64,000 nucleotides of DNA, taken from Aeromicrobium senzhongii. GTDB lineage: Bacteria; Actinomycetota; Actinomycetes; Propionibacteriales; Nocardioidaceae. The stretch is taken from positions 682,001 to 746,000 of the forward strand of contig NZ_CP060587.1 of assembly GCF_014334735.1 (NCBI RefSeq). The letters run 5' to 3'. A program made the translations under genes and the position numbers. The first letter of the stretch is position 1, and the number at the start of each line of letters is the position of its first letter. This document shows positions 1-64,000 of this stretch, in pieces. Under the pieces are notes generated by a model that worked only from the letters and a program-made list of their open reading frames with translations, was not told the DNA's origin and did not search any database.

Positions 1-668
<668 letters not shown>

Positions 669-670
669 GC

Positions 671-1225
671 ATGGCCGGACGCGGATCGTCACCGTCGTCG
701 CGTCGACCCACGGGTCGGCGCGACGGCCGGTCGACCCCGCGCACCAGCTCGCGCCCCTCGGTCGCCCCGGTATCGGTCGGCCCCTCGGGGTCCGGCACGC
801 GCTTCACGGCGCGGGCGCTGATCCTGCTGGGCGTCGCGGTCATGTTGATCGCCTCCTACACGGCCTCGGTCCACGCCTGGTGGCAGCAGCGCTCCGAGAT
901 CGCGGCCCTGGAGTCGCAGAACCGGCGCACCGAGGCCGAGATCGACGACCTCAAGGACCAGCAGCGACGCTGGAACGATCCGGCGTACATCCGCCAGCAG
1001 GCGCGCGAGCGCTTCGGCTGGGTCATGCCCGGTGAGGTCGGCTACCGCGTCATCGGCGTCGACGGCGAGCTGAAGGGCCAGTCCTCGACGCTCGACGCGC
1101 CTGAGGCGGTGCCGCGTCGGCCCTGGGTCGAACGCCTGTGGGGCTCGGTCGAGGCCGCCGGACAGGCGCCACAGCAGGCCGCACCCGAGACACCTTCCGA
1201 TCCCGCACTGGAGCCCGACGAATGA
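671..1225 (+). CDS. FtsB/DivIC-type septum formation initiator
   Basis: A 184-residue bitopic membrane protein of the divisome. The cytoplasmic N-terminus (about 1-45) is Ser/Arg/Pro-rich. One transmembrane helix lies at about residues 48-66, followed by a periplasmic coiled coil at about 70-100 with heptad Leu/Ile/Glu. The family signature ARERFGWVMPGEVGYRV follows at about 111-127. The tail is acidic and Pro/Ala-rich. The start is the ATG 2 nt after the enolase stop; a longer in-frame extension lies inside eno and is a shadow. By family knowledge it would pair with FtsL/FtsQ in septal wall synthesis. The 3' end overlaps the next gene as ATGA, suggesting translational coupling. Confidence 0.9.
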   Translation: MAGRGSSPSSRRPTGRRDGRSTPRTSSRPSVAPVSVGPSGSGTRFTARALILLGVAVMLIASYTASVHAWWQQRSEIAALESQNRRTEAEIDDLKDQQRRWNDPAYIRQQARERFGWVMPGEVGYRVIGVDGELKGQSSTLDAPEAVPRRPWVERLWGSVEAAGQAPQQAAPETPSDPALEPDE

Positions 1226-1725
1226 TCGACCCGGCCGACATCGAGGCCATCACCGAGCAGCTCGGCCGACCCCCGCGAGGCATGATCGAGGTCTCCTCGC
1301 GTTGTCCCTCGGGCCACCCCAACGGGGTCAAGACCGAGCCCCGGCTGCCCGACGGCACTCCCTTCCCGACGCTGTACTACCTGACGTGTCCGCGCCTGAC
1401 CGGTGCGATCGGCACCCTCGAGGCGTCGGGTCTGATGGCCGAGATGACCGAGCGGCTCCGCAACGAGCCCGAGCTCGCGGCCGCCTACCGGGCCGCGCAC
1501 GAGTCCTACCTCGCCGAGCGTGAGGCGATCGGCCACGTCGACGAGATCGACGGGATCAGCGCCGGCGGCATGCCCGATCGGGTCAAGTGCCTGCACGTGC
1601 TCGTCGCGCACTCGCTGGCCAAGGGCCCGGGCGTCAACCCGCTCGGCGACGAGGCCGTGCGGCTGCTGGGTGACTACTGGGGACACTCCAGCTGCGCTCC
1701 AGCCGCCCAGGCCGACCCCGCCTGA
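1222..1725 (+). CDS. DUF501 family protein
   Basis: A 167-residue conserved actinobacterial protein of unknown function. It opens with a segment like IEAITEQLGRPPRGMIEVSSR and contains CPSGHPNGVKTEPRLPDGTP followed by YYLTCPRL. The latter carries conserved Cys and the LPDGTPFPTLYYLTCP block that defines DUF501. The ATG overlaps the upstream stop (ATGA), so it is probably co-translated with the FtsB-like gene. It sits between ftsB and ppx, as in many actinobacteria. No catalytic motif is recognised; the clustered Cys/His could bind metal, but that is only a guess. Confidence 0.9.
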   Translation: MIDPADIEAITEQLGRPPRGMIEVSSRCPSGHPNGVKTEPRLPDGTPFPTLYYLTCPRLTGAIGTLEASGLMAEMTERLRNEPELAAAYRAAHESYLAEREAIGHVDEIDGISAGGMPDRVKCLHVLVAHSLAKGPGVNPLGDEAVRLLGDYWGHSSCAPAAQADPA

Positions 1726-1755
1726 CCGGCCCGGTCGCGGTGGAGCGGCCCCCGC

Positions 1756-1761
1756 TAGCCT
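1756..1761 (+). promoter_or_regulatory. Probable -10 element (TAGCCT) of ppx
   Basis: The hexamer ends 7 nt before the ppx ATG and no Shine-Dalgarno lies between, so the transcript probably starts at the start codon (leaderless). Confidence 0.5.
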
Positions 1762-1768
1762 GAACGCC

Positions 1769-2692
1769 ATGGGTGGGACGACGGTGGCTGCGATCGACTG
1801 TGGGACGAACTCCATCCGGCTGCTGATCGCCCGGATCGACGGCAGCGAGAAGGTCGACCTGACCCGCGAGATGCGCGTCGTGCGGCTCGGTCAGGGCGTC
1901 GACGAGAGCGGATCGCTCGCACCCGAGGCGGTCGAGCGCACGCTCGCCGCCTGCCGCGAGTACGCGCTGGCGATCGAGGCGATGGGGGTCGACGTGGTCT
2001 CCTTCGCGGCGACCTCCGCCGTCCGCGACGCCGACAACGCGCGGGAGTTCTCCGACGCCGTCGAGGCTGTCCTGGGCGTCCGGCCCCGGATCCTGACCGG
2101 CGACGAGGAGGCGCGTGCTTCCTTCGAGGGGGCGACCGGCGATGTCGCCGACGTCCTCACCACGGTGATCGACCTCGGCGGCGGGTCGACCGAGGTCGTC
2201 CAGGGCCTCGGGACCCCGACGTTCGCCCACTCCTTCGACCTGGGCTCGGTGCGCATGACCGAGCGATTCCTGCAGACCGACCCGCCGTCCGTCGCCGAGG
2301 TCACGGCCTGCATGACGCACCTGGATGCGGTCATCAACCCGAAGCTGGCGAACCTGCCGCCGACCGAGGAGATCGTCGGCGTCGCGGGGACCATCACCAC
2401 GATCGCTGCCCACGCCCTCGCGCTGCCGTCCTACGACCACGAGCGGATCCACCTCGCCCGCATCCACATCGACGACCTGCGTGCCGCGTGCAGCTCGCTC
2501 ATGCAGATGCCGGTCGCCGACCGCCGGGCCCTGCCGTACATGCACCCGGGCCGCGCCGACGTGATCGCCGGGGGAGCGTTGATCCTGGACCGTGTCCTCG
2601 AGCACCTGCCCCGCGCCACCGAGGAGATCGTGGTCAGCGAGCAGGACATCCTCGACGGCATCGCATGGGCCGCGGCTCGGGAAGGAGCATGA
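1769..2692 (+). CDS. Exopolyphosphatase / Ppx-GppA family phosphatase
   Basis: A 307-residue enzyme of the ASKHA fold that hydrolyses polyphosphate and/or the pppGpp 5'-phosphate. Seen: phosphate-1 motif AIDCGTNSIRLLIA near residue 6, the loop TGDEEARASFEGA, phosphate-2 motif VIDLGGGSTEVV, and the adenosine-side motif VGVAGTITTIAA. It is the short two-domain actinobacterial type, lacking the C-terminal HD extension of E. coli Ppx. The ATG is chosen because family homology begins there and a -10-like hexamer lies immediately upstream. Which substrate it prefers cannot be told from sequence. Confidence 0.93.
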   Translation: MGGTTVAAIDCGTNSIRLLIARIDGSEKVDLTREMRVVRLGQGVDESGSLAPEAVERTLAACREYALAIEAMGVDVVSFAATSAVRDADNAREFSDAVEAVLGVRPRILTGDEEARASFEGATGDVADVLTTVIDLGGGSTEVVQGLGTPTFAHSFDLGSVRMTERFLQTDPPSVAEVTACMTHLDAVINPKLANLPPTEEIVGVAGTITTIAAHALALPSYDHERIHLARIHIDDLRAACSSLMQMPVADRRALPYMHPGRADVIAGGALILDRVLEHLPRATEEIVVSEQDILDGIAWAAAREGA

Positions 2693-3603
2693 TGCGCGTC
2701 TCCGTGCCGGACGAGTCCTGGCTCAGCGCACTGGCCGATCTCGACGTCGAACTCGTCGTCTGGGACGGGTCGGTCGAGCAGCCCGAGGGCTGGCTCGATC
2801 TCGTGGTGTGGCCGTACACGCTGGCTCCCACCGACCTCGCCGCGATCGACGTGTCGCGGATCGGTCTCGTGCAGGGGCAGTCGCTGGGCTACGACGGTGT
2901 CGCCGACCTCCTGCCTGCCGGAGGTCGATACGCGAACGCCGTCGGCGTGCACGAGGACTCGACCGCCGAGCTCGCGGTCACCCTGCTGCTCGCCGCCGCC
3001 CGCAACCTCGACGTCTTCGCCTCCCGCCAGACCCAGGGCCTGTGGCGCAAGAAGTGGTCCTCGAGCCTGCTCGACCGCCGGGTCATGCTGCTCGGGGTCG
3101 GCGGCATCGGGACGCGCGTCGCCACCCGCCTCGACGGCTTCGGCTGCGAGCTCGTGCGGGTCGGCTCGCGTGCTCGTGACGATGAGTCCGGCCACGTGCA
3201 CGGCACCGACGAGCTCGACAAGCTGCTGCCGACCGTCGACGCGGTCGTGGTCGCCGTGCCGCTGACCCCGAAGACCGAGCGGATCATCGACGCCGACTTC
3301 TTGGCGCGGCTGCCCGACGGCGCGATCGTCGTGAACGTGGCTCGAGGACGCACGGCCGACACCGCCGCGGTGCTCGCCGAGGCGGGACGGCTGAGGTACG
3401 CCGCCGACGTCTTCGACCCCGAGCCGCTCCCGCAGGACCACCCGCTGTGGTCGGCTCCGGGGGTCATCATCACGCCTCACGTGGGCGGCATGACCTCGGC
3501 GATGGCGCCGCGCATCCAGGCCGTCGTGCGGGGGCAGATCGCCCGGCTCGCGGCCGGGGAGGAACCGGTCGACGTCGTGGTCGACCATCGCGCCGGCTCG
3601 TAG
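2692..3603 (+). CDS. D-isomer-specific 2-hydroxyacid dehydrogenase
   Basis: A 303-residue NAD-dependent dehydrogenase of the SerA/GhrA superfamily. Seen: the dinucleotide-binding loop LGVGGIGTRVA, the Arg-containing VVNVARGRTADT, the Glu segment DVFDPEPLP, and the catalytic His in IITPHVGGM. The substrate is not predictable; there is no C-terminal ACT domain, so it is not a classical SerA. The second of two adjacent ATGs is chosen because it sits 4 nt after GGAG; starting at 2689 adds one Met. It overlaps the ppx stop. Its own TAG stop forms the first half of the -10 hexamer of the tRNA gene that follows. Confidence 0.88.
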   Translation: MRVSVPDESWLSALADLDVELVVWDGSVEQPEGWLDLVVWPYTLAPTDLAAIDVSRIGLVQGQSLGYDGVADLLPAGGRYANAVGVHEDSTAELAVTLLLAAARNLDVFASRQTQGLWRKKWSSSLLDRRVMLLGVGGIGTRVATRLDGFGCELVRVGSRARDDESGHVHGTDELDKLLPTVDAVVVAVPLTPKTERIIDADFLARLPDGAIVVNVARGRTADTAAVLAEAGRLRYAADVFDPEPLPQDHPLWSAPGVIITPHVGGMTSAMAPRIQAVVRGQIARLAAGEEPVDVVVDHRAGS

Positions 3604-3606
3604 GCT
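3601..3606 (+). promoter_or_regulatory. Probable -10 element (TAGGCT) of the tRNA-Leu gene
   Basis: The hexamer lies 6 nt upstream of the mature tRNA 5' end and its first three bases are the stop codon of the preceding gene. If used, transcription would start at or near the tRNA's first base. Confidence 0.45.
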
Positions 3607-3612
3607 GGGCTC

Positions 3613-3685
3613 GCTCCCGTAGCCCAACGGCAGAGGCAGACGGCTTAAACCCGTCCCAGTGCGGGTTCGAATCCCGCCGGGAGCA
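3613..3685 (+). tRNA. tRNA-Leu (anticodon UAA), short variable arm
   Basis: A 73-nt cloverleaf: 7-bp acceptor GCTCCCG/CGGGAGC, a 3-bp D stem, a 5-bp anticodon stem GACGG/CCGTC with loop CTTAAAC (anticodon UAA), and a 5-bp T stem around TTCGAAT. The discriminator is A73, as expected for LeuRS. The encoded 3' sequence is CCT rather than CCA. The variable region is only 5 nt (CCAGT), making this a class I tRNA, whereas bacterial tRNA-Leu normally has a long variable arm. It would decode UUA, a rare codon in GC-rich genomes. Confidence 0.88.
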
Positions 3686-3695
3686 CCTCAGGCGG

Positions 3696-4148
3696 TCAGG
3701 ACTGCCACAGCCGGACCGCGGACCACGTGTCGTCGAGCAGCGTCGGCTCGGCGGTGCCCCAGCCGTACTCGCTCACGCCCGTGCTCAGGATCGGCAGCGG
3801 CAGCGAGCCGGTGGGGAAGAGGACCCACACGCTGCCGACGGAGCCGAGGCGAGGCAGGACGTCGTCGAGCCGCATGTGGAACTCCTGGCTGTTCGACACG
3901 GCGATCACGGCGGTGTCGATGCCCGAGGGCTTGACCGGCTCGGTGGGCTCGAGCTGGTTCTCGGCACCCGTCCACGTGTCGTCGAACCAGCGGTCGTCCG
4001 GCTGCTCGACGACCTCGTCCTCGTAGGTCTCGACGCCTTCGGGCAGCGGGTCGAGCAGAGCCGTCTCCTCGACCGAATCGCCCACGATCCACACCAGCGA
4101 ACCCGGGGTGATGCCCAGCAGTTCGGCGGTCGTGAGGTCGTGGGTCAT
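3696..4148 (-). CDS. Small conserved protein, resembles DUF3052
   Basis: A 150-residue acidic soluble protein. It begins with LGITPGSLVWIVGD and ends with a VWVLFP ... LDDTWSAVRL pattern, resembling the actinobacterial DUF3052 family (a Rossmann-like fold of unknown role). The central part is rich in Asp/Glu and probably loops out. It lies directly downstream of trmB, with its ATG overlapping the trmB stop (TGA/ATG sharing two bases), so the two are coupled. No catalytic residues are recognised. Family assignment is by overall pattern only. Confidence 0.65.
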   Translation of the reverse strand: MTHDLTTAELLGITPGSLVWIVGDSVEETALLDPLPEGVETYEDEVVEQPDDRWFDDTWTGAENQLEPTEPVKPSGIDTAVIAVSNSQEFHMRLDDVLPRLGSVGSVWVLFPTGSLPLPILSTGVSEYGWGTAEPTLLDDTWSAVRLWQS

Positions 4149-4888
4149 GCGGACATCTTAATGGCGTCGACGTCGCGGATGGCGCGACCGACGGCCAGGC
4201 CCTTGGCCTCGAACCGCGTGACGGGTCGGCCCGGGAAGCGCTCGGCCCAGTCTCCCGAGGTCGTGAAGCCCTCGGCGCGGCCGACGACGTCGAGCATCTG
4301 GTCGGCATAGTCCTGCCAGTCGGTGGCCATGCGCCAGACGCCGCCGGGCTTGAGGGCCCGGCGGGCGACCGGGACGAATTCGTCCGAGACCAGGCGGCGC
4401 TTGTGGTGGCGGGTCTTGTGCCACGGATCGGGGAACCAGATCCGCAGTTCGTCGAGGCACTCCGCCGGCAGCATGCGGCTCAGCGCGGGCACCGCGTCCA
4501 CGATGATGAGCCGGATGTTCTCGACGCCGTGGTGCCGCATCGACAGCAGCGTCTGCGCGATGCCGGGCACGTAGACCTCGAGGCCGATGAAGTCGGTGTC
4601 CGGGTTCTCGCGGGCCGCGTGTACGAGCGACTCGCCCCGGCCGCTGCCGATCTCGAGGATCAGCGGCGCCTCGCGGCCGAACAGGGTCGCCGGGTCGAGC
4701 GTGAACCCCTCGGCGACCGAGGTGCTGGTCCGGCCGCGCGGGATGTCGACGACGAAGCGCTCGGCGAGATCGTCCCACGCGCCCTGCAGCCGCTCCGTGA
4801 GGCGGCCGCCGCGGCGGGTGAAGGAGACGACCTCGCGCCGGAGCGGCTCCTCGGCACGATCTCGACGGTCTTCGGCGGTTGGGGGCAT
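4145..4888 (-). CDS. trmB: tRNA (guanine46-N7)-methyltransferase
   Basis: A 247-residue SAM-dependent enzyme that makes m7G46 in tRNA variable loops. Seen: the SAM-binding motif LILEIGSGRGESLVHAA, followed by FIGLEVYVPGI, then the family hallmark IWFPDPWHKTRHHKRRLV and the closing TRFEAKGLAVGRAI. About 55 N-terminal residues are basic and poorly conserved, as is common in this family. A -10-like TAGATT on the minus strand (4895-4900) ends 6 nt upstream of the ATG, suggesting a leaderless transcript. It forms a two-gene unit with the DUF3052-like protein and is divergent from the DinB-fold gene. Confidence 0.95.
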   Translation of the reverse strand: MPPTAEDRRDRAEEPLRREVVSFTRRGGRLTERLQGAWDDLAERFVVDIPRGRTSTSVAEGFTLDPATLFGREAPLILEIGSGRGESLVHAARENPDTDFIGLEVYVPGIAQTLLSMRHHGVENIRLIIVDAVPALSRMLPAECLDELRIWFPDPWHKTRHHKRRLVSDEFVPVARRALKPGGVWRMATDWQDYADQMLDVVGRAEGFTTSGDWAERFPGRPVTRFEAKGLAVGRAIRDVDAIKMSA

Positions 4889-4894
4889 GGTTCG

Positions 4895-4900
4895 AATCTA
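4895..4900 (-). promoter_or_regulatory. Probable -10 element (TAGATT) of trmB
   Basis: Minus-strand hexamer ending 6 nt before the trmB ATG; no ribosome-binding site intervenes. Confidence 0.45.
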
Positions 4901-4923
4901 TCGAGCCTGTCATCGTGATCGGC

Positions 4924-5436
4924 ATGGCGATCATCCCGGACACGAAGGACTGGACGTGGGTGCTCGACGAGCCCTGCGCGGAGTGCGGCTTCGACGCGTC
5001 GGCGGTCGAGGTCGAGCGCGCCGGCGACGAGGTGCGGGCGATGGTCCCGCGGTGGCGCGTCGCGCTCGCCCGCCCGGCTGCGGCCGAGCGTCCTGACCCG
5101 GCGACGTGGTCGGTGCTGGAGTACGCGTGCCACGTGCGGGACGTGCTCCTGCTGTTCGCCGAGCGGTTGCGGCTCATCCGGGAGCAGGACGCGCCCGCGT
5201 TCCCCGACTGGGACCAGGACGCCACCGCGGCGCAGACCGGATACGCGGCCCAGGATCCCGTGGCGGTGGCCGCGGAGCTGGGCCCCGCCGCCGACGCGTT
5301 CGCGGCCGAGATCGCGCTCGTGACCGACTGGACGCGGCCCGGCCTGCGGTCGAACGGCTCGGCGTTCACGGCCGAGTCGCTGACCCGTTACGGGCTGCAC
5401 GACCTCGTGCACCACATGGTGGACGTCGACGCCTGA
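4924..5436 (+). CDS. DinB-fold / mycothiol-dependent maleylpyruvate isomerase-like protein
   Basis: A 170-residue protein with the DinB four-helix pattern. Family features: TWSVLEYACHVRDVLLLF, with a His on helix 2, and a C-terminal YGLHDLVHHMVDVD that supplies further His residues. Together these can form the metal-binding His triad of DinB/MDMPI-type thiol transferases. In actinobacteria such proteins often use mycothiol, but the substrate cannot be inferred. The ATG just after the trmB divergence is chosen because homology begins at IPDTKDWTWVLD; an in-frame GTG 9 nt upstream is possible. Confidence 0.72.
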   Translation: MAIIPDTKDWTWVLDEPCAECGFDASAVEVERAGDEVRAMVPRWRVALARPAAAERPDPATWSVLEYACHVRDVLLLFAERLRLIREQDAPAFPDWDQDATAAQTGYAAQDPVAVAAELGPAADAFAAEIALVTDWTRPGLRSNGSAFTAESLTRYGLHDLVHHMVDVDA

Positions 5437-5452
5437 GCCGTCCGCGGCGCCC

Positions 5453-5458
5453 TAGGCT
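5453..5458 (+). promoter_or_regulatory. Probable -10 element (TAGGCT) of the FAD oxidase gene
   Basis: The hexamer ends 6 nt before the ATG at 5465, with no Shine-Dalgarno in between. Confidence 0.5.
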
Positions 5459-5464
5459 GGGCCC

Positions 5465-6562
5465 ATGGCAGTGGGTACGAACGTGGCAGTCGTCGGAGCG
5501 GGAATCGTCGGATTGGCCACGGCCTACTCCCTGCAACGGGCGGGGGCGTCCGTCACGGTCTACGAGACCGGTCGTCCGGGCGGCGGCCAGTCGGCGGGCG
5601 ACTCGCGGATCTTCCGCCATGCGCACCTGGACCCGCGGCTGACCGCGTTCACGACGCGGTCGCGTCGCCTGTACCGCGAGTGGGGCGATGAGCTCGGTCT
5701 CGAGCTGGTGTCCACCGGCGGCGCCGTGGCGCTCGGCCCCGACGTCGACGACAAGCTGGCCGCACTGGCGCAGGTCGACGGCCTCGAGGCGCGACGCATC
5801 GACGCCGCCGAGCTGGCCGAGCGCCTGCCGTTGCTGGCCCACTACGACGGTCCGGCGATGATCGACGCCGGCGGTGGCTCGATCAACGCTGCCGGCGCGG
5901 TCGAGCGGATCTCGGCTCGGCTCGGCGACGCGATCGTCCAGGACCACGTCCTCACGGTCCGGCCGACCGCCAGCGGCACGGTCGAGGTCCGCACGGGCAC
6001 CGGCCGCACCGAGCACGACCACGTGGTCGTCGCCGCGGGCCGAGGGACGGCGGCGATCGCCCACGGGCTCGGGTTGTCGCTGCCCGTGCGCAACTCCGCC
6101 CAGGTGCGGGTGACGTTCGCGGTCGACGGCGAGCCGCCGGCCACCCTGGCCACGCTGCAGGACATGAGCGGTGCCTTCGGCGAGCCGCGGGTCTACGCCG
6201 CCGCCAGCGCCGACCGGACCCGCTACGGCGTGGGCATCGCCGAGGAGGTGCAGGTCAACGACGACGGCTCGTCGGTCGATCCCGAGGTGCTCGACGCCCT
6301 GGCCGACCGCGCGGTCGCGTACGTGCGCCGCGCCCTGCCCGGCCTCGATCCGACGCCGGTCGCACACATCCACTGCTGGGTCACCTCACTGCCGTGGGGC
6401 GAGGACGGTGTCGGTGTGTGGCAGCACAACGGAGTCTCGCTGGTCGCCGGCAACAACCTGTTCAAGCAGGCGCCTGCGTTGGGCGAGGCCCTCGCTGCGG
6501 CGGCCACCGGGGGAGCGCTGCCCGAGTCGCTGCTGGCCTCCTCGCGCCTCGGCCGCGGCTAG
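5465..6562 (+). CDS. FAD-dependent amine/amino-acid oxidase (DAO / SolA-like)
   Basis: A 365-residue flavoprotein of the D-amino-acid oxidase superfamily. The N-terminal dinucleotide site VAVVGAGIVGLATAYSLQ is followed by VTVYETGRPGGGQSAGDSR, and RIFRHAH resembles the monomeric sarcosine / N-methyltryptophan oxidase segment. Near the C-terminus VAGNNLFKQAPALGEALA contacts FAD. Family members oxidise secondary or N-methyl amino acids, producing H2O2; the exact substrate is unknown. It is monocistronic with a leaderless-type promoter. Confidence 0.82.
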   Translation: MAVGTNVAVVGAGIVGLATAYSLQRAGASVTVYETGRPGGGQSAGDSRIFRHAHLDPRLTAFTTRSRRLYREWGDELGLELVSTGGAVALGPDVDDKLAALAQVDGLEARRIDAAELAERLPLLAHYDGPAMIDAGGGSINAAGAVERISARLGDAIVQDHVLTVRPTASGTVEVRTGTGRTEHDHVVVAAGRGTAAIAHGLGLSLPVRNSAQVRVTFAVDGEPPATLATLQDMSGAFGEPRVYAAASADRTRYGVGIAEEVQVNDDGSSVDPEVLDALADRAVAYVRRALPGLDPTPVAHIHCWVTSLPWGEDGVGVWQHNGVSLVAGNNLFKQAPALGEALAAAATGGALPESLLASSRLGRG

Positions 6563-6600
6563 GCCCGCAGGCCACGACACGCCCCGAGCGGTGCTGTTTC

Positions 6601-6618
6601 GTCCGCACTAATGCGGAC
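6601..6618 (+). promoter_or_regulatory. Perfect palindrome, candidate PadR operator
   Basis: Inverted repeat GTCCGCA-CTAA-TGCGGAC (7-bp arms, 4-nt centre), 20 nt upstream of the padR ATG and just upstream of a -10-like TACTGT (6626-6631). It covers the expected -35 region. PadR proteins typically bind a palindrome in their own promoter, so autorepression is the simplest reading. Confidence 0.6.
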
Positions 6619-6625
6619 TGCGTGG

Positions 6626-6631
6626 TACTGT
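6626..6631 (+). promoter_or_regulatory. Probable -10 element (TACTGT) of padR
   Basis: The hexamer ends 7 nt before the ATG at 6639 and lies 7 nt downstream of the palindrome at 6601-6618. Confidence 0.5.
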
Positions 6632-6638
6632 CTGGTCC

Positions 6639-6965
6639 ATGGATGCGACCCAATTGCTCAAGGGAGTGCTCGACGTGGCCGTGCTGGCCGTCGTCGAGGG
6701 CGAGGACGGCTACGGCTACGACGTCGTGCGCCGGTTGCGCACGGCCGGACTCGAGGAGGTCGGGGACGCCTCGGTGTACGGCACGCTGCGCCGGCTCTAC
6801 TCGGCCGGCGCCCTGACCTCGTACGTCGTCCCCAGCGAGGAGGGGCCGCACCGCAAGTACTACGGCATCACCCCCCAGGGGCGGGCGATGCTCACCACCC
6901 AGCGCAAGACCTGGGCGGAGTTCGCCCACACGATGAACCGCCTGCTCGAAGGGAACGCCGCATGA
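6639..6965 (+). CDS. PadR family transcriptional regulator
   Basis: A 108-residue winged-helix repressor. Family pattern: an N-terminal helix LLKGVLDVAVLAVVEG, then YGYDVVRRL, the recognition region VYGTLRRLYSAGALT, and a wing GPHRKYYGITPQGRAML. It is of the short PadR-s1 type. Its 3' end overlaps the HAAS membrane-protein gene as ATGA, the classic PadR–HAAS two-gene arrangement, in which the regulator controls its membrane partner. A perfect palindrome in its promoter suggests autoregulation. The inducing signal is unknown. Confidence 0.92.
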   Translation: MDATQLLKGVLDVAVLAVVEGEDGYGYDVVRRLRTAGLEEVGDASVYGTLRRLYSAGALTSYVVPSEEGPHRKYYGITPQGRAMLTTQRKTWAEFAHTMNRLLEGNAA

Positions 6966-8023
6966 ACGCCACCCCCGTCCTGCCCGCCCAGATCACCGCG
7001 TTCGCCGCGGAGGTCCGAGCGGCCCTCGCCGACCTGCCCGCCGACGAGGTCGACGAGCTGACCGAGGGCCTGGAGGCCGACCTGGCCGAGGCGTACGCCG
7101 AGGACCTGGCCCGCGAGCTGCCCGATCCGGTCTCCTACGCAGCCGAGCTGCGGGGAGCGGCCGGCCTTCCGACGCCGGAGCCCCGGCGCGGACGCATCGC
7201 CTCGATCGGCGCCCAGGTCGCCGGCATCGGCGCCGACCTGCGCCGCAGCCTGCGCGCCAACCCGGCGACGGCGGCGGCCCTGGACTTCCTGGCCACGCTG
7301 CGGCCCGCGTGGTGGATCGCGCGCGCCTGGGCCGCCTTCCAGTGCTTCGGGGCGTTCTTCGGCTTCGAGGGCGATCTGCTCCCGGCGGACCTCGTCCAGT
7401 GGGCGCTGCTGCTCGTGCTGATCGCGGGCAGCGTGTTCCTCGGCCAGCGCACCTGGCCCACGTGGGCCAGGCTCCTCATCGGGGCCGGCAACGTCATTGC
7501 GGTCGTGACCTTGATCTTCGCCCTTCCCCAGGTGCCGACCCATGCGGACCTCGGCAACGCGTGGGACAGGGCCGACTCGGCCTACGACTACGAGGGCGGC
7601 GTCTACGACGATGACGGCGACGGCACGGGGGTGTACCTCAACGGCAACGAGGTGACGAACATCTTCGCCTACGACGCGCGGGGACGGGCCCTCACCGGTG
7701 TGCAGCTGTTCGACCAGGACGGCAAGCCCCTGACCACCTCGGTGCCCGGCGGCAACGGCTGCCTGGCCAAGGACGCCGAGACCGGCGAGTGCACCACACC
7801 GGGCGCGTGGGTGCCGACCGTCCTCGAGACGGGGGCGCAGGCGTGGAACGTCTTCCCCATGACGATGGCCGAGTCCTCCTACGACGACCCGACGAAGCCC
7901 ATCGAGGGCGCCGTCCCGCAGGACCGCCCCGCGCCGTTCCTGAAGGTGCCGGCGCTGTTCTCGGCCGTGCAGCAGGACGCCGAGGTGGCGAAGGACGCGA
8001 AGGACGCGAAGGCGCCGCGCTGA
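6962..8023 (+). CDS. HAAS-domain membrane protein, partner of PadR
   Basis: A 353-residue protein. The N-terminal about 65 residues form a soluble HAAS-like helical domain (LPADEVDELTEGLEADLAEA then LPDPVSYAAELRGAAG). Three hydrophobic segments follow around residues 115-190 (WWIARAWAAF..., WALLLVLIAGSVFLG, LLIGAGNVIAVVTLIFALP). A C-terminal region of about 160 residues, probably extracytoplasmic, contains an acidic stretch YDDDGDGTGVYLNG and two Cys (GCLAKD, GECTTP). The C-terminus ends in a small Lys-Asp-Ala repeat. Translation is coupled to padR (ATGA). The role is unknown; such pairs are linked to envelope stress and sensing in other bacteria. Confidence 0.78.
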   Translation: MNATPVLPAQITAFAAEVRAALADLPADEVDELTEGLEADLAEAYAEDLARELPDPVSYAAELRGAAGLPTPEPRRGRIASIGAQVAGIGADLRRSLRANPATAAALDFLATLRPAWWIARAWAAFQCFGAFFGFEGDLLPADLVQWALLLVLIAGSVFLGQRTWPTWARLLIGAGNVIAVVTLIFALPQVPTHADLGNAWDRADSAYDYEGGVYDDDGDGTGVYLNGNEVTNIFAYDARGRALTGVQLFDQDGKPLTTSVPGGNGCLAKDAETGECTTPGAWVPTVLETGAQAWNVFPMTMAESSYDDPTKPIEGAVPQDRPAPFLKVPALFSAVQQDAEVAKDAKDAKAPR

Positions 8024-8116
8024 GCGGAAGAAACCCGGCGGTGGCGGCGTTGTATAAGGTGAACACACCGACCCCGCCACCACCGGCGCGCGGGGCCACA
8101 TTCTCCGGAGGAGACC

Positions 8117-8986
8117 ATGAGGAGCAGCAACCCCGTCTTTGCGAAGAACGCGGAGTTCAACGGCCGCGGCACCACGCAGTACGCAGATCCGTCGCAGTGG
8201 AAGATCGACCTGTCCGGCGGTGACGGACGCGGCGCATCCGGACCCGGGCTGCAGGCTCCCTCCTCGCCGGGGCGGATGACCCTGGACACCGTCGTCGAGA
8301 AGACCGCGATCACGGTCGGCACGGTCGTGCTGTTCGCCGCGATCGCCTGGTTCACCATCGGCAAGGTCTTCGACGACCAGCTCGGCACGGTCGACCAGTC
8401 CGCGGTCAACACCGCGTGGATGTTCGCCATGGGCGGCATGATCGTCGGCTTCGTGCTGGCGATGGTGAACTCCTTCAAGAAGGTCATCAGCCCGGCGCTG
8501 GTCCTGGCCTACGCCGCAGCCGAGGGCGTCTTCGTCGGCGCCTTCTCCAAGATCGTCTCGACGTGGGTCGGCGACTCGACCATCGTCTTCCAAGCCGTGC
8601 TCGGCACGTTCGTCGCGGCCGGTGCGACCCTGGCGGCGTACAAGTTCTTCAACATCCGCGTGACCGACAAGTTCCGCAAGGTCGTCACGATCTCGCTGTT
8701 CGCGTTTGCGGGCGTCATGCTCGTGAACTTCCTGCTGAGCATCTTCGGCGTCCTCGACCAGGGCGGTCTGCGCAGCTTCGGCCTCCTGGGCCTCCTGGTC
8801 TCGCTGTTCGCGATCGGTCTGGCGGTCCTGTGCCTGATCATGGACTTCGACTTCGTCGAGCGCGGCGTCGCGGCCGGTCTGCCCGAGCGCGAGTCCTGGC
8901 GCGCGGCCTTCGGCCTGACCGTCACCCTCGTGTGGCTGTACCTCGAGATCCTGCGTGTCCTCGCCATCTTGCGCGGAGACAACTGA
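8117..8986 (+). CDS. Bax inhibitor-1 / YccA family membrane protein
   Basis: A 289-residue polytopic inner-membrane protein. A polar N-terminus of about 60 residues starts with SSNPVF and NGRG, typical of actinobacterial members. About seven hydrophobic helices follow, including TVVLFAAIAWFTIG, AMGGMIVGFVLAMV, VTISLFAFAGVMLVNFLLSI and LVSLFAIGLAVLCLIMDFDFVE. The DFDFVERGVAAGLPERESW segment near the end is characteristic of the actinobacterial YccA-like branch. A strong GGAGGAG precedes the ATG, and a TATAAG about 60 nt upstream may be the -10, so this mRNA has a leader. Function is unproven; animal BI-1 proteins are pH-sensitive calcium channels. Confidence 0.88.
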   Translation: MRSSNPVFAKNAEFNGRGTTQYADPSQWKIDLSGGDGRGASGPGLQAPSSPGRMTLDTVVEKTAITVGTVVLFAAIAWFTIGKVFDDQLGTVDQSAVNTAWMFAMGGMIVGFVLAMVNSFKKVISPALVLAYAAAEGVFVGAFSKIVSTWVGDSTIVFQAVLGTFVAAGATLAAYKFFNIRVTDKFRKVVTISLFAFAGVMLVNFLLSIFGVLDQGGLRSFGLLGLLVSLFAIGLAVLCLIMDFDFVERGVAAGLPERESWRAAFGLTVTLVWLYLEILRVLAILRGDN

Positions 8987-8996
8987 TCCTCTCCGA

Positions 8997-9032
8997 ACGA
9001 AGGCCCGTCACCTCACGGTGGCGGGCCTTCGT
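8997..9032 (+). terminator. Intrinsic terminator-like hairpin after the BI-1 gene
   Basis: A 16-bp stem ACGAAGGCCCGTCACC / GGTGGCGGGCCTTCGT with one G-U pair and a TCAC loop, 10 nt after the stop. No long T-tract follows, as is usual in GC-rich actinobacteria. It also sits downstream of the convergent SGNH hydrolase gene and may serve both. Confidence 0.75.
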
Positions 9033-9053
9033 CGTGTCCGGGACCTGAGCCGG

Positions 9054-9968
9054 TCAGCGGCGCCAGCGCAGGACGGCCGCCCAGCGGCGACCGCGCGGCG
9101 CGGGCGCGACTTGGGTGCCACCGTGGTCGACGGCCCACTCGGCGGCCTCCTCGAGCGTCATCTGCTCGAGCGGCGCCTCCTCGTGCGGGCGGACGACGCT
9201 GGACCGCCACTGGGTGACGGCGGCGTCCACGAGGAAGTTGGCCACGGTCGCGTAGCCGTGGGCGCTCGGGTGGAAGCGGTCGTCACCGAAGAGCGCATCG
9301 GCCTTGAGCAGCAGCAGCGGCTCCAGCACATCCGAGAGCGACACGACGCGCGCGCCCGCCTCGACGGCGGCGACCGTCTGGCGTCGGGCCAGGTGGCGGC
9401 TCCAGTACCGGCACACCGTGCGCAGCGGGACGGGCAGCGGCTTGATCGTGCCGAAGTCCGGGACGGACCCGACGATCACCTCCGAGCCCATGGCGCGTAG
9501 TCGCCGGACCGCGGCGCCGAGTCGGCGGGCGGAGCGCTTGGCGGGCACCTGGTGGGTGATGTCGTTGGCGCCGACCAGGATGATCGCCAGCTGCGGCTTC
9601 AGGTCGACCGCGGCGTCGATCTGGCCCTGGAGGTCGCTTGAGCGAGCACCGACGAACGACTCGTTGTGGATCTGGACCGGCACGCCCAGGATGTGCGAGA
9701 GCCCGATGCCCACGAGCGCCGAGGGCGTGTTGTCGACCGACTTCATCCCGTAGCCGACCATGGTCGAGTCGCCCAGCAGGAGGCAACGGAGGGGATCGCC
9801 GTCGAGGTCGTGGCCGTAGAGACCGTTGCCCGAGGGCGGGCGATCCGTGGTCGTGCCGATCCGACGGCGTGCGAGGAGGGCCTGGGCGATGAGGACGACG
9901 TATGTGCCGACGCTGACTCCCGCGGTCCGCACGGCAGCCTTGGCCGTCGTTCGCGCGGGGCTGGTCAC
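9054..9968 (-). CDS. SGNH/GDSL-type hydrolase
   Basis: A 304-residue esterase-fold protein. Seen: block I LLLGDSTMVGYG with the nucleophilic Ser, the Gly of block II in ESFVGARSSDLQGQ, block III VGANDITHQV (Asn), and block V DRFHPSAHGY (Asp and His). An N-terminal hydrophobic stretch VSVGTYVVLIAQALLA (about residues 18-33) may be a membrane anchor. The last roughly 50 residues lie outside the fold. The start is GTG, with TACACT (minus strand, 9975-9980) ending 6 nt upstream. Substrate unknown; acyl or acetyl ester hydrolysis is the family activity. Confidence 0.85.
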   Translation of the reverse strand: MTSPARTTAKAAVRTAGVSVGTYVVLIAQALLARRRIGTTTDRPPSGNGLYGHDLDGDPLRCLLLGDSTMVGYGMKSVDNTPSALVGIGLSHILGVPVQIHNESFVGARSSDLQGQIDAAVDLKPQLAIILVGANDITHQVPAKRSARRLGAAVRRLRAMGSEVIVGSVPDFGTIKPLPVPLRTVCRYWSRHLARRQTVAAVEAGARVVSLSDVLEPLLLLKADALFGDDRFHPSAHGYATVANFLVDAAVTQWRSSVVRPHEEAPLEQMTLEEAAEWAVDHGGTQVAPAPRGRRWAAVLRWRR

Positions 9969-9974
9969 CCCACC

Positions 9975-9980
9975 AGTGTA
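9975..9980 (-). promoter_or_regulatory. Probable -10 element (TACACT) of the SGNH hydrolase gene
   Basis: Minus-strand hexamer ending 6 nt before the GTG start. It forms a divergent promoter pair with the TAGGAT at 10013-10018. Confidence 0.45.
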
Positions 9981-10012
9981 AGAAGGTGCGCCAGACGTGG
10001 GCCCGGGGTTCC

Positions 10013-10018
10013 TAGGAT
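10013..10018 (+). promoter_or_regulatory. Probable -10 element (TAGGAT) of the tyrosine-phosphatase gene
   Basis: The hexamer ends 6 nt before the GTG start at 10025, with no Shine-Dalgarno between them. Confidence 0.5.
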
Positions 10019-10024
10019 GGGGAC

Positions 10025-10705
10025 GTGAACGAGACCGTCCCGAATCTGCGCGACCTCGGCGGGATGCCCGTCGAGGGCGGCTCCGTGCAGCCCGGGCGAC
10101 TGCTGCGCAGCGCCCTGCCCCTCGCAGACGACACCGCGCCGCCGGAGATCGTCTGGCCGCCGTCGGTCGTCATCGACCTGCGATCGGCGGCCGAGATCGA
10201 GCCCGAGCATCCGCTGTCGGGGTCGGGAGTGACGGTCCTGAACTTCCCGTTGCTGAGCGCGCTGCGACCCGGCGTCGCCCCGCCCGAGAGCCTGGCCGAG
10301 CTGTACCAACTGATGCTGCGCACCACCGCCGACCACCTCGTCGACGTCGTCGATGCCGTCGCGACGGCACCGGGCACCACGCTCGTGCACTGCGCGGCGG
10401 GCAAGGATCGCACGGGTGTTTCCATCGCGATGGTCCTGGCCCTGCTGGGTGCCAAGCGCGAGGACATCGTCGACGACTACCTGGTCACGGCGCAGCACGA
10501 GGAGCAGATCGAGTCGCGGTTCCGCCGCCTCTTCGGCCCGCGCCGCGCCACGCTGCCCAACCAGTACCTTGCGACCCCGGTCGAGGCCATCACGGGCGTC
10601 CTGGACACGTGGGACGAGCACCCCGGCGGCGCCTTCGGCTGGTTCCAGCAGTGGGGCGGCCGCCCCGAGACGGTCGACCGCCTCCGATCGACGCTGGTCG
10701 GCTGA
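10025..10705 (+). CDS. Tyrosine-protein phosphatase (PtpB-like, CX5R type)
   Basis: A 226-residue phosphatase. The P-loop HCAAGKDRTGVSIAMVLALL gives the CX5R signature (Cys nucleophile, Arg). The N-terminus NLRDLGGMPVEGG... with GRLLRSALPLAD matches the family of secreted and cytosolic PtpB/LipA-like phosphatases in actinobacteria. The Lys and Asp in the P-loop (CAAGKDR) suggest activity on phosphotyrosine and possibly phosphoinositides, as in M. tuberculosis PtpB. There is no signal peptide. The stop overlaps the pirin ATG by one base, so the two genes are coupled. Confidence 0.87.
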   Translation: MNETVPNLRDLGGMPVEGGSVQPGRLLRSALPLADDTAPPEIVWPPSVVIDLRSAAEIEPEHPLSGSGVTVLNFPLLSALRPGVAPPESLAELYQLMLRTTADHLVDVVDAVATAPGTTLVHCAAGKDRTGVSIAMVLALLGAKREDIVDDYLVTAQHEEQIESRFRRLFGPRRATLPNQYLATPVEAITGVLDTWDEHPGGAFGWFQQWGGRPETVDRLRSTLVG

Positions 10706-11595
10706 TGATCACCGACCGCACGATCGAGCCGCGGGACGTCCCGCTCGGCGGTCTGCGCGGTCTCCGGGTCCACCGCACTCTGCCGAGCCGTCCGCTGCCG
10801 ACGATCGGCGCCTGGTGCTTCGTCGACCACTTCGGCCCGACCGGGGCGCCGATGGTGGAGGTCCTGCCGCATCCGCACACCGGACTGCAGACGGTCACGT
10901 GGCCGCTCGAGGGATCGATCCGGCACCGCGACAGCCTCGGCAGCGACGTCGTGCTGCGCCCCGGCGAGCTGAACCTCATGACCTCGGGCGACGGGGTGTC
11001 CCACTCCGAGTTCAGCGACCCGGGTCCGATGCATGGCATCCAGCTCTGGGTCGCGCTGCCCGAGCATCGCCGGCACGGTCCGGCGGACTTCGAGCACCAT
11101 CCGGACCTCCCGCGCGTGGGTGGGGACGGTTGGGAGGGGGTCGTCCTCGTCGGCCGGTTCGGTGGCGGCGAGTCCCGGGCCACGGTGCACACCCCGCTCG
11201 TGGGGGTCGAGCTGCGACTGCAGCCGGGGCGGCACGTGTTCGAGCTGGACTCTGCCTTCGAGTACGGCGTGCTGGCCGTCGACGGTGACGCGACCGTCGC
11301 GGGGCAGCCGGTCGCGCAGCGGGCCCTGCACTATCTGGCGCCCGGCCGGGCCGCGCTGGCGATCGAGGTCGAGCGCCCCACCCTGGTGATGCTCCTCGGC
11401 GGTGAGCCGTTCGAGGAGGAGATCGTCATGTGGTGGAACTTCATCGGGCGCACGCACGAGGAGGTCGTGGCCGCGCGCGAGCAGTGGCAGGCGCTCGATC
11501 CACGCTTCGGTCGGGTCGAGGGACACGACGGAGTCGTCATCCCGGCTCCGCCGCTGCCGCGTGTGCGGCTGACTCCGCGCACCCGGCGCGACTGA
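10705..11595 (+). CDS. Pirin family protein
   Basis: A 296-residue bicupin. The N-terminal cupin carries the metal-binding HPHTGLQTVTWPLEG (two His) and the second site SHSEFSDPGPMHGIQLWVA (His and Glu). It also has the pirin opener VDHFGPT. The second cupin is present around YGVLAVDGDATV. Bacterial pirins include quercetinase and redox or transcription cofactors; the function here is undefined. It overlaps the phosphatase stop (TGATG). A longer in-frame open frame upstream lies inside the phosphatase gene and is rejected because pirin homology starts at the chosen ATG. Confidence 0.9.
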   Translation: MITDRTIEPRDVPLGGLRGLRVHRTLPSRPLPTIGAWCFVDHFGPTGAPMVEVLPHPHTGLQTVTWPLEGSIRHRDSLGSDVVLRPGELNLMTSGDGVSHSEFSDPGPMHGIQLWVALPEHRRHGPADFEHHPDLPRVGGDGWEGVVLVGRFGGGESRATVHTPLVGVELRLQPGRHVFELDSAFEYGVLAVDGDATVAGQPVAQRALHYLAPGRAALAIEVERPTLVMLLGGEPFEEEIVMWWNFIGRTHEEVVAAREQWQALDPRFGRVEGHDGVVIPAPPLPRVRLTPRTRRD

Positions 11596-11656
11596 ACACG
11601 GGGGAGGTGCGCGCATTCGCCCCACTTTCAGATACTCTCGGTATTCGGAGGTGGGT

Positions 11657-12475
11657 ATGACGTACTTCACACAGAAGATCGCCGTCGTCACGGGTGCGGG
11701 TTCGGGGATCGGTCGTGCACTCGCGCTGGAGCTGGTGGGCCGCGGGGCGCGGGTCGCCATCTGCGACGTCGACGCCGCAGGCCTGGCCGAGACCGAGCAA
11801 CTGATCCGCGCGGCGGGCGGTGAGGTGCGGTCGGACCACCTCGACGTCACCGAGCGTGAGCGGGTGCTGGCCTACGCCGCCGAGGTCGCCGATCATTTCG
11901 GCGCCGTCCACCAGATCTACAACAACGCGGGCATCGCGTTCACCGGCGACATCGAGGCGACGGACTTCAAGCACCTCGAGCGGGTCATGGACGTCGACTA
12001 CTGGGGTGTGGTGAACGGGACGAAGGCATTCCTGCCCCACCTGATCGCCTCGGGTGATGGTCACGTCGTCAACATCTCGAGCGTCTTCGGCATCATCTCG
12101 GTGCCCACGCAGGGCGCGTACAACGCCGCCAAGTTCGCCGTCCGCGGCTTCACCGAGGCGCTGAGCATGGAGATGGCGTCGCGCGGCCGTCCGGTGAAGG
12201 TGACGTGCGTGCACCCCGGCGGGATCAAGACCAACGTCGCGCGCAACGCCGGCCAGGTCGACGGGCTCGACCACGACGGACTGGCGACGACCTTCGACCG
12301 GATCGCCCGCACCAGCCCCGCCCGGGCCGCCGAGGTGATCCTCGACGGCGTCCAGAAGGGCAGGACGAGGGTGCTCATCGGCGCGGACGCGCGGGTGATC
12401 GACCTGGTTGCCCGGGTGGCCGGGCCGCACTACCAGCGCCTCGTGGGGCGCCTCGCAGGAAAGGCCGGATTGTGA
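11657..12475 (+). CDS. Short-chain dehydrogenase/reductase (SDR)
   Basis: A 272-residue classical SDR. Seen: the cofactor motif VTGAGSGIGRALAL, a D in ICDVDAAGL favouring NAD(H), NNAG, the catalytic Ser in VNISSVFG, and YNAAKFA. The ATG is chosen over the GTG at 11651 because GGAGG (11647-11651) lies 5 nt before it. A GATACT at 11632-11637 could be the -10, giving a short leader. The stop overlaps the P450 start (GTGA), so the pair is translationally coupled and may act on one substrate, the P450 hydroxylating and the SDR oxidising the alcohol. That coupling of reactions is inference. Confidence 0.88.
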   Translation: MTYFTQKIAVVTGAGSGIGRALALELVGRGARVAICDVDAAGLAETEQLIRAAGGEVRSDHLDVTERERVLAYAAEVADHFGAVHQIYNNAGIAFTGDIEATDFKHLERVMDVDYWGVVNGTKAFLPHLIASGDGHVVNISSVFGIISVPTQGAYNAAKFAVRGFTEALSMEMASRGRPVKVTCVHPGGIKTNVARNAGQVDGLDHDGLATTFDRIARTSPARAAEVILDGVQKGRTRVLIGADARVIDLVARVAGPHYQRLVGRLAGKAGL

Positions 12476-13968
12476 GCTTGTTGACCGTGCGGAACAGCTG
12501 GAGCGGGCACAAGTTCCCCCATCCGCCCGGGCGTCGCCCCATCGCCTACGACGCGATGCGGATGAACACCGACACTCCGATCAAGAACGTCATGACGATC
12601 GGTGGGTCCCTCGGTCCGATCTTCGAGGTGCGCGTCTTCAACCAGAAGTACGTGTTCGTCTCCGACGCCGCGCTGGCCGCCGAGTTGTGCGACGAGTCGC
12701 GCTTCTACAAGGTCCTGGCGCCCGCGGTGGCGCAGTTGCGCGACTTCGTCGGCGACGGCTTGTTCACGGCGCTCGAGGGCGAGCAGAACTGGCACACGGC
12801 CCACGGCGTGCTCATGCCGGCCTTCGCGAAGGCTGCGATGCGCGGCTACCACGACACGATGCTCGAGACGGCGGCCGAGATGTTCGGGGTGTGGGACAGC
12901 CAGGGCGGGCCGATCGACGTGACCGCCGACATGACCCGGTTGACGCTCGAGACGATCAGCCGCTGCGCCTTCAGCCGCGACTTCGGATCGTTCACCTCCA
13001 GCGAGCGTCACCCGTTCGTCGACGCGATGGTGATGGCGCTCATGACGGGGATGCAGAAGGGTGCGCTCGACGCGGTGCCCGGGGGCGGCAGGATCGCTCG
13101 GCGCATCGACGAGCGGAACGCCGATCAGCGCGCGTATCTCGACGATCTCGTCGACACGATGGTGGGGGAGCGCCGCGAGAGCGGTGAGCGGCACGACGAC
13201 CTGCTCGACCGGATGCTCTACGAGGCCCATCCCGAGACCGGTGTGAAGCTCGACGACCGCAACATCCGCGAGCAGATCCTCACGTTCCTGGTGGCGGGTC
13301 ACGAGACGACGTCGGGTGCCTTGAGCTTCGCGCTGTACTACCTGTCGCGGAACCCCGAGATCCTCGCGAAGGCCCACGCCGAGGTCGACGACCTGCTGGG
13401 GCCGGACCCCGACACCGAGCCGACCTTCGAGCAGATCCCGCGCCTGCGCTACCTGCGGCGCTGCCTCGACGAGACCCTGCGGCTGTGGCCCACCGCCCCG
13501 GCGTTCGCCCGGTCTCCGCGCGAGACGACGACCGTCGGAGCGGGAACCGAGCATGAGGTCGTGATGACGCCGGATGACTGGGCGATGATCATCCTGCCGA
13601 TGACGCACCGCGATCCGAAGGCCTGGGGTCCGACGGCCGAGGACTTCGATCCGGATCGGTTCCTGCCCGAGAACTCGCGCGGGCGGATGAAGAACATCTA
13701 CAAGCCGTTCGGCACGGGGGAGCGGGCCTGCATCGGCCGCCAGTTCGCGATCCACGAGGCGATCTTGGTGTTGGCGCGGATTCTGCATCGCTTCGACATC
13801 ACGGGAGACCCGGACTACGAGCTGCGCATCGAGGAGCGGCTGACGATCGTGCCGAAGGACTTCCACGTCACGTTGACGCCGCGCACGCCCACGGTGGCTG
13901 CTGCGCAGGCGCCGGCCGCCGACACCGGACCCGCCGAGGCGCCGTCGGGCTGCCCCGTCGCGCACTAG
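12472..13968 (+). CDS. Cytochrome P450, CYP102-heme-domain-like
   Basis: A 498-residue soluble P450. Seen: I-helix FLVAGHETTSGALSFALYY, the K-helix ExxR in CLDETLRLWPTAP, and heme loop FGTGERACIGRQFA with the Cys ligand. The pattern resembles the heme domain of fatty-acid hydroxylases such as CYP102, but there is no fused reductase, so redox partners must come from elsewhere. The C-terminus ends in a Pro/Ala-rich tail closing with SGCPVAH. It starts with GTG overlapping the SDR stop. Substrate unknown; a fatty acid or lipid is the best guess. Confidence 0.9.
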   Translation: MSLLTVRNSWSGHKFPHPPGRRPIAYDAMRMNTDTPIKNVMTIGGSLGPIFEVRVFNQKYVFVSDAALAAELCDESRFYKVLAPAVAQLRDFVGDGLFTALEGEQNWHTAHGVLMPAFAKAAMRGYHDTMLETAAEMFGVWDSQGGPIDVTADMTRLTLETISRCAFSRDFGSFTSSERHPFVDAMVMALMTGMQKGALDAVPGGGRIARRIDERNADQRAYLDDLVDTMVGERRESGERHDDLLDRMLYEAHPETGVKLDDRNIREQILTFLVAGHETTSGALSFALYYLSRNPEILAKAHAEVDDLLGPDPDTEPTFEQIPRLRYLRRCLDETLRLWPTAPAFARSPRETTTVGAGTEHEVVMTPDDWAMIILPMTHRDPKAWGPTAEDFDPDRFLPENSRGRMKNIYKPFGTGERACIGRQFAIHEAILVLARILHRFDITGDPDYELRIEERLTIVPKDFHVTLTPRTPTVAAAQAPAADTGPAEAPSGCPVAH

Positions 13969-13998
13969 CGCGAGTTCACGCTCACCGCAGCGTCGTGC

Positions 13999-14157
13999 GG
14001 CCGGCTTGAGCACGGTGGCCCCAGCCAACCTCGCCTGCGCGATCACCGCGTCGACCTCGTCATTGTCCTTGACGAAGCCGAGACCGTCCTCGTAGAACGA
14101 CCGGGCGCGATCCAGGTCGGCCACACCGAGGCTGGTCAGGCTGAGTTGTTGGACCAT
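13999..14157 (-). pseudogene. Decayed VOC (glyoxalase-like) protein fragment
   Basis: The frame begins like an intact VOC protein (MVQQLSLTSLGVADLDRARS then FYEDGLGF). It jumps directly to EVDAVIAQARLAGATVLKPA, a segment that in intact homologues lies some 40 or more residues further on. After LKPA the homology is lost and the frame runs into antisense of the P450 gene. An internal deletion plus loss of the C-terminal beta-strands and metal-binding Glu would leave it non-functional. The position between the P450 and mug genes suggests a decayed neighbour gene. Confidence 0.7.
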
Positions 14158-14179
14158 GGGCTCACCCCAGGCACGACCG

Positions 14180-14731
14180 TCACGCGGGGAGCAGGCCCGC
14201 GGCTTGCGCCACCTCGCGATAGGCCCGCGCCAGCGACTCCACGTTCTCGTGCGCGTTCAGTCCGCTGGGGTTGGGCACGACCCAGACCTGGGCCCCGGCG
14301 AGGTCGTCGGGTTGCCGGCCCGGGCGGGCGGCGCGGTGGCCGAACGCGGTGCGAAAGGACGTGATGCCCGCGACCGCGACGACGCGCGGTCGGTGCTCGG
14401 TGACGAGCTCGACCAAGCGGGCGCGGCCCTCCACCAGCTCGGACGGGTCCAGCTCGTCGGCCCGGGCGGATGCTCGGGCGACGAGATTGGTGATCCCCAC
14501 GCCGCGGTCACGCAGCTGCTCGGCCGCCAGGGCCGGGTCGTCGGTGTCGACCAGCCCGGCGCGCACCAGCGCCGGGTAGAACCGGTTGCCGCGCCGGGCG
14601 AAGTGCAGGCCCGTCGCGGCGCTGACCAGGCCGGGGTTGATCCCGACGAACAGCAGCCGCAGGTCGTCCGGCATCAGGTCCGGGATCGTGCGTCCGGCGA
14701 AGGACTCCAGCTCGGCGCGACTCCAGCTCAT
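14180..14731 (-). CDS. mug: G/U mismatch-specific uracil-DNA glycosylase
   Basis: A 183-residue glycosylase of UDG family 2, excising uracil or thymine mispaired with guanine after cytosine or 5-methylcytosine deamination. Seen: active-site motif LLFVGINPGLVSAATG near residue 26 with the catalytic Asn, then HFARRGNRFYPAL. The second motif VPNPSGLNAHENV lies near the C-terminus. It lies 4 nt downstream of msrA on the same strand and may be co-transcribed. Length matches the actinobacterial family. Confidence 0.92.
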   Translation of the reverse strand: MSWSRAELESFAGRTIPDLMPDDLRLLFVGINPGLVSAATGLHFARRGNRFYPALVRAGLVDTDDPALAAEQLRDRGVGITNLVARASARADELDPSELVEGRARLVELVTEHRPRVVAVAGITSFRTAFGHRAARPGRQPDDLAGAQVWVVPNPSGLNAHENVESLARAYREVAQAAGLLPA

Positions 14732-14735
14732 GCGA

Positions 14736-15371
14736 TCAGGCGTAGGAGACGCCGGTCGCGTGCAGCGGGCAGTACCCGAACGGGTTCTTGACGAGGTACT
14801 GCTGGTGCGCCTCCTCGGCGTAGTAGTACGCGTCGAGGGGGCGGATCTGCGTCGTGATCTGGCCGTACCCGTGGGCGGTCATCTGCTGCTGGTAGGCCTC
14901 GCGGGACGCCTCGGCCTCGGCCTGCTGCTCGGGCGTCGTGGTCAAGATGACGGACCGGTAGTTCGAGCCGCGGTCGTTGCCCTGGCGCATGCCCTGCGTC
15001 GGATCGTGGTTCTCCCAGAACACCTTCAACAGGTCGGCGTAGCTGATGACCGAGGGATCGAAGATGACGCGCACGACCTCGGCGTGACCGGTACGGCCCG
15101 TGCACACCTCCTCGTACGTCGGGTTCGGGGTGACGCCGCCGGCATAGCCGACGGAGGTGGACCAGACGCCGGGCTGCTCCCAGAACGTCTTCTCCTCGCC
15201 CCAGAAGCACCCGAGGCCGAACACGGCGATCCCGAAGCCCTCGGGGCCGTCGGTCTCGATGGGGTTGCCGGTCACGAGGTGCCGATCCCCGACCTCGAAG
15301 GGGCGGGTGTCGCGGCCCGGGAGCGCGGTCTCGGGCGTGGGAAGCGTCGTCTTGTCGAATCCGAATCGCAT
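14736..15371 (-). CDS. msrA: Peptide methionine sulfoxide reductase A
   Basis: A 211-residue enzyme reducing the S-epimer of methionine sulfoxide. The nucleophilic Cys is in [13 protein letters not shown], followed by [23 protein letters not shown] and the closing [20 protein letters not shown], whose Cys can resolve the sulfenic intermediate. The start is placed at the Met followed by [10 protein letters not shown], matching the extended N-terminus of long-form MsrA; ten more in-frame residues upstream look non-homologous. A separate MsrB is not seen nearby. It lies upstream of mug, suggesting a small damage-repair unit. Confidence 0.95.
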
Positions 15372-15408
15372 GCCAACATCAACGCCGCGCGATGTCGGCA
15401 TGTTCCCG

Positions 15409-15414
15409 TAGCCT
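15409..15414 (+). promoter_or_regulatory. Probable -10 element (TAGCCT) of the AI-2E family gene
   Basis: The hexamer ends 6 nt before the GTG start at 15421. Confidence 0.45.
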
Positions 15415-15420
15415 CAGAGA

Positions 15421-16554
15421 GTGAGCAGCGAATCCCGGGGGGCCGGCCGGTACGCGATCCCCATCGGAGTGGAGATCGCTGCGGCGTGGGCCTGGCGCCT
15501 CGTGCTCATCGGAGCCGCCGGCTACCTGCTCATCCGGGTGCTCGGCTACTTCTCCGAGGTCACCGTCCCGATCGCCATCGCCGCACTGCTCGCGGCTCTC
15601 ACGGTCGGAGCGGTCGACTGGCTCGCCCGTCACGGGGTGCCCCGGCTCGCTGCGGCCCTGACGGTCGTCCTGGGGCTGCTGCTCACGGTGATCGGCCTGA
15701 TCGGCGTGGTGGGACAGCAGTTGTCGACGCAGTTCGACGACCTGCGCGACAGCGTCATCCAGGGGATCGACCAGGTGCAGAACTGGGCGCGCACCGGGCC
15801 GCTCGATCTCTCCGACCGTCAGCTCGACAGCTGGATCGACCGACTCGAGAAGGCGATCTCCAGCAGTGACTCCGCCATCTTCTCGCAAGCCACCGAAGTC
15901 GGCGTCCAGATCGGCCACTTCGTGGCTGGCTTCCTGGTCACGTTCTTCACCCTGTTCTTCTTCCTCTATGAGGGAGCTCGCATCTGGGGCTGGATCGTGC
16001 GGTTGTTCCCACGGGTCGCCCGTGAGCGCGTGCACTCCTCGGGCCGCGCGGCGTGGGGGTCGCTCACCGCGTTCGTGCGCGCCACCGTCCTCGTCGCCCT
16101 GGCGGACGCCGTCGGCATCGCGGGCGTCGCCCTGATCCTGCAGGTTCCCCTCGCGGCGGCGATCGGCGTCCTGGTGTTCCTGGGTGCCTTCATCCCGATC
16201 ATCGGTGCCACCCTTTCGGGCCTGGTGGCGGTTCTGGTGGCCCTCGTCGCCCAGGGTCCGGTCACGGCGTTGGTGATGCTGGCGGGCGTCATCGCGGTGC
16301 AACAAATCGAGGCACACGTCCTGCAGCCCTTCCTGATGGGCCACATCGTCGCTCTCCATCCGCTCGCCATCCTGCTCGTGATCGCGACAGGGCTGGTCGC
16401 CGGCGGCATCGTCGGTGCCCTGCTCGCAGTGCCCCTCGCGGCGTGCGTCAACACGATCGTGCGGCACCTGGCGGCGGGCGATCCACCGGACACCGATGGA
16501 CCACTCGGCGAGGAGTCACGGGACCTCGGGAGCCCACCCGCGGCACCGGCCTAG
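15421..16554 (+). CDS. AI-2E family transporter (PerM-like permease)
   Basis: A 377-residue polytopic membrane protein of the UPF0118/PerM family. Hydrophobic segments: AWAWRLVLIGAAGYLLI, VTVPIAIAALLAALTVG, AALTVVLGLLLTVIGLIGVV, HFVAGFLVTFFTLFFFLYEG, ATVLVALADAVGIAGVALIL, AIGVLVFLGAFIPIIGATLS, and two near the C-terminus. A soluble coiled region follows the third helix (QLSTQFDDLRDSVIQG). The family name is historical; members include exporters and Na/Li-H antiporters, so substrate is uncertain. It starts with GTG. Its TAG stop is the first half of the -10 hexamer of ilvA. Confidence 0.87.
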   Translation: MSSESRGAGRYAIPIGVEIAAAWAWRLVLIGAAGYLLIRVLGYFSEVTVPIAIAALLAALTVGAVDWLARHGVPRLAAALTVVLGLLLTVIGLIGVVGQQLSTQFDDLRDSVIQGIDQVQNWARTGPLDLSDRQLDSWIDRLEKAISSSDSAIFSQATEVGVQIGHFVAGFLVTFFTLFFFLYEGARIWGWIVRLFPRVARERVHSSGRAAWGSLTAFVRATVLVALADAVGIAGVALILQVPLAAAIGVLVFLGAFIPIIGATLSGLVAVLVALVAQGPVTALVMLAGVIAVQQIEAHVLQPFLMGHIVALHPLAILLVIATGLVAGGIVGALLAVPLAACVNTIVRHLAAGDPPDTDGPLGEESRDLGSPPAAPA

Positions 16555-16557
16555 GCT
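16552..16557 (+). promoter_or_regulatory. Probable -10 element (TAGGCT) of ilvA
   Basis: The hexamer ends 6 nt before the GTG start of ilvA and shares its TAG with the upstream stop codon. Confidence 0.5.
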
Positions 16558-16563
16558 GGACGC

Positions 16564-17754
16564 GTGGACCTCGACGATGCGCGCGCGGCAAGGCAAACCC
16601 TCCAGGGCGTCAGTGAAGTCACGCCGCTCACGCACTCGAGGTGGCTGCACGAGCTGACCGGTCGCGACGTCCGGCTCAAGTGCGAGAACCTGCAGCGCGC
16701 TGGGTCGTTCAAGATCCGCGGCGCCTACACACGCATCGCGCGGCTGTCCGACCAGGAGCGTGCCCGGGGGGTCGTCGCGGCCAGCGCCGGCAACCATGCG
16801 CAGGGCGTCGCCCTCGCCGCCGCCAAGCTCGGTGCCCGCGCCACGATCTTCATGCCGCACGGCGCTGCCCTGCCGAAGGTCCAGGCCACCCTCGGGTACG
16901 GCGCGGAGGTCCGGTTCCACGGGCTCGGCGTCACCGAGGCGCTCGTGGCCGCCGCCGAGTTCGCCGAGGAGACCGGCGCCACCTTGATCCACCCCTTCGA
17001 CCACCCGGACATCATCGCCGGGCAGGCGACCGTGGGACTCGAGATCGTCGAGCAACTCCCGGAGGTGTCGACCATCCTCGTCCCCTTGGGCGGCGGGGGA
17101 CTGGCAGCCGGCATCGCCCTGCTCAAGTCCGAGCGCCCCGACATCACCGTCGTCGGCGTGCAGGCCGAGGCCGCGGCGGCCTATCCCGGATCGCTCGCCG
17201 AGGGGATCCCCGTCGAGGCCGACCTCGGGTCGACGATGGCCGACGGGATCGCGGTCTCACGACCGGGCGCAGTGCCGTTCGGGTTGATCCGCGAGCACCT
17301 GGACGGCGTCGTCACGGTCTCCGAGGAGTCGATGAGTCAGGCGCTGATCGGACTGCTCGAGCGCGCCAAGCTGCTCGCCGAGCCGGCGGGATCGGTGGGA
17401 GTGGCGGCGCTGCTGGAGTACCCGGACCGCTTCGACGGCCCCGTGGTCCCGGTGCTCTCGGGCGGCAACATCGACGCCTTGCTCCTGCTCGAGGTGATCC
17501 GGCACGGCCTGGCCTCCGGCGGCCGGTTCCTGATGTTCCGCGTGCGCATCTCGGACCGCCCCGGCGAGTTGATGCGGCTGCTGACCGAGCTGGCCCAGAT
17601 GGACGTGAACATCCTCAACGTCAACCACGATCGCGGCTCGGAGGCCCTGGGCGTGCGCGAGGTCGAGGTGGCGCTGCAGGTCGCGACCCGCGGCAACGCC
17701 CACCGCGAAGAGGTCTGGCGCCGCCTGACCGAGCTGGGCTACGACCCCAGCTGA
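16564..17754 (+). CDS. ilvA: Threonine ammonia-lyase (threonine dehydratase)
   Basis: A 396-residue PLP enzyme converting L-threonine to 2-oxobutanoate and ammonia. Seen: the PLP lysine in NLQRAGSFKIRGAY, AASAGNHAQGVALAA, the phosphate-binding LGGGGLAAGIALL, and the C-terminal ACT-like regulatory region starting at FLMFRVRISDRPGELMRLL. The single short C-terminal ACT domain places it with the catabolic/TdcB-like or short-form biosynthetic enzymes rather than the long E. coli IlvA. It starts with GTG behind a leaderless-type promoter. A palindromic repeat separates it from convergent greA. Confidence 0.93.
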   Translation: MDLDDARAARQTLQGVSEVTPLTHSRWLHELTGRDVRLKCENLQRAGSFKIRGAYTRIARLSDQERARGVVAASAGNHAQGVALAAAKLGARATIFMPHGAALPKVQATLGYGAEVRFHGLGVTEALVAAAEFAEETGATLIHPFDHPDIIAGQATVGLEIVEQLPEVSTILVPLGGGGLAAGIALLKSERPDITVVGVQAEAAAAYPGSLAEGIPVEADLGSTMADGIAVSRPGAVPFGLIREHLDGVVTVSEESMSQALIGLLERAKLLAEPAGSVGVAALLEYPDRFDGPVVPVLSGGNIDALLLLEVIRHGLASGGRFLMFRVRISDRPGELMRLLTELAQMDVNILNVNHDRGSEALGVREVEVALQVATRGNAHREEVWRRLTELGYDPS

Positions 17755-17761
17755 GCGTGAC

Positions 17762-17850
17762 GGTTTACCACGGTCCCGTGGTAAACCAGCGCCTCCCCAG
17801 GGAAACTTCCCTGGGGAGGCGGCGAATTACCACGGGACCGTGGTAAACCG
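17762..17850. repeat. Palindromic intergenic repeat, copy 1 (three palindromes)
   Basis: Palindrome A (17762-17787): arms GGTTTACCACGG / CCGTGGTAAACC around TC. Palindrome B (17790-17821): perfect 15-bp arms CGCCTCCCCAGGGAA / TTCCCTGGGGAGGCG around AC. Palindrome A' (17827-17846): TTACCACGG / CCGTGGTAA around GA. It fills the gap between convergent ilvA and greA and could terminate both. A related A-B element recurs at 54409-54470 in a divergent promoter region, so termination cannot be its only role. Confidence 0.85.
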
Positions 17851-17864
17851 ACGGTCCCGACGGA

Positions 17865-18362
17865 TCAGAAGGGCTTGGCCTCGACGATCTCGACGGTGAG
17901 GGTCTTGCCGTTGGGGGCCTCGTAGGAGACCGTGTCGCCGGCGAAGGTGCCCATGATGGCCGCACCGAGCGGCGACGTGGGCGAGTAGATGTCCAGATCG
18001 ACGCTGGAGTCCATGCTCAGCAGCTCACGCGAGCCCAGCAGGAACGTCTCGGTGTCGGTGTCGCCCTGGAAGCGGATGGTGACCTTCATACCCGCCTCGA
18101 CCTTGCCGTCGTCGGCCGGCGCGTCGCCGACCTCGGCGCGGCGCAGCCGGTCCTCGAGCTGACGGATCTGCGCGTCGGTCTTGCCCTGCTCCTCGCGAGC
18201 GGCGTGGTACCCGCCGTTCTCGCGCAGGTCGCCCTCTTCGCGGGCATTGGCGATCTTCTGCGTGATGTCGGGAAGAACCTCGTTCTTGAGGCGGTTGAGC
18301 TCGGCGACGAGTCGGTCGTAGGCCTCCTGGGTCACCCAGATGGTCTCGGTCTCGGTCGACAT
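17865..18362 (-). CDS. greA: Transcription elongation factor GreA
   Basis: A 165-residue factor that binds the RNA polymerase secondary channel and stimulates cleavage of backtracked RNA. The N-terminal coiled coil includes WVTQEAYDRLVAELNRLKNE and the tip segment ANAREEGDLRENGGYHAARE with the acidic DL/E residues. The C-terminal FKBP-like domain includes SPLGAAIMGTFAGDTVSYEA. The start is the ATG preceded by GAGGAGAAC; nine upstream in-frame residues are not GreA-like. It lies downstream of the DUF4307 gene with a 9-bp hairpin in the 65-nt gap. Confidence 0.96.
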   Translation of the reverse strand: MSTETETIWVTQEAYDRLVAELNRLKNEVLPDITQKIANAREEGDLRENGGYHAAREEQGKTDAQIRQLEDRLRRAEVGDAPADDGKVEAGMKVTIRFQGDTDTETFLLGSRELLSMDSSVDLDIYSPTSPLGAAIMGTFAGDTVSYEAPNGKTLTVEIVEAKPF

Positions 18363-18386
18363 GGCTGTTCTCCTCACTACGTGCGA

Positions 18387-18408
18387 CACCCCGGGACCTC
18401 CCGGGGTG
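18387..18408 (-). terminator. Hairpin between the DUF4307 gene and greA
   Basis: Perfect 9-bp stem CACCCCGGG / CCCGGGGTG with a 4-nt loop, 20 nt after the DUF4307 stop and 25 nt before the greA ATG. It could terminate the first gene or be a greA leader structure; no T-tract is present. Confidence 0.5.
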
Positions 18409-18427
18409 AAACGTCGAGTCTACAGCA

Positions 18428-18811
18428 TCACGAAGGTTCGCAGGAGTCCAAAACCGCGGTGACCGCACGGCGCTCGGTGCGGATCTCCGAGACGACGCGC
18501 ACGGGACTCTGCGACGAGGCCGGCACCTCGACGTTCTTCTCACCGACGACGACCTTGTCCTGGGCCTGGGCGAACACCCGGCAGGTCAGTGCCACGGGCT
18601 CGTCGCGGAAGATCTCCAGGTCGACCTGGGTGCGCTGCGCGTCGATGACCTCGTAGGAGTGGACGCGGGCCTGGAACACCGGCACGTCGGTCCACGAGGC
18701 CCAAGCGGCCCAGGCGATGCCCACCGTGACGCCGAGGGCGGCGACGAGGGGCCACAGCCATCGCGGGGTCGTGCGGCGATGGCGTCCGTAGCGCGCGTCG
18801 AGATCGGTCAC
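18428..18811 (-). CDS. DUF4307 membrane protein
   Basis: A 127-residue protein with one N-terminal transmembrane helix (about residues 18-42, WLWPLVAALGVTVGIAWAAW). An extracytoplasmic beta-rich domain follows with two Cys (LTCRVFAQAQDKVVVGEK and VLDSCEPS). This matches the actinobacterial DUF4307 family, commonly next to greA and mca. Function unknown. It starts with GTG; GACACT ends 7 nt upstream and may be the -10. It is divergent from mca. Confidence 0.85.
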   Translation of the reverse strand: MTDLDARYGRHRRTTPRWLWPLVAALGVTVGIAWAAWASWTDVPVFQARVHSYEVIDAQRTQVDLEIFRDEPVALTCRVFAQAQDKVVVGEKNVEVPASSQSPVRVVSEIRTERRAVTAVLDSCEPS

Positions 18812-18849
18812 GCCTTCCAGTGTCTCAGGGGCGTGAAAGACTGGGGCAC

Positions 18850-19737
18850 GTGGTCGAGAACGAGGCAGACACCAAACTGCGCCTGATGCACGTGCACGCC
18901 CATCCTGACGACGAGTCGAGCAAGGGTGCGGCGTCCACCGCCAAGTACGTGGCCGAGGGGGTCGACGTGCACGTCGTCACCTGCACCGGCGGCGAACGGG
19001 GGTCGATCCTGAACCCCGCCTTCGAGCACCCGGGGATCCTCGAGAACCCCGAGCTCATCGCCGAGATCCGTCGCGAGGAGATGGACAAGGCCCGCGAGAT
19101 CCTGGGCGTCACCCAGGACTGGCTGGGCTTCGTCGACTCGGGCTGGCCGGAGGGCAACCCCAAGCCACCGCTGCCCGAGGGCTGCTTCGCCCTCGTGCCG
19201 ATCGAGGAGGCCGCCGCGCCCCTCGTCCGGCTGATCCGCTCCTTCCGCCCGCACGTCCTGACGACGTACGACGAGAACGGCGGCTACCCGCACCCCGATC
19301 ACGTCAAGTGCCACGAGGTCAGCGTGTACGCGTTCGAGGCCGCCGCCGATCCCGAGCGCTACCCCGAGCTGGGCGAGCCGTGGCAGGTCAAGAAGCTCTA
19401 CTACCACCACGGCTGGTCGCGGGCGCGCATCGAGGCGATCAACGCGGCGATGGAGCGGCACGGCCTCGAGTCGCCCTACAAGGACTGGCTCGAGACCCGC
19501 GAGATCGACCCCGAGCACGAGAAGCGCATGACCACCCGCGTGCCGTGCGCCGACTACTTCGAGGTCCGCGACCGCGCCCTGATCGCGCACGCGACCCAGA
19601 TCGACCCCAACGGGTTCTGGTTCGCCGTGCCGCCCCAGGTCCAGGCCGAGGCGTGGCCCACCGAGGACTGGGAGCTGGTGAAGACCTTCGTCGACACCGA
19701 GCTGCCCGAGGACGACCTCTTCGCCGGTCTGCGCTGA
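18850..19737 (+). CDS. mca: Mycothiol S-conjugate amidase
   Basis: A 295-residue zinc amidase that cleaves mycothiol S-conjugates into mercapturic acids and GlcN-Ins, thus detoxifying electrophiles. Seen: the LmbE-fold zinc motif MHVHAHPDDESSKGA (His-Pro-Asp-Asp), CTGGERGSILNP, and the second metal His in YPHPDHVKCHEVS. The KLYYHHGWSRAR segment and overall length fit Mca better than MshB. A GTG at 18850 is preferred; an in-frame GTG at 18820 would add 10 residues. It implies a mycothiol-making host. Confidence 0.93.
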   Translation: MVENEADTKLRLMHVHAHPDDESSKGAASTAKYVAEGVDVHVVTCTGGERGSILNPAFEHPGILENPELIAEIRREEMDKAREILGVTQDWLGFVDSGWPEGNPKPPLPEGCFALVPIEEAAAPLVRLIRSFRPHVLTTYDENGGYPHPDHVKCHEVSVYAFEAAADPERYPELGEPWQVKKLYYHHGWSRARIEAINAAMERHGLESPYKDWLETREIDPEHEKRMTTRVPCADYFEVRDRALIAHATQIDPNGFWFAVPPQVQAEAWPTEDWELVKTFVDTELPEDDLFAGLR

Positions 19738-19739
19738 GT

Positions 19740-19762
19740 CCGGCGGGGCTCAGCCCCGCCGG
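19740..19762. terminator. Bidirectional terminator hairpin between mca and the oxidoreductase
   Basis: 10-bp stem CCGGCGGGGC / GCCCCGCCGG with loop TCA, 3 nt after the mca stop. The loop is the stop codon of the convergent gene, so the structure covers both 3' ends. Confidence 0.65.
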
Positions 19763-21372
19763 GCCCTCACCGAGCGCGCCCAGCCGCGCACCGGCGAGAC
19801 CACCTGGTCGATCCGGCCGTGGGCCAGGGCCGCCCGCGCGGCGTTCATGCCCGGCGCGCCGTGCACGCCTCCGCCGGGATGAGCCGACGCCGACCCCAGG
19901 AAGAGCCCGGGGATCGGGGTCTCGGCGCGTCCCAGCCCGGGGATCGGGCGGAAGAACAGCTGCTGGTCGATCGCGGCGGTGCCGCCGTTGATGGCGCCAC
20001 CGACGAGGTTGGCGTTCCGGGCCTGCAGCTCATGCGGGCCCAGCACGCGGCGCGCCAGGATCCGCGAGCCGAAGCCCGGGGCGAGCCGCTCGATCCGGTC
20101 CTGCATGCGGTCCGCGAATCGCTCGGCGTCGTCGCGGTCCCACGTGCCCCGGATCGTGCCGTCGCCCGCATCGGCGACCGTCTGCTGCGGGACGTGCGTG
20201 TACGCCCACACCGACTCGGTCCCCGCGGGCGAGCGGGTCGGGTCGGTCGTGGTCATCTGACCGGCCAGCAGGAACGGCGTGGCGGGCACGTAGCCGTCGT
20301 GGACCTGCTGCAGGGCCTGGTTCATCTCATGGCGGGAGTCGGCGACGTGGAACGTCCCGGGCGCGTAGGGCGGCGGTGAGGCCCACGGGATCGGTCCGTC
20401 GAGCGCCCAGTCGACCTTCACGGTGCCGGGGTCGAGGCGGAAGTGCCGCATCCGCTCGTGCACCTTGGCCGGGACGTCCGCCGGGTCCAGCAGGGCCCTG
20501 TACAGCGCCGGGGCCACGACGTCGGCCACGACCGCGCGGCGTGCTGCGTAGGGAGTGCCGTCGGCCGTGCGGACCCCGCTCGCGCGCCCGCCCGACACGT
20601 CGATGTGCGCGACTCGGCTGGAGGTCTCGATTCGTCCACCGCGCGCCTGGAACCGTGCGGCCAAGGCCTCCGCGAACTTCCCGGCGCCGCCCTCGGGCAC
20701 CGGGAACCCGACGGTCTGGCCCATCATCGTCATCATCAGGCCCATCAACCCGGAGCCGGGGGAGTCCAGCGGGATGTCGGCGTGCCCGGCATTGCCGGCC
20801 AGCAGGATCCCCGGTGCCGGTCCGCGAAACCGCGTGTCGGCGATGTCGACGACGGGGCTGAGCAGCATCTTGACGAGGTCGAGACCACCCGCCTTCGGCA
20901 GGTGGCGCAGGAGTGACAGCCCGCCGCGCACCGGCGGGAACGGCGTCAACAGCCCGGTGATGAGGGCGTCGCCGATCTCGTCCCACGTACGGCACAGTTC
21001 GAGCCAGGCCTCCCCGTCGCCCGCGTGCTGGCGATCCATCAACGTGGCCGTGATCTCACGATCGCGGTGCTGCAGAGCCCACTGGCCGTCGGCGAACGGG
21101 TGGCCCAGGACGGCCGGTGCATGGCGCCACACCAGCCCGTACTGCTCGAGTCCGAGGCGCTGGATCGTGCGTGAGGCAGCGGCCAGGGGATAGAAGGTGC
21201 TGAAGGTGTCGTGCACGAAGCCGGGATGGACGTCGGTGTCGCTGCGCACCGCCCCGCCCACCGTGGGCTGCTCCTCCAGGACGAGGACCGACCACCCCGC
21301 GTCGACGAGGTGGTTCGCCGCCACGAGTCCGTTCGGTCCGGCGCCGATCACGATGGCGTCGAAAGTCGTCAC
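19750..21372 (-). CDS. NAD(P)/FAD-dependent oxidoreductase, CrtI / PYROXD2-like
   Basis: A 540-residue flavoprotein. The N-terminal FAD site IVIGAGPNGLVAANHLVDAG is followed by VLEEQPTVGGAVRS and HPGFVHDTFSTFYPLAA. The phytoene-desaturase-like C-terminus includes IPGLFLGSASAHPGGGVHG. This branch (human PYROXD2-like, widespread in actinobacteria) is separate from true carotenoid desaturases, and no carotenoid genes are nearby, so a carotenoid role is not supported. Substrate unknown. It is convergent with mca and sits upstream of an SRPBCC gene on the same strand. Confidence 0.83.
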   Translation of the reverse strand: MTTFDAIVIGAGPNGLVAANHLVDAGWSVLVLEEQPTVGGAVRSDTDVHPGFVHDTFSTFYPLAAASRTIQRLGLEQYGLVWRHAPAVLGHPFADGQWALQHRDREITATLMDRQHAGDGEAWLELCRTWDEIGDALITGLLTPFPPVRGGLSLLRHLPKAGGLDLVKMLLSPVVDIADTRFRGPAPGILLAGNAGHADIPLDSPGSGLMGLMMTMMGQTVGFPVPEGGAGKFAEALAARFQARGGRIETSSRVAHIDVSGGRASGVRTADGTPYAARRAVVADVVAPALYRALLDPADVPAKVHERMRHFRLDPGTVKVDWALDGPIPWASPPPYAPGTFHVADSRHEMNQALQQVHDGYVPATPFLLAGQMTTTDPTRSPAGTESVWAYTHVPQQTVADAGDGTIRGTWDRDDAERFADRMQDRIERLAPGFGSRILARRVLGPHELQARNANLVGGAINGGTAAIDQQLFFRPIPGLGRAETPIPGLFLGSASAHPGGGVHGAPGMNAARAALAHGRIDQVVSPVRGWARSVRARRG

Positions 21373-21487
21373 GAGGGGGCCTCCTGCCAGGACGCGAGCG
21401 CGGCGCCCGGCGTCCTCTCCACCGTACGGCTGCCGGCGGCCTGCGGTCGCCGGAGTTGCGGCGTGCAGACCGTGCGGGCCCGCGAGG

Positions 21488-21934
21488 TCACGCTCCGGAA
21501 GCCTCGCGCCGTTCGGCGAGGAAGGCGAGGCGGCGCAGGGTCTCGGTGTTGCGCCAGTGCAGCGTCGGCGACTGGACGACCTGCGGGATCATCGTGGCCG
21601 GTCCGCTGACGGCCTGCTCGACGATGGTCACGTTGGTCCCGGCGCCCTGCGGGGCGAGGGTGATCAGCACCTCGGCCGCCCCGGCCGGCCACGCCCGGGC
21701 GTGCAGCTTCAGCGACCGCCCGGGATCGGATTCGAGCACCAGGGTGTCGTCGTCGATCAGAGCCGGCCACACGCCCACCGAGTGGTGCAGCTTGGCGCCG
21801 ACCTCGGGCCACGCGGCGTCGACGTCGCGCATGCGTGAGGCGCCCACGACCCACAGCGGGTACAGCCAGCCGTCGGCCAGGACGTCCCACACTCGCTCCG
21901 GGGTGGTCTCGATGAGGCGGGTGTTGGTGCTCAT
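21488..21934 (-). CDS. SRPBCC family protein
   Basis: A 148-residue START-like fold protein. It has the family opener NTRLIETTPERVWDVLADG, then YPLWVVGASRMRDVDAAWPE, a central beta-sheet, and a C-terminal helix NTETLRRLAFLAERRE. These proteins bind hydrophobic ligands in a helix-grip cavity; the ligand is unknown. The start is the ATG followed by STNTRLIE; the upstream in-frame 75 residues show no homology. It may be co-transcribed with the FAD oxidoreductase downstream (115-nt gap). Confidence 0.8.
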   Translation of the reverse strand: MSTNTRLIETTPERVWDVLADGWLYPLWVVGASRMRDVDAAWPEVGAKLHHSVGVWPALIDDDTLVLESDPGRSLKLHARAWPAGAAEVLITLAPQGAGTNVTIVEQAVSGPATMIPQVVQSPTLHWRNTETLRRLAFLAERREASGA

Positions 21935-22048
21935 GGTCGCGAGGTACCCACGGGACGCGCCCTCACACACCGCCCGTCGTGTCAGGGGTTTCGGCCGATC
22001 GCCTAGTCTCGACAGGTAGGCAGTCGAACGACAGTGAGGATGGGGCCC

Positions 22049-22171
22049 ATGTGCTCTCCGGTTCCGTGCAAGCAGTGCGGCAAGACGACGTGGCGCGGAT
22101 GCGGTGAGCACGTCGACCAGGTCAAGGCGGCCGTCCCGGCCGACCAGTGGTGCGGCCACGAGCAGGACTAG
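22049..22171 (+). CDS. 40-residue Cys-rich mini-protein
   Basis: A very short gene whose product starts MCSPVPCKQCGKTTWRGCGE and ends DQWCGHEQD. Cys2, Cys7, Cys10, Cys18 and Cys35 with His21 and His37 form a zinc-ribbon-like pattern (CxxC, CGxH, CGH). Conserved small proteins of this kind occur across actinobacteria, unassigned. GAGG at 22036-22039 precedes it. An upstream in-frame ATG at 22040 would add three residues. Its TAG stop doubles as the start of the -10 of the next gene. Function unknown; metal binding is inferred from Cys/His spacing. Confidence 0.7.
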   Translation: MCSPVPCKQCGKTTWRGCGEHVDQVKAAVPADQWCGHEQD

Positions 22172-22174
22172 GCT
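22169..22174 (+). promoter_or_regulatory. Probable -10 element (TAGGCT) of the small membrane protein gene
   Basis: It overlaps the upstream TAG stop and ends 6 nt before the GTG at 22181, which favours that GTG as the true start. Confidence 0.45.
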
Positions 22175-22180
22175 GTGTCC

Positions 22181-22396
22181 GTGACCATGCTGGATCTCGC
22201 GGTTCTCACCGCCCAGGAGATCGACCCCAAGGGCAACCAGTCGATCGGCTGGCTGCCGGGCCTGTACGTGCTCGGCCTGTGCATCATCGTCGGGCTGCTG
22301 CTGTGGTCGTTCGCCAAGATGGCCAAGAAGGCGCGTCAGCCCTGGGAGGGCGAGGACGAGACTCCTCGCAAGCCCGAGGACGACTCCACTTCCTGA
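22181..22396 (+). CDS. Small single-pass membrane protein
   Basis: A 71-residue protein with a short exposed N-terminus (LTAQEIDPKGNQSIGWLPG) and one transmembrane helix (about residues 28-46, LYVLGLCIIVGLLLWSF). A charged cytoplasmic tail (KMAKKARQPWEGEDETPRKP) follows. Three in-frame starts exist (22175, 22181, 22187); the middle GTG is chosen from the spacing to the -10-like TAGGCT. No family is recognised. It may be co-transcribed with the GNAT gene 7 nt downstream. Confidence 0.68.
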   Translation: MTMLDLAVLTAQEIDPKGNQSIGWLPGLYVLGLCIIVGLLLWSFAKMAKKARQPWEGEDETPRKPEDDSTS

Positions 22397-22403
22397 TCAC
22401 CCC

Positions 22404-22961
22404 GTGACGGACCTGCGCACCCCGCGGTTGAGACTGCGGCACTGGAGCCAGGTCGATCGCGAGCCGTTCGCCGCGCTCAACGCGGATTCGCGGGTCATGG
22501 AGCACTTCCCGGCACCGCTCGACGCTTCCGAGAGCGACGCTCTCGCCGACCGGATCTCCTCCCGTCTCGATGAGCACGGCTGGGGCCTGTGGGCCGTCGA
22601 GACCCCGGACGGCCGGTTCGCCGGCTTCACCGGGCTCAACCCCGTGCCCCGGGCGATCGCCGAGCTCGTGCGTGGCGAGCCGACCATCGAGGTCGGCTGG
22701 CGACTGGCCCGCTGGGCCTGGGGCCACGGCTACGCCACCGAGGCCGCGACCGCCGCCTTGCGTCACGGGTTCGACGTCCTCGAGCTCGAAGAGATCGTCT
22801 CGTTCACCGCCGCCGGGAACGCCCGGTCGCGCGCCGTGATGGAGCGCTTGGGGATGACGCGTGACCCTGCGGACGACTTCGACCACCCCGCCCTGGCGCC
22901 GGACAGCCCGCTGCGCCGGCACGTCCTCTACCGCCTGTCACGCGGGGGAGTGCGGTCCTGA
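22404..22961 (+). CDS. GNAT family N-acetyltransferase (RimJ/RimL-like)
   Basis: A 185-residue acetyltransferase of the Acetyltransf_3 type. Seen: the opener LRTPRLRLRHWSQVDREPFA, GFTGLNPVP, and the acetyl-CoA pyrophosphate loop in EVGWRLARWAWGHGYATEAA. It ends with AGNARSRAVMERLGMTRDP. The family acetylates ribosomal protein N-termini or small amines; the substrate is not predictable. It starts with GTG 7 nt after the small membrane protein gene. Confidence 0.87.
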   Translation: MTDLRTPRLRLRHWSQVDREPFAALNADSRVMEHFPAPLDASESDALADRISSRLDEHGWGLWAVETPDGRFAGFTGLNPVPRAIAELVRGEPTIEVGWRLARWAWGHGYATEAATAALRHGFDVLELEEIVSFTAAGNARSRAVMERLGMTRDPADDFDHPALAPDSPLRRHVLYRLSRGGVRS

Positions 22962-22987
22962 GGTCCGAGCCGCGGGGATGGCTCGAC

Positions 22988-22993
22988 TATGGT
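22988..22993 (+). promoter_or_regulatory. Probable -10 element (TATGGT) of the glycosyltransferase gene
   Basis: The hexamer ends 6 nt before the GTG at 23000. Confidence 0.45.
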
Positions 22994-22999
22994 CTTCGA

Positions 23000-24484
23000 G
23001 TGCCTTCCGACCTCGCATCCGGTGGTCGGGATCGACGTTCCCTGCGTGACCGATCCGGCCTTGCGATCGTCGGCTTCGCCGTTCTCGCGGTGTTGTTGCA
23101 GCTTCCCTTCATCGGGGCTCCTCCCGGACGCGACGAGGCGGGCTACCTCATGGTCGGCGCGGGCTGGGGCCACGGCGACGAGCTCTACGGCAGGTACTGG
23201 GTCGACCGCCCGCCCGTGCTGGTGTGGATCTTCGAGGCCGCCGGCGACCTGACGACGCTGCGACTGATCGGCTGCACTGCCGCCGCGGCCGTCGTGGTGC
23301 TGGTGGGCCTCGCCGCCCGCGTCGCAGCCGGCCCTCGAGCGGGTGTCTGGGCCGCCGGCGCGGCCGCACTCCTCGCCTCGCAGCCGTGGCTGGGGACCGC
23401 GCGCGTCAACGGCGAGATCCTCGCCGCCCCGTTCTCCGCTGCCGCGCTGCTCGCGACCGTCCTCATCGTCCGGCGGGGCGCGGGCTGGAAGGCTGCCGTC
23501 GTCGCCGGATCCGCGGCCACCCTCGCGGTCCTGGTCAAGCAGTCCACCGTGGACGCGGCGGTCTTCGTGGTCGTGGCGCTCGTCATGATCGCGTGGCGCG
23601 GGCGCCGGTCCCGGAGTCAGCTGCTGGCGCTCGCCGCCGGGGTCGTCGGGGGAGTGGCGGTGACGCTGACGGCCGCCGTGGCGCTCGCGGCCGCCCGGGG
23701 TGCGGGTCCGGTCGAGTTGTTCGATGCCGTCGTGACCTTCCGGCTCGAGGCCGGTGCGACGATCCGCGCGTCCGCCTCGGGTGCCACGACTGAGCGCCTT
23801 CTCGCCATGGTCTCGACCTGGCTTGTCAGCGGGCTGGCCATGTTGACGGCCGCCGTCCTGGTCCTGGCGGCCCGCCGCCGCGACCCTGTCGTCTGGGCGA
23901 CGAGCGCCGCGCTGCTCGCAGCCACGGTGTTCGCCCTGATGGGCGGCAGTTACTGGGCGCACTACCTGATCGCGCTGATCCCGACCGGCGCGCTCGGTGC
24001 CGGCCTGGCCGCCGCTCAGGTACCCCGGCGCTGGGCTCGTACCGGTGCGGTCGTACTCGTGGCCGCGACGATCGTGTCCACCGGATACGCGCTGACCGAC
24101 CCCGGCCGGGACGGCCGCGAGCAGCAGGCCGTGGGCCGCGCCATCGAGAAGGTCGCCGAGCCCGGCGACACCGGCGTCGTCACCTATGGGCAGCCGAACG
24201 TCCTGTTCAACGCGGGACTCGAGAGCCCTTACCCCTATCTGTGGAGTCTGCCCGTCCGCGCGCTGGACCCTGATCTGGACCAGTTGAGCGACGTGCTGGA
24301 GGGCCCGGACGCGCCCACGTGGATCGTCGACTGGAGTGGCTTCGACGACTGGGGCGTGGACGCGCAGCGGCTGATCGACGTCGTGCAGGAGCGATACCGT
24401 GTGATCGCGCAGGTGTGCGGCCGCGATGTCTGGCTCGACCGCCGCGTCGACCGGCCGGTCCCGCACGGAGGAGGTTGCCGGTGA
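23000..24484 (+). CDS. Integral membrane glycosyltransferase, GT39/GT83-like
   Basis: A 494-residue protein with about ten hydrophobic helices. Near the N-terminus the first extracytoplasmic loop reads GAPPGRDEAGYLMVGAGWG, with the Asp-Glu motif typical of lipid-phosphate-sugar-dependent GT-C enzymes, then YWVDRPPVLVWIFEAAG. Multiple Ala/Val/Leu-rich helices follow, then a soluble C-terminal domain of about 130 residues. By family it would transfer a sugar from a polyprenyl-phosphate donor outside the membrane. It overlaps the PAP2-type gene as GTGA, so the two are made together. Donor and acceptor are unknown. Confidence 0.8.
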   Translation: MPSDLASGGRDRRSLRDRSGLAIVGFAVLAVLLQLPFIGAPPGRDEAGYLMVGAGWGHGDELYGRYWVDRPPVLVWIFEAAGDLTTLRLIGCTAAAAVVVLVGLAARVAAGPRAGVWAAGAAALLASQPWLGTARVNGEILAAPFSAAALLATVLIVRRGAGWKAAVVAGSAATLAVLVKQSTVDAAVFVVVALVMIAWRGRRSRSQLLALAAGVVGGVAVTLTAAVALAAARGAGPVELFDAVVTFRLEAGATIRASASGATTERLLAMVSTWLVSGLAMLTAAVLVLAARRRDPVVWATSAALLAATVFALMGGSYWAHYLIALIPTGALGAGLAAAQVPRRWARTGAVVLVAATIVSTGYALTDPGRDGREQQAVGRAIEKVAEPGDTGVVTYGQPNVLFNAGLESPYPYLWSLPVRALDPDLDQLSDVLEGPDAPTWIVDWSGFDDWGVDAQRLIDVVQERYRVIAQVCGRDVWLDRRVDRPVPHGGGCR

Positions 24485-25419
24485 CCACCGAGGAGTCCAC
24501 CGAGGCGACCGAGCCCCGCTCGAAGGCGGTGCGCTGGCGCCCGCTCGCCATCGCGGTCTATGCGGCGGCCCTCGTGGCGTGGATCGTGGTCATCGGCGTG
24601 CCGACCGACCCGTTCCAGATGTTCGCGTGGATGTGGCTGGCCGTCATCGCGTGGCGGTGGGGCGTGCCCGCCCGGGCCCACCTCGACTTCGTCAAGGACT
24701 GGTGGCCGGCGTTCGCCGTGCTCGTGGTCTATCTCTACAGTCGCGGGCTGAGCGACGAGCTGATCGGCACCGTGCACTGGACGATGCCGATCCACGTGGA
24801 CCGCTGGCTGACGGGCGGCAACGACCTGCCCACGGCCTACCTGCAGGACGCCCTGTGTGGCGACCCGTGCGTCCGAGAGACCTCGCCGCGTTGGTACGAC
24901 GTCCTCCTCACGACCGTCTACTACACGCATTTCGTGGTCGCCCTCACCCTGGCGCTCGTACTGTGGGTGCGGAACCGGGTCGACTGGGCGGCGTGGCTGA
25001 GCCGCTACCTGGTGATGAACGTGGCGGGCCTGATCGTCTACGTGCTGTACCCGATGGCGCCTCCGTGGCTGGCGTCGAAGGAGGGCTACATCGCCGAGAG
25101 CCTGCCCCGGCTGACCGGCCGGGGCTGGTCCGACATCGGCCTGGGCGGCTTCCACGTCATCCTGGCCGAGGTGGGCAATCCCGTCGCCGCCATGCCCTCG
25201 CTGCACGGCGGCATCGCGATGCTCGTGGCGCTGTGGACCATCCGCCGCCTCACCAGCCCGTGGCGCTGGACGGCGCTGATCTACCCGCTCGTCATGGCGT
25301 TCGCGCTGGTCTACTACGCGGAGCACTACGTCATCGACATCATCGCCGGGTGGGCCCTCGCCGGCCTGGTCATGTTCGGGGTCGGCTGGTGGGAGCGCCG
25401 ACACCACGTGCCCATCTGA
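24481..25419 (+). CDS. PAP2 family phosphatase / Aur1-like inositol-phosphotransferase
   Basis: A 312-residue membrane protein of the PAP2_3 group. Seen: six hydrophobic helices, the Pro-rich YVLYPMAPPWLA, the phosphatase motif AAMPSLHGGIAML, and the third motif LVYYAEHYVIDIIAGWALAG carrying the catalytic His and Asp. Mycobacterial relatives are implicated in lipid-phosphate chemistry, and the fold is shared with yeast inositol phosphorylceramide synthase. Coupling to a GT-C-type glycosyltransferase suggests lipid-linked sugar or phosphoglycolipid metabolism; that is inference. GTG start. Confidence 0.82.
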   Translation: MTTEESTEATEPRSKAVRWRPLAIAVYAAALVAWIVVIGVPTDPFQMFAWMWLAVIAWRWGVPARAHLDFVKDWWPAFAVLVVYLYSRGLSDELIGTVHWTMPIHVDRWLTGGNDLPTAYLQDALCGDPCVRETSPRWYDVLLTTVYYTHFVVALTLALVLWVRNRVDWAAWLSRYLVMNVAGLIVYVLYPMAPPWLASKEGYIAESLPRLTGRGWSDIGLGGFHVILAEVGNPVAAMPSLHGGIAMLVALWTIRRLTSPWRWTALIYPLVMAFALVYYAEHYVIDIIAGWALAGLVMFGVGWWERRHHVPI

Positions 25420-25435
25420 CGGGAGAGGATCGACC

Positions 25436-25729
25436 GTGGGGACAAGGAATCTCGCGACCGAGTTCGGGACGCTGCGCGACCTGCTCGTCGGGGCGCGGCG
25501 CGCCGATGACAGCGGTCCCATCCTCACCATCGAGGACGTGATCGCCGTGTCCGTGTCGCCGAACCTCGTCGAGGGGCGGATCATCTACACCGACGAACGC
25601 GTGCCCGGTCGGCCGACGCGGTCGTCCGATTTCGACTACGAGGTGGAGCAACTCGCGGTCGACGGCCCCGAGGACGCGGCGGACCTGTTGCTGGTCAACC
25701 TCGAGGAAGAGGTGCTCGCCGTCGACTGA
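25436..25729 (+). CDS. Hypothetical protein, 97 residues
   Basis: An unrecognised small acidic protein with an amphipathic start TRNLATEFGTLRDLLVGARR. A central beta-like segment follows (ISVSPNLVEGRIIYTDERVP-like), and the acidic C-terminus is DGPEDAADLLLVNLEEEVLA. No signal peptide, membrane segment, Cys or nucleotide motif is seen. GTG start with GGGAGAGG 9 nt upstream, 17 nt after the PAP2 gene, so it probably belongs to the same operon. It is credible because the frame is open with typical codon bias and fills the gap before the next promoter. Confidence 0.6.
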   Translation: MGTRNLATEFGTLRDLLVGARRADDSGPILTIEDVIAVSVSPNLVEGRIIYTDERVPGRPTRSSDFDYEVEQLAVDGPEDAADLLLVNLEEEVLAVD

Positions 25730-25770
25730 CCGGGGCGTTCGCTCCGCAAGTGCTCGTTCGGCACCCCCGG

Positions 25771-25776
25771 TAGCGT
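25771..25776 (+). promoter_or_regulatory. Probable -10 element (TAGCGT) of the DUF255 gene
   Basis: The hexamer ends 6 nt before the ATG at 25783. Confidence 0.45.
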
Positions 25777-25782
25777 GAACCA

Positions 25783-27807
25783 ATGGCCAATCGACTCGCC
25801 CAGTCCCAGTCGCCGTACCTGCGTCAGCACGCGGACAACCCCGTCGACTGGTGGGAGTGGAGCCCGGAGGCGCTGGCCGAGGCTGAGCGCCGCGACCTGC
25901 CGATCCTGCTGAGCGTCGGATACGCGGCGTGCCACTGGTGCCACGTCATGGCGCACGAGTCGTTCGAGGACCCGGCAACGGCGGCCTACATGAACGAGCA
26001 CTTCGTGAACATCAAGGTCGACCGCGAGGAACGCCCCGACATCGATGCCGTCTACATGCGGGCCACCCAGGCGATGACGGGCCAGGGCGGGTGGCCGATG
26101 ACGTGCGTCCTGACGCCGACGGGGGAGCCGTTCTTCGCCGGCACGTACTTCCCGCCCGAGCCGCGGGGCGGGCACCCGGCCTTCAGTCAGATCCTGCAGG
26201 CGCTGGCCGATGCGTGGCAGAACCGGCGCGAGGAGGTCCTGTCGTCGGCGGGGCAGGTGCTGGACTTCCTCTCCACGGACGACGACTTCGGCGGCGAGCC
26301 GCTCACGTCCGAGGACCTCGACCGCGCGGCCGCCACGCTCGTGAAGCAGGGCGACCCCGAGGCCGGTGGTTTCGGTGACGCTCCGAAGTTCCCGCCGTCG
26401 ATGGTGCTTGAGTTCCTGCTGCGCCAGCATGCGCGGACGGGGAACGAGGAAGTCTGGTCGATCGTCTGCCGCACCTTCGAGGCGATGGCGCGCGGGGGCA
26501 TGTACGACCAGTTGAGCGGCGGCTTCGCGCGGTACAGCGTCGACCGCTTCTGGCGGGTGCCCCACTTCGAGAAGATGCTCTACGACAACGCGCTGTTGCT
26601 GCGCGCGTACCTGCACTGGGCCCGCGCGCTACGGGCGCACGAGGGCTCCGAGGAGCAGCTCGCCCTGGCCGAGCGCATCTGTCATGAGACCGCCGACTTC
26701 CTGCTGACCGAGCTGCGCACCGAGCAGGGTGGCTTCGCCTCGGCACTCGACGCCGACAGCGACGGTCACGAGGGCACGTACTACGTGTGGAACCCGCACC
26801 AGCTGATGAAGGCGCTGGGCACGAGCGACGCCGCGTGGGCGGTCCAGTTGCTCTCGGTCACCGGTGGAGGCACCTTCGAGCGCGGCTTCTCGACCCTGCA
26901 GCTGCTGCAGGACCCCGACGACCCCGAGCGCTGGGAGCGCGTGCGTGCCCGACTGCTCGAAGTACGGGCCGAGCGCACCCGCCCGGCCCGCGACGACAAG
27001 GTCGTGGCCGCGTGGAACGGCTACGCCGTCACCGCGTTGGCCGAGTGCGGCATCCTGCTGGACCGGCCCGATCTCGTCGACGCGGCCGCCGAGGCAGCGA
27101 CGCTGCTGTGGGACCTGCACGTCGAGCCAGGGTTCGTCCGCACGTCCCTGGGCGGCGTCCGCTCCGAGCATGCGGCGGTGCTGGAGGACCATGGCGCGGT
27201 CATCGAGGCGTTCATCGCCGTGCTCGGCGCCACTGACGACCCCCGCTGGCTGGACCGCGCCCGGCACGTGGCCGACCGCGCGCTGGTGCACTTCCGCGCC
27301 GAGGACGGCGGTTGGTACGACACGGCCGACGACACCGAGGCACTGGTCGTGCGACCGCGCGACGTGTCCGACAACGCCAACCCGTCAGGCTCGTCGGCCC
27401 TCGCGCACGGGCTGCTCGCCCTGGCCGCGGTCACCGGCGACCATGACGTGCGAGCCGCCGCGGTCGACTGTGTCGAGTGCGCCGCTGCGCTGGCCACCGG
27501 AGCTCCGCGGTTCGCGGGATGGACCCTCGCCGCCGCTGAGGCGCTGCACGACGGGCCCGCCGAGATCGCCGTCGTCGGCGAGGTCGCCGGTCCGATGCAC
27601 CGGGCCGCGCTCGGCCTGACGGCGCCGGGCGCCGTCGTGGTCGCGACGCGCGAGGGCTCGCCCGTGCCGCTGTTCGAAGGACGGCAGGCGATCGGCGGGC
27701 ACGCCACCGCCTACGTGTGCCGCGACTTCGTGTGCGCGCTGCCCGTCACCGATCCCGCGGACCTCGCCGCAGGGAACGAGGTCAGGACTGGTACACGAGG
27801 AAGCTGA
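25783..27807 (+). CDS. Thioredoxin-domain (DUF255 / YyaL, SPATA20-like) protein
   Basis: A 674-residue cytosolic protein. The N-terminal Thioredox_DsbH domain starts with QSPYLRQHADNPVDWWEW and contains YAACHWCHVMAHESFED, i.e. a CxxC-containing motif. It is followed by VNIKVDREERPDIDAVYM and GQGGWPMTCVLTPTGEPF. The remainder is an alpha/alpha-barrel of glycosyl-hydrolase shape including MLYDNALLLRAYLHW and DDKVVAAWNGYAVTALAEC. Length and order match the widespread YyaL/SPATA20 family, whose biochemical role is not settled. Its 3' end overlaps the convergent hemolysin III gene by 26 nt. Confidence 0.92.
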   Translation: MANRLAQSQSPYLRQHADNPVDWWEWSPEALAEAERRDLPILLSVGYAACHWCHVMAHESFEDPATAAYMNEHFVNIKVDREERPDIDAVYMRATQAMTGQGGWPMTCVLTPTGEPFFAGTYFPPEPRGGHPAFSQILQALADAWQNRREEVLSSAGQVLDFLSTDDDFGGEPLTSEDLDRAAATLVKQGDPEAGGFGDAPKFPPSMVLEFLLRQHARTGNEEVWSIVCRTFEAMARGGMYDQLSGGFARYSVDRFWRVPHFEKMLYDNALLLRAYLHWARALRAHEGSEEQLALAERICHETADFLLTELRTEQGGFASALDADSDGHEGTYYVWNPHQLMKALGTSDAAWAVQLLSVTGGGTFERGFSTLQLLQDPDDPERWERVRARLLEVRAERTRPARDDKVVAAWNGYAVTALAECGILLDRPDLVDAAAEAATLLWDLHVEPGFVRTSLGGVRSEHAAVLEDHGAVIEAFIAVLGATDDPRWLDRARHVADRALVHFRAEDGGWYDTADDTEALVVRPRDVSDNANPSGSSALAHGLLALAAVTGDHDVRAAAVDCVECAAALATGAPRFAGWTLAAAEALHDGPAEIAVVGEVAGPMHRAALGLTAPGAVVVATREGSPVPLFEGRQAIGGHATAYVCRDFVCALPVTDPADLAAGNEVRTGTRGS

Positions 27808-28480
27808 CGCCGATGTAGTGGACGATGAACGCCGCGATCGTCAGGGCGTGGAACACCTCGTGGTATCCGAACCACCTGGGGTTCGGGTCCGGCCACTGGA
27901 ACGCGTAGACCAGGGCGCCCACGGTGTAGAAGATCCCGCCCAGCACGAGCATCGCGAACACGGTCGTGGACGCGGCCGCCATGAAGTCGGGCAGGTAGAT
28001 CAGCGCCGCCCAGCCCAGGGCCAGGTAGAGGGGCACGTAGACCCAGCGCGGTGCCGACAGCCAGAAGACCTTGAACAGCACGCCGAGGATCGCGCCGCCC
28101 CACACCAGCGAGAGCAGCGTGATGGTCTGTCGCTCGTTGAGCAGCAGCAGCGAGAAGGGCGTGTAGGACCCGGCGATCATGATGAAGATGTTCGAGTGGT
28201 CCAGTCGCCGCAGGACCTGCTTGGCGCGCTCGCGCCACGGCACGGTGTGATAGACGGCGCTCACGCCGAACAGCAGCAGGGCGCTGAGCATGAAGACCGC
28301 CGCGCCGGCGCGAGCGGCGAGGCTGTCGGCGAAGACGAGCATGATCAGGAAGGAGATCAGCGCCAGCGGTGCAGTCGCCGCGTGCAGCCATCCGCGAAGG
28401 CGAGGCTTCATCTCCTCGACGGTGTCGCGAATGCGATCCCCCACCTCGTCGACGGTGGTGTCGGGCTTCGGGGACGGCAT
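27782..28480 (-). CDS. Hemolysin III / PAQR family membrane protein
   Basis: A 232-residue seven-helix protein. Seen: [11 protein letters not shown] (the conserved Ser/His segment), [19 protein letters not shown] with the family Asp-His pair, and the closing [23 protein letters not shown] with three His that can coordinate zinc. About 25 N-terminal cytoplasmic residues precede the first helix. Despite the name, most members are not proven toxins; PAQR relatives act on ceramides or alter membrane homeostasis. A minus-strand TACCAT (28487-28492) ends 6 nt before the ATG. It is convergent and overlapping with the DUF255 gene. Confidence 0.88.
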
Positions 28481-28486
28481 GTGCCC

Positions 28487-28492
28487 ATGGTA
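28487..28492 (-). promoter_or_regulatory. Probable -10 element (TACCAT) of the hemolysin III gene
   Basis: Minus-strand hexamer ending 6 nt before the start codon at 28480. Confidence 0.4.
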
Positions 28493-28560
28493 GTCCTCAC
28501 GCCGTCGGGAGCCACCCGGACGAGTGCGTGACAGTCGTCCCATCGCGCGGGGCCGCCGCG

Positions 28561-28566
28561 TACTCT
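28561..28566 (+). promoter_or_regulatory. Probable -10 element (TACTCT) of uppS
   Basis: The hexamer ends 7 nt before the ATG at 28574. Confidence 0.45.
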
Positions 28567-28573
28567 GGACGCC

Positions 28574-29335
28574 ATGCCGGTCAGCGATCTCCTCTACGGC
28601 GTGTACGAGCGTCGCCTCGCCAAGGGACTCGACCCCGAGCACCTCCCGCGCCACGTCGGCGCGATCGTCGACGGAAACCGTCGCTGGGCCCGCGGTGCGG
28701 GCGCCGGCGTCGACCACGGTTACCAGGCCGGCGCGGACAAGATCGCCGAGTTCCTCGCCTGGTGCGACGAGCTCGGCGTCGAGATCGTCACCCTGTGGCT
28801 GCTGTCGACCGACAACCTGCGCCGTCCCGCCGACGAGCTGGCCGCGCTGCTCGTCGTCATCGAGCGCCTCGTCGAGGACCTCGCCACCGGGGGCTACCGC
28901 ATCCGCCTCATCGGCAACCTCGACATGCTCCCGGCCGAGAGCGCGGCGCGGATGAAGCGCGCCGCCGACCTCACCGTGGGCGCCGAGTCGAGCCTCTCGG
29001 TCAACATCTGCGTGGGCTACGGAGGTCGCCAGGAGCTGACCGACGCGATGCGCTCCCTGCTCATGGAGCAGGCGGGGTCCGGACGGAGCCTGGAGGACGT
29101 CGCGTCGACGCTCGAGGTCGACGACATCGCCGAGCACCTGTACACGAAGGGCCAGCCGGACCCCGACCTCGTGATCCGCACGTCGGGCGAGCAGCGACTG
29201 AGCGGCTTCCTGCTCTGGCAGAGCGTGCACTCGGAGTTCTACTTCTGCGACGCGCTGTGGCCCGCGTTCCGGCGCGTCGACTTCCTGCGCGCCATGCGCT
29301 CCTACGCCGAGCGCGAGCGCCGCTTCGGCGCCTGA
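28574..29335 (+). CDS. uppS: cis-Prenyltransferase (isoprenyl transferase)
   Basis: A 253-residue (Z)-prenyl diphosphate synthase. Seen: the pyrophosphate-binding motif [13 protein letters not shown], the helix [46 protein letters not shown], and the closing [20 protein letters not shown] with the SGE.RLS signature. Actinobacteria carry two such enzymes; the opening [10 protein letters not shown] and short length suggest the Z,E-farnesyl or decaprenyl type, which cannot be decided here. The product feeds polyprenyl-phosphate carriers for wall and glycan synthesis, which fits the nearby GT-C-type gene. Confidence 0.93.
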
Positions 29336-29408
29336 TCGACCCCTCCGACCGTTCGCACAATCGTGGCGACACGCGGCGCGGCGTCCGATTCACCGCCTGC
29401 TCCGGTCG

Positions 29409-29526
29409 TACTTTCGGGGTGTGCCCTTGCTCCATCACGAGCTCTCAGGTGACCGAGAGGCTCAGCCCCACTTCCACTAGTGAGAGCTGGGCGCCGGGCG
29501 CGCGCGTGGCTCTCGAGGAGACAGCC
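29409..29526 (+). promoter_or_regulatory. Candidate promoter and structured leader of phoH
   Basis: TACTTT (29409-29414) is a possible -10; the leader then runs about 105 nt to the GTG. Within it, the strand at 29440-29447 (AGCTCTCA) can pair perfectly with 29481-29488 (TGAGAGCT). Alternatively its inner CTCTC (29442-29446) can pair with GAGAG (29455-29459). The two pairings exclude each other. No known riboswitch class is recognised. Confidence 0.4.
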
Positions 29527-30843
29527 GTGGCTGCTACGAAGAGCAACACCCCGCCCCGCCGCACCTACGTCCTCGACACGAGCGTCCTGCTGGCCGATCC
29601 GGCCGCGATGCAGCGCTTCGGCGAGCACGAGGTCGTCCTGCCGGTGGTCGTCATCACGGAGCTGGAGGCCAAGCGCCACCATCCCGAGCTCGGGTACTTC
29701 GCCCGCAACGCGCTGCGCTTCCTCGACGACCTGCGGGTCCAGCACGGCACGATCGACGTCCCCATGCCGATCGGGGTCGAAGGCGGCAGTCTGCGGGTCG
29801 AGCTGAACCACACCGACCCGTCCTCGCTGCCCTCGGGCTTCCGTCAGGGCGACAGCGACACCCGGATCCTCTCGGTGGCCCGCAACCTCGCGAACGAGGG
29901 GAACGACGTCGTGCTGGTCTCGAAGGACCTGCCGATGCGCATCAAGGCGTCGGCGGTGGGACTGACCGCCGAGGAGTACCGGGCCGAGTGGGCCCTCGAG
30001 ACCGGTTGGACGGGCATGACCGAGCTGGACGTCGACAGCGCCGATCTGGACGACCTGTACGAGCAGGGCACCGTCGAGCTGGAGCCCGCCCGCGAGCTGC
30101 CCTGCCACACCGGCCTGGTGCTGCTCTCCGACAAGGGCAGCGCTCTGGGCCGGGTGACGGCCGACAAGCAGGTCCGTCTGGTCCGCGGCGATCGCGAGGC
30201 GTTCGGCATCCACGGGCGCTCCGCCGAGCAGCGGGTGGCACTGGACCTGCTGCTCGACCCCGAGATCGGCATCGTCTCCCTCGGTGGTCGCGCCGGCACC
30301 GGCAAGTCCGCGCTGGCGATCTGCGCCGGCCTCGAGGCCGTCATGGAGCGCCGCCAGCACCAGAAGGTCATCGTGTTCCGCCCGATGTACGCCGTCGGCG
30401 GGCAGGAGTTGGGCTACCTGCCCGGCAGCGAGTCCGAGAAGATGGGCCCCTGGGGTCAGGCCGTGTTCGACACGCTCGGCGCCGTCGCCTCACCGCACGT
30501 CGTGGAGGAGATCGTCGACCGCCAGATGCTCGAGGTGCTGCCGCTGACGCACATCCGCGGCCGGTCGTTGCACGACGCGTTCGTCATCGTCGACGAGGCG
30601 CAGTCGCTCGAGCGCAACGTGCTGCTGACGGTGCTCTCGCGCATCGGGGCCAACTCCAAGGTCGTCCTGACGCACGACGTCGCGCAGCGCGACAACCTGC
30701 GGGTGGGCCGCTACGACGGCATCGTCGCCGTCGTCGAGAAGCTCAAGGGCCACCCGCTGTTCTCGCACGTCACCCTGACCCGGTCCGAGCGCTCGCCCGT
30801 GGCGGCGCTCGTGACCGAGATGCTGGAGGACGTGACCCTCTAG
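29527..30843 (+). CDS. PIN domain–PhoH family ATPase (YlaK/PhoH2-like)
   Basis: A 438-residue two-domain protein. The N-terminal PIN nuclease domain (about 1-150) has the acidic residues in [36 protein letters not shown] and [13 protein letters not shown]. The C-terminal PhoH domain has Walker [14 protein letters not shown] at about residue 253, [12 protein letters not shown] (Walker B) at about 354, and DVAQRDN. Mycobacterial PhoH2 of this architecture is an RNA helicase/RNase. The GTG is chosen because GAGGAG lies 6 nt before it and homology starts just after. Confidence 0.93.
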
Positions 30844-30847
30844 GGCG

Positions 30848-33364
30848 TCAGTTGATCTCCCGGGCGGCGAGCGCGCGGCGGAGGTCGTCACGGCCCTCCA
30901 GCACGTAGCGCTTCGCCGCGGCGGGCGCTTGGGTGCCGGCGAGCCAGGCGTCGACCTTCGCGAGCGTCTCCGCCGTCGGGTTGGGCAGCGGGAACAGGCT
31001 GATCAGCGCGACCTGGCCGATCCACACGCCCATCTCGTCGATGACCGTCTCGGCCATCTCGAGGTACTTGTCGACGTACGGTGCGAGCACCTCGGCCTGG
31101 CCGGAGACCTGGAAGCCCGAGGCGATCTGACGACGCGTCTCGTTGGGCGTGGAAGCGTCCTCGACGACGCGGCGCCACGCCTCGGCCTTGGCCTCGGCGG
31201 TGGGACGCAGGGCCTTGGCCCCGGCGGCGTGCTCCCGGCCCTGGCTGGTGTTGTCGCGCTCCAGTTCGGCGTCGATCTCGGCCTCGTCGGCGTCGCCGAG
31301 CTTCGCCAGGCCGCTGATCAGCGTCCAGCGCAGGTCGGCATCGAGCTCGAGGCCCGAGATCCACCCGTCGAGCAGGTCGCGCAGCAGCTTCGGCGACGTG
31401 GCCGCCGAGGCCAGCGCGCGGGCGAACGCCAGCTGGTGGTCGCTGCCGGGCTCGGCGTTGACCAGCAGGTCGGCCACGCCGGCCTCCCAGCGCGCGGCGA
31501 GCTCGGGACGGTTCTCGTCGGAGGTGAACTGGGTGACAGCCGTCTTTCCCTGGCGCAGCAGCGAGGACACCGCGGTCAGGTCCGTCTCGGTGCCCACGCC
31601 GGCCAGGACGAGGTCGACGAAGTCGGCCGACGGCAGCTCGGCATCACGCGTCATGTCCCACGCCGAGCCCCAGCACAGGGCGCGGGGCAGCGACTCGGCG
31701 AACGAGCCGATGCTGCTGAGCAGGGTCTCGAACGAGACCGCGTCGAGGCGGATCTTGGCGTAGGTGAGGTCGTCGTCGTTGAGCAGGATCAGGTCGGGGC
31801 GGGCCTTGCCGACCAACTCGGGGATCTCGGTGCGCTGGCCACGGACGTCGGTCTCGATCCGGTCGGTGCGCACGAGCCGGTCGCCCTCGCGGCTGTACAG
31901 GCCGATCGCGATGCGGTGACGGCGCAGCGTCGGGTACTCCTCGCTCGCGGTCTGCTCGACCTCGAAGCGGGTGAACGTGCCGGCATCGTCGACGTCGAAG
32001 TCGGCACGCAGCGTGTTGACGCCCGAGGTCTGGAGCCACTCCGCGGCCCAGCTGTCGAGCTCGCGGCCGGAGGCCTCGGAGAGCTCGGCCAGCAGGTCCT
32101 TCAGCTCGGTGTTGCCGTACGCGTACTTCGAGAAGTAGCTGCGCAGGCCGGCGAAGAAGTCCTCCTCGCCCACCCAGGCGACGAGCTGCTTCAGCGCCGA
32201 GGCGCCCTTGGCGTACGTGATGCCGTCGAAGTTCGCCTCGACCGCGTGCAGGTCGTAGTTGTCCGCGGCGATCGGGTGCGTCGTGGGCAACTGGTCCTGG
32301 CGGTAGGCGCAGTTCTTGCGGTTGTTGGTGAAGCCCGTCCACGCATCGGTGAACCGGGTGGCCTTGACCGACGAGTGGTGGGCCGCGAACTCCGCGAACG
32401 ACTCGTTCAACCACAGGTCGTCCCACCACTTCATGGTCACGAGATCGCCGAACCACATGTGGGCCATCTCGTGCAGGATCGTGTTGGCGCGCTGCTCGTA
32501 GGCCGAGACGGTCTGGCGGCTGCGGAAGATCATCTCGTCGCGGAAGGTGACGCAGCCCGCGTTCTCCATCGCGCCCATGTTGTACTCCGGCACGAAGAGC
32601 TGGTCGTACTTGCCGAACGGATACCCCATCTGGAAGGCGCCCTCGAAGAACTCGAAGCCCTGCTTGGTGATGAGGATGATGTCGTCGGCATCCAGGTACG
32701 GCACGAGCGACTGGCGGCAGAACACGCCGAGCGGGATCTGGCCGTACTCACCGGCGTACGTGTCGCGGACCTCGTGGTAGTCGCCGGCGACGAGCGCGGT
32801 GATGTAGGTGCTCATGGTCTTGGTCGGCTCGAAGTGCCACACCGCCGCACCGCCGTCGAGCACGATCGGCTCGGGGGTGGGGGAGTTGGAGACGACCTTC
32901 CAGTGCGAGGGCGCCGTGACGTGGAACGTGAACTGTGCCTTCAGGTCAGGCTGCTCGAACGTCGCGAAGACACGGCGCGCATCGGGGACCTCGAACTGGG
33001 TGTAGAGGTACACCCGGTCGTCGGCGGGGTCGACGAAGCGGTGCAGGCCCTCGCCGGAGTGCGAGTACAGGCACGTGCCGGTGACGACCAGCTCGTTGCG
33101 GGCCTCGAGGCCGTCGATGGCGATGCGCTGGTCGGAGTAGGCCGAGAGGTCCAACTCGCGACCGTTGAGGGTGACGGACTCCAGCTCGGCGTCGACCAGG
33201 TCGACGAACGTCGACGAGCCGGGCTGCGCGGCGAAGGTCAACGTGGTGACCGAGCCGAACCGCTCCCCGTCGAGGGTCAGGTCCAGGGCGATGTCGTAGG
33301 CGGCGTCGGAGACGACGGCTGCGCGCTGGCGGGCTTCTTCGCGGGTCAGATTGGTGCCGGGCAT
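30848..33364 (-). CDS. pepN: Aminopeptidase N (M1 family)
   Basis: An 838-residue zinc metallopeptidase. Seen: the substrate-binding YNMGAMENAG (about residue 258) and zinc motif LHEMAHMWFGDLVTMKWWDD (HExxH at about 292). The third ligand Glu follows in LWLNESFAEF, with a following Tyr region FDGITYAKGASAL. The ERAP1-like C-terminal helical domain covers about residues 520-838. There is no signal peptide, so it is cytosolic and trims peptides after proteasome or Clp degradation. ATG start with AAGAG upstream. It is convergent with phoH (4-nt gap) and divergent from the GCS2 ligase. Confidence 0.96.
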   Translation of the reverse strand: MPGTNLTREEARQRAAVVSDAAYDIALDLTLDGERFGSVTTLTFAAQPGSSTFVDLVDAELESVTLNGRELDLSAYSDQRIAIDGLEARNELVVTGTCLYSHSGEGLHRFVDPADDRVYLYTQFEVPDARRVFATFEQPDLKAQFTFHVTAPSHWKVVSNSPTPEPIVLDGGAAVWHFEPTKTMSTYITALVAGDYHEVRDTYAGEYGQIPLGVFCRQSLVPYLDADDIILITKQGFEFFEGAFQMGYPFGKYDQLFVPEYNMGAMENAGCVTFRDEMIFRSRQTVSAYEQRANTILHEMAHMWFGDLVTMKWWDDLWLNESFAEFAAHHSSVKATRFTDAWTGFTNNRKNCAYRQDQLPTTHPIAADNYDLHAVEANFDGITYAKGASALKQLVAWVGEEDFFAGLRSYFSKYAYGNTELKDLLAELSEASGRELDSWAAEWLQTSGVNTLRADFDVDDAGTFTRFEVEQTASEEYPTLRRHRIAIGLYSREGDRLVRTDRIETDVRGQRTEIPELVGKARPDLILLNDDDLTYAKIRLDAVSFETLLSSIGSFAESLPRALCWGSAWDMTRDAELPSADFVDLVLAGVGTETDLTAVSSLLRQGKTAVTQFTSDENRPELAARWEAGVADLLVNAEPGSDHQLAFARALASAATSPKLLRDLLDGWISGLELDADLRWTLISGLAKLGDADEAEIDAELERDNTSQGREHAAGAKALRPTAEAKAEAWRRVVEDASTPNETRRQIASGFQVSGQAEVLAPYVDKYLEMAETVIDEMGVWIGQVALISLFPLPNPTAETLAKVDAWLAGTQAPAAAKRYVLEGRDDLRRALAAREIN

Positions 33365-33479
33365 GCTCTTACTCTTTCACCCGTCCACGACTGCCCACCA
33401 CCCGACGCTTCGTTGGAGATGGGTCACACCGGCCCTCTCGGGTGGGGCTTCGCGCCACGTGGTCGGGCAGGATGTTCGC

Positions 33480-34631
33480 ATGGACATCCCGTTCGCCGCC
33501 TCGGAGCGGTCGACGATCGGCGTGGAGTGGGAGCTCGCGCTGGTCGACCAGGACTCCGGGGACCTGCGCCAGGTCGCCCAGACGGTGCTCGAGGCGGTGG
33601 CGCCGGTCGGTGGCGGGGAGCACCCGCACATCAAGCAGGAGCTGCTGCTCAACACGGTCGAGGTCGTGACGGGGGTGTGCCGCACCGTCAAGGAGGTCAC
33701 CCACGACCTCAGTCGCAGCATCGAGGCGCTCCGGCTGGTCACCGACCCGCTGCGGGTCGAGCTGATGTGTGCGGGCACCCACCCGTTCGCACGGTGGACC
33801 CAGCAGAAGGTCACCGACAAGGAGCGGTATGCGACCCTGATCGACCGCACCCAGTGGTGGGGCCGCCAGATGTTGATCTACGGCGTCCACGTCCACGTCG
33901 GCATCGAGGACCGCGACAAGGTGCTGCCGATCAGCCGGGCGATGCTCACGCACTACGGCCACTTCCTGGCGCTCAGCGCGTCCAGCCCGTTCTGGGGCGG
34001 ACAGGACACCGGCTACGCCTCGAACCGCGCGCTGATGTTCCAGCAGCTGCCCACGGCGGGCCTGCCGTTCCAGTTCGACCACTGGCACGAGCTCGAGCAC
34101 TACGTCGGCGACATGATGCACACCGGCGTCATCGACTCCTTCGACGAGATCCGTTGGGACATCCGGCCCTCGCCGAAGTTCGGCACCCTGGAGATGCGCA
34201 TCTGCGACGGCGTCCCGACGCTCTCCGAGCTGGGCAGCATCGCGGCTCTGACCCACTGCCTGGTCGAGCACCACTCACGCGAGCTGGACGCGGGGCGCGA
34301 GCTGCCCTCGATCCCGTCGTGGTTCGTGCAGGAGAACAAGTGGCGGGCCGCCCGCTACGGCATGGACGCGATCCTCATCCTCGACCGCGAAGCCCGTGAG
34401 GAGCTCGTGACCGACGACCTGGAGCGGCTGCTGGTCCAGCTCGAGCCGGTCGCCGAGGACCTCGACTGCGCCGAGGAGCTGAACGGCGTCCGCGACATCA
34501 TGGCCGCCGGGGGCGCGTCCTACCAGCGTCAGCGCGCGGTCGCCGCGCAGCAGGCCGGCGAGCTCGACGTGGTCGTCGCGGCCCTCGTCGAGGAAATGCG
34601 AGCAGGCCGCCCGGTGTTGGACCGGACATGA
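33480..34631 (+). CDS. Glutamate–cysteine ligase family 2 (GCS2/YbdK-like)
   Basis: A 383-residue carboxylate–amine ligase. Seen: the opener [51 protein letters not shown], the catalytic-face [18 protein letters not shown] and the closing basic segment [13 protein letters not shown]. Actinobacteria use mycothiol rather than glutathione, so gamma-glutamylcysteine may feed another pathway (for example ergothioneine) or a different amine may be used. CAGGAT (33468-33473) ends 6 nt before the ATG. It is translationally coupled (ATGA) to a mycothiol-type oxidoreductase, which supports a low-molecular-weight thiol role. Confidence 0.88.
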
Positions 34632-35236
34632 CCTCCACCGAAACCGTCGACCTCTGGTTCGACCCGCTGTGCCCCTGGGCCTGGATGACCTCCCGCTGGA
34701 TGCTCGAGGTCGAGCAGGTCCGGCCCGTCCACACCGTGTTCCACGTGATGAGCCTGTCCGTGCTCAACGAGGACAAGGACGTGCCCGACGAGTACCGCGA
34801 GGCGATCGAGCAGGGCTGGGGTCCCGTCCGCCTGGCCATCGCCGCCGAGCAGAAGTACGGCACCGAGGTGCTGCGCGACCTCTACACCGAGCTGGGCACG
34901 CGCCGCCACAACGAGGGCCGCGAGTTCGACCGCACCCTGTACGAGGAGGCGCTGGTCGCAGCCGGACTCCCCGTCGAACTGGCGGACGCCGCTGACGACA
35001 CGTCGCTCGACGACGCCGTCCGGGCCTCCCACGTCGACGGCATCAGCCGTGTCGGCGAGGAGGTCGGCACCCCCGTGATCTCGATCGGCGACACCGCCTT
35101 CTTCGGTCCGGTGCTCTCGCCCGCCCCGAAGGGCGAGCAGGCCGGAACGGTGTTCGACGGTGCTCGCGCCCTGGCGTCCTACGACGGCTTCTTCGAGCTC
35201 AAGCGCACCCGGACCCGCGAGCCGATCTTCGACTGA
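34628..35236 (+). CDS. Mycothiol-dependent DsbA-fold oxidoreductase (Rv2466c-like)
   Basis: A 202-residue thioredoxin-fold protein with an inserted helical domain. Seen: the active site [16 protein letters not shown] (CPWA, single Cys) and [14 protein letters not shown], then [14 protein letters not shown]. It continues [20 protein letters not shown] with the cis-Pro, and ends [12 protein letters not shown]. These closely match the pattern of M. tuberculosis Rv2466c, a mycothiol-dependent nitroreductase/mycoredoxin that activates nitro prodrugs. The first bases overlap the GCS2 gene stop. Confidence 0.9.
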
Positions 35237-35263
35237 GGGAGCCGGGCCGGGATACTGGGCGCG

Positions 35264-36880
35264 ATGACCGACCAGCTGCCAAGTCTCGCTGCACGTCTCC
35301 GCGCTCGCCGGGACCGGGAGGTCGACGACCTCCGGCACCGGTTCCGCACGGACCTGGGGACGCGCAACCGCGTCTTCGCCTGGTCCTCTGCGGGACTGGT
35401 CCTCGTCGCCGCGCTGGCCCTGACGATCCGGGCCGTCGTGCACGGACTGGGCCCGGGCGCGGTCGTGGCGGCGGTGCTCGGCGGCGTGCTCGTCCGGGCC
35501 GCCATGCTGCGCCCGGCGGCCCCGCCGCACGTGCACGGCCTTCCCGGCGTGCCCGAGCCCGCCGTCTGTCCCACGCCCGACCCGCCCGATCGCAGCCCGT
35601 TCGTCCTGACCGTGCGCTGGCTCGGCGCCGTGCTCGCCTTCGCGCTGGCCCTGGCCTCGCTGCCGGTGGTGCTCGTCGTCCTCGTCCCGCTGGCCGTCGC
35701 GGCCGCGCCGGTCGTCGCCGACAAGGTGCGGTTGTGGGGCGCCCGCCGGACCCTGCGCCGCGCCCTGCTGGCCTACGAGCCACGGTTCGTGCTCGGCTAC
35801 GGCGGCTACGGCGGCGGGCCGATCCACGTCGGGATGTGGGAGCCGCACCTGCTGGCCTCGGGGGACCGCGGCGTGATCGTCGGGCTGCGGTCGCACTACT
35901 GCGCCGAGCTGCGTGCCGGGATCCGCCCGACGATGCCGTGGATCTCGGCCGGCTCGGACGTGCTGGGGGACATGCGGGTCCTGACGGTCCCGTCCATGAC
36001 GACGTTCTTCTACGTCCACAACGCGCCCGGCCACCTCAAGCTCATGGGCATCCGCTCGGTCCGGCACGTGTGGTTGGGACACGGCGACTCCGACAAGTCC
36101 GGCAGCCACCACAGCCGTCACCTGCGCTACGACGTGCTGGTGGCGTCGGGTGAGGCGGCGATCGACCGGTACACACGGCACGGGGTCGACATTCCGCGCG
36201 AGCGCTTCGTGCTGCTGGGCCGTCCCCAGTCCGGCGACGTGCTGCCCGCCGCCACGCCGGTCACCGAGCTGGAGCGGCCGACCGTGCTCTACGCGCCCAC
36301 CTGGACCGGCAACGGCAAGATGACGAACTTCTCGTCCATCAAGGTCGCCGACCGGATCCTGCGGGCGCTCATCGACGCCGACGTGAACATCATCTTCCGG
36401 CCCCACCCGGTCTTCCTGCGGGCTCCCTCGTGGACCGACCGGCTGGCGGCGCTCGACGCGATCCTGCAGGCCGATCACGACGATCCGACGAACGCCCGCC
36501 GGCACCTGTGGGGAGAGGAGGCCGTCCGCGGGCTCTCGGTCGCGGACTGCATGAACCGCGCCGACGCGCTGGTCTCGGACGTCTCGAGTGTGGTCTCGGA
36601 CTGGCTCGCCTCGGGCAAGCCGTACCTCATGGTGAGCATGGCCCACGGTCTCGACGAGTTCGCCGAGGCCGTCCCGGTCGCCGCGGGCGGCTACATGGTC
36701 GACAAGCGCCTGACGGGCCTGGCCGACGTCCTCGACGACATGCTGCGCCGCGACCCGCTCGCCGACCGCCGGCGGCTCCTGAAGGTGCACGTCCTGGGTG
36801 ATTACGAGGGTGACGAGTCGGCCCGCGCGTTCGCCGCCTGGGTGCACGAGATGGCACACACGCCGCTGGTCCGGTCCTGA
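35264..36880 (+). CDS. CDP-glycerol glycerophosphotransferase-like membrane-associated transferase
   Basis: A 538-residue protein. The N-terminal about 30 residues are charged, then four hydrophobic helices (for example FAWSSAGLVLVAALALTI, FALALASLPVVLVVLVPLAV) anchor it. A cytosolic GT-B-like domain follows with SVRHVWLGHGDSDKS, VGRPQ-like FVLLGRPQSGDVLP, TVLYAPTWTGNG, IIFRPHPVFLR, and ADALVSDVSSVVSDWLASGKPYLMV, the Glyphos_transf pattern. Family members polymerise teichoic-acid glycerol or ribitol phosphate. No teichoic acid operon is adjacent, so the product is uncertain. GATACT (35251-35256) ends 7 nt before the ATG. Confidence 0.82.
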   Translation: MTDQLPSLAARLRARRDREVDDLRHRFRTDLGTRNRVFAWSSAGLVLVAALALTIRAVVHGLGPGAVVAAVLGGVLVRAAMLRPAAPPHVHGLPGVPEPAVCPTPDPPDRSPFVLTVRWLGAVLAFALALASLPVVLVVLVPLAVAAAPVVADKVRLWGARRTLRRALLAYEPRFVLGYGGYGGGPIHVGMWEPHLLASGDRGVIVGLRSHYCAELRAGIRPTMPWISAGSDVLGDMRVLTVPSMTTFFYVHNAPGHLKLMGIRSVRHVWLGHGDSDKSGSHHSRHLRYDVLVASGEAAIDRYTRHGVDIPRERFVLLGRPQSGDVLPAATPVTELERPTVLYAPTWTGNGKMTNFSSIKVADRILRALIDADVNIIFRPHPVFLRAPSWTDRLAALDAILQADHDDPTNARRHLWGEEAVRGLSVADCMNRADALVSDVSSVVSDWLASGKPYLMVSMAHGLDEFAEAVPVAAGGYMVDKRLTGLADVLDDMLRRDPLADRRRLLKVHVLGDYEGDESARAFAAWVHEMAHTPLVRS

Positions 36881-36902
36881 TCGGACCTGACAGGATGGAC
36901 CC

Positions 36903-37361
36903 ATGCGCGTCCACCTCGGTGCCGATCACGCCGGCTACGAACTCAAGAACCATCTCGTCACCTGGCTCACCGAGCACGGTCACGAGCCCGTCGACCACGG
37001 CGCCCACAGCTTCGACGCCGAGGACGACTACCCGCCGTTCTGCGTCGACGCGGCCCAGGCGGTCCTCGACGACAAGGGCTCGCTCGGCATCGTGATCGGC
37101 GGATCCGGCAACGGCGAGCAGATCGCCGCCAACAAGGTCCCCGGCATCCGCTGTGCGCTGACCTGGAGCGTCGAGACCGCTCAGCTCGCGCGCCAGCACA
37201 ACAACGCCCAGGTCATGGGCATCGGCGCCCGGATGCACTCGCTCGAGGAGGCCGAGCAGATCGTCGAGGCCTTCCTCACGACGCCGTGGAGCGAGGCCGA
37301 TCGCCACCAGCGTCGAATCGACCTGCTGGCGACGTACGAGGAGACCGGCACCTTTGCCTGA
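36903..37361 (+). CDS. rpiB: Ribose-5-phosphate isomerase B
   Basis: A 152-residue RpiB/LacAB-fold isomerase of the pentose-phosphate pathway. Seen: the opener HLGADHAGYELKNHLV, the phosphate and anomer-binding GIVIGGSGNGEQIAANKVPG, RCALTWSVETAQLARQHNNA and MGIGARM. Ser in the GSGNG loop replaces the E. coli Cys, as in mycobacterial enzymes. CAGGAT ends 6 nt before the ATG (candidate leaderless promoter). It overlaps the TTG start of the Fpg/Nei gene by 8 nt. Confidence 0.95.
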   Translation: MRVHLGADHAGYELKNHLVTWLTEHGHEPVDHGAHSFDAEDDYPPFCVDAAQAVLDDKGSLGIVIGGSGNGEQIAANKVPGIRCALTWSVETAQLARQHNNAQVMGIGARMHSLEEAEQIVEAFLTTPWSEADRHQRRIDLLATYEETGTFA

Positions 37362-38166
37362 GGGGCACACCCTCCACCGCCTCGCGTTGGACCTGACCGG
37401 GACGTTCGGCGACAAGGTCGTGCGCTCCGGGAGCCCTCAGGGCCGGTTCGAGGCCGCCGCCCGGCTCGACGGCCGCACCCTGCTCGAGGCGACGGCTCAT
37501 GGCAAGCACCTCTTCGTGGCGTTCTCCGACCTGGAGGAGCAGGTGCACGTGCACCTGGGTCTCTACGGCGCGTTCACCTTCGTCGAGGACCCCGAGCCGC
37601 CCGTCGTCGGCCAGGTCCGCTGGCGGCTCTCCTCGGGCCGCGCGACGGCCGACCTGCGCGGGCCGACGGCCTGTGAGCTGCTGGTCCCCGACGAGATCGA
37701 GGCGATCCACGCCCGGCTCGGCGCGGACCCCCTCGATCCCGCGGCGGACGTCGAGCGGGCCGCGGCCGTGGTGGCGGCGTCGCGGGCGCCCATCGCGACC
37801 CTCCTGATGGACCAGCGCGTCATCGCGGGCGTCGGCAACGTGTATCGCGCCGAGGTGCTCTTCCGGCACCGGATCGACCCGAGGGTGGCCGGTCGCGACC
37901 TGCGGCCGGGCACGTTCCTGACGCTGTGGGCGGACCTCGTCGACCTGATGGGCGAGGGTGTGCGCACCGGCCGGATCGACACCGTGCGCCCTGAGCACGA
38001 GCCCGAGGCGATGGGCCGCGAACCGCGGGTCGACGACCACGGCGGCGAGGTCTACGTCTATCGGCGGGCGGGTCAACCGTGCCTGGTCTGCGGAACCCGC
38101 GTGCGCACCGAAGTCGTCGCCGGCAGAAACCTCTTCTGGTGCCCACGTTGTCAGCGGCGCCGGTAG
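37354..38166 (+). CDS. Fpg/Nei family DNA glycosylase (Nei2-like)
   Basis: A 270-residue base-excision repair enzyme. The start is a TTG, fixed by catalytic chemistry: after Met removal the next residues PEGHTLHRLA provide the N-terminal Pro nucleophile and Glu. Other motifs: EATAHGKHLFVAF (Lys), VHVHLGLYG, the H2TH region MDQRVIAGVGNVYRAEVLF, and a C-terminal zinc finger CLVCGTRVRTEVVAGRNLFW...CPRCQ. The order matches actinobacterial Nei-type enzymes for oxidised pyrimidines. It overlaps rpiB. Its TAG stop starts the -10 hexamer of the next gene. Confidence 0.93.
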   Translation: MPEGHTLHRLALDLTGTFGDKVVRSGSPQGRFEAAARLDGRTLLEATAHGKHLFVAFSDLEEQVHVHLGLYGAFTFVEDPEPPVVGQVRWRLSSGRATADLRGPTACELLVPDEIEAIHARLGADPLDPAADVERAAAVVAASRAPIATLLMDQRVIAGVGNVYRAEVLFRHRIDPRVAGRDLRPGTFLTLWADLVDLMGEGVRTGRIDTVRPEHEPEAMGREPRVDDHGGEVYVYRRAGQPCLVCGTRVRTEVVAGRNLFWCPRCQRRR

Positions 38167-38169
38167 GGT
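38164..38169 (+). promoter_or_regulatory. Probable -10 element (TAGGGT) of the SpoIIE-type phosphatase gene
   Basis: It shares its TAG with the upstream stop codon and ends 6 nt before the GTG at 38176. Confidence 0.45.
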
Positions 38170-38175
38170 CGGTCC

Positions 38176-39291
38176 GTGAGCACGACGAAGGGTCCGCGGC
38201 GCGATCCGGTCGGCAGGTACCTGTCGACCAACGCCCGCGAATGGCGGTCAGGATCCCGGGACGGCCAGATGGCCGTTCTCGCCGCCCTGATGCTGCTCAC
38301 CGGCGCGATGTTCATCGTCAGCCTGCAGTGGTACTGGATCATGCCCGTCGCGATGTTCATCGTGCCGCTGATCGTCGGCGGGATGCTGTTGCAGTGGCGG
38401 CTCCACGCGGCCCTGACGGTCATCGTCCTGTTCGCCGCCACCGTGTCGGCGCTGGTCTACTCGGTGGACACCGGCTTCAACTCCTCGCGTCCGGCCTCCG
38501 CGGCGGCGCTCTACATCGCTGCGGGAATCCTGTTGTACAGCTCTTCGCGCAACCGCTCCGGACTGCCCGCCGCGCTCGGTGAGGCGATGCTGATGGAGTT
38601 GCGCGACCGGCTGCAGGCCCAAGGCGCCGTCCCGCCGCTGCCCGACGGCTGGGTCAGCGAGTCGGCGATGGAGTCGGCCGGGTCGGCCAAGTTCGCGGGC
38701 GACTTCCTCGTGGCCAACCTGTCCAAGGACGAGAAGTACCTCGAGATGGTGCTCGTCGACGTCTGTGGCAAGGGCGTCGCGGCCGGCACGCAGTCCCTGC
38801 AGCTGGCCGGTGCGCTGGGTGGGCTCATCGGATCCCTCCCGCCGCTGGGCCTGTTCGCCGCCGGCAACGACTACCTCATGCGCCAGTCGTGGGACGAGGG
38901 CTTCGCCACGGCCGTGCACGTCCTGGTCAACCTCGAGACGGGTGGCTACGAGGTGCTCAACGCCGGACACCCGCCGGCCATGCACTGGAAGCGCGACCAG
39001 AAGGAGTGGGTCGTCTCCGGTGCGCGCGGACTGGCGCTCGGCATCATCGACCGTCCGGAGTTCCACGGCACCTCGGGTGTCATCGAGCCGGGCGAGGCGC
39101 TGATGTTCTACACCGACGGCGTCGTCGAGACCCGCACCCTGGACCTCACCGTCGGGGTCGAGTGGCTGCGCGGGGCCGCCGCGATCGCGATCTCCCAGGA
39201 GATGGCCGGCGCGCCGCGTCGCATCCTGGACCAGACCGAGCCCGGCGAGGACGACCGCGCCGTGCTGATCCTGCATCGACTCCCGGCCTGA
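38176..39291 (+). CDS. PP2C-type (SpoIIE domain) serine/threonine phosphatase, membrane-bound
   Basis: A 371-residue protein. Four hydrophobic helices lie in about residues 30-130 (VLAALMLLTGAMFIVSL, IMPVAMFIVPLIVGGMLL, LTVIVLFAATVSALVY, ALYIAAGILLYSS). A cytosolic SpoIIE domain follows with GDFLVANLSKDEKYLEMVLV, DVCGKGVAAGTQSLQLAG, EVLNAGHPPAMHW, and MFYTDGVVETRTLD; the Asp residues coordinate Mn/Mg. It resembles RsbU/RsbP-like anti-anti-sigma phosphatases, though no STAS or anti-sigma gene is next to it. GTG start; followed by a tiny membrane protein gene. Confidence 0.88.
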   Translation: MSTTKGPRRDPVGRYLSTNAREWRSGSRDGQMAVLAALMLLTGAMFIVSLQWYWIMPVAMFIVPLIVGGMLLQWRLHAALTVIVLFAATVSALVYSVDTGFNSSRPASAAALYIAAGILLYSSSRNRSGLPAALGEAMLMELRDRLQAQGAVPPLPDGWVSESAMESAGSAKFAGDFLVANLSKDEKYLEMVLVDVCGKGVAAGTQSLQLAGALGGLIGSLPPLGLFAAGNDYLMRQSWDEGFATAVHVLVNLETGGYEVLNAGHPPAMHWKRDQKEWVVSGARGLALGIIDRPEFHGTSGVIEPGEALMFYTDGVVETRTLDLTVGVEWLRGAAAIAISQEMAGAPRRILDQTEPGEDDRAVLILHRLPA

Positions 39292-39301
39292 CGGGTTCCG
39301 C

Positions 39302-39496
39302 GTGGACGAGCAGCCCGGACCGGTCACCTGGCCGTTCTACGCGACCTGCGCCGTCATCGTGGCGATGGGGATGTTCCTCATGAACGGGGGGAACAGACCG
39401 CTCGCGGGCTGGCTGTTCGTGGTCTTCGGTGCCGTGGCGATCGTCGGCTCCCTGGCGCGGGCGGCGGTGGACCGCCTGCGCGGTCACCGCGACTGA
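39302..39496 (+). CDS. Small membrane protein, 64 residues
   Basis: Two hydrophobic segments (about 10-29 WPFYATCAVIVAMGMFLM, about 35-52 LAGWLFVVFGAVAIVGSL) with a basic C-terminus (DRLRGHRD). No family is recognised. GTG start 10 nt after the phosphatase stop, so it is probably in the same operon. It ends 1 nt before the convergent tRNA-Gly gene. Confidence 0.65.
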   Translation: MDEQPGPVTWPFYATCAVIVAMGMFLMNGGNRPLAGWLFVVFGAVAIVGSLARAAVDRLRGHRD

Positions 39497-39497
39497 G

Positions 39498-39573
39498 TGG
39501 AGCGGACGACGAGATTCGAACTCGCAACATCCTGCTTGGAAGGCAGGGACTCTAGCCATTGAGTTACGTCCGC
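39498..39573 (-). tRNA. tRNA-Gly (anticodon UCC)
   Basis: A 76-nt cloverleaf on the minus strand including an encoded CCA: acceptor GCGGACG/CGTCCGC, anticodon stem CCTGC/GCAGG with loop CTTCCAA (anticodon UCC), T loop TTCGAAT, discriminator U. It reads GGA and GGG. Confidence 0.95.
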
Positions 39574-39626
39574 GTGGCGCCGAAGCGCCAGCACCATGAT
39601 GCCACAACCACCCGTGCGGGTTCGAC

Positions 39627-40193
39627 TCAGCGGGCGGTTCGCGAGTCCGACGTCGTGGAGATGACCAGGTCCGCCGCGGCGGGGGTGCGGTCGGTCGTGA
39701 GGTACTCCTCCTCCTGGGCGGCCCACACGTCCCACCAGGGCTCGTACGTGTCACCGTCGCGGGCCAGGGCGCGGCGGCGACGCTCGGTCTCGTCCGCCTC
39801 CAGCCACACCAGGTGGCTGAGGAACGGCCGCAACGGCAGCGCGCCCGCACCGACGCCCTCGATGATCAGGTCGGGGGTGGGCCGGACGGTCAGCCACCGC
39901 CCGGGCCGGTCGGCCGCCCAGTCCCACTGACGCGCGCGCCCCACCTCGCCGATCGCCAGGTCGGCCAGCAGGGCCCGGACGACCGCCGGGGTCTGCGCGA
40001 GTCCGTGCCATCCGGGATAGAGCCGCTCGAGGTGCAGGATCGGCGCGCCCGTCAGGTCGGCCAGGTCGAGGGCGAGGGCCGTCTTGCCCGCTCCGCTGCG
40101 CCCGTCGATCGCGACGACGCGGGTCGTTCCGCAGGCGGGTGCGCGCAGGCGGACCTGCTCGGCCAGGTGTCTCGCGGGGCTGGTGGGTTCCAC
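39627..40193 (-). CDS. Uridine kinase-like P-loop NTPase
   Basis: A 188-residue P-loop protein with Walker A VVAIDGRSGAGKTALALDL. It then has APILHLERLYPGWHGL and a Walker-B-like PDLIIEGVGAGALP, and LVWLEADETERRRRALARDG resembling the lid of nucleoside kinases. Homologues are annotated as uridine kinase-like or (d)NMP/ATP-binding proteins; substrate unproven. It starts with GTG; a minus-strand TAGCGT (40201-40206) ends 7 nt upstream. It is divergent from moaD. Confidence 0.78.
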   Translation of the reverse strand: MEPTSPARHLAEQVRLRAPACGTTRVVAIDGRSGAGKTALALDLADLTGAPILHLERLYPGWHGLAQTPAVVRALLADLAIGEVGRARQWDWAADRPGRWLTVRPTPDLIIEGVGAGALPLRPFLSHLVWLEADETERRRRALARDGDTYEPWWDVWAAQEEEYLTTDRTPAAADLVISTTSDSRTAR

Positions 40194-40200
40194 TGGATCG

Positions 40201-40206
40201 ACGCTA
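40201..40206 (-). promoter_or_regulatory. Probable -10 element (TAGCGT) of the P-loop kinase gene
   Basis: Minus-strand hexamer ending 7 nt before the GTG at 40193; divergent to the moaD promoter. Confidence 0.4.
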
Positions 40207-40243
40207 ACCTGCTCGCCCCGTCGTGGCCAGAGCGACGGCGGGC

Positions 40244-40249
40244 TACGTT
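40244..40249 (+). promoter_or_regulatory. Probable -10 element (TACGTT) of moaD
   Basis: The hexamer ends 6 nt before the ATG at 40256. Confidence 0.4.
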
Positions 40250-40255
40250 GGGCCC

Positions 40256-40498
40256 ATGGAGCCCGTCCACGTCCGACTCTTCGCCGCCGCGCGTGAGGCC
40301 GCGGGGACGTCCGAGACGTCGCTCGTCGCCGGCACGCTCGGCGAGCTCCTCGACGGCCTGGCCGAACGGTTCGTGGACCTCGGGCCGGTGCTCACGCGGT
40401 GCTCCGTGCTGGTCGAGGGGATCCGCACGACCGATCGGGAGACCGTCCTGCCGCCGGGCCTCACCGTCGACGTGCTGCCGCCGTTCGCGGGAGGCTGA
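40256..40498 (+). CDS. moaD: Molybdopterin synthase sulfur carrier subunit MoaD
   Basis: An 80-residue ubiquitin-like protein. The opener VHVRLFAAAREAAGTSET and C-terminal VDVLPPFAGG with terminal Gly-Gly are the MoaD hallmarks. The last Gly would be adenylated and thiocarboxylated by an MoeB-type enzyme, which is not in this window. It works with MoaE to convert cyclic pyranopterin monophosphate to molybdopterin. It converges on moaA with one nt between stops. The ATG is chosen because homology and a -10-like hexamer place it there; an in-frame upstream extension is discarded. Confidence 0.92.
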   Translation: MEPVHVRLFAAAREAAGTSETSLVAGTLGELLDGLAERFVDLGPVLTRCSVLVEGIRTTDRETVLPPGLTVDVLPPFAGG

Positions 40499-40499
40499 G

Positions 40500-41477
40500 T
40501 CAGCCGCCGATCGCGCTCATCGGGCGCGTCGGCTGGACGAAGGTCGGCGAGTCGATGCCGTGCCCGGCACGCTTCGCGGCGATCGACGACTCGAAGACCC
40601 GGGCGAGGTCGGCATCGGTGCCGCCGCCGCGCAGCACCGGGACGAGATCGGACTCATCGCGCGCGAAGAGGCAGTTGCGCACGTGACCGTCGGCAGTGAT
40701 CCGGATGCGGTCGCAGGCCGCGCAGAACGGTGCGGTGACCGAGGCGATCACGCCCACGGTGGCCGGGCCCCCGTCGACCGTCCACAGATCGGCGGGGGAG
40801 GAGCCCCGGCCGGTCACGGGCTCGAGCTCGAACCGGGTGCGCAGGGTCTGCAGGATCTCGGCGCCCGGCACCATGGTTGCCCGGTCCCAGGTGTGACCGG
40901 CGTCGAGCGGCATCTGCTCGATGAACCGCATCTGGGCGCCGGCACCGATCGCGAACTCGACCAGGTCGACCAGCTCGTCGTCGTTGACGCCGCGCATGGC
41001 GACCGCGTTCAGCTTCAGCGGCGCGAAGCCGGCAGCGCGGGCGGCCTCGATCCCGGCCAGGACGTCGCCCAGCCGGTCGCGTCGGGTCAGCGCCGCGAAG
41101 CGCTCGGCGTCGAGCGTGTCGATCGAGATGTTGAGCCGGGTCAGGCCCGCCTCGCGCAGCGGGACGGCGAGCTCGGCCAGGCGCAGGCCGTTCGTCGTCA
41201 TCGAGACCTCGGGTCCGAGGGCCGCGAGCCGGCGGACGACGTCGACGGCATCCCTGCGCACGAGCGGCTCGCCCCCGGTGAGCCGGATCGTGGTGACGCC
41301 CAGCGAGACGCAGACCCGGGCGATGCGCTCGATCTCGTCCGTCGTGAGGATGCTGTCGCGCTCGATCCACGGCACGCCTTCGGCGGGCATGCAGTACGTG
41401 CAGCGCAGCGAGCACTTGTCGGTGAGGGAGATCCTCAGGTCGCGGTGGACCCGGCCGAAGCCGTCGACGAGGCTCAC
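40500..41477 (-). CDS. moaA: GTP 3',8-cyclase MoaA (radical SAM)
   Basis: A 325-residue radical-SAM enzyme for the first step of molybdenum cofactor synthesis. Seen: opener GRVHRDLRISLTDKCSLRC, the SAM [4Fe-4S] motif CSLRCTYC, TGGEPLVRRD, and the C-terminal second cluster ligands in FCAACDRIRITADGHVRNC. It ends in Gly-Gly, needed for activity in known MoaA. It starts with GTG overlapping the moaE stop (GTGA), so moaE–moaA form one coupled unit. Confidence 0.96.
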   Translation of the reverse strand: MSLVDGFGRVHRDLRISLTDKCSLRCTYCMPAEGVPWIERDSILTTDEIERIARVCVSLGVTTIRLTGGEPLVRRDAVDVVRRLAALGPEVSMTTNGLRLAELAVPLREAGLTRLNISIDTLDAERFAALTRRDRLGDVLAGIEAARAAGFAPLKLNAVAMRGVNDDELVDLVEFAIGAGAQMRFIEQMPLDAGHTWDRATMVPGAEILQTLRTRFELEPVTGRGSSPADLWTVDGGPATVGVIASVTAPFCAACDRIRITADGHVRNCLFARDESDLVPVLRGGGTDADLARVFESSIAAKRAGHGIDSPTFVQPTRPMSAIGG

Positions 41478-41914
41478 AGTCCGACCCAGCCGCTCCGGCC
41501 GCTGGCGTCGGTCTGGCGCTTCCAGATGGGGACTTCGGTCTTGATCAACTCGATCAGTGCCCGGGTCGACTCGAGCGCCTCGCGGCGATGCGCGGCGCTG
41601 CTGGCGACGACCACGGCCACGTCCCCGACCCCGAGGGAGCCGACGCGGTGCGACACCGCGATCGTGGCGCCGGTGTTGAGCGCCACCGTTCCCGCGAGCG
41701 CCGTCAGGATTCCCTCGGCGTCGGGGTGCGTCTCGTACTCCAGCGCGACGACGGCGCCGTCGGCCCCGGGGTCGTGGTCGCGGATCGTGCCGATGAAGAC
41801 GTCGGTGGCTCCGACGGTCGGACCGGCGACGGCGGCGAGGTGGGAGGCGACGTCCAGCGACGCGTCCACCACGCGGGCCAGGGCCACGCGTCCGGCGGCC
41901 GCCTCGGTGATCAT
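41474..41914 (-). CDS. moaE: Molybdopterin synthase catalytic subunit MoaE
   Basis: A 146-residue protein. Seen: the GATDVFIGTIRDHD opener, VVALEYETHPDA, VSHRVGSLGVGDVAVVVASS, AHRREALESTRALIELIKTE and the catalytic-lysine VPIWKRQ close. It forms a heterotetramer with MoaD. The start ATG has a minus-strand TAGGCT (41921-41926) ending 6 nt upstream. It is transcribed with moaA; moaD is on the opposite strand 1 kb away, an uncommon split of the synthase subunits. Confidence 0.95.
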   Translation of the reverse strand: MITEAAAGRVALARVVDASLDVASHLAAVAGPTVGATDVFIGTIRDHDPGADGAVVALEYETHPDAEGILTALAGTVALNTGATIAVSHRVGSLGVGDVAVVVASSAAHRREALESTRALIELIKTEVPIWKRQTDASGRSGWVGL

Positions 41915-41920
41915 GACTTC

Positions 41921-41926
41921 AGCCTA
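41921..41926 (-). promoter_or_regulatory. Probable -10 element (TAGGCT) of moaE-moaA
   Basis: Minus-strand hexamer ending 6 nt before the moaE ATG. Confidence 0.45.
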
Positions 41927-41937
41927 GGCGTCCTGCG

Positions 41938-42011
41938 TCGGGATGACAGGATTTGAACCTGCGGCCCCCTGCTCCCAAAGCAGGTGCGCTACCAAGCTGC
42001 GCCACATCCCG
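41938..42011 (-). tRNA. tRNA-Pro (anticodon UGG)
   Basis: A 74-nt cloverleaf on the minus strand: acceptor CGGGATG/CATCCCG, anticodon stem CCTGC/GCAGG with loop TTTGGGA (anticodon UGG), T loop TTCAAAT, discriminator A. CCA is not encoded. The C1-G72 pair is typical of bacterial tRNA-Pro. Confidence 0.95.
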
Positions 42012-42050
42012 TGGGCACGGACAGTGTACGGCGGCCGGGCGGCGGCCCGT

Positions 42051-42143
42051 TTGACCCACCGCCACTGCAGCCCCGTAGACTGAACGCTGGCCTGCGTGAG
42101 GACTCCGTGGGCTGGACACGCCCAACGACGCAGGAGTCATCAC
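42051..42143 (+). promoter_or_regulatory. tig promoter and switch-like leader
   Basis: TTGACC (42051-42056) and TAGACT (42076-42081) form a -35/-10 pair with 19-bp spacing. In the leader, CCTGCGT (42091-42097) can pair with ACGCAGG (42128-42134), and GACTCC (42101-42106) can pair with GGAGTC (42133-42138). Both pairings occlude the AGGAG ribosome-binding site (42132-42136) and compete with each other. An inner hairpin TGGGC/GCCCA (42108-42112/42120-42124) supports the second fold. Confidence 0.5.
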
Positions 42144-43517
42144 GTGAAGAGCAGCACCGAATCGCTGAGCCCGACGCGGGTCAAGCTGACCATCGAGGTG
42201 CCGTTCGAGGAGTTCAAGCCGAACCTCGACAAGGCCTACAAGACCATCGGTGCCCAGATCCAGGTCCCCGGCTTCCGCAAGGGCAAGGTCCCGGCGGCCA
42301 TCATCGACCAGCGCGTCGGCCGCAGCGCGGTCCTCGACGAGGCGCTGAACTCGGCCCTGCAGGGCTGGTACACCCAGGCGCTGCAGGACACCAAGACCAC
42401 GCCGCTGGGCCAGCCCGAGATCGACCTGACGAAGTTCGTCGACGGTGAGCCCATCGAGGTCACCGCCGAGCTCGACGTCCGTCCCCAGCTCGAGATCCCG
42501 GATGCGTCCGAGATCGCCGTGACGGTCAAGGACATCGAGGTGAACGACGACGACGTGAACGAGCAGCTCGACCAGCTGCGCGAGCGCTTCGCCACCTTCA
42601 CCGACGTCGACCGCCCGGCCGCCGACGGCGACTCGATCACGATCGACCTCTCGGCCGCCCACAAGGACGGCACGCTGATCGACGAGGCCCAGGCTGAGGG
42701 CCTGCCCTACGTCATCGGCAAGGCCACCATGCTCGACGGTCTCGACGAGGCCGTCACGGGACTGTCGAAGGGCGAGTCCGCCACCTTCTCGACCACCCTC
42801 GTCGGTGGCGACCTGGCCGGCGAGGAGGTCGACGTCACCGTCACGCTGCAGGACGTGCGTCAGACCGAGCTGCCCGAGCTCGACGACGAGTTCGCCCAGA
42901 TGGCCTCCGACTTCGACACGATGGACGAGTTCCGTGCCGACCTGGTCGAGCGCCTGACGCGCGGCAAGCGCATCGAGCAGGCCGCCGAGGCCCGCGACCT
43001 CGTCCTGGAGGAGCTCGTCTCCCGGGTCGACGCCCCGATGCCCGACGGACTGGCCGAGGCCGAGCTGGCGAACCGTCGTCAGCAGATGGACCAGCAGCTC
43101 GCGATGGCCGGCCTGACCCTCGAGAACTACCTCGAGGACCAGGAGGACGGCAAGACGGTCGACGAGTTCGAGTCCGAGCTCGAGCGCGACGTCCGCGAGT
43201 CGATCGTGGCGCAGTTCGTCCTGGACCAGCTGGTCGAGGAGAACGAGTACGACATCGACAACGACGAGCTGAGCCAGCACATCATGCGTCGGGCCCAGCA
43301 GTCCGGCGAGGACCCGAACTCCTACATCCAGCACATCATGGAGCACAACCACGTGCCCGAGATGATCAGCGAGGTGCTGCGCGGCAAGGCGCTGGCGTCG
43401 CTCGTGGAGTCGGCGAAGGTCACGGACCAGTCCGGCAACGTCGTCGACCTGGCGAACCTGCGTGCCGACGGCACGGTCGGCGGCGACGAGCCGGCCGACG
43501 AGTCCGCCTCGGAGTGA
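42144..43517 (+). CDS. tig: Trigger factor
   Basis: A 457-residue ribosome-associated chaperone and prolyl isomerase. The N-terminal ribosome-binding domain holds the signature VPGFRKGKVPAAIIDQRVG. A PPIase domain follows (about 160-245, DGDSITIDLSAAHKDGTLID...GKATMLDGLDEAVTG), then the helical substrate-cradling C-terminus. The end is acidic (GGDEPADESASE). The GTG start follows AGGAG; the longer in-frame start at 42096 is rejected because it lies in the leader and lacks homology. In actinobacteria tig usually precedes clpP1-clpP2-clpX; here four to five genes intervene. Confidence 0.97.
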   Translation: MKSSTESLSPTRVKLTIEVPFEEFKPNLDKAYKTIGAQIQVPGFRKGKVPAAIIDQRVGRSAVLDEALNSALQGWYTQALQDTKTTPLGQPEIDLTKFVDGEPIEVTAELDVRPQLEIPDASEIAVTVKDIEVNDDDVNEQLDQLRERFATFTDVDRPAADGDSITIDLSAAHKDGTLIDEAQAEGLPYVIGKATMLDGLDEAVTGLSKGESATFSTTLVGGDLAGEEVDVTVTLQDVRQTELPELDDEFAQMASDFDTMDEFRADLVERLTRGKRIEQAAEARDLVLEELVSRVDAPMPDGLAEAELANRRQQMDQQLAMAGLTLENYLEDQEDGKTVDEFESELERDVRESIVAQFVLDQLVEENEYDIDNDELSQHIMRRAQQSGEDPNSYIQHIMEHNHVPEMISEVLRGKALASLVESAKVTDQSGNVVDLANLRADGTVGGDEPADESASE

Positions 43518-43548
43518 CCCTCCGGCGGGCCCTGCCCGCCCGAACGAC

Positions 43549-43578
43549 AGAGCCGGTGCCCTTCGGGGCGCCGGCTCT
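43549..43578 (+). terminator. Intrinsic terminator of tig
   Basis: A 13-bp stem AGAGCCGGTGCCC / GGGCGCCGGCTCT (one G-U pair) capped by a stable C(UUCG)G tetraloop and followed by TTCGTT, 32 nt after the tig stop. Confidence 0.85.
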
Positions 43579-43715
43579 TTCGTTGTCCGGGCGCGACACG
43601 CCGCGCGGGCCTTGACCGCACTGCGTGGGCCGGGCAGAGTAACCGAGTGTTACGCGCCACCGGAACCTGATGCCGTGGCTCTCGGGATAGCTCGAGACCC
43701 CGCAGGAGAAGATCC

Positions 43716-44831
43716 GTGAAGGTGCGCCCCCTCGCCGCCAGCGCCGTGGCCTTGCTGGCCGGCCTCCTCACCGTCTCCCTGACGTCCGTACCGGCGTATG
43801 CGATCGAGGACGGCGGTGTGTCCGCAGCCGCCGCAACGGCCTCGCCCGGCTCGGTCCTCGAGCAGGCTCCGGCGCCCGGGGCCCTGGCCGCCCTCGGGAT
43901 CGCGCCGGCGGATGCGACGGCCACCCGGGTGCTCTACGCGTCCACGGGCGTCCGGGGTGAGGCGACGCCCGTCTCCGGCTTGGTGATCGTCCCGAAGACC
44001 CCGTGGCGTGGGCCGGGGGAGAGGCCGCTCGTCGCGGTCAGTCCTGGCACGCAAGGCCTCGACGACCGCTGCGCCGCCAGCCGGCTGATCGAGTCCGGCC
44101 GGCTCAACGACGGCACGTGGATCAAGCAGTTCCACACGGCGGGCTACGCGATCGCCATGACCGACTACGAAGGACTCGGCACGCCCGGCGACCACCCGTA
44201 CGCCGACAACGTCGTCCTCGGCCACAACGCCCTCGACGTGGTGCGGGCCGCGCGACAGCTCGGTGTCTCGGTGACCGCGCCCGTGTTCCTCCAGGGATTC
44301 TCCGAGGGCGGCGGCGCGACGGCCGGGGCCCTGGAGCTGGCCCCGAGCTACGCCCCCGAGCTGCCCATCGCGGGCGGCCACGCGACCGCGCCCACCGGCG
44401 ACCTGACCGCGATCGGCGTGCGCCGTGGTCCCGACGTGTACCGGCCGTTGCTGCTCCTCGCGGTGGGCGTGCTCGACGACGACGCTCCGGCGTCCGGATG
44501 TCCGCCGGTGGGACTGCCGCGCGGGCTGACCGATCCTGAGGCGTTCGGTCCCACCGCCACGGCGACCCCGGAGCCGCCGCCGACGAGCCGGTCGCGCATC
44601 GAGGTGCCGTTCGCGGTGACGGCCGCATGGGCCGACGAGATCGTCCCTCTTCGCTCGGTCAAGGAGGCCGCGAAGCAGTGGTGCGCCCGGGGCTCGCGGA
44701 TCGTCTACTCGACGTCGTGGGCGCCCTCTCACCTCGCCTCCGGGTACGAGGGTGGCGGCCAGGCCGTGCGGTTCTTCGGCGACGTCCTGCGCGGCAAGTC
44801 CTTCGAGTCCACCTGCGACTGGCTGTTCTGA
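43716..44831 (+). CDS. Secreted lipase-family alpha/beta hydrolase
   Basis: A 371-residue exported protein. A Sec signal peptide is visible (LAASAVALLAGLLTVSLTSV then PAYA, cleavage near residue 28). The hydrolase core has VSPGTQGLDDRCAAS, YAIAMTDYEGLGTPGDHPY, the nucleophile elbow VFLQGFSEGGGATAGA, an Asp candidate in AWADEIVP and a His in APSHLASG. It resembles the LIP (secretory lipase) family, but the region between nucleophile and Asp (about 225-295) is shorter and Pro/Ala/Thr-rich, suggesting a reduced lid. GTG start with AGGAGAA upstream. Substrate unknown. Confidence 0.8.
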   Translation: MKVRPLAASAVALLAGLLTVSLTSVPAYAIEDGGVSAAAATASPGSVLEQAPAPGALAALGIAPADATATRVLYASTGVRGEATPVSGLVIVPKTPWRGPGERPLVAVSPGTQGLDDRCAASRLIESGRLNDGTWIKQFHTAGYAIAMTDYEGLGTPGDHPYADNVVLGHNALDVVRAARQLGVSVTAPVFLQGFSEGGGATAGALELAPSYAPELPIAGGHATAPTGDLTAIGVRRGPDVYRPLLLLAVGVLDDDAPASGCPPVGLPRGLTDPEAFGPTATATPEPPPTSRSRIEVPFAVTAAWADEIVPLRSVKEAAKQWCARGSRIVYSTSWAPSHLASGYEGGGQAVRFFGDVLRGKSFESTCDWLF

Positions 44832-44888
44832 GGTCCGCGCCCCGAGATCGGGGCGGGAATCGCTGGGCGCCTGGGGCACCATGGACGC

Positions 44889-46034
44889 ATGACCTCGACC
44901 GCTCGCACGACCGACGTCGCCGCGCTCGCGCTCGAGTACGGCGACCGGGTCGTCCTGGGCACGGTCCGCGACGTCCACACGGCGGTCGCCCACCGCGTCT
45001 TCGGTGCCACCCGGATCGTCGGCAGCCGGGTGCCGGAGGCGATCCACGACGCGGTCGCGGGCACGGTCTACGGCTCCCTCTCGCGGGCACTGCGGGCCTC
45101 GGGCACCGCCGCCCGGTCGATGGCGGCGCACGGCGTGGGTGCCCCGGTGGATGGTTCGAGGGTCGGCCGCCAGGTCCGCTCCGCGGTCAACGGGCTGGTC
45201 GGCGACGAGCTGCGCCTCATGGGCGATCCCCAGGCGATCACGATGTCCCTGCGCCGCGACGGCACGGACATCGCCGCGACACCGTGGAAGCTGCGCCAGG
45301 CCTATCCCGACGCGACCGGCCACCTCGTCGTCCTCGTCCACGGCCTGTGCGAGAACGACGAGTCCTGGCTGCGCCGGGGACCGAGCGCCACCTACGCCGA
45401 GCGCATCGCGGCGGACACCGAGGCCACGACCGTCCTGCTGCGGTACAACACCGGCCTGGACGTCTCCGAGAACGGCCAGCACCTCGACGAACTGCTCGAG
45501 CAGGTCGTCGCCAACTGGCCGGTCGCGGTGCATCGCATCACGCTGGTCGGGCATTCGATGGGCGGACTGGTCGTCCGTGCGGCGACGAACCGGGCCACCG
45601 TGGCCGGGCACCTGTGGCCGCACCGGGTCGGTGACGTCGTCTGCCTCGGCACGCCGCACGCCGGTGCGAACCTGGAGAAGGCCGCGCACCTGGGGTCGCG
45701 CGTGCTGGGGTTCTGGCCCCGGTCCACGCCGTTCGGCACGATCCTGGACTCCCGCTCGGCAGGCATCGTCGACCTGCGCCACGGGTACATCTCGGCCGAC
45801 GAGTGGGAGGGCCAGGACCTCACGGCTCGCTGGGGTATGGACCGCATCGCGGCGGCGCCCCTGCCACATGCGGAGTACCACTTCGTGGCGGCCGGGCCCG
45901 TCGGGCCGGCCGCGCGGTCGGAGTACCTGCCGTCGGCGCACCACTTCGCGTTGCTGAACCATCCCCGGGTCGGCGACTGGCTGGTGGCCTGGATCAATGC
46001 CAAGCCGCGTCAGGTGCGCAGCCTCGGCTCCTGA
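44889..46034 (+). CDS. Alpha/beta hydrolase (PGAP1/lipase-like)
   Basis: A 381-residue hydrolase with no clear signal peptide. The N-terminal about 135 residues are helical, Ala/Val/Arg-rich, possibly a scaffold. The core has LVVLVHGLCENDESWLRRG (oxyanion HG), ITLVGHSMGGLVVRAATN (Ser elbow GHSMGG), VVCLGTPHAGANLEKAAHL and a closing SAHHFALLNHPRV with candidate catalytic His. The LGTPHAG motif is typical of PGAP1/LCAT-like esterases. The ATG lies 6 nt after a weak -10-like CACCAT. It follows the secreted lipase on the same strand. Confidence 0.82.
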   Translation: MTSTARTTDVAALALEYGDRVVLGTVRDVHTAVAHRVFGATRIVGSRVPEAIHDAVAGTVYGSLSRALRASGTAARSMAAHGVGAPVDGSRVGRQVRSAVNGLVGDELRLMGDPQAITMSLRRDGTDIAATPWKLRQAYPDATGHLVVLVHGLCENDESWLRRGPSATYAERIAADTEATTVLLRYNTGLDVSENGQHLDELLEQVVANWPVAVHRITLVGHSMGGLVVRAATNRATVAGHLWPHRVGDVVCLGTPHAGANLEKAAHLGSRVLGFWPRSTPFGTILDSRSAGIVDLRHGYISADEWEGQDLTARWGMDRIAAAPLPHAEYHFVAAGPVGPAARSEYLPSAHHFALLNHPRVGDWLVAWINAKPRQVRSLGS

Positions 46035-46040
46035 TCTGCG

Positions 46041-46056
46041 TGTGAGACAGGTCACC
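46041..46056 (+). promoter_or_regulatory. CRP/GlxR-like site upstream of the SRPBCC pair
   Basis: TGTGA-N6-TCACC, nine of ten positions of the CRP-type TGTGA-N6-TCACA consensus. It is about 50 bp upstream of the start predicted from a -10-like TAGGCT at 46088-46093. The host's own CRP consensus is assumed, not known. Confidence 0.4.
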
Positions 46057-46128
46057 CCCATGTGACACCTTCGCTGTCACGGTCGGTTAGGCTCGCGGAG
46101 CACCGACCGACGAACCAGGGAGACGACT

Positions 46129-46611
46129 GTGGCGAACCGTGACGAGATCTCGGCGACGATCGACATCGAGGCGCCCCCGGAGCGGGTGTGGGAGCTGGTG
46201 AGCGACCCGGCGAAGATGCCCCGTTGGAGCCCGCAGTGCCGCAAGACGATCGTGCGTGGCAAGGGTCCTGTCGGCGTCGGCACGACCACGGTCAACATCA
46301 ACCGCCGCGGTCCGCTGTTCTGGCCCACGCGCTCGAAGGTCGTGGAGTTCGTGCCCGCGAAGCGCTTCGCCTTCTCGATCGCCGAGAACGGCACCGTGTG
46401 GTCCTACGACCTCGAGGCCACGGCGACGGGCACCCGCCTGACCGAGAGCCGTCACGCGCCCCACGGGGTCTCGGCCCTCTCGAACTTCCTCACCAGCCGC
46501 GTGCTCGGCGGCACGGACAACTTCGAGAGCGAGCTCGAGGACGGCATCCGCCAGACACTCGACCGGATCAAGGCCGCCGCCGAGGGCGGTGTCACGCCGG
46601 GAAAAGCCTGA
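46129..46611 (+). CDS. SRPBCC domain protein, zero-frame product of a possible frameshift pair
   Basis: A 160-residue START-like domain with the opener DEISATIDIEAPPERVWELV, then DPAKMPRWSPQCR, a central sheet including FWPTRSKVVEFVPAKRFAFS, and a C-terminal helix EDGIRQTLDRIKAAAE. It starts with GTG after AGGGAG. The 3' end contains GGGAAAA in slippery phase four codons before the end, then TGA, with a GC hairpin immediately downstream. The next reading frame encodes a second SRPBCC domain lacking a canonical start, so a -1 shift would extend this protein to about 317 residues. Ligand unknown. Confidence 0.85.
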   Translation: MANRDEISATIDIEAPPERVWELVSDPAKMPRWSPQCRKTIVRGKGPVGVGTTTVNINRRGPLFWPTRSKVVEFVPAKRFAFSIAENGTVWSYDLEATATGTRLTESRHAPHGVSALSNFLTSRVLGGTDNFESELEDGIRQTLDRIKAAAEGGVTPGKA

Positions 46612-46630
46612 GCGGCGGGGTCCCGCCGCT
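46599..46630 (+). other. Candidate -1 programmed ribosomal frameshift signal
   Basis: The slippery heptamer G_GGA_AAA (46599-46605) is in the exact zero-frame phase for simultaneous -1 slippage. Next come a 5-nt spacer GCCTG and a hairpin AGCGGCGG / CCGCCGCT (8 bp, loop GGTC; 46611-46630). The zero-frame stop TGA (46609-46611) lies between slip site and stem. The -1 frame then reads through about 158 codons of a second SRPBCC domain. Confidence 0.6.
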
Positions 46631-47081
46631 GGAGACCTCGACGTTCATCCCCGCTCCGGCCGAGCGGGTCTGGGAGGTCCTGCAGGACCAGCGACGGATG
46701 CGCCGCTGGAGTCCCGAGACGTGGGCCCAGCTCTTCCTGCCGCGTCGGCTGGCCCCCGGCCAGCTCTCGGTGAACCTCAACAAACGCAAGGCGTTCATCT
46801 GGCCGACGCTCAGCCGGTACGTCGCCGTCGAGCCGCCCGAGCTGCTGGCGTTCCGCGTCTACGGGCCGGGCGCCCGCTGGTCCTACCGGCTCGAGCCGCA
46901 GGACGGCGGCACCCGCCTGGTCCTGCGCCGCGATCTCCTCGGTGGCCGGCGCACCCTGATCAGCCGCGTCATCGCGACGCTGGCCCTCGGCGGGATCGAG
47001 GAGCACGACGACGAGCTGGTGGTCGGAATGGACCGGACCCTCGACGCGATCTCGGCCGACGTCACCGTGCGCGGTGCATGA
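46608..47081 (+). CDS. Second SRPBCC domain, likely read by frameshift (no canonical start)
   Basis: About 157 residues of SRPBCC fold: TSTFIPAPAERVWEVLQDQ, RRMRRWSPETWAQL, FIWPTLSRYVAVEPPELLAF and the C-terminal IEEHDDELVVGMDRTLDAIS. The order matches the first domain segment by segment, so the two are paralogues. No ATG, GTG or TTG occurs in frame between the upstream gene's end and the domain start. The first in-frame ATG (46698) would remove the first strand and helix. The given start is a CTG overlapping the TGA of the first gene; a -1 frameshift at 46599-46605 is the alternative I favour. Two separate domains in a heterodimer remain possible. Confidence 0.75.
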   Translation: MSGGVPPLETSTFIPAPAERVWEVLQDQRRMRRWSPETWAQLFLPRRLAPGQLSVNLNKRKAFIWPTLSRYVAVEPPELLAFRVYGPGARWSYRLEPQDGGTRLVLRRDLLGGRRTLISRVIATLALGGIEEHDDELVVGMDRTLDAISADVTVRGA

Positions 47082-47086
47082 CGTGC

Positions 47087-47104
47087 TGTACGCCGATGGC
47101 GAAC
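47087..47104 (+). promoter_or_regulatory. ClgR-type operator upstream of clpP1
   Basis: TGTA-CGCCGATGGCG-AAC fits the palindromic consensus reported for ClgR (WNNWCGCYNANRGCGWWS) at every defined position. Its centre lies about 60 bp upstream of the predicted clpP1 transcription start, a usual distance for an activator. ClgR is known to activate clpP operons in Corynebacterium, Streptomyces and Mycobacterium. The regulator gene is not in this window. Confidence 0.65.
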
Positions 47105-47142
47105 ACGGGTGTCGGGCGCGTGTCTGTGTCCGTCCCGCGGTC

Positions 47143-47148
47143 TAGGGT
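47143..47148 (+). promoter_or_regulatory. Probable -10 element (TAGGGT) of clpP1
   Basis: The hexamer ends 7 nt before the GTG at 47156. With the ClgR box 60 bp upstream it makes a coherent promoter. Confidence 0.5.
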
Positions 47149-47155
47149 CGGTGAC

Positions 47156-47755
47156 GTGAACGCACCCATGAACCCCCAGATGGCCGTCGAGGCGGGTCCC
47201 TCCGACCTCGACGGGCACATCTACAACCGTCTGCTGAAGGAACGCATCGTCTTCCTCGGCTCGGAGGTCCGCGACCAGAACGCGAACGCGATCTGCGCGC
47301 AGCTGCTGTTGCTCAACGCCGAGGACCCCGAGGCCGACGTGTACTTCTACATCAACAGCCCCGGCGGCTCCGTCGACGCGGGCATGGCGATGTACGACAC
47401 GATGCAGTTCATCTCGAACGACGTCGTCACCGTCGGCATGGGCCTGGCCGCCTCCATGGGCCAGTTCCTGCTCGCGGCGGGCACGGCCGGAAAGCGCTTC
47501 GCGCTGCCGCACACGCGCATCATGATGCACCAGCCCTCGGGCGGCATCGGTGGTTCGGCCTCGGACGTCAAGATCCAGGCCGAGCAGTCCATCCTGCTGA
47601 AGAAGCAGCTCAACGAGCTCCAGGCCAAGCACACCGGCCAGAGCGTCGAGCAGATCGAGGCCGACGCCGACCGTGACCGCTGGTTCACGCCCGCGCAGGC
47701 CAAGGCGTACGGACTGATCGACGAGATCGTCAACACGGCAGGAGACGTCCGATGA
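47156..47755 (+). CDS. clpP1: ATP-dependent Clp protease proteolytic subunit 1
   Basis: A 199-residue serine peptidase. Seen: the opener DGHIYNRLLKERIVFLGSEV, the oxyanion strand FYINSPGGSVDAGMAMYDT, catalytic Ser in VGMGLAASMGQFLLAAG and His in RIMMHQPSGG, with Asp in EADADRDRWFTPAQAKAYG. The GTG is preferred because the -10-like TAGGGT ends 7 nt upstream; an in-frame ATG 12 nt later is possible. It overlaps clpP2 by ATGA. In actinobacteria ClpP1 and ClpP2 form mixed heptamer rings. Confidence 0.97.
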   Translation: MNAPMNPQMAVEAGPSDLDGHIYNRLLKERIVFLGSEVRDQNANAICAQLLLLNAEDPEADVYFYINSPGGSVDAGMAMYDTMQFISNDVVTVGMGLAASMGQFLLAAGTAGKRFALPHTRIMMHQPSGGIGGSASDVKIQAEQSILLKKQLNELQAKHTGQSVEQIEADADRDRWFTPAQAKAYGLIDEIVNTAGDVR

Positions 47756-48351
47756 GCTACTACATGCCCCAGTGGGAAGAGCGCACGTCCTACGGCTTCC
47801 GTCGGATCGATCCCTACACGAAGCTGTTCGAGGACCGCATCATCTTCCTCGGCACGCCCATCAGCGACGACGTCGCCAACGCGGTCACGGCCCAGTTGCT
47901 GTGCCTGCAGTCGATGGATCCCGATCGTGACATCAGCATCTACATCAACAGCCCGGGCGGCTCGTTCACCGCGCTCACGGCGATCTACGACACGATGCGC
48001 TACATCAAGCCGGACGTGCAGACGTTCTGCCTGGGCCAGGCGGCCTCGGCCGCCGCGGTGCTCCTGGCCGCCGGCACCCCGGGCAAGCGCTTCGCCCTGC
48101 CGAACAGCCGCATCCTGATCCACCAGCCCTACACCGAGGGCACCGGTGGCCAGATCTCCGACCTGGAGATCCAGGCCAACGAGATCATCCGCATGCGCGA
48201 GCTGCTCGAGAAGATGCTCGCCGAGGCCTCCAACAAGACGCCCGAGGAGGTCAGCCGGGACGTCGAGCGCGACAAGATCCTGACGGCCGCCGGTGCTGTC
48301 GAGTACGGGATCATCGACCAGGTGCTCGACACGCTCAAGACGCCGCTCTGA
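47752..48351 (+). CDS. clpP2: ATP-dependent Clp protease proteolytic subunit 2
   Basis: A 199-residue ClpP paralogue. Seen: YYMPQWEERTSYGFRRIDPY at the N-terminus (typical of the actinobacterial ClpP2), YINSPGGSFTALTAIYDTM, the Ser in CLGQAASAAAVLLAAG, the His in ILIHQPYTEGTGGQ and DVERDKILTAAGAVEYGI. Translation is coupled to clpP1. ClpP2 is the ring that docks ClpX/ClpC1 in mycobacteria. Confidence 0.97.
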   Translation: MSYYMPQWEERTSYGFRRIDPYTKLFEDRIIFLGTPISDDVANAVTAQLLCLQSMDPDRDISIYINSPGGSFTALTAIYDTMRYIKPDVQTFCLGQAASAAAVLLAAGTPGKRFALPNSRILIHQPYTEGTGGQISDLEIQANEIIRMRELLEKMLAEASNKTPEEVSRDVERDKILTAAGAVEYGIIDQVLDTLKTPL

Positions 48352-48449
48352 GCGACACGCTCCGACGCAAACGCCGGTGACGTTCCCTCCACGGTGCACA
48401 GCTGTGGCATCGTGGGGGGACCGTTCGGAAACGACAGGAAAACACACGC

Positions 48450-49718
<1,269 letters not shown>

Positions 49719-49726
49719 CTTCCGTA

Positions 49727-49732
49727 TAGCGT
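49727..49732 (+). promoter_or_regulatory. Probable -10 element (TAGCGT) of the Rv2449c-like gene
   Basis: The hexamer ends 6 nt before the ATG at 49739. Confidence 0.4.
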
Positions 49733-49738
49733 CGACCC

Positions 49739-50896
49739 ATGGTCGACATCACGCTGCTCGGAGCCACCGGGTTCACCGGCGGACTCACCGCCGACTACTT
49801 GGCCGTCCATCTGCCCGAAGACGCCTCGTGGGCGATTGCGGGGCGGACCCGCGCCAAGCTCGAACAGGTGGCCGCGCGGATCGCCGCGACCGGTCGTGAG
49901 GCCCCCGAGATCGTCATCGCGGACCTGGCTGATCCGGACTCGATGGCGAAGATGGCCCGCGACACCCGCGTCCTGATCAGCACCGTGGGTCCGTACCTCC
50001 AGCACGGCGAGCCCGCCGTCAAGGCGGCCGCCGAGGCGGGCATCGACTACGTCGACCTGACCGGCGAGCCGCAGTTCGTCGACGAGATGTGGCTCAAGTA
50101 CCACGAGACGGCCGTCCGCACGGGCGCCCGGCTCGTGCACGCCTGCGGCTTCGACTCCATCCCCTACGACCTCGGCGTGCTCTACACGGTCGACCAGCTC
50201 CCGGCGGGTGTCCCGCTGATGATCCGCGGCTACATCCGGGCCAAGGCCACGTTCTCGGCCGGGACGTATCACTCGGCCGTGGGCCAGATCGCGCAGTTCC
50301 GCCAGTCGCAGGCCGCCGCCAAGCAGCGCCGGGCGCGTGAGGGGCGTCCCACCGGGCGCCGCATCCACGGGGGTGGCCACCTCGGACGTGCTGAGCCGCC
50401 CGTCAAGGGCTTCGGGGTGCCGCTGCCGACGATCGACCCGCAGATCGTGCTGCGCTCGGCGCGCGCCCTCGAGCGGTACGGCCCCGAGTTCAGCTACGAG
50501 CACCACGCGCACTTCCGGACCCGGCGGATGATGGCCATGGCCGCTCCGGTGCTGGCGGCGGTCGCGGTGGGTGCCCAGATCCCTCCCGTCCGCGCGGCGC
50601 TGCTGAAGCTCAAGGCCTCGGGCGACGGGCCCTCGGAGGAGCAGCGTGCCGGGTCCTGGTTCACCCTGACCCTGGTCGGACACGGCAGCGACACCAAGGT
50701 GGTCACCACGGTCCGGGGCGGCGATCCGGGCTACACCGAGACCGCCAAGATGCTGGCCGAGTCGGCGATGTGCCTGGCCTACGATGACCTGCCCGAGGTC
50801 GTGGGCCAGACCACCACGGCCGTGGCGATGGGCTCGGCCCTGATCACCCGGCTGCAGAACGCCGGGATCGACTTCTCCACCTCGACCGTCGACTGA
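49739..50896 (+). CDS. Saccharopine dehydrogenase-like / trans-acting enoyl reductase family protein
   Basis: A 385-residue NAD(P)-fold protein. The N-terminal Rossmann site VDITLLGATGFTGGLTADYL is followed by TRVLISTVGPYLQHGEP and YVDLTGEPQFVDEMWLKYHE, then VHACGFDSIPYDLGVLYTV. This matches the mycobacterial Rv2449c/Rv2953-like family, of which Rv2953 acts as trans enoyl reductase for phthiocerol lipids. No polyketide synthase is nearby, so the lipid target is unknown. A hydrophobic C-terminal patch (MAMAAPVLAAVAVGAQI) may associate with the membrane. A nested hairpin follows the stop. Confidence 0.82.
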   Translation: MVDITLLGATGFTGGLTADYLAVHLPEDASWAIAGRTRAKLEQVAARIAATGREAPEIVIADLADPDSMAKMARDTRVLISTVGPYLQHGEPAVKAAAEAGIDYVDLTGEPQFVDEMWLKYHETAVRTGARLVHACGFDSIPYDLGVLYTVDQLPAGVPLMIRGYIRAKATFSAGTYHSAVGQIAQFRQSQAAAKQRRAREGRPTGRRIHGGGHLGRAEPPVKGFGVPLPTIDPQIVLRSARALERYGPEFSYEHHAHFRTRRMMAMAAPVLAAVAVGAQIPPVRAALLKLKASGDGPSEEQRAGSWFTLTLVGHGSDTKVVTTVRGGDPGYTETAKMLAESAMCLAYDDLPEVVGQTTTAVAMGSALITRLQNAGIDFSTSTVD

Positions 50897-50897
50897 C

Positions 50898-50964
50898 CCC
50901 GAGATTTGCTCCTATTTGGACCTTTGAACGCGGTTCGAAGGTGAGTTGGGGAGCAAATCTCGGG
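50898..50964. repeat. Nested inverted repeat between convergent genes
   Basis: Outer arms CCCGAGATTTGCTCC / GGAGCAAATCTCGGG (15 bp, perfect) enclose a symmetric 7-nt internal loop on each side. The inner stem is ACCTTTGAAC / GTTCGAAGGT (one T-G wobble) with loop GCG. It lies 1 nt after one stop and 8 nt before the other gene's end. Its AT content is higher than the flanks. It could be a bidirectional terminator, although no T-tract exists. Confidence 0.75.
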
Positions 50965-50972
50965 AGCGGTGG

Positions 50973-51740
50973 TCAGGCGACGACGACGTCGACGCCGGCC
51001 TCGTGCAGCATGGCGCGGTCCTGGGGCCGGATGCCGTCGTCGGTGACGACGACCGTGACGTCCTCCAGGTCGGCGAAGGAGAAGACCTGGTGCGGGCCGA
51101 ACTTGGTGGAGTCGGCCAGGACGACCTGGGTGCGGGACGACCGCACGAGCGCGCGCTTGACGGCCGCCTCCTCGGAGTCGGCGGTGCTGAAGCCGTGGTC
51201 GGAGGCGATCCCGTTGGTCCCCAGGAAGGCCACGTCGGCGCGAGTGGTGCCGAACGTCTCAACGGTCCGCTGACCGACCGCGACCCCCGTGACATCACGG
51301 ACGCGACCACCGACGGTGTGCAGGGCGATGCCCTCGTGGCCGAGCAGCTGATGGGCGATCGCGACGCTGTGGGTCAGCACGGTCAGTCGCAGGTCGGACG
51401 GCAGCACCGAGACCAGGTGGGCGATGGTGCTGCCACCGTCGAGCAGGACGCTGCCGCCGGCCGGGGGCAGGAACGCCAGGGCGGCGGTGGCGATCCGCGC
51501 CTTGAGGTCGGGCCGCTCGGAGGTGCGCTGCGACAGGCTCGGCTCGATCCGCGAGTAGGCCGAGGACAGCACCGCCCCGCCGTGGACCCTCCGTGCCGTT
51601 CCCGCGCGCTCCAGCACCGTGAGGTCGCGTCGGATGGTCTCGGTCGAGACCTTCAGCTCGTCCGCGACCTCGTTGACCGCGAGGCGCCCATGGCGCTCCA
51701 GCAACTCCGTGAGCAACAACTGACGTTCGGCGGCGTACAC
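50973..51740 (-). CDS. DeoR/GlpR family transcriptional regulator
   Basis: A 255-residue regulator. The N-terminal HTH_DeoR domain is AERQLLLTELLERHGRLAVN then VSTETIRRDLTVLERAGTAR and the family RRVHGGAVL. The C-terminal DeoRC sensor has VLLDGGSTIAHLVSVLPSD, VAFLGTNGIASDHGFST and ALVRSSRTQVVLADSTKFG. Such proteins sense sugar phosphates and repress catabolic operons. No sugar-utilisation genes are adjacent, so the target is unknown. It is not linked to valS despite the shared strand. Confidence 0.9.
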   Translation of the reverse strand: MYAAERQLLLTELLERHGRLAVNEVADELKVSTETIRRDLTVLERAGTARRVHGGAVLSSAYSRIEPSLSQRTSERPDLKARIATAALAFLPPAGGSVLLDGGSTIAHLVSVLPSDLRLTVLTHSVAIAHQLLGHEGIALHTVGGRVRDVTGVAVGQRTVETFGTTRADVAFLGTNGIASDHGFSTADSEEAAVKRALVRSSRTQVVLADSTKFGPHQVFSFADLEDVTVVVTDDGIRPQDRAMLHEAGVDVVVA

Positions 51741-51799
51741 CCCTGACCTCCCCGAAGATCGTGTGGGTTCATGTGGTTTCCCTCGGAGACTACGCCTCC

Positions 51800-54376
51800 T
51801 CAGGCGTCGGCGAGTGTGGTTTCGACGCGCAACGCGTCACTCTCGGCCTCGGCGGTGGCGAACTCGCCCACGACGCGGCCGGCAGCGCGCAGGTCCGGCA
51901 CAGCGGCCTCCAGCAGGTCCAAGGTGGCACGGGGACCCGACACGGTGACCTGGGTGACCTCGGTGCGCTGGCTCACCTTCGCCGTCGACTTCGCGCCGCG
52001 GATGCCGGCCAGTGCCTCGCCCGCGATCGCCAGCAGACGGCCGTCGAACGGGTCCACTGCGAGGTCGTCGGTGGTCGGCCAGGCGGCACGGTGGATCGAG
52101 CCCTCCTGCCACCAGGACCAGACCTCCTCGGTCACGTAGGGCAGGAACGGCGCGAGCAGTCGCAGCTGGACCGACAGGGCCAGCACGAACGTGGCCTTCG
52201 CCGACGTGCCGGACTGGTCCTCGCGGCGGGCGCGCTCCTTGACCAGCTCGAGGTAGTCGTCGCAGAAGTCCCAGAAGAACTTCTCGGTGACCTCGAGGGC
52301 CGAGGTGTAGTCGTACGCCTCGAAGTGGCTCGTGGCCGTCTCGACGACGTCACGCAGCGCGGTCAGCAGGGCGCGGTCGAGGGGCTCGGTGACCAGCGAG
52401 GCGTCGAGCAGGGACGCGTCGGCGCCCAGGCCGTACTGGTCGACGGGAGCCACCACGAACTTGCTCGCGTTGAGCACCTTCATCGCCAGGCGGCGGCCGA
52501 CCTTCATCTGGGTCTCGTCGAACGGCGAGTCGGCGCCGGGGCGGGCGCCGGCGGCGCGCCAGCGGACCGCGTCGGCGCCGAACTTCTCGAGGATCTCGTC
52601 GGGGACCACGACGTTGCCCTTGGACTTGCTCATCTTCTTGCGGTCGGGGTCGACCACGAAGCCCGAGAGCGCCGTGTGCTTCCACGGCACCTGGCCGAAC
52701 TCCTGGTTCGACCGCACGACCGTCGAGAACAGCCACGTGCGGATGATGTCGTGGCCCTGCGGACGCAGGTCCATCGGGAAGGTGCGCTCGAACAGGTCGA
52801 GGTCGCGCTCCCAGCCGCACACCAGCTGCGGCGTCAGCGAGGACGTGGCCCACGTGTCGAGCACGTCGGGATCGGCGATGAAGCCGCCGGGCTGTCCGCG
52901 CTGCGATTCGTCGAAGCCGGCCGGGGGCTGGGACGCCGGGTCGACGGGCAGGTCGTACTCGGGCGCGAGGAGCGGGTTCTCGTAGTCGGGCTCGCCGGCC
53001 TCGTCGAGCAGGTACCAGACCGGGAACGGGATGCCGAAGAACCGCTGGCGGCTGACCAGCCAGTCGCCGTTGAGGCCCTCGATCCAGTTCGTGTACCGCG
53101 ACTGCATGTAGCCGGGGTGCCAGTCGATGTCGTTGCCGAGCTCGACCAGCTGCTGACGCAGTTCGGCGTCACGGCCGCCGTTCTTGATGTACCACTGGCG
53201 CGTGGACACGATCTCGAGCGGCTTGTCGCCGCGCTCGTAGAAGTTCGCCATGCGCTGCGTGGGCGTCGGCTCGCCGTCGAGGTCGCCGGACTCCTTGAAC
53301 GCAGCGGCGATCGCCTCGCGGGCGCTGAAGGCGGTCTTGCCGGCCAGCTCGGCGTACACCGACTCGCCGGGACCGCCGGCGATCCACTCGGGCACCTCAC
53401 GCAGGATGCGGCCGTCACGGCCGATCACCGTGCGGTTGGGCAGGTCGAACTCGCGCCACCACTGCACGTCGGTCAGGTCGCCGAACGTGCAGCAGTGCAC
53501 GATGCCGGAGCCCTTCTCGGGGTCGGCCAGCGTGTGGGCCAGGACGGGCACCTCGACGCCGAAGATCGGCGAGTGGGCGGTCGTGCCGAACAGGTGCTGG
53601 TAGCGCTCGTCGTCCGGATGCGCGATCAGGGCGACGGCGGCCGGGGTGAGCTCGGGCCGGGTGGTCTCGATGAAGACCTTCTGGCCATCGGCCAGGTGGT
53701 ACGAGACGCGGTAGTAGTGACCCGGGTAGTCGCGCGCCTCGAGCTCGGCCTGGGCGACGGCGGTCTGGTAGGTCACGTCCCACATGGTCGGGGCGTCCTG
53801 GCTGTACGCCTCACCGCGCGACAGGTTGCGCAGGAAGGCGCGCTGGCTGGTGGACTGGGCGTCCTGGCCGATCGTCGTGTAGGTCTGCGACCAGTCGACC
53901 GACAGGCCCAGCGTGCGCCAGAGCTTCTCGAAGACCTGCTCGTCGCGCTCGACCAGCTCGTTGCACAGCTCGATGAAGTTGCGCCGGCTGATCGGGATCT
54001 GCTTCTTGGGATCGGGCTTGGCCGGCGGGGTGAAGTCGGGGTCGTACGGCAGCGAGGGGTCGCAGCGGACGCCGTAGTAGTTCTGCACGCGACGCTCCGT
54101 GGGCAGGCCGTTGTCGTCCCAGCCCATCGGGTAGAAGACCTCGAACCCGCGCATGCGCTTGTACCGCGCCATGAGGTCGGTGTGCGTGTAGCTGAAGACG
54201 TGACCCACGTGCAGGGAGCCCGAGACGGTCGGCGGCGGGGTGTCGATCGAGTACACCTGCTCGCGCGTCTTGGTCCGGTCGAAGGCGTACGTGCCCTGCT
54301 CGGCCCATACGCCCACCCACTTCTCCTCGAGACCTTCGAGGACGGGCTTCTCGGGAACGCGGTTCTGTGTGGTCAC
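51800..54376 (-). CDS. valS: Valine–tRNA ligase
   Basis: An 858-residue class I aminoacyl-tRNA synthetase. Seen: the HIGH-equivalent [40 protein letters not shown], the editing domain with [16 protein letters not shown] onward, and the KMSKS loop [14 protein letters not shown]. The anticodon-binding and C-terminal helical arm follow. The start is GTG at [20 protein letters not shown]; an upstream extension would read through the palindromic repeat and is rejected. It is orientated opposite to folC, unlike the usual valS-folC order in actinobacteria. Confidence 0.96.
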
Positions 54377-54408
54377 AAGCGCCGATTCTACGTGGGTCGC
54401 CGGGCGTC

Positions 54409-54470
54409 GGTTTACCACGGGACCGTGGTAAACCAGCGCCTCCCCGGGGAAGTTCACCCAGGGAGGCGCA
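54409..54470. repeat. Palindromic intergenic repeat, copy 2 (two palindromes)
   Basis: Palindrome A (54409-54434) has arms identical to copy 1 (GGTTTACCACGG / CCGTGGTAAACC) around GA. One base later, palindrome B (54436-54469) retains outer arms GCGCCTCCC / GGGAGGCGC, but the inner part has diverged from copy 1. The trailing third palindrome is missing. It is in the same plus-strand orientation as copy 1. It lies in a divergent promoter region, 33 nt from the valS start codon. Confidence 0.8.
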
Positions 54471-54516
54471 GGCTTGCCCGGGGGAGTCCAGGAAGATGGA
54501 CGGCGGAGGCGATCAG

Positions 54517-55497
54517 ATGAGCGACGGCAGCAGGCCGACCATCCACGTCGTGGCGGCATTCACGACCGATGCGGACGGCCGGATCCTCATGGTCCGCAAG
54601 AGCGGATCCGAGATCTTCATGCAGCCCGGTGGCAAGCCCGAGCCCGGCGAGCAGCCGGTGGAGGCCCTGGTGCGCGAGCTCGCCGAGGAGCTGCTGATCG
54701 ACGTCGATCCGGACGACCTTGCGGCGTGGGGACGCTTCGAGGCCGACGCCGCGAACGAGCCGGGCCACCACCTCGTCGCCGACGTCTTCGCCCTGGGCCT
54801 CGACCGCGAGGTCACCGCCGCGGCCGAGATCGCCGAGGCGCGCTGGTTCACCCGGGACGAGGCTCGCGTCCTGGGCGATCGCCTGGCGCCGTTGGCGCGC
54901 CGGATGCTGGAGCTGCCGCCGACCCGCTCGCAGTTCCGGCCCTTCCGCTTCACCGAGCCGATCGAGACGGCGCGGCTGCGGTTGCGACCGATCACGGTGA
55001 ACGACGTGGACGCCTTCCACGAGTACCAGTCCCGCGAGGACGTCGCCCGCTTCATGCTGTTCGAGCCGCGAAGCCGCGAGGAGATGGCCGCCAAGGTGGC
55101 GGAGTGGTCGTCGCACACCGCGCTCGAGCGCGACGGTGACTACCTGGAGATTCCCGTCGAGCTCCGCACCGGCGGACGCATGATCGGACACCTCTATCTG
55201 AGCCTGCGCAGCGTTGACCACCTCACCGCCGAGATCGGCTGGGGCCTCCATCCGGACTTCCAGGGGCAGGGGTTCGCCGAGGAGGGTGCCCGTGCGCTGC
55301 TCCAGCTCGCTTTCGAGCGGATGCGCCTGCACCGCGTCGTCGCCGAGCTGGATCCGCGCAACGACGCCTCGGTCGCACTGTGCCGGCGCCTCGGCATGCG
55401 CGAGGAGGCTCACTTCCGTCAGGACATGTGGTTCAAGGGCGACTGGGCCGACACCGGGATCTACGCGGTGCTGGCCGAGGAGTTCTCGGCCCGCTGA
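54517..55497 (+). CDS. Nudix hydrolase–GNAT acetyltransferase fusion
   Basis: A 326-residue two-domain protein. Residues about 1-135 form a Nudix domain ([20 protein letters not shown], box [20 protein letters not shown] then EL). Residues about 145-326 form a GNAT domain ([40 protein letters not shown] with the acetyl-CoA loop, [20 protein letters not shown]). The linker is [19 protein letters not shown]. The ATG is chosen for the GGAGG 7 nt before it; one at 54496 is in frame but weaker. The 3' end overlaps the convergent MMPL gene by 37 nt. Substrates unknown. Confidence 0.88.
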
Positions 55498-57569
55498 CCG
55501 TCGGTGCGCCAGAGGGCGCTCGGCCACCAGATCCGCGGGCCGATGTCGAGGTTCAGCGCCGTCACCAGCACCGAGCGCACGATGATCGTGTCGAGCAGGA
55601 CGCCGATGGCCACCGCGAAGCCCAGCTCGGCCAGGAACACGACCGGCAGCGTCGCCAGTGCCGAGAACGTGCCCGCCAGCACGAGCCCTGCCGAGGTGAT
55701 CACGCCGCCGGTCGCCGCCAGGCCGATGAGCGCGCCGCGGCGGGTGCCGTGCACGAGAGCCTCCTCGCGCACCCGGGTCATCAGGAAGATGTTGTAGTCG
55801 ATACCCAGCGCGACGAGGAACACGAACGCGAACAGCGGGAACGACGAGTCCGCTCCGGCGAAGTCGAACACGTACCGGAACACGAGCGCGCTGATGCCCA
55901 GCGCGGCGGCGAAGGACAGCACGACGGTGACCAGCAGGATCACCGGCGCGGCCACGGAGCGCAGCAGGATCATCAGCACGAGCAGGACCACCACGAGGAT
56001 GATCGGGATGATGAGGCGGTTGTCGGCCGCCGAGGCCTGCTGGACGTCCAGGTTGAGCGCCGTGTTGCCGCCGACGAGGGCGTCGGCGCCGTCGACTGCG
56101 CCGACCGCGTCGCGGATGTCCTCGATGGCGTCCTGAGCCGCGGAGGAGTCGCTGGGCATCGACAGGGTCGCCTCGATGTAGGACACGTCGCCCTTGGTCC
56201 GCGGCGGCGTCACCGTGGCCGGGTCGACGCCTTCGACGCTGGCCAGTGCCGAGCGCACCTGCGGCGCGCCGTCGGCGGTGGCGATCACCTGGACGGGGTC
56301 GCCTGCGCCGGCCGGGAAGTGCTCGGCGATCCGCTCCTCGGCGATGACCGAGTCCGGCGTGCTGGTGAACGCCTCCTCGTTGCTCAGGCCCGTCGCGTCG
56401 AGCTTCACGACACCGAACGAGAGCGCCACCAGGACGAGGGTCGTGACGACCCACACGACGCGGGGCGCCTTGGCGATGCGGCGGCCCACGCCGGACCAGA
56501 AGCCCCGGTCCGTGCGCTCGGGATCGCCGAAGTGCGGGATGAACGGCCAGAAGACCCAGCGGCCGAAGATGACCAGGAGCGCGGGCAGGAGCACCAGCAT
56601 GATCAGCAGTGACACGGCGATGCCCGCCGCGCCCACCGGTCCGAGTCCGGCGGTCGAGTTCATCTGGGCGAACAGCAGGCACAGCAGTCCGATGACGACC
56701 GTGCCGCCGCTGGCGATGATGGCCGGTGCGGCCCGGTGCAGGGCATGGGCCATCGCCTCGTGGCGGTCCTCGTACCGGCGCAGCTCCTCGCGGTACCTCG
56801 CGACGACGAGCAGGGCGTAGTCGATACCCGCGCCCAGGACCAGGACGCTCAGGATGCCGGCGCTCTGCCCGTTGACGGTCAGGCCGCCGTACTTCGCCAG
56901 CAGGTAGACCAGTCCCTGGGAGGCGAACACGCTCATCAGGCCGCAGAACAGCGGGATCAGCCACAGGATCGGGCTGCGGTAGGTCAGCAGCAGCATCACG
57001 ACCACGACGCCCACCGCCGACAGCAGCAGGATGCCGTCGATCCCCGCGAACGACTCCGCCTGGTCCGCGCTCAGGGCGGCGGGTCCGCCGATGTCGACCT
57101 GCAGGTCGGTGTCGGCGATCCCGGACTCCGACGCGTCGCGGATCTCGTCGATCCAGTCCGGAAGCTTCTCCCAGGAGTCGTCGTCGAGCGTCATCGGCAC
57201 GACCAGCTCGATGGCCTGGCCGTCGCGGCTGGGGATCGGGGGAGTGATCTCCCCGAGGGGCACGTCCTCCAGGGCCGCGATCTCACGAGAGACGGCCTGG
57301 GCCGCGGCGAGGTCCTGCGGGCCGAGCCGCTCCGAGGACGACAGCATGACGATCGCCGGGACGCTCTCCTCGTCGTAGAAGGCCCCGGCCTTCTTGATCA
57401 CTTGGGTCGACTCGGCGTCGTCCGGGAGCCAGGCCGCGACGTCGTTGTCCTGCACGCTGGTGAGCTTGCTGGCGAACGAGCCGAGGGCGCCGATGAACAG
57501 CAGCATGACGACCAGGACCACCCATTTGGCCCACCGATGCGTGATCCACCCTGCCGCCTGACGATTCAT
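55461..57569 (-). CDS. MMPL/RND family transporter
   Basis: A 702-residue membrane protein with twelve predicted helices in two halves, each preceded by a large extracytoplasmic loop (about 40-165 and about 360-500). Seen: VLGAGIDYALLVVARYREEL in half one and VALGIDYNIFLMTRVREEAL in half two, the GxDY motifs that carry the proton-relay Asp-Tyr pairs. The length is that of short actinobacterial MMPL proteins lacking the mycobacterial C-terminal domain. Cargo may be a lipid or drug; unknown. AGGAA precedes the ATG. Confidence 0.92.
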   Translation of the reverse strand: MNRQAAGWITHRWAKWVVLVVMLLFIGALGSFASKLTSVQDNDVAAWLPDDAESTQVIKKAGAFYDEESVPAIVMLSSSERLGPQDLAAAQAVSREIAALEDVPLGEITPPIPSRDGQAIELVVPMTLDDDSWEKLPDWIDEIRDASESGIADTDLQVDIGGPAALSADQAESFAGIDGILLLSAVGVVVVMLLLTYRSPILWLIPLFCGLMSVFASQGLVYLLAKYGGLTVNGQSAGILSVLVLGAGIDYALLVVARYREELRRYEDRHEAMAHALHRAAPAIIASGGTVVIGLLCLLFAQMNSTAGLGPVGAAGIAVSLLIMLVLLPALLVIFGRWVFWPFIPHFGDPERTDRGFWSGVGRRIAKAPRVVWVVTTLVLVALSFGVVKLDATGLSNEEAFTSTPDSVIAEERIAEHFPAGAGDPVQVIATADGAPQVRSALASVEGVDPATVTPPRTKGDVSYIEATLSMPSDSSAAQDAIEDIRDAVGAVDGADALVGGNTALNLDVQQASAADNRLIIPIILVVVLLVLMILLRSVAAPVILLVTVVLSFAAALGISALVFRYVFDFAGADSSFPLFAFVFLVALGIDYNIFLMTRVREEALVHGTRRGALIGLAATGGVITSAGLVLAGTFSALATLPVVFLAELGFAVAIGVLLDTIIVRSVLVTALNLDIGPRIWWPSALWRTDGQRAENSSASTA

Positions 57570-57719
57570 TTCCTCAGTGTGTTCCCGGCTCCGGAACGCT
57601 GACCATGGGTGGAATCACCCATTTCCGGTCGGGGTCGTCAGCCTGGTCCCGTCCGCCTCACCAGCCTCATTCGCGGCGGTGTGACAACCCTCGATGCCCG
57701 CACTGGGATACTGGCAGGG

Positions 57720-59069
57720 ATGAGGCCCACCTACCCCGATGTCGAGCTCGCCCTGCTGTCCCGTTGGCCCGAGACCCGGCTCGAGCCGTCGCTCGACCGG
57801 ATCCGTGCCGTGTGTGAGCTGATGGGCGATCCGCAGAACGCGCAACCGGTCATCCAGCTGACCGGCACCAACGGCAAGACCTCGACCAGCCGCATGATCG
57901 ATGCGCTGCTGCGCGCCCTCGACCTGCGCACCGGCCGCTTCACCAGCCCGCACCTGCAGCGCATCAACGAGCGCATCTGCATCGACGGCGAGCCGCTCAG
58001 CGACGACCTCTTCGTCGACGCCTACGCCGATGTCGCCGTCTACGCGGACCTGGTCGACCAGAACCAGCCGCACCGGCTGAGCTTCTTCGAGATGCTCGTC
58101 GCGATGGGCTACGCCGCGTTCGCCGACGCGCCCGTCGACGTCGCGGTCGTCGAGGTGGGCATGGGCGGCGCATGGGACGCCACGAGCGTCGCCGACGCCG
58201 CGGTCGCGGTCATCACCCCCATCGACGTGGACCATGCCTCCTACCTGGGCGACACGCCGGCCGACATCGCCGTCGAGAAGTCCGGGATCATCAAGCCCGG
58301 CACCCGCACCGTCCTGGCCTCGCAGTCCGAGGAGGTCCTCGAGGTCATGCTCGGCCGCGCCAACGAGGTGGGTTCCCTGCTCGTGCTCGAGGGCGCCGAC
58401 TTCGGCGTCGAGTCGCGCACCACCGCCGTGGGCGGCCAGCTGTTCACGATCCAGGGCGTCAAGGGACGCTACGAGGACATCCTGCTGCCGCTGCACGGCG
58501 CCTTCCAGGCCCGCAATGCGGCGCTCGCCCTGGCGGCGGTCGAGGTGTTCACCGGCGAGGCCCAGCTCGACCCCGACCTGGTGCGCGCCGGTTTCGGCGC
58601 GGTGACGTCGCCCGGACGGCTCGAGGTCGTCCGGCGCAGCCCCACCGTCGTCCTCGATGCGGCACACAACCCGCACGGCGTGCGGGCGATGGTCGAGTCG
58701 CTCACCGACGAGTTCGCCTTCAGCCCGCTGATCGGGGTCGTCGGGATCATGGCCGACAAGGACGCCGAGGAGATCCTGCGCGAGCTCGAGCCCGTCGTGG
58801 CGCACCTCATCTGCACGCAGAACAGCACCGAGCGCTCGCTCGCGGCCGGCGACCTCGCCGAGATCGCCGCCAGCGTGTTCGGGGCCGATCGGGTCGAGGT
58901 CGTGCCTCGCCTCGACGACGCGCTCGAGCGGGCGATCTCGTTCGCCGATGCGCCGGGCGAGGAGTTCGGCGACTCGATCGGCTCGGCTGGCGTCCTGGTC
59001 ACCGGCTCGGTCGTGACCGTCGGCGAGGCGCGCACCCTGCTGCGCGGCGGAGAGGGCGGTGCAGCATGA
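57720..59069 (+). CDS. folC: Folylpolyglutamate / dihydrofolate synthase
   Basis: A 449-residue Mur-ligase-fold enzyme that joins glutamate to dihydropteroate and folates. Seen: the P-loop VIQLTGTNGKTSTSRMIDAL, TGRFTSPHLQRINERICIDG, VEVGMGGAWDATSVADAAVA, ITPIDVDHASYLGDT, AVEKSGIIKPG and a C-terminal VLDAAHNPHGVRAMVE. The ATG follows GATACT (57707-57712), 7 nt upstream, so it is probably leaderless. A longer in-frame GTG/ATG lies upstream without homology. It overlaps the DUF4233 gene by ATGA. Confidence 0.95.
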   Translation: MRPTYPDVELALLSRWPETRLEPSLDRIRAVCELMGDPQNAQPVIQLTGTNGKTSTSRMIDALLRALDLRTGRFTSPHLQRINERICIDGEPLSDDLFVDAYADVAVYADLVDQNQPHRLSFFEMLVAMGYAAFADAPVDVAVVEVGMGGAWDATSVADAAVAVITPIDVDHASYLGDTPADIAVEKSGIIKPGTRTVLASQSEEVLEVMLGRANEVGSLLVLEGADFGVESRTTAVGGQLFTIQGVKGRYEDILLPLHGAFQARNAALALAAVEVFTGEAQLDPDLVRAGFGAVTSPGRLEVVRRSPTVVLDAAHNPHGVRAMVESLTDEFAFSPLIGVVGIMADKDAEEILRELEPVVAHLICTQNSTERSLAAGDLAEIAASVFGADRVEVVPRLDDALERAISFADAPGEEFGDSIGSAGVLVTGSVVTVGEARTLLRGGEGGAA

Positions 59070-59401
59070 GGCACATGTGCGCGACGATGCTGACGCTGCA
59101 GGCCATCATCCTGGGCCTGTCCATCCCCGTGATGATCGCGGTGCAGGACGTCGAGCCGCTCACAGCGTCGCTGCTCGGCGGTGGACTGGCGGTGCTGTGC
59201 CTCGTCACGGCGGGCCTGTTGCGCCAGCCGTGGGCCTACTGGATCGGCCACGCCATCCAGGTCGCCACCATCGCCCTGGGCTTCCTCGTCCCGATCATGT
59301 TCTTCATCGGCCTGATGTTCGCGGCGCTGTGGCTCGGGGCGTTCTTCCTCGGGCGCAAGATCGAGGCGGACAAGGCACGCTGGGCCGCAGCCGGCGAGTA
59401 G
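59066..59401 (+). CDS. DUF4233 membrane protein
   Basis: A 111-residue protein with four hydrophobic helices (LQAIILGLSIPVMIAV, LLGGGLAVLCLVTAGLL, WIGHAIQVATIALGFLVP, MFFIGLMFAALWLGAFFLG) and a charged tail. It matches the DUF4233 family that follows folC in most actinobacteria. It begins with the ATG in the folC stop overlap. Function unknown. It is the last gene before a new promoter. Confidence 0.88.
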   Translation: MRHMCATMLTLQAIILGLSIPVMIAVQDVEPLTASLLGGGLAVLCLVTAGLLRQPWAYWIGHAIQVATIALGFLVPIMFFIGLMFAALWLGAFFLGRKIEADKARWAAAGE

Positions 59402-59428
59402 CGCCGACGGTGAACGGGAATCTCGCGA

Positions 59429-59444
59429 TGTGACATGGGTCACC
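59429..59444 (+). promoter_or_regulatory. CRP/GlxR-like site over the phosphoesterase promoter
   Basis: TGTGA-N6-TCACC, the same variant as at 46041-46056. It is centred 31 bp upstream of the predicted start and overlaps the expected -35 of the promoter with -10 TACGGT (59456-59461). Confidence 0.4.
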
Positions 59445-59455
59445 CACCGGCCCGG

Positions 59456-59461
59456 TACGGT
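59456..59461 (+). promoter_or_regulatory. Probable -10 element (TACGGT) of the phosphoesterase gene
   Basis: The hexamer ends 6 nt before the ATG at 59468. Confidence 0.45.
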
Positions 59462-59467
59462 GGATGC

Positions 59468-60139
59468 ATGGCGCGTGTCCTCGTGGTTGCAGACGAGATC
59501 TCGCCGGTGATCCATGACGCCGGCGTGCGGCGGATGCGCCCGGACGTCGTTCTCGGCGCGGGCGACCTGCCGTGGGACTACCTGGAGTTCCTCTCCTCGA
59601 TGCTCGACGTGCCGGTCGTGTTCGTGCCGGGCAACCACGACCCCGAGGTCGACGCCCCGCTGTCGGGATTCCGCGGCTGGTTGACCGGCAACGGCCTGCC
59701 CCAGGAGGACCCGCGTCCGCTCGGCGGGACGAACGCCGACGAGTCGATCATCGACGTGGCCGGACTGCGCATCGCCGGGCTCGGCGGCAGCATCCGCTAC
59801 AACGACGGCCCGAACCAGTACACCCAGGAAGAGTTCACCAAGCGCGCCAGGCGGTTGCTCAGGGTGGCTGCCAAGCGCGGAGGCGGGGTCGACGTGCTGC
59901 TGACCCATGCGCCGCCCCGAGGGCTCGGCGACGGCGACGACCCGCCGCACCACGGCTTCGAGGCGCTGCACGAGGTCATCGAGACGCTCAAGCCCACGTG
60001 GCACCTCCACGGGCACATCCATCCGTACGGTCAGCCCCAGCCCGACCGGACCCTGGGGTCCACCACCATCCGCAACGTCGTGCCCTACCGGCTCATGGAG
60101 ATCGAGCCGCACCTCCAGTCGGTGGAGGGCCATGGCTGA
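59468..60139 (+). CDS. Metallophosphoesterase
   Basis: A 223-residue calcineurin-like phosphoesterase. Seen: ARVLVVADEISPVIHDAGVR (the first DxH is replaced by DE), VLGAGDLPWDYLEF, VFVPGNHDPEVDAP (GNHD), LTHAPPRGLGDGDD and HLHGHIHPYGQPQ (GHxH). These give the dinuclear metal ligands, although the first block is unusual. The start at 59468 is fixed by a TACGGT ending 6 nt upstream; an earlier in-frame start at 59435 is less likely. It overlaps the ParB-like gene by 8 nt. Substrate unknown. Confidence 0.85.
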   Translation: MARVLVVADEISPVIHDAGVRRMRPDVVLGAGDLPWDYLEFLSSMLDVPVVFVPGNHDPEVDAPLSGFRGWLTGNGLPQEDPRPLGGTNADESIIDVAGLRIAGLGGSIRYNDGPNQYTQEEFTKRARRLLRVAAKRGGGVDVLLTHAPPRGLGDGDDPPHHGFEALHEVIETLKPTWHLHGHIHPYGQPQPDRTLGSTTIRNVVPYRLMEIEPHLQSVEGHG

Positions 60140-60995
60140 TTCAGGGTCCCCGCGGATCGACGCCGAGAGCGACTTCCTGCGCTCCCGGCGCCTGCAGACC
60201 CTGTCGTCATTGGCGGCGATGCTGCGCGGTGACCGCGACACGACCAAGGCGCTCTCGTTCGACGAGGTCGCCGATGCGCTGGGCCGGCGGGGTGAACGGC
60301 GCGTGGGGCTGCAGCTGATCCCGCTCGACGCGATCATCGGGTCGGTCGACAAGGTGCGCGACTTCGATCGTCGGTTCCGGCCCACCTCGGACCGCAGCCG
60401 GGCCCGTTGGGAGCGCATCGCCCGGGCCAGCCGGATCGGCGAGGAGATCCCGCCGATCGACGTCTACAAGCTGGGCGACTACTACTTCGTGCGCGACGGC
60501 CACCACCGCGTGTCGGTCGCCCGCGCCCTGCACCTGCGGCTCATCGAGGCCGAGGTCACCGAGGTCCAGACGCTGCTCGAGCCCCGCGACATCGGCCGGC
60601 GCACCGACCTGGAGATGAAGCACTGGCGCAAACTGTTCCTGCAGCGCGTGCCGCTCGAACCGAGGATCCGCGGAGCCGTCACCGTCACGGACCCCTTCGC
60701 CTACGGCCTGCTCGCCGAGATGGTCGAGGCCTGGGGTGCGCGCTGCATGCAGGCCGAGGGCCAGTTCATGGACAAGCAGACGATGGCCCGCCGCTGGCTG
60801 GACGAGGAGTTCCTGCCGGTCCTGCAACTGGTCGCCGACGCCGGACTGAAGGGCGAGGACGAGACCGACGCCGACGCCTACATCCGCATCGCGGGGGAGC
60901 GGTACCGCCTCATCGGGGAGCACCTGTGGGACCGCGACATCATGGCCGAGGTCGCCAAGCGGCGTGGGCGTCGCTCCTCGCGCCGCCGGACCTGA
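60132..60995 (+). CDS. ParB/Spo0J-like N-terminal domain protein
   Basis: A 287-residue protein. After an opening helix (LRSRRLQTLSSLAAMLRGDR) it has a ParB-like catalytic-type segment: VGLQLIPLDAIIGSVDKVRD, then IPPIDVYKLGDYYFVRDGHH with RVSVARALHLRLIEAEV. The DGHHRVSVA motif corresponds to the GERRxxA nucleotide-binding box. No obvious HTH for parS binding follows; the C-terminal half is helical and basic at the end (KRRGRRSSRRRT). It is unlikely to be the true chromosome-partitioning ParB, which sits near the origin. It is co-transcribed with the phosphoesterase. Confidence 0.82.
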   Translation: MADSGSPRIDAESDFLRSRRLQTLSSLAAMLRGDRDTTKALSFDEVADALGRRGERRVGLQLIPLDAIIGSVDKVRDFDRRFRPTSDRSRARWERIARASRIGEEIPPIDVYKLGDYYFVRDGHHRVSVARALHLRLIEAEVTEVQTLLEPRDIGRRTDLEMKHWRKLFLQRVPLEPRIRGAVTVTDPFAYGLLAEMVEAWGARCMQAEGQFMDKQTMARRWLDEEFLPVLQLVADAGLKGEDETDADAYIRIAGERYRLIGEHLWDRDIMAEVAKRRGRRSSRRRT

Positions 60996-61008
60996 ACCCT
61001 CCCCGGGC

Positions 61009-62175
61009 TCAGTGCGTGATGTTCTCGCCGCTGGACGCGTCGAAGATCTGGATCTTGCTGGTGTCGACGTAGAGCTCGGCGCGCTGGCCGCTCGCGACCT
61101 TGGACTCGGCGCTGAGCCGGGCGTTGACCTGCGTGCCGCCGCCGGTCATGTCCTGACCGGAGTCCTTCGCCAGGTCCTCCAGGTCGGCGTTGTCGGCGCT
61201 GTTCCCCTCGACCGAGAAGTACGCGTAGACGTCGGAGCCCATCTGCTCGACGAGGTCGACCGTGACGTCGACCCGGGCGCCGGGGGAGTCCGCGGCCACC
61301 AGCGAGGCGTCCTCGAAGTGCTCGGGGCGGATGCCGACGATCACGTCGCGGCTGGCACTGCCCGAGCGCAACGCCTCGCGAGCCGTGTCGGGCACGGGCA
61401 GGTCGCCGATCGAGGTCCGCAGTGTGTCGCCCTCGATCGTGGCGGGCAGGAAGTTCATCGACGGGCTGCCGATGAAGCCGGCCACGAACAGGTTGACGGG
61501 GTTGTCGTAGAGCTCGGCGGGGGAGCCCACCTGCTGGATCTTCCCGGCGCGCATCACGACCACCCGATCGCCCAAGGTCATGGCCTCGGTCTGGTCGTGG
61601 GTCACGTACACGGTGGTGGTGCCGAGGTTCTTCTGGATCCGCGCGACCTGGGTACGCATCTGCACGCGCAGCTTGGCGTCGAGGTTCGACAGCGGCTCGT
61701 CCATGAGGAAGGCCTTGGGATTGCGCACGATGGCGCGGCCCATGGCGACGCGCTGGCGCTGGCCGCCGGAGAGGTTGGACGGCTTGCGGTCGAGGTGGGC
61801 CTCGAGCTCGAGCATCCGCGCCGCCTCCATCACCTTCTCCTTGATCTCGGCCTTGTCCATCCCGGCGAGCGTCAGCGGGAACGCCATGTTCTCGTAGACC
61901 GTCATGTGCGGGTAGAGCGCGTAGGACTGGAACACCATCGCGATGTCGCGGTCCTTCGGCGCCTTGTCGTTGACGACCGTGCCGTCGATCTTGAGCTCGC
62001 CGGTGGTGATGTCCTCGAGCCCGGCGATCATGTTCAGCGTGGTCGACTTCCCGCAGCCCGACGGGCCGACGAGGATGATGAACTCGCCGTCGGCGATCGT
62101 GAGGTTGAAGTCCTCCACGGCCAGGGCTCCGTCGGGATACCGCTTGTTCACGTGGTCCAGGACGATTTCAGCCAT
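61009..62175 (-). CDS. Sugar ABC transporter ATP-binding protein (MalK/SugC/UgpC type)
   Basis: A 388-residue ATPase. Seen: Walker [21 protein letters not shown], the Q-loop [22 protein letters not shown] signature [15 protein letters not shown], Walker [17 protein letters not shown] and the switch [14 protein letters not shown]. The C-terminal about 150 residues form the TOBE/MalK regulatory domain ([32 protein letters not shown]). It starts at the ATG 11 nt upstream of the permease stop. It is the last gene of a sugar importer operon read leftward. Confidence 0.95.
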
Positions 62176-62186
62176 GATGATTCCTT

Positions 62187-63026
62187 TCAGCCCTTGACGG
62201 CGCCGCTGGTGAGGCCGGCAACGATCCGGCGCTGGAAGAACAGGACGAAGATGACGATCGGGATGGTGATGACCACTGCGGCCGCGGCAATCGACTGCGT
62301 GGGCTTCTCGAACGTCGTGGCGCCGGTGAAGTAGCTCAACGCCGCCGGCACGGTGCGTGAGCGCTCGCTGGAGGTCAGCGAGATGGCGAACAGGAAGTCG
62401 TTCCAGCAGGAGATGAAGACCAGGATCGCGGTGGTGAACACACCCGGCATGGCCAGCGGCGCGATCACCTTGCGGAAGGCCTGGAACGGCGTGGCGCCGT
62501 CCATCTTGGCGGCCTTCTCCAGCTCCCAGGGGATCTCCCGGAAGAAGGCGCTCAGGGTGTAGATCGCCAGCGGCAGCGCGAACGTGATGTAGGGGATGAT
62601 CAGGCCGGCCCACGTGTCGAAGAGGCCGAGGCTGGTCTCGATCTTGAACAACGGCGTGACCAGGGCGATCTGGGGGAACATCGCGATCAGCAGCGAGGCG
62701 CCCACGACGAGCCGCTTGCCCGGGAAGTCCAACCGCGCGACCGCGTAGGCGGCCATCGTGCCGACCAGGATCGCGATGAACGTCGAGATCAGGCAGATGC
62801 CGATCGAGTTGATCAGCGAACGCGTGAAGTCGTTGTTGTTGAAGATCGCCTCGTAGTGCTCACCGGTGAACTGGCTCGGGAAGAAGCGCCCGTCGTTGAG
62901 GGTGGCGTCCGGTTTGAACGACAGCGACAGGATCCAGATGACGGGCACGAAGGCGTAGATCAGGACCAACGCGTTCACGCCCCACCAGATCGCCTTGGTC
63001 TTCGGCGTCTCGATCACGGTGCTCAT
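62187..63026 (-). CDS. Sugar ABC transporter permease, MalG/SugB type
   Basis: A 279-residue permease with six hydrophobic helices. Seen: the N-terminal helix [20 protein letters not shown], then [20 protein letters not shown] and [16 protein letters not shown]. The EAA coupling loop lies in [20 protein letters not shown] followed by [20 protein letters not shown]-type A-x-x-D-G is present. It contacts the ATPase in the second permease position. The start ATG shares one base with the upstream permease stop. Confidence 0.93.
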
Positions 63027-63964
63027 CAGCGCCTCCCCTCATCGGAACCGGGTGCCGCAGCTCCGAAGAGCTTCACGAACGCGAAGGCGATGATCGCGAT
63101 CGTGATGAAGATCAGCACCGACATCGTGGAGCCGATGCCCAGGTTGAGCCCTCGGATCAGGTTGTTGTAGGCGATGATCGAGACGCTGGAGGTCTCGTTG
63201 GCGCCGCTGGTCAGGATGTAGATGTTGTCGAAGACGCGGAAGGCGTCCAGCGTGCGGAACAGCACCGCCACCAGGATCGACGGCTTGATCAGCGGGACGG
63301 TGATCTTCCAGAACCGCTGCCACGGGTTGGCGCCGTCCATCGACGCGGCCTTCATCAGGTCCTCGGGCACCAGGGCCAGGCCCGCCATGAGCAGCAGCGC
63401 CATGAACGGGATCGTCTTCCAGACCTCGGCCAGCACGATGATCCAGAACGAGCTCCACTGGCCGGTCAGGGGTGCGCTGTCGCCGGCCAGCCAGCCCATG
63501 CCCTGACTCCAGGCGAAGCGCCAGCTGAAGGCGGCGACCACGGTGACGATGGCGTAGGGGACCAGAGCCGACGTCCGCACCAGGCCACGTCCGACGATCG
63601 TGCGGTGCATGACGATCGCCAGGGCCATGCCCAGGATCAACTCGAAGATCACGCTGACGACGGTCAGCAGCAGGGTGAACCCGAAGGCCCTCCACCAGAT
63701 GTCGCTGGACAGGACCGTCGCGTAGTTGTCGAACCAGATGAACTTGTTGTCATCTGGTGTGCGCAGGTCGGCCCGGAACAGCGACAGGTAGAAGGCGTAG
63801 GCGATGGGGTAGGCGGTGACCGCCAGCATGATGATCACGGCGGGTGCCACGAGCATCAGGCCCAGCCGGCGCTCGGCCTTCTTGCCCTCGCTGTGACGCT
63901 GGCGCGCGATCCGCGCTCCCTCGTCCTCACCCTCGGTCTCGGTGACGGCCTCGATGATGCTCAT
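63026..63964 (-). CDS. Sugar ABC transporter permease, MalF/SugA type
   Basis: A 312-residue permease. A charged N-terminus ([20 protein letters not shown]) is followed by six helices, for example [20 protein letters not shown] and [20 protein letters not shown]. The coupling loop is [20 protein letters not shown] then [18 protein letters not shown], and [20 protein letters not shown] resembles the MalF substrate-side segment. The substrate may be a disaccharide such as trehalose, by analogy with SugABC; not proven. The ATG overlaps the stop of the upstream gene (ATGA). Confidence 0.93.
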
Positions 63965-64000
63965 GGCAGGATCCCCTTCCCGTCGATCGCGTCCTGGATC
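63961..64000 (-). CDS. 3' end of an upstream gene, probably the solute-binding protein
   Basis: Only 12 C-terminal codons are visible (ending [12 protein letters not shown]), reading from the right edge with a TGA that overlaps the permease ATG. In binding-protein–permease–permease–ATPase operons of this type the first gene encodes the extracellular sugar-binding lipoprotein. The tail resembles the C-terminal helix of such proteins, but the identification rests on gene order. Confidence 0.55.
   Translation of the reverse strand, partial: IQDAIDGKGILP

Follow-up and report, generated by a model that had tools for sequence, protein, structure and literature searches.

A conserved candidate -1 frameshift site between two SRPBCC domains in a clade of Aeromicrobium

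Organization of the Locus

The stretch of DNA analyzed here (64 kb, hereafter the window) belongs to the genome of an Aeromicrobium species, which has 3.13 Mb and consists of a single contig. Its forward strand carries a pair of adjacent SRPBCC domains, located between a gene at 44889-46034, which we take from its sequence and general knowledge to encode an alpha/beta-hydrolase-like protein, and a group of genes that we presume on the same grounds to be clpP1-clpP2-clpX. The first gene of the pair, D1 (46129-46611), is an SRPBCC (Polyketide_cyc2) gene that starts with GTG behind a GGGAG ribosome-binding site and encodes 160 amino acids. The second domain, D2 (46605-47081), lies in the -1 frame relative to D1, reads AGC CTG AGC ... 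TGA, and possesses no canonical start codon before its first strand.

An initial sequence-only reading of this locus had proposed that the two domains are joined by a programmed -1 frameshift, and the elements that it described at the junction are indeed present. Because D1 ends with the codons CCG GGA AAA GCC TGA, the GGGAAAA that they contain falls in the slippery X_XXY_YYZ phase, i.e., G_GGA_AAA at 46599-46605. This proposed slip site is followed by a spacer of 5 nt (GCCTG, 46606-46610) and, at the border of spacer and stem, by the zero-frame TGA stop of D1 (46609-46611), which overlaps a CTG in the D2 frame (46608-46610; together CTGA), the sole near-cognate start candidate for D2. A GC-rich hairpin of 8 bp with one A-U pair can be drawn at 46611-46630, composed of AGCGGCGG (46611-46618), the 4-nt loop GGTC (46619-46622), and CCGCCGCT (46623-46630). 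The predicted products, 160 amino acids for D1 and 317 for the joined D1-D2, also agree with the sizes given in that reading.

Both domains match the Pfam profile Polyketide_cyc2 (PF10604) above its gathering cut-off of 27.4 bits (D1, 71.6 bits; D2, 45.8 bits) and they are 38% identical to each other. The closest solved chain to both is the uncharacterized Cgl2373 (PDB 2m47), one of the single-domain SRPBCC/Polyketide_cyc2 proteins of actinobacteria, a family in which Pfam places both domains. By analogy with this family, D1 and D2 likely bind a hydrophobic ligand, and the joined protein would probably be a two-domain binder of such a ligand. The NCBIfam model for the Rv0910-family toxin matches both domains only weakly (20-21 bits against a cut-off of 100), too low for that name to be used. 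In the six species discussed below, both domains are under purifying selection, with dN/dS values of 0.15-0.27 (about 0.17) for D1 and 0.26-0.35 (about 0.3) for the faster evolving D2.

Conservation of the Slip Heptamer

Six species of Aeromicrobium (G000, G005, G014, G045, G003, and G009, A. flavum), which together represent one clade only, have the common junction GGGAAAAG[C/T]CTGAGCGG, and in all of them the GGGAAAA and its phase are invariant. The comparison of orthologous loci that the sequence-only reading had suggested supports the slip site. Directly upstream of the junction block the codons vary and include a 3-nt indel. A single copy of the heptamer GGGAAAA lies in the window, the 3.13-Mb genome having 18 in total, and GGGAAAAGNCTGA is present in exactly one copy per genome in all six species, always at the D1-D2 junction. 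Five of the 18 heptamers lie within 10 kb of each other (G000:C1 202-213 kb; L091-L095), in stretches of 60-68% G+C, compared to about 71% around the site in the window, apparently a lower-GC island.

The conserved block of 17 nt is by itself unremarkable, since 12% of windows are conserved to that extent, and we therefore place the weight of the evidence on the rare codons GGA and AAA. As a codon-usage null we used 24 genes common to the six species (about 60 kb). In these genes AAA accounts for only 0.5% of the lysine codons (4 of 888, in 148 columns where all species have lysine), AAG being roughly 200-fold more common, and at each of the 148 columns AAA is present in at most two of the six species. 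GGA represents 6% of the glycine codons and is common to all six species in one of 593 columns. The D1-D2 junction has GGA as well as AAA in six out of six species, a conservation beyond the neutral expectation, albeit within one clade. As these two rare codons are retained while the residues upstream change and an indel has occurred, we read this pattern as selection on the nucleotides. However, conserved rare codons are also found in these genomes in regions where translation or transcription starts; nucleotide conservation alone is, therefore, no proof of a slip site, and selection on a start region of D2 must also be weighed.

The Start of the Second Domain

In the window, the D2 frame holds no ATG, GTG, or TTG from 70 codons upstream of the CTG at 46608 to codon 31 of D2, which falls after the first conserved strand; the sequence-only reading had noted the lack of these codons before that strand. 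Across the six species, the first such codon of D2 appears only at codons 21-31, behind conserved residues. In four of them a stop closes the D2 frame five codons before the CTG, so that no upstream start can be used there; a long alternative start upstream in the -1 frame would be possible only in G000 and G005. The CTGA is conserved in six out of six species and its CTG is the only start-like codon at the junction. A single base change of GCC to GCG, GCA, or GCT, which is synonymous in D1, would provide D2 with GTG, ATG, or TTG, respectively, but none of the six species has made it. In A. flavum a C-to-T change before the CTG replaces the last residue of D1 (Ala to Val) but leaves the Ser of the -1 frame unchanged, a single observation.

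An own leaderless promoter for D2 was also considered. TANNNT-like -10 elements are found about 7 nt before other start codons in the window (38176, 16564, and 34628 on the forward strand, 4148 on the reverse strand), where they are conserved in the compared species and lie within the preceding gene or just past its end, an arrangement that leaderless transcripts would call for. Such an element is lacking at D2 and this option was rejected.

Distribution of the Junction in the Genus

A D2-like match was obtained in all 49 genomes of the genus, and among the 40 genomes in which the junction was examined, 33 carry D1 and D2 in tandem. In 26 of these 33 the junction is an ordinary one (ATGA, TGATG, TGAcGTG, or a GTG or ATG within a few bases), and D2 starts with ATG or GTG in every one of them. 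Orthologues with a normal start for D2, which the sequence-only reading had listed as evidence against a frameshift, thus do exist in the wider genus but not in the clade with the slip site. The one other genome of the tandem set, the metagenome-assembled genome (MAG) G004, reads from D1 into D2 in one frame without a stop (L008; G004:C107:7022-7963). It is the sister of the six slip-site species (tree support 97%) and the only case of a stop-free join among 298 genomes of the family, the relatives of this pair otherwise being separate proteins. This MAG is labeled A. choanae and has a run of six Cs near the junction; the apparent fusion, which comes from this one assembly, deserves confirmation. 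A search of the GTDB r220 contigs for further orthologues returned only genomes that were already in the set.

Potential Stimulatory Elements

The sequence-only reading regarded the hairpin as the stimulator of the frameshift and suggested looking for compensatory changes in its stem. This part of the proposal was not supported. In most of the six species the hairpin belongs to the more stable fraction of 28-nt windows, but it is imperfect in several of them, and when the codons of its peptide were resampled synonymously its stability was not exceptional (P about 0.1-0.17 in four species and 0.55-0.65 in two). It is what the codons for SGGVPPLE tend to give. The 56-nt region as a whole folds no better than shuffled sequences (z -1.1), and the pair counts in the stem across the six species reveal no covariation beyond that of shuffles (342/500). 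Moreover, an identical hairpin is found in G032, whose D2 has a GTG start and needs no frameshift. A conserved stimulatory structure 5-9 nt downstream of the slip site is thus not supported by our data and we reject the hairpin in that role; it may aid shifting, though nothing shows that it is kept up for that purpose. Such structures are common in programmed -1 frameshifting, but shifting at a low level does not require one. No convincing Shine-Dalgarno stimulator was detected upstream; the matches present there (GGTG/AGTG) are weak, and their distance varies. Transcriptional slippage was rejected as well, because four As after three Gs form too short a run.

Discussion

The conserved slip site, the loss of a canonical start in six species, and the in-frame fusion in their sister lend support to a joined product, and we consider it probable that -1 frameshifting at G_GGA_AAA yields D1 (160 amino acids) together with some D1-D2 (317 amino acids). 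The slip site and the joined product of the original proposal are thus supported; its stimulatory hairpin is not. Ribosomes would translate D1 up to the slip site. A fraction of them, with the P site on GGA and the A site on AAA, would slip back by one base to GGG/AAA. These would then read AGC CTG AGC and onward, bypass the TGA, and complete D1-D2, while ribosomes that do not slip would terminate after one more codon and release D1. The description of the elements as textbook was overstated for the heptamer, as G_GGA_AAA is reported to be a modest shifter in E. coli, inefficient compared to X_XXA_AAG (PMC4066793). A low rate of frameshifting is therefore to be expected, unless another stimulator or the slow decoding of the rare AAA codon contributes. 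The slippage itself, its rate, the order of the evolutionary events, and the role of the joined protein are inferred.

The most serious alternative, which we regard as possible but unlikely, is that ribosomes stop at the TGA and restart at the overlapping CTG, assisted by a weak GGGA ribosome-binding site five bases upstream, and thus make a separate D2 of 157 amino acids. The ancestor of the clade would then have had ATGA or CTGATG, of which only the start codon decayed. Several observations fit: the CTG occupies the position at which D2 begins in congeners (CTGATG or ATGA), the N-terminus predicted from it is of normal length, the placement of GGGA resembles that of the GGGAG of D1, the duplex energy (about -4 kcal/mol) falls inside the spread of the congeners that start with ATG, and the CTGA is kept in all six species. 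In addition, a 'Polyketide cyclase' cluster of frame transitions was classed earlier as translational coupling (Antonov et al., 2013; PMC3711429, Table 2), which may or may not be related to D1/D2; it resembles D1/D2 in having two adjacent ORFs and a product named polyketide cyclase, but it concerns +1 transitions, 81% of which have a co-located start, whereas the D1/D2 junction is -1 and lacks a canonical start. In mycobacterial selections, however, CTG shows almost no activity as a start codon: in an unbiased selection of start codons with a Shine-Dalgarno sequence it made up 0.03% of the winners, compared to 20.5% for ATG, 22.2% for GTG, and 28.7% for TTG (PMC4633059). Nor has any of the six species replaced its CTG by GTG, ATG, or TTG, a change that is synonymous in D1. 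Furthermore, a ribosome-binding site offers no reason for AAA over AAG, the corresponding spacers at D1 and at clpX are variable, and none of the 17 other genomic copies of GGGAAAA precedes an ATG, GTG, or TTG by a spacing suited to ribosome binding (about 4-12 nt). The in-frame fusion in the sister, finally, is left unexplained by re-initiation.

It is rather improbable that both routes operate, i.e., that frameshifting produces D1-D2 while low-level re-initiation at the CTG supplies some free D2, but the slip heptamer and the CTGA overlap do coexist and are each invariant in six species, and overlapping slip and start sites serve both routes in some insertion sequences (IS911). In reporters tested in E. 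coli, initiation at a low level from G-rich slip motifs has also been noted (PMC4066793). That D2 is no longer translated whole, the missing start being a lesion and the conservation of GGGAAAA incidental, is hardly credible: its higher dN/dS (about 0.3 versus 0.17 for D1) would agree with decay, but all six species retain an intact D2 under constraint, which extends to the residues that precede its first internal start codon, and the constraint on its first 30 codons largely refutes this explanation.

The proposed frameshift resembles known bacterial -1 frameshifting on X_XXA_AAN (dnaX, copA, and IS3-family transposases) in its heptamer in exact phase and in the stop soon after the slip site, which gives a short zero-frame product and a longer one. 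It differs in that two paralogous domains of formerly separate genes are involved and that the heptamer is G_GGA_AAA, modest in E. coli, without a conserved stimulator. With termination-reinitiation coupling at ATGA/GTGA, as used by most congeners at this very place, the junction shares a stop that overlaps the start position of D2; here, however, it is a CTG that overlaps the stop, and upstream, in place of a variable spacer behind a GGAG site, stands a conserved slip heptamer that contains the rare AAA. Few chromosomal -1 frameshift genes of bacteria are known outside dnaX, copA, and mobile elements (PMC5009743 and general knowledge), and in the literature searched we found no description of frameshifting in SRPBCC proteins or in Aeromicrobium.

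With regard to the origin of this arrangement, D1 and D2 would at first have been two genes linked by translational coupling, the stop of one overlapping the start of the other, a state that most congeners retain. D2 may then have lost its own start in the common ancestor of the six species and their sister and become an extension of D1, joined to it by frameshifting in the six species and by in-frame fusion in the sister. On balance we lean, with slight preference, toward the view that an ordinary coupled chromosomal pair became, in one clade of Aeromicrobium, a two-domain gene that depends on frameshifting and yields a set ratio of single to tandem product, and, in the sister, a true fusion. 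The series of coupled genes, slip-site clade, and fused sister is unusually clear, which makes the case directly testable.

If this interpretation is correct, the frameshift would set the ratio of single-domain to tandem SRPBCC proteins, and annotations of these genomes may miss the second protein or assign it a wrong start. An overlapping stop and start, which is a common arrangement, could then give rise either to frameshifting or to a fused gene, each of the three states being found in one genus, and start-stop overlap, frameshift, and fusion would form an evolutionary series caught in the act within Aeromicrobium.
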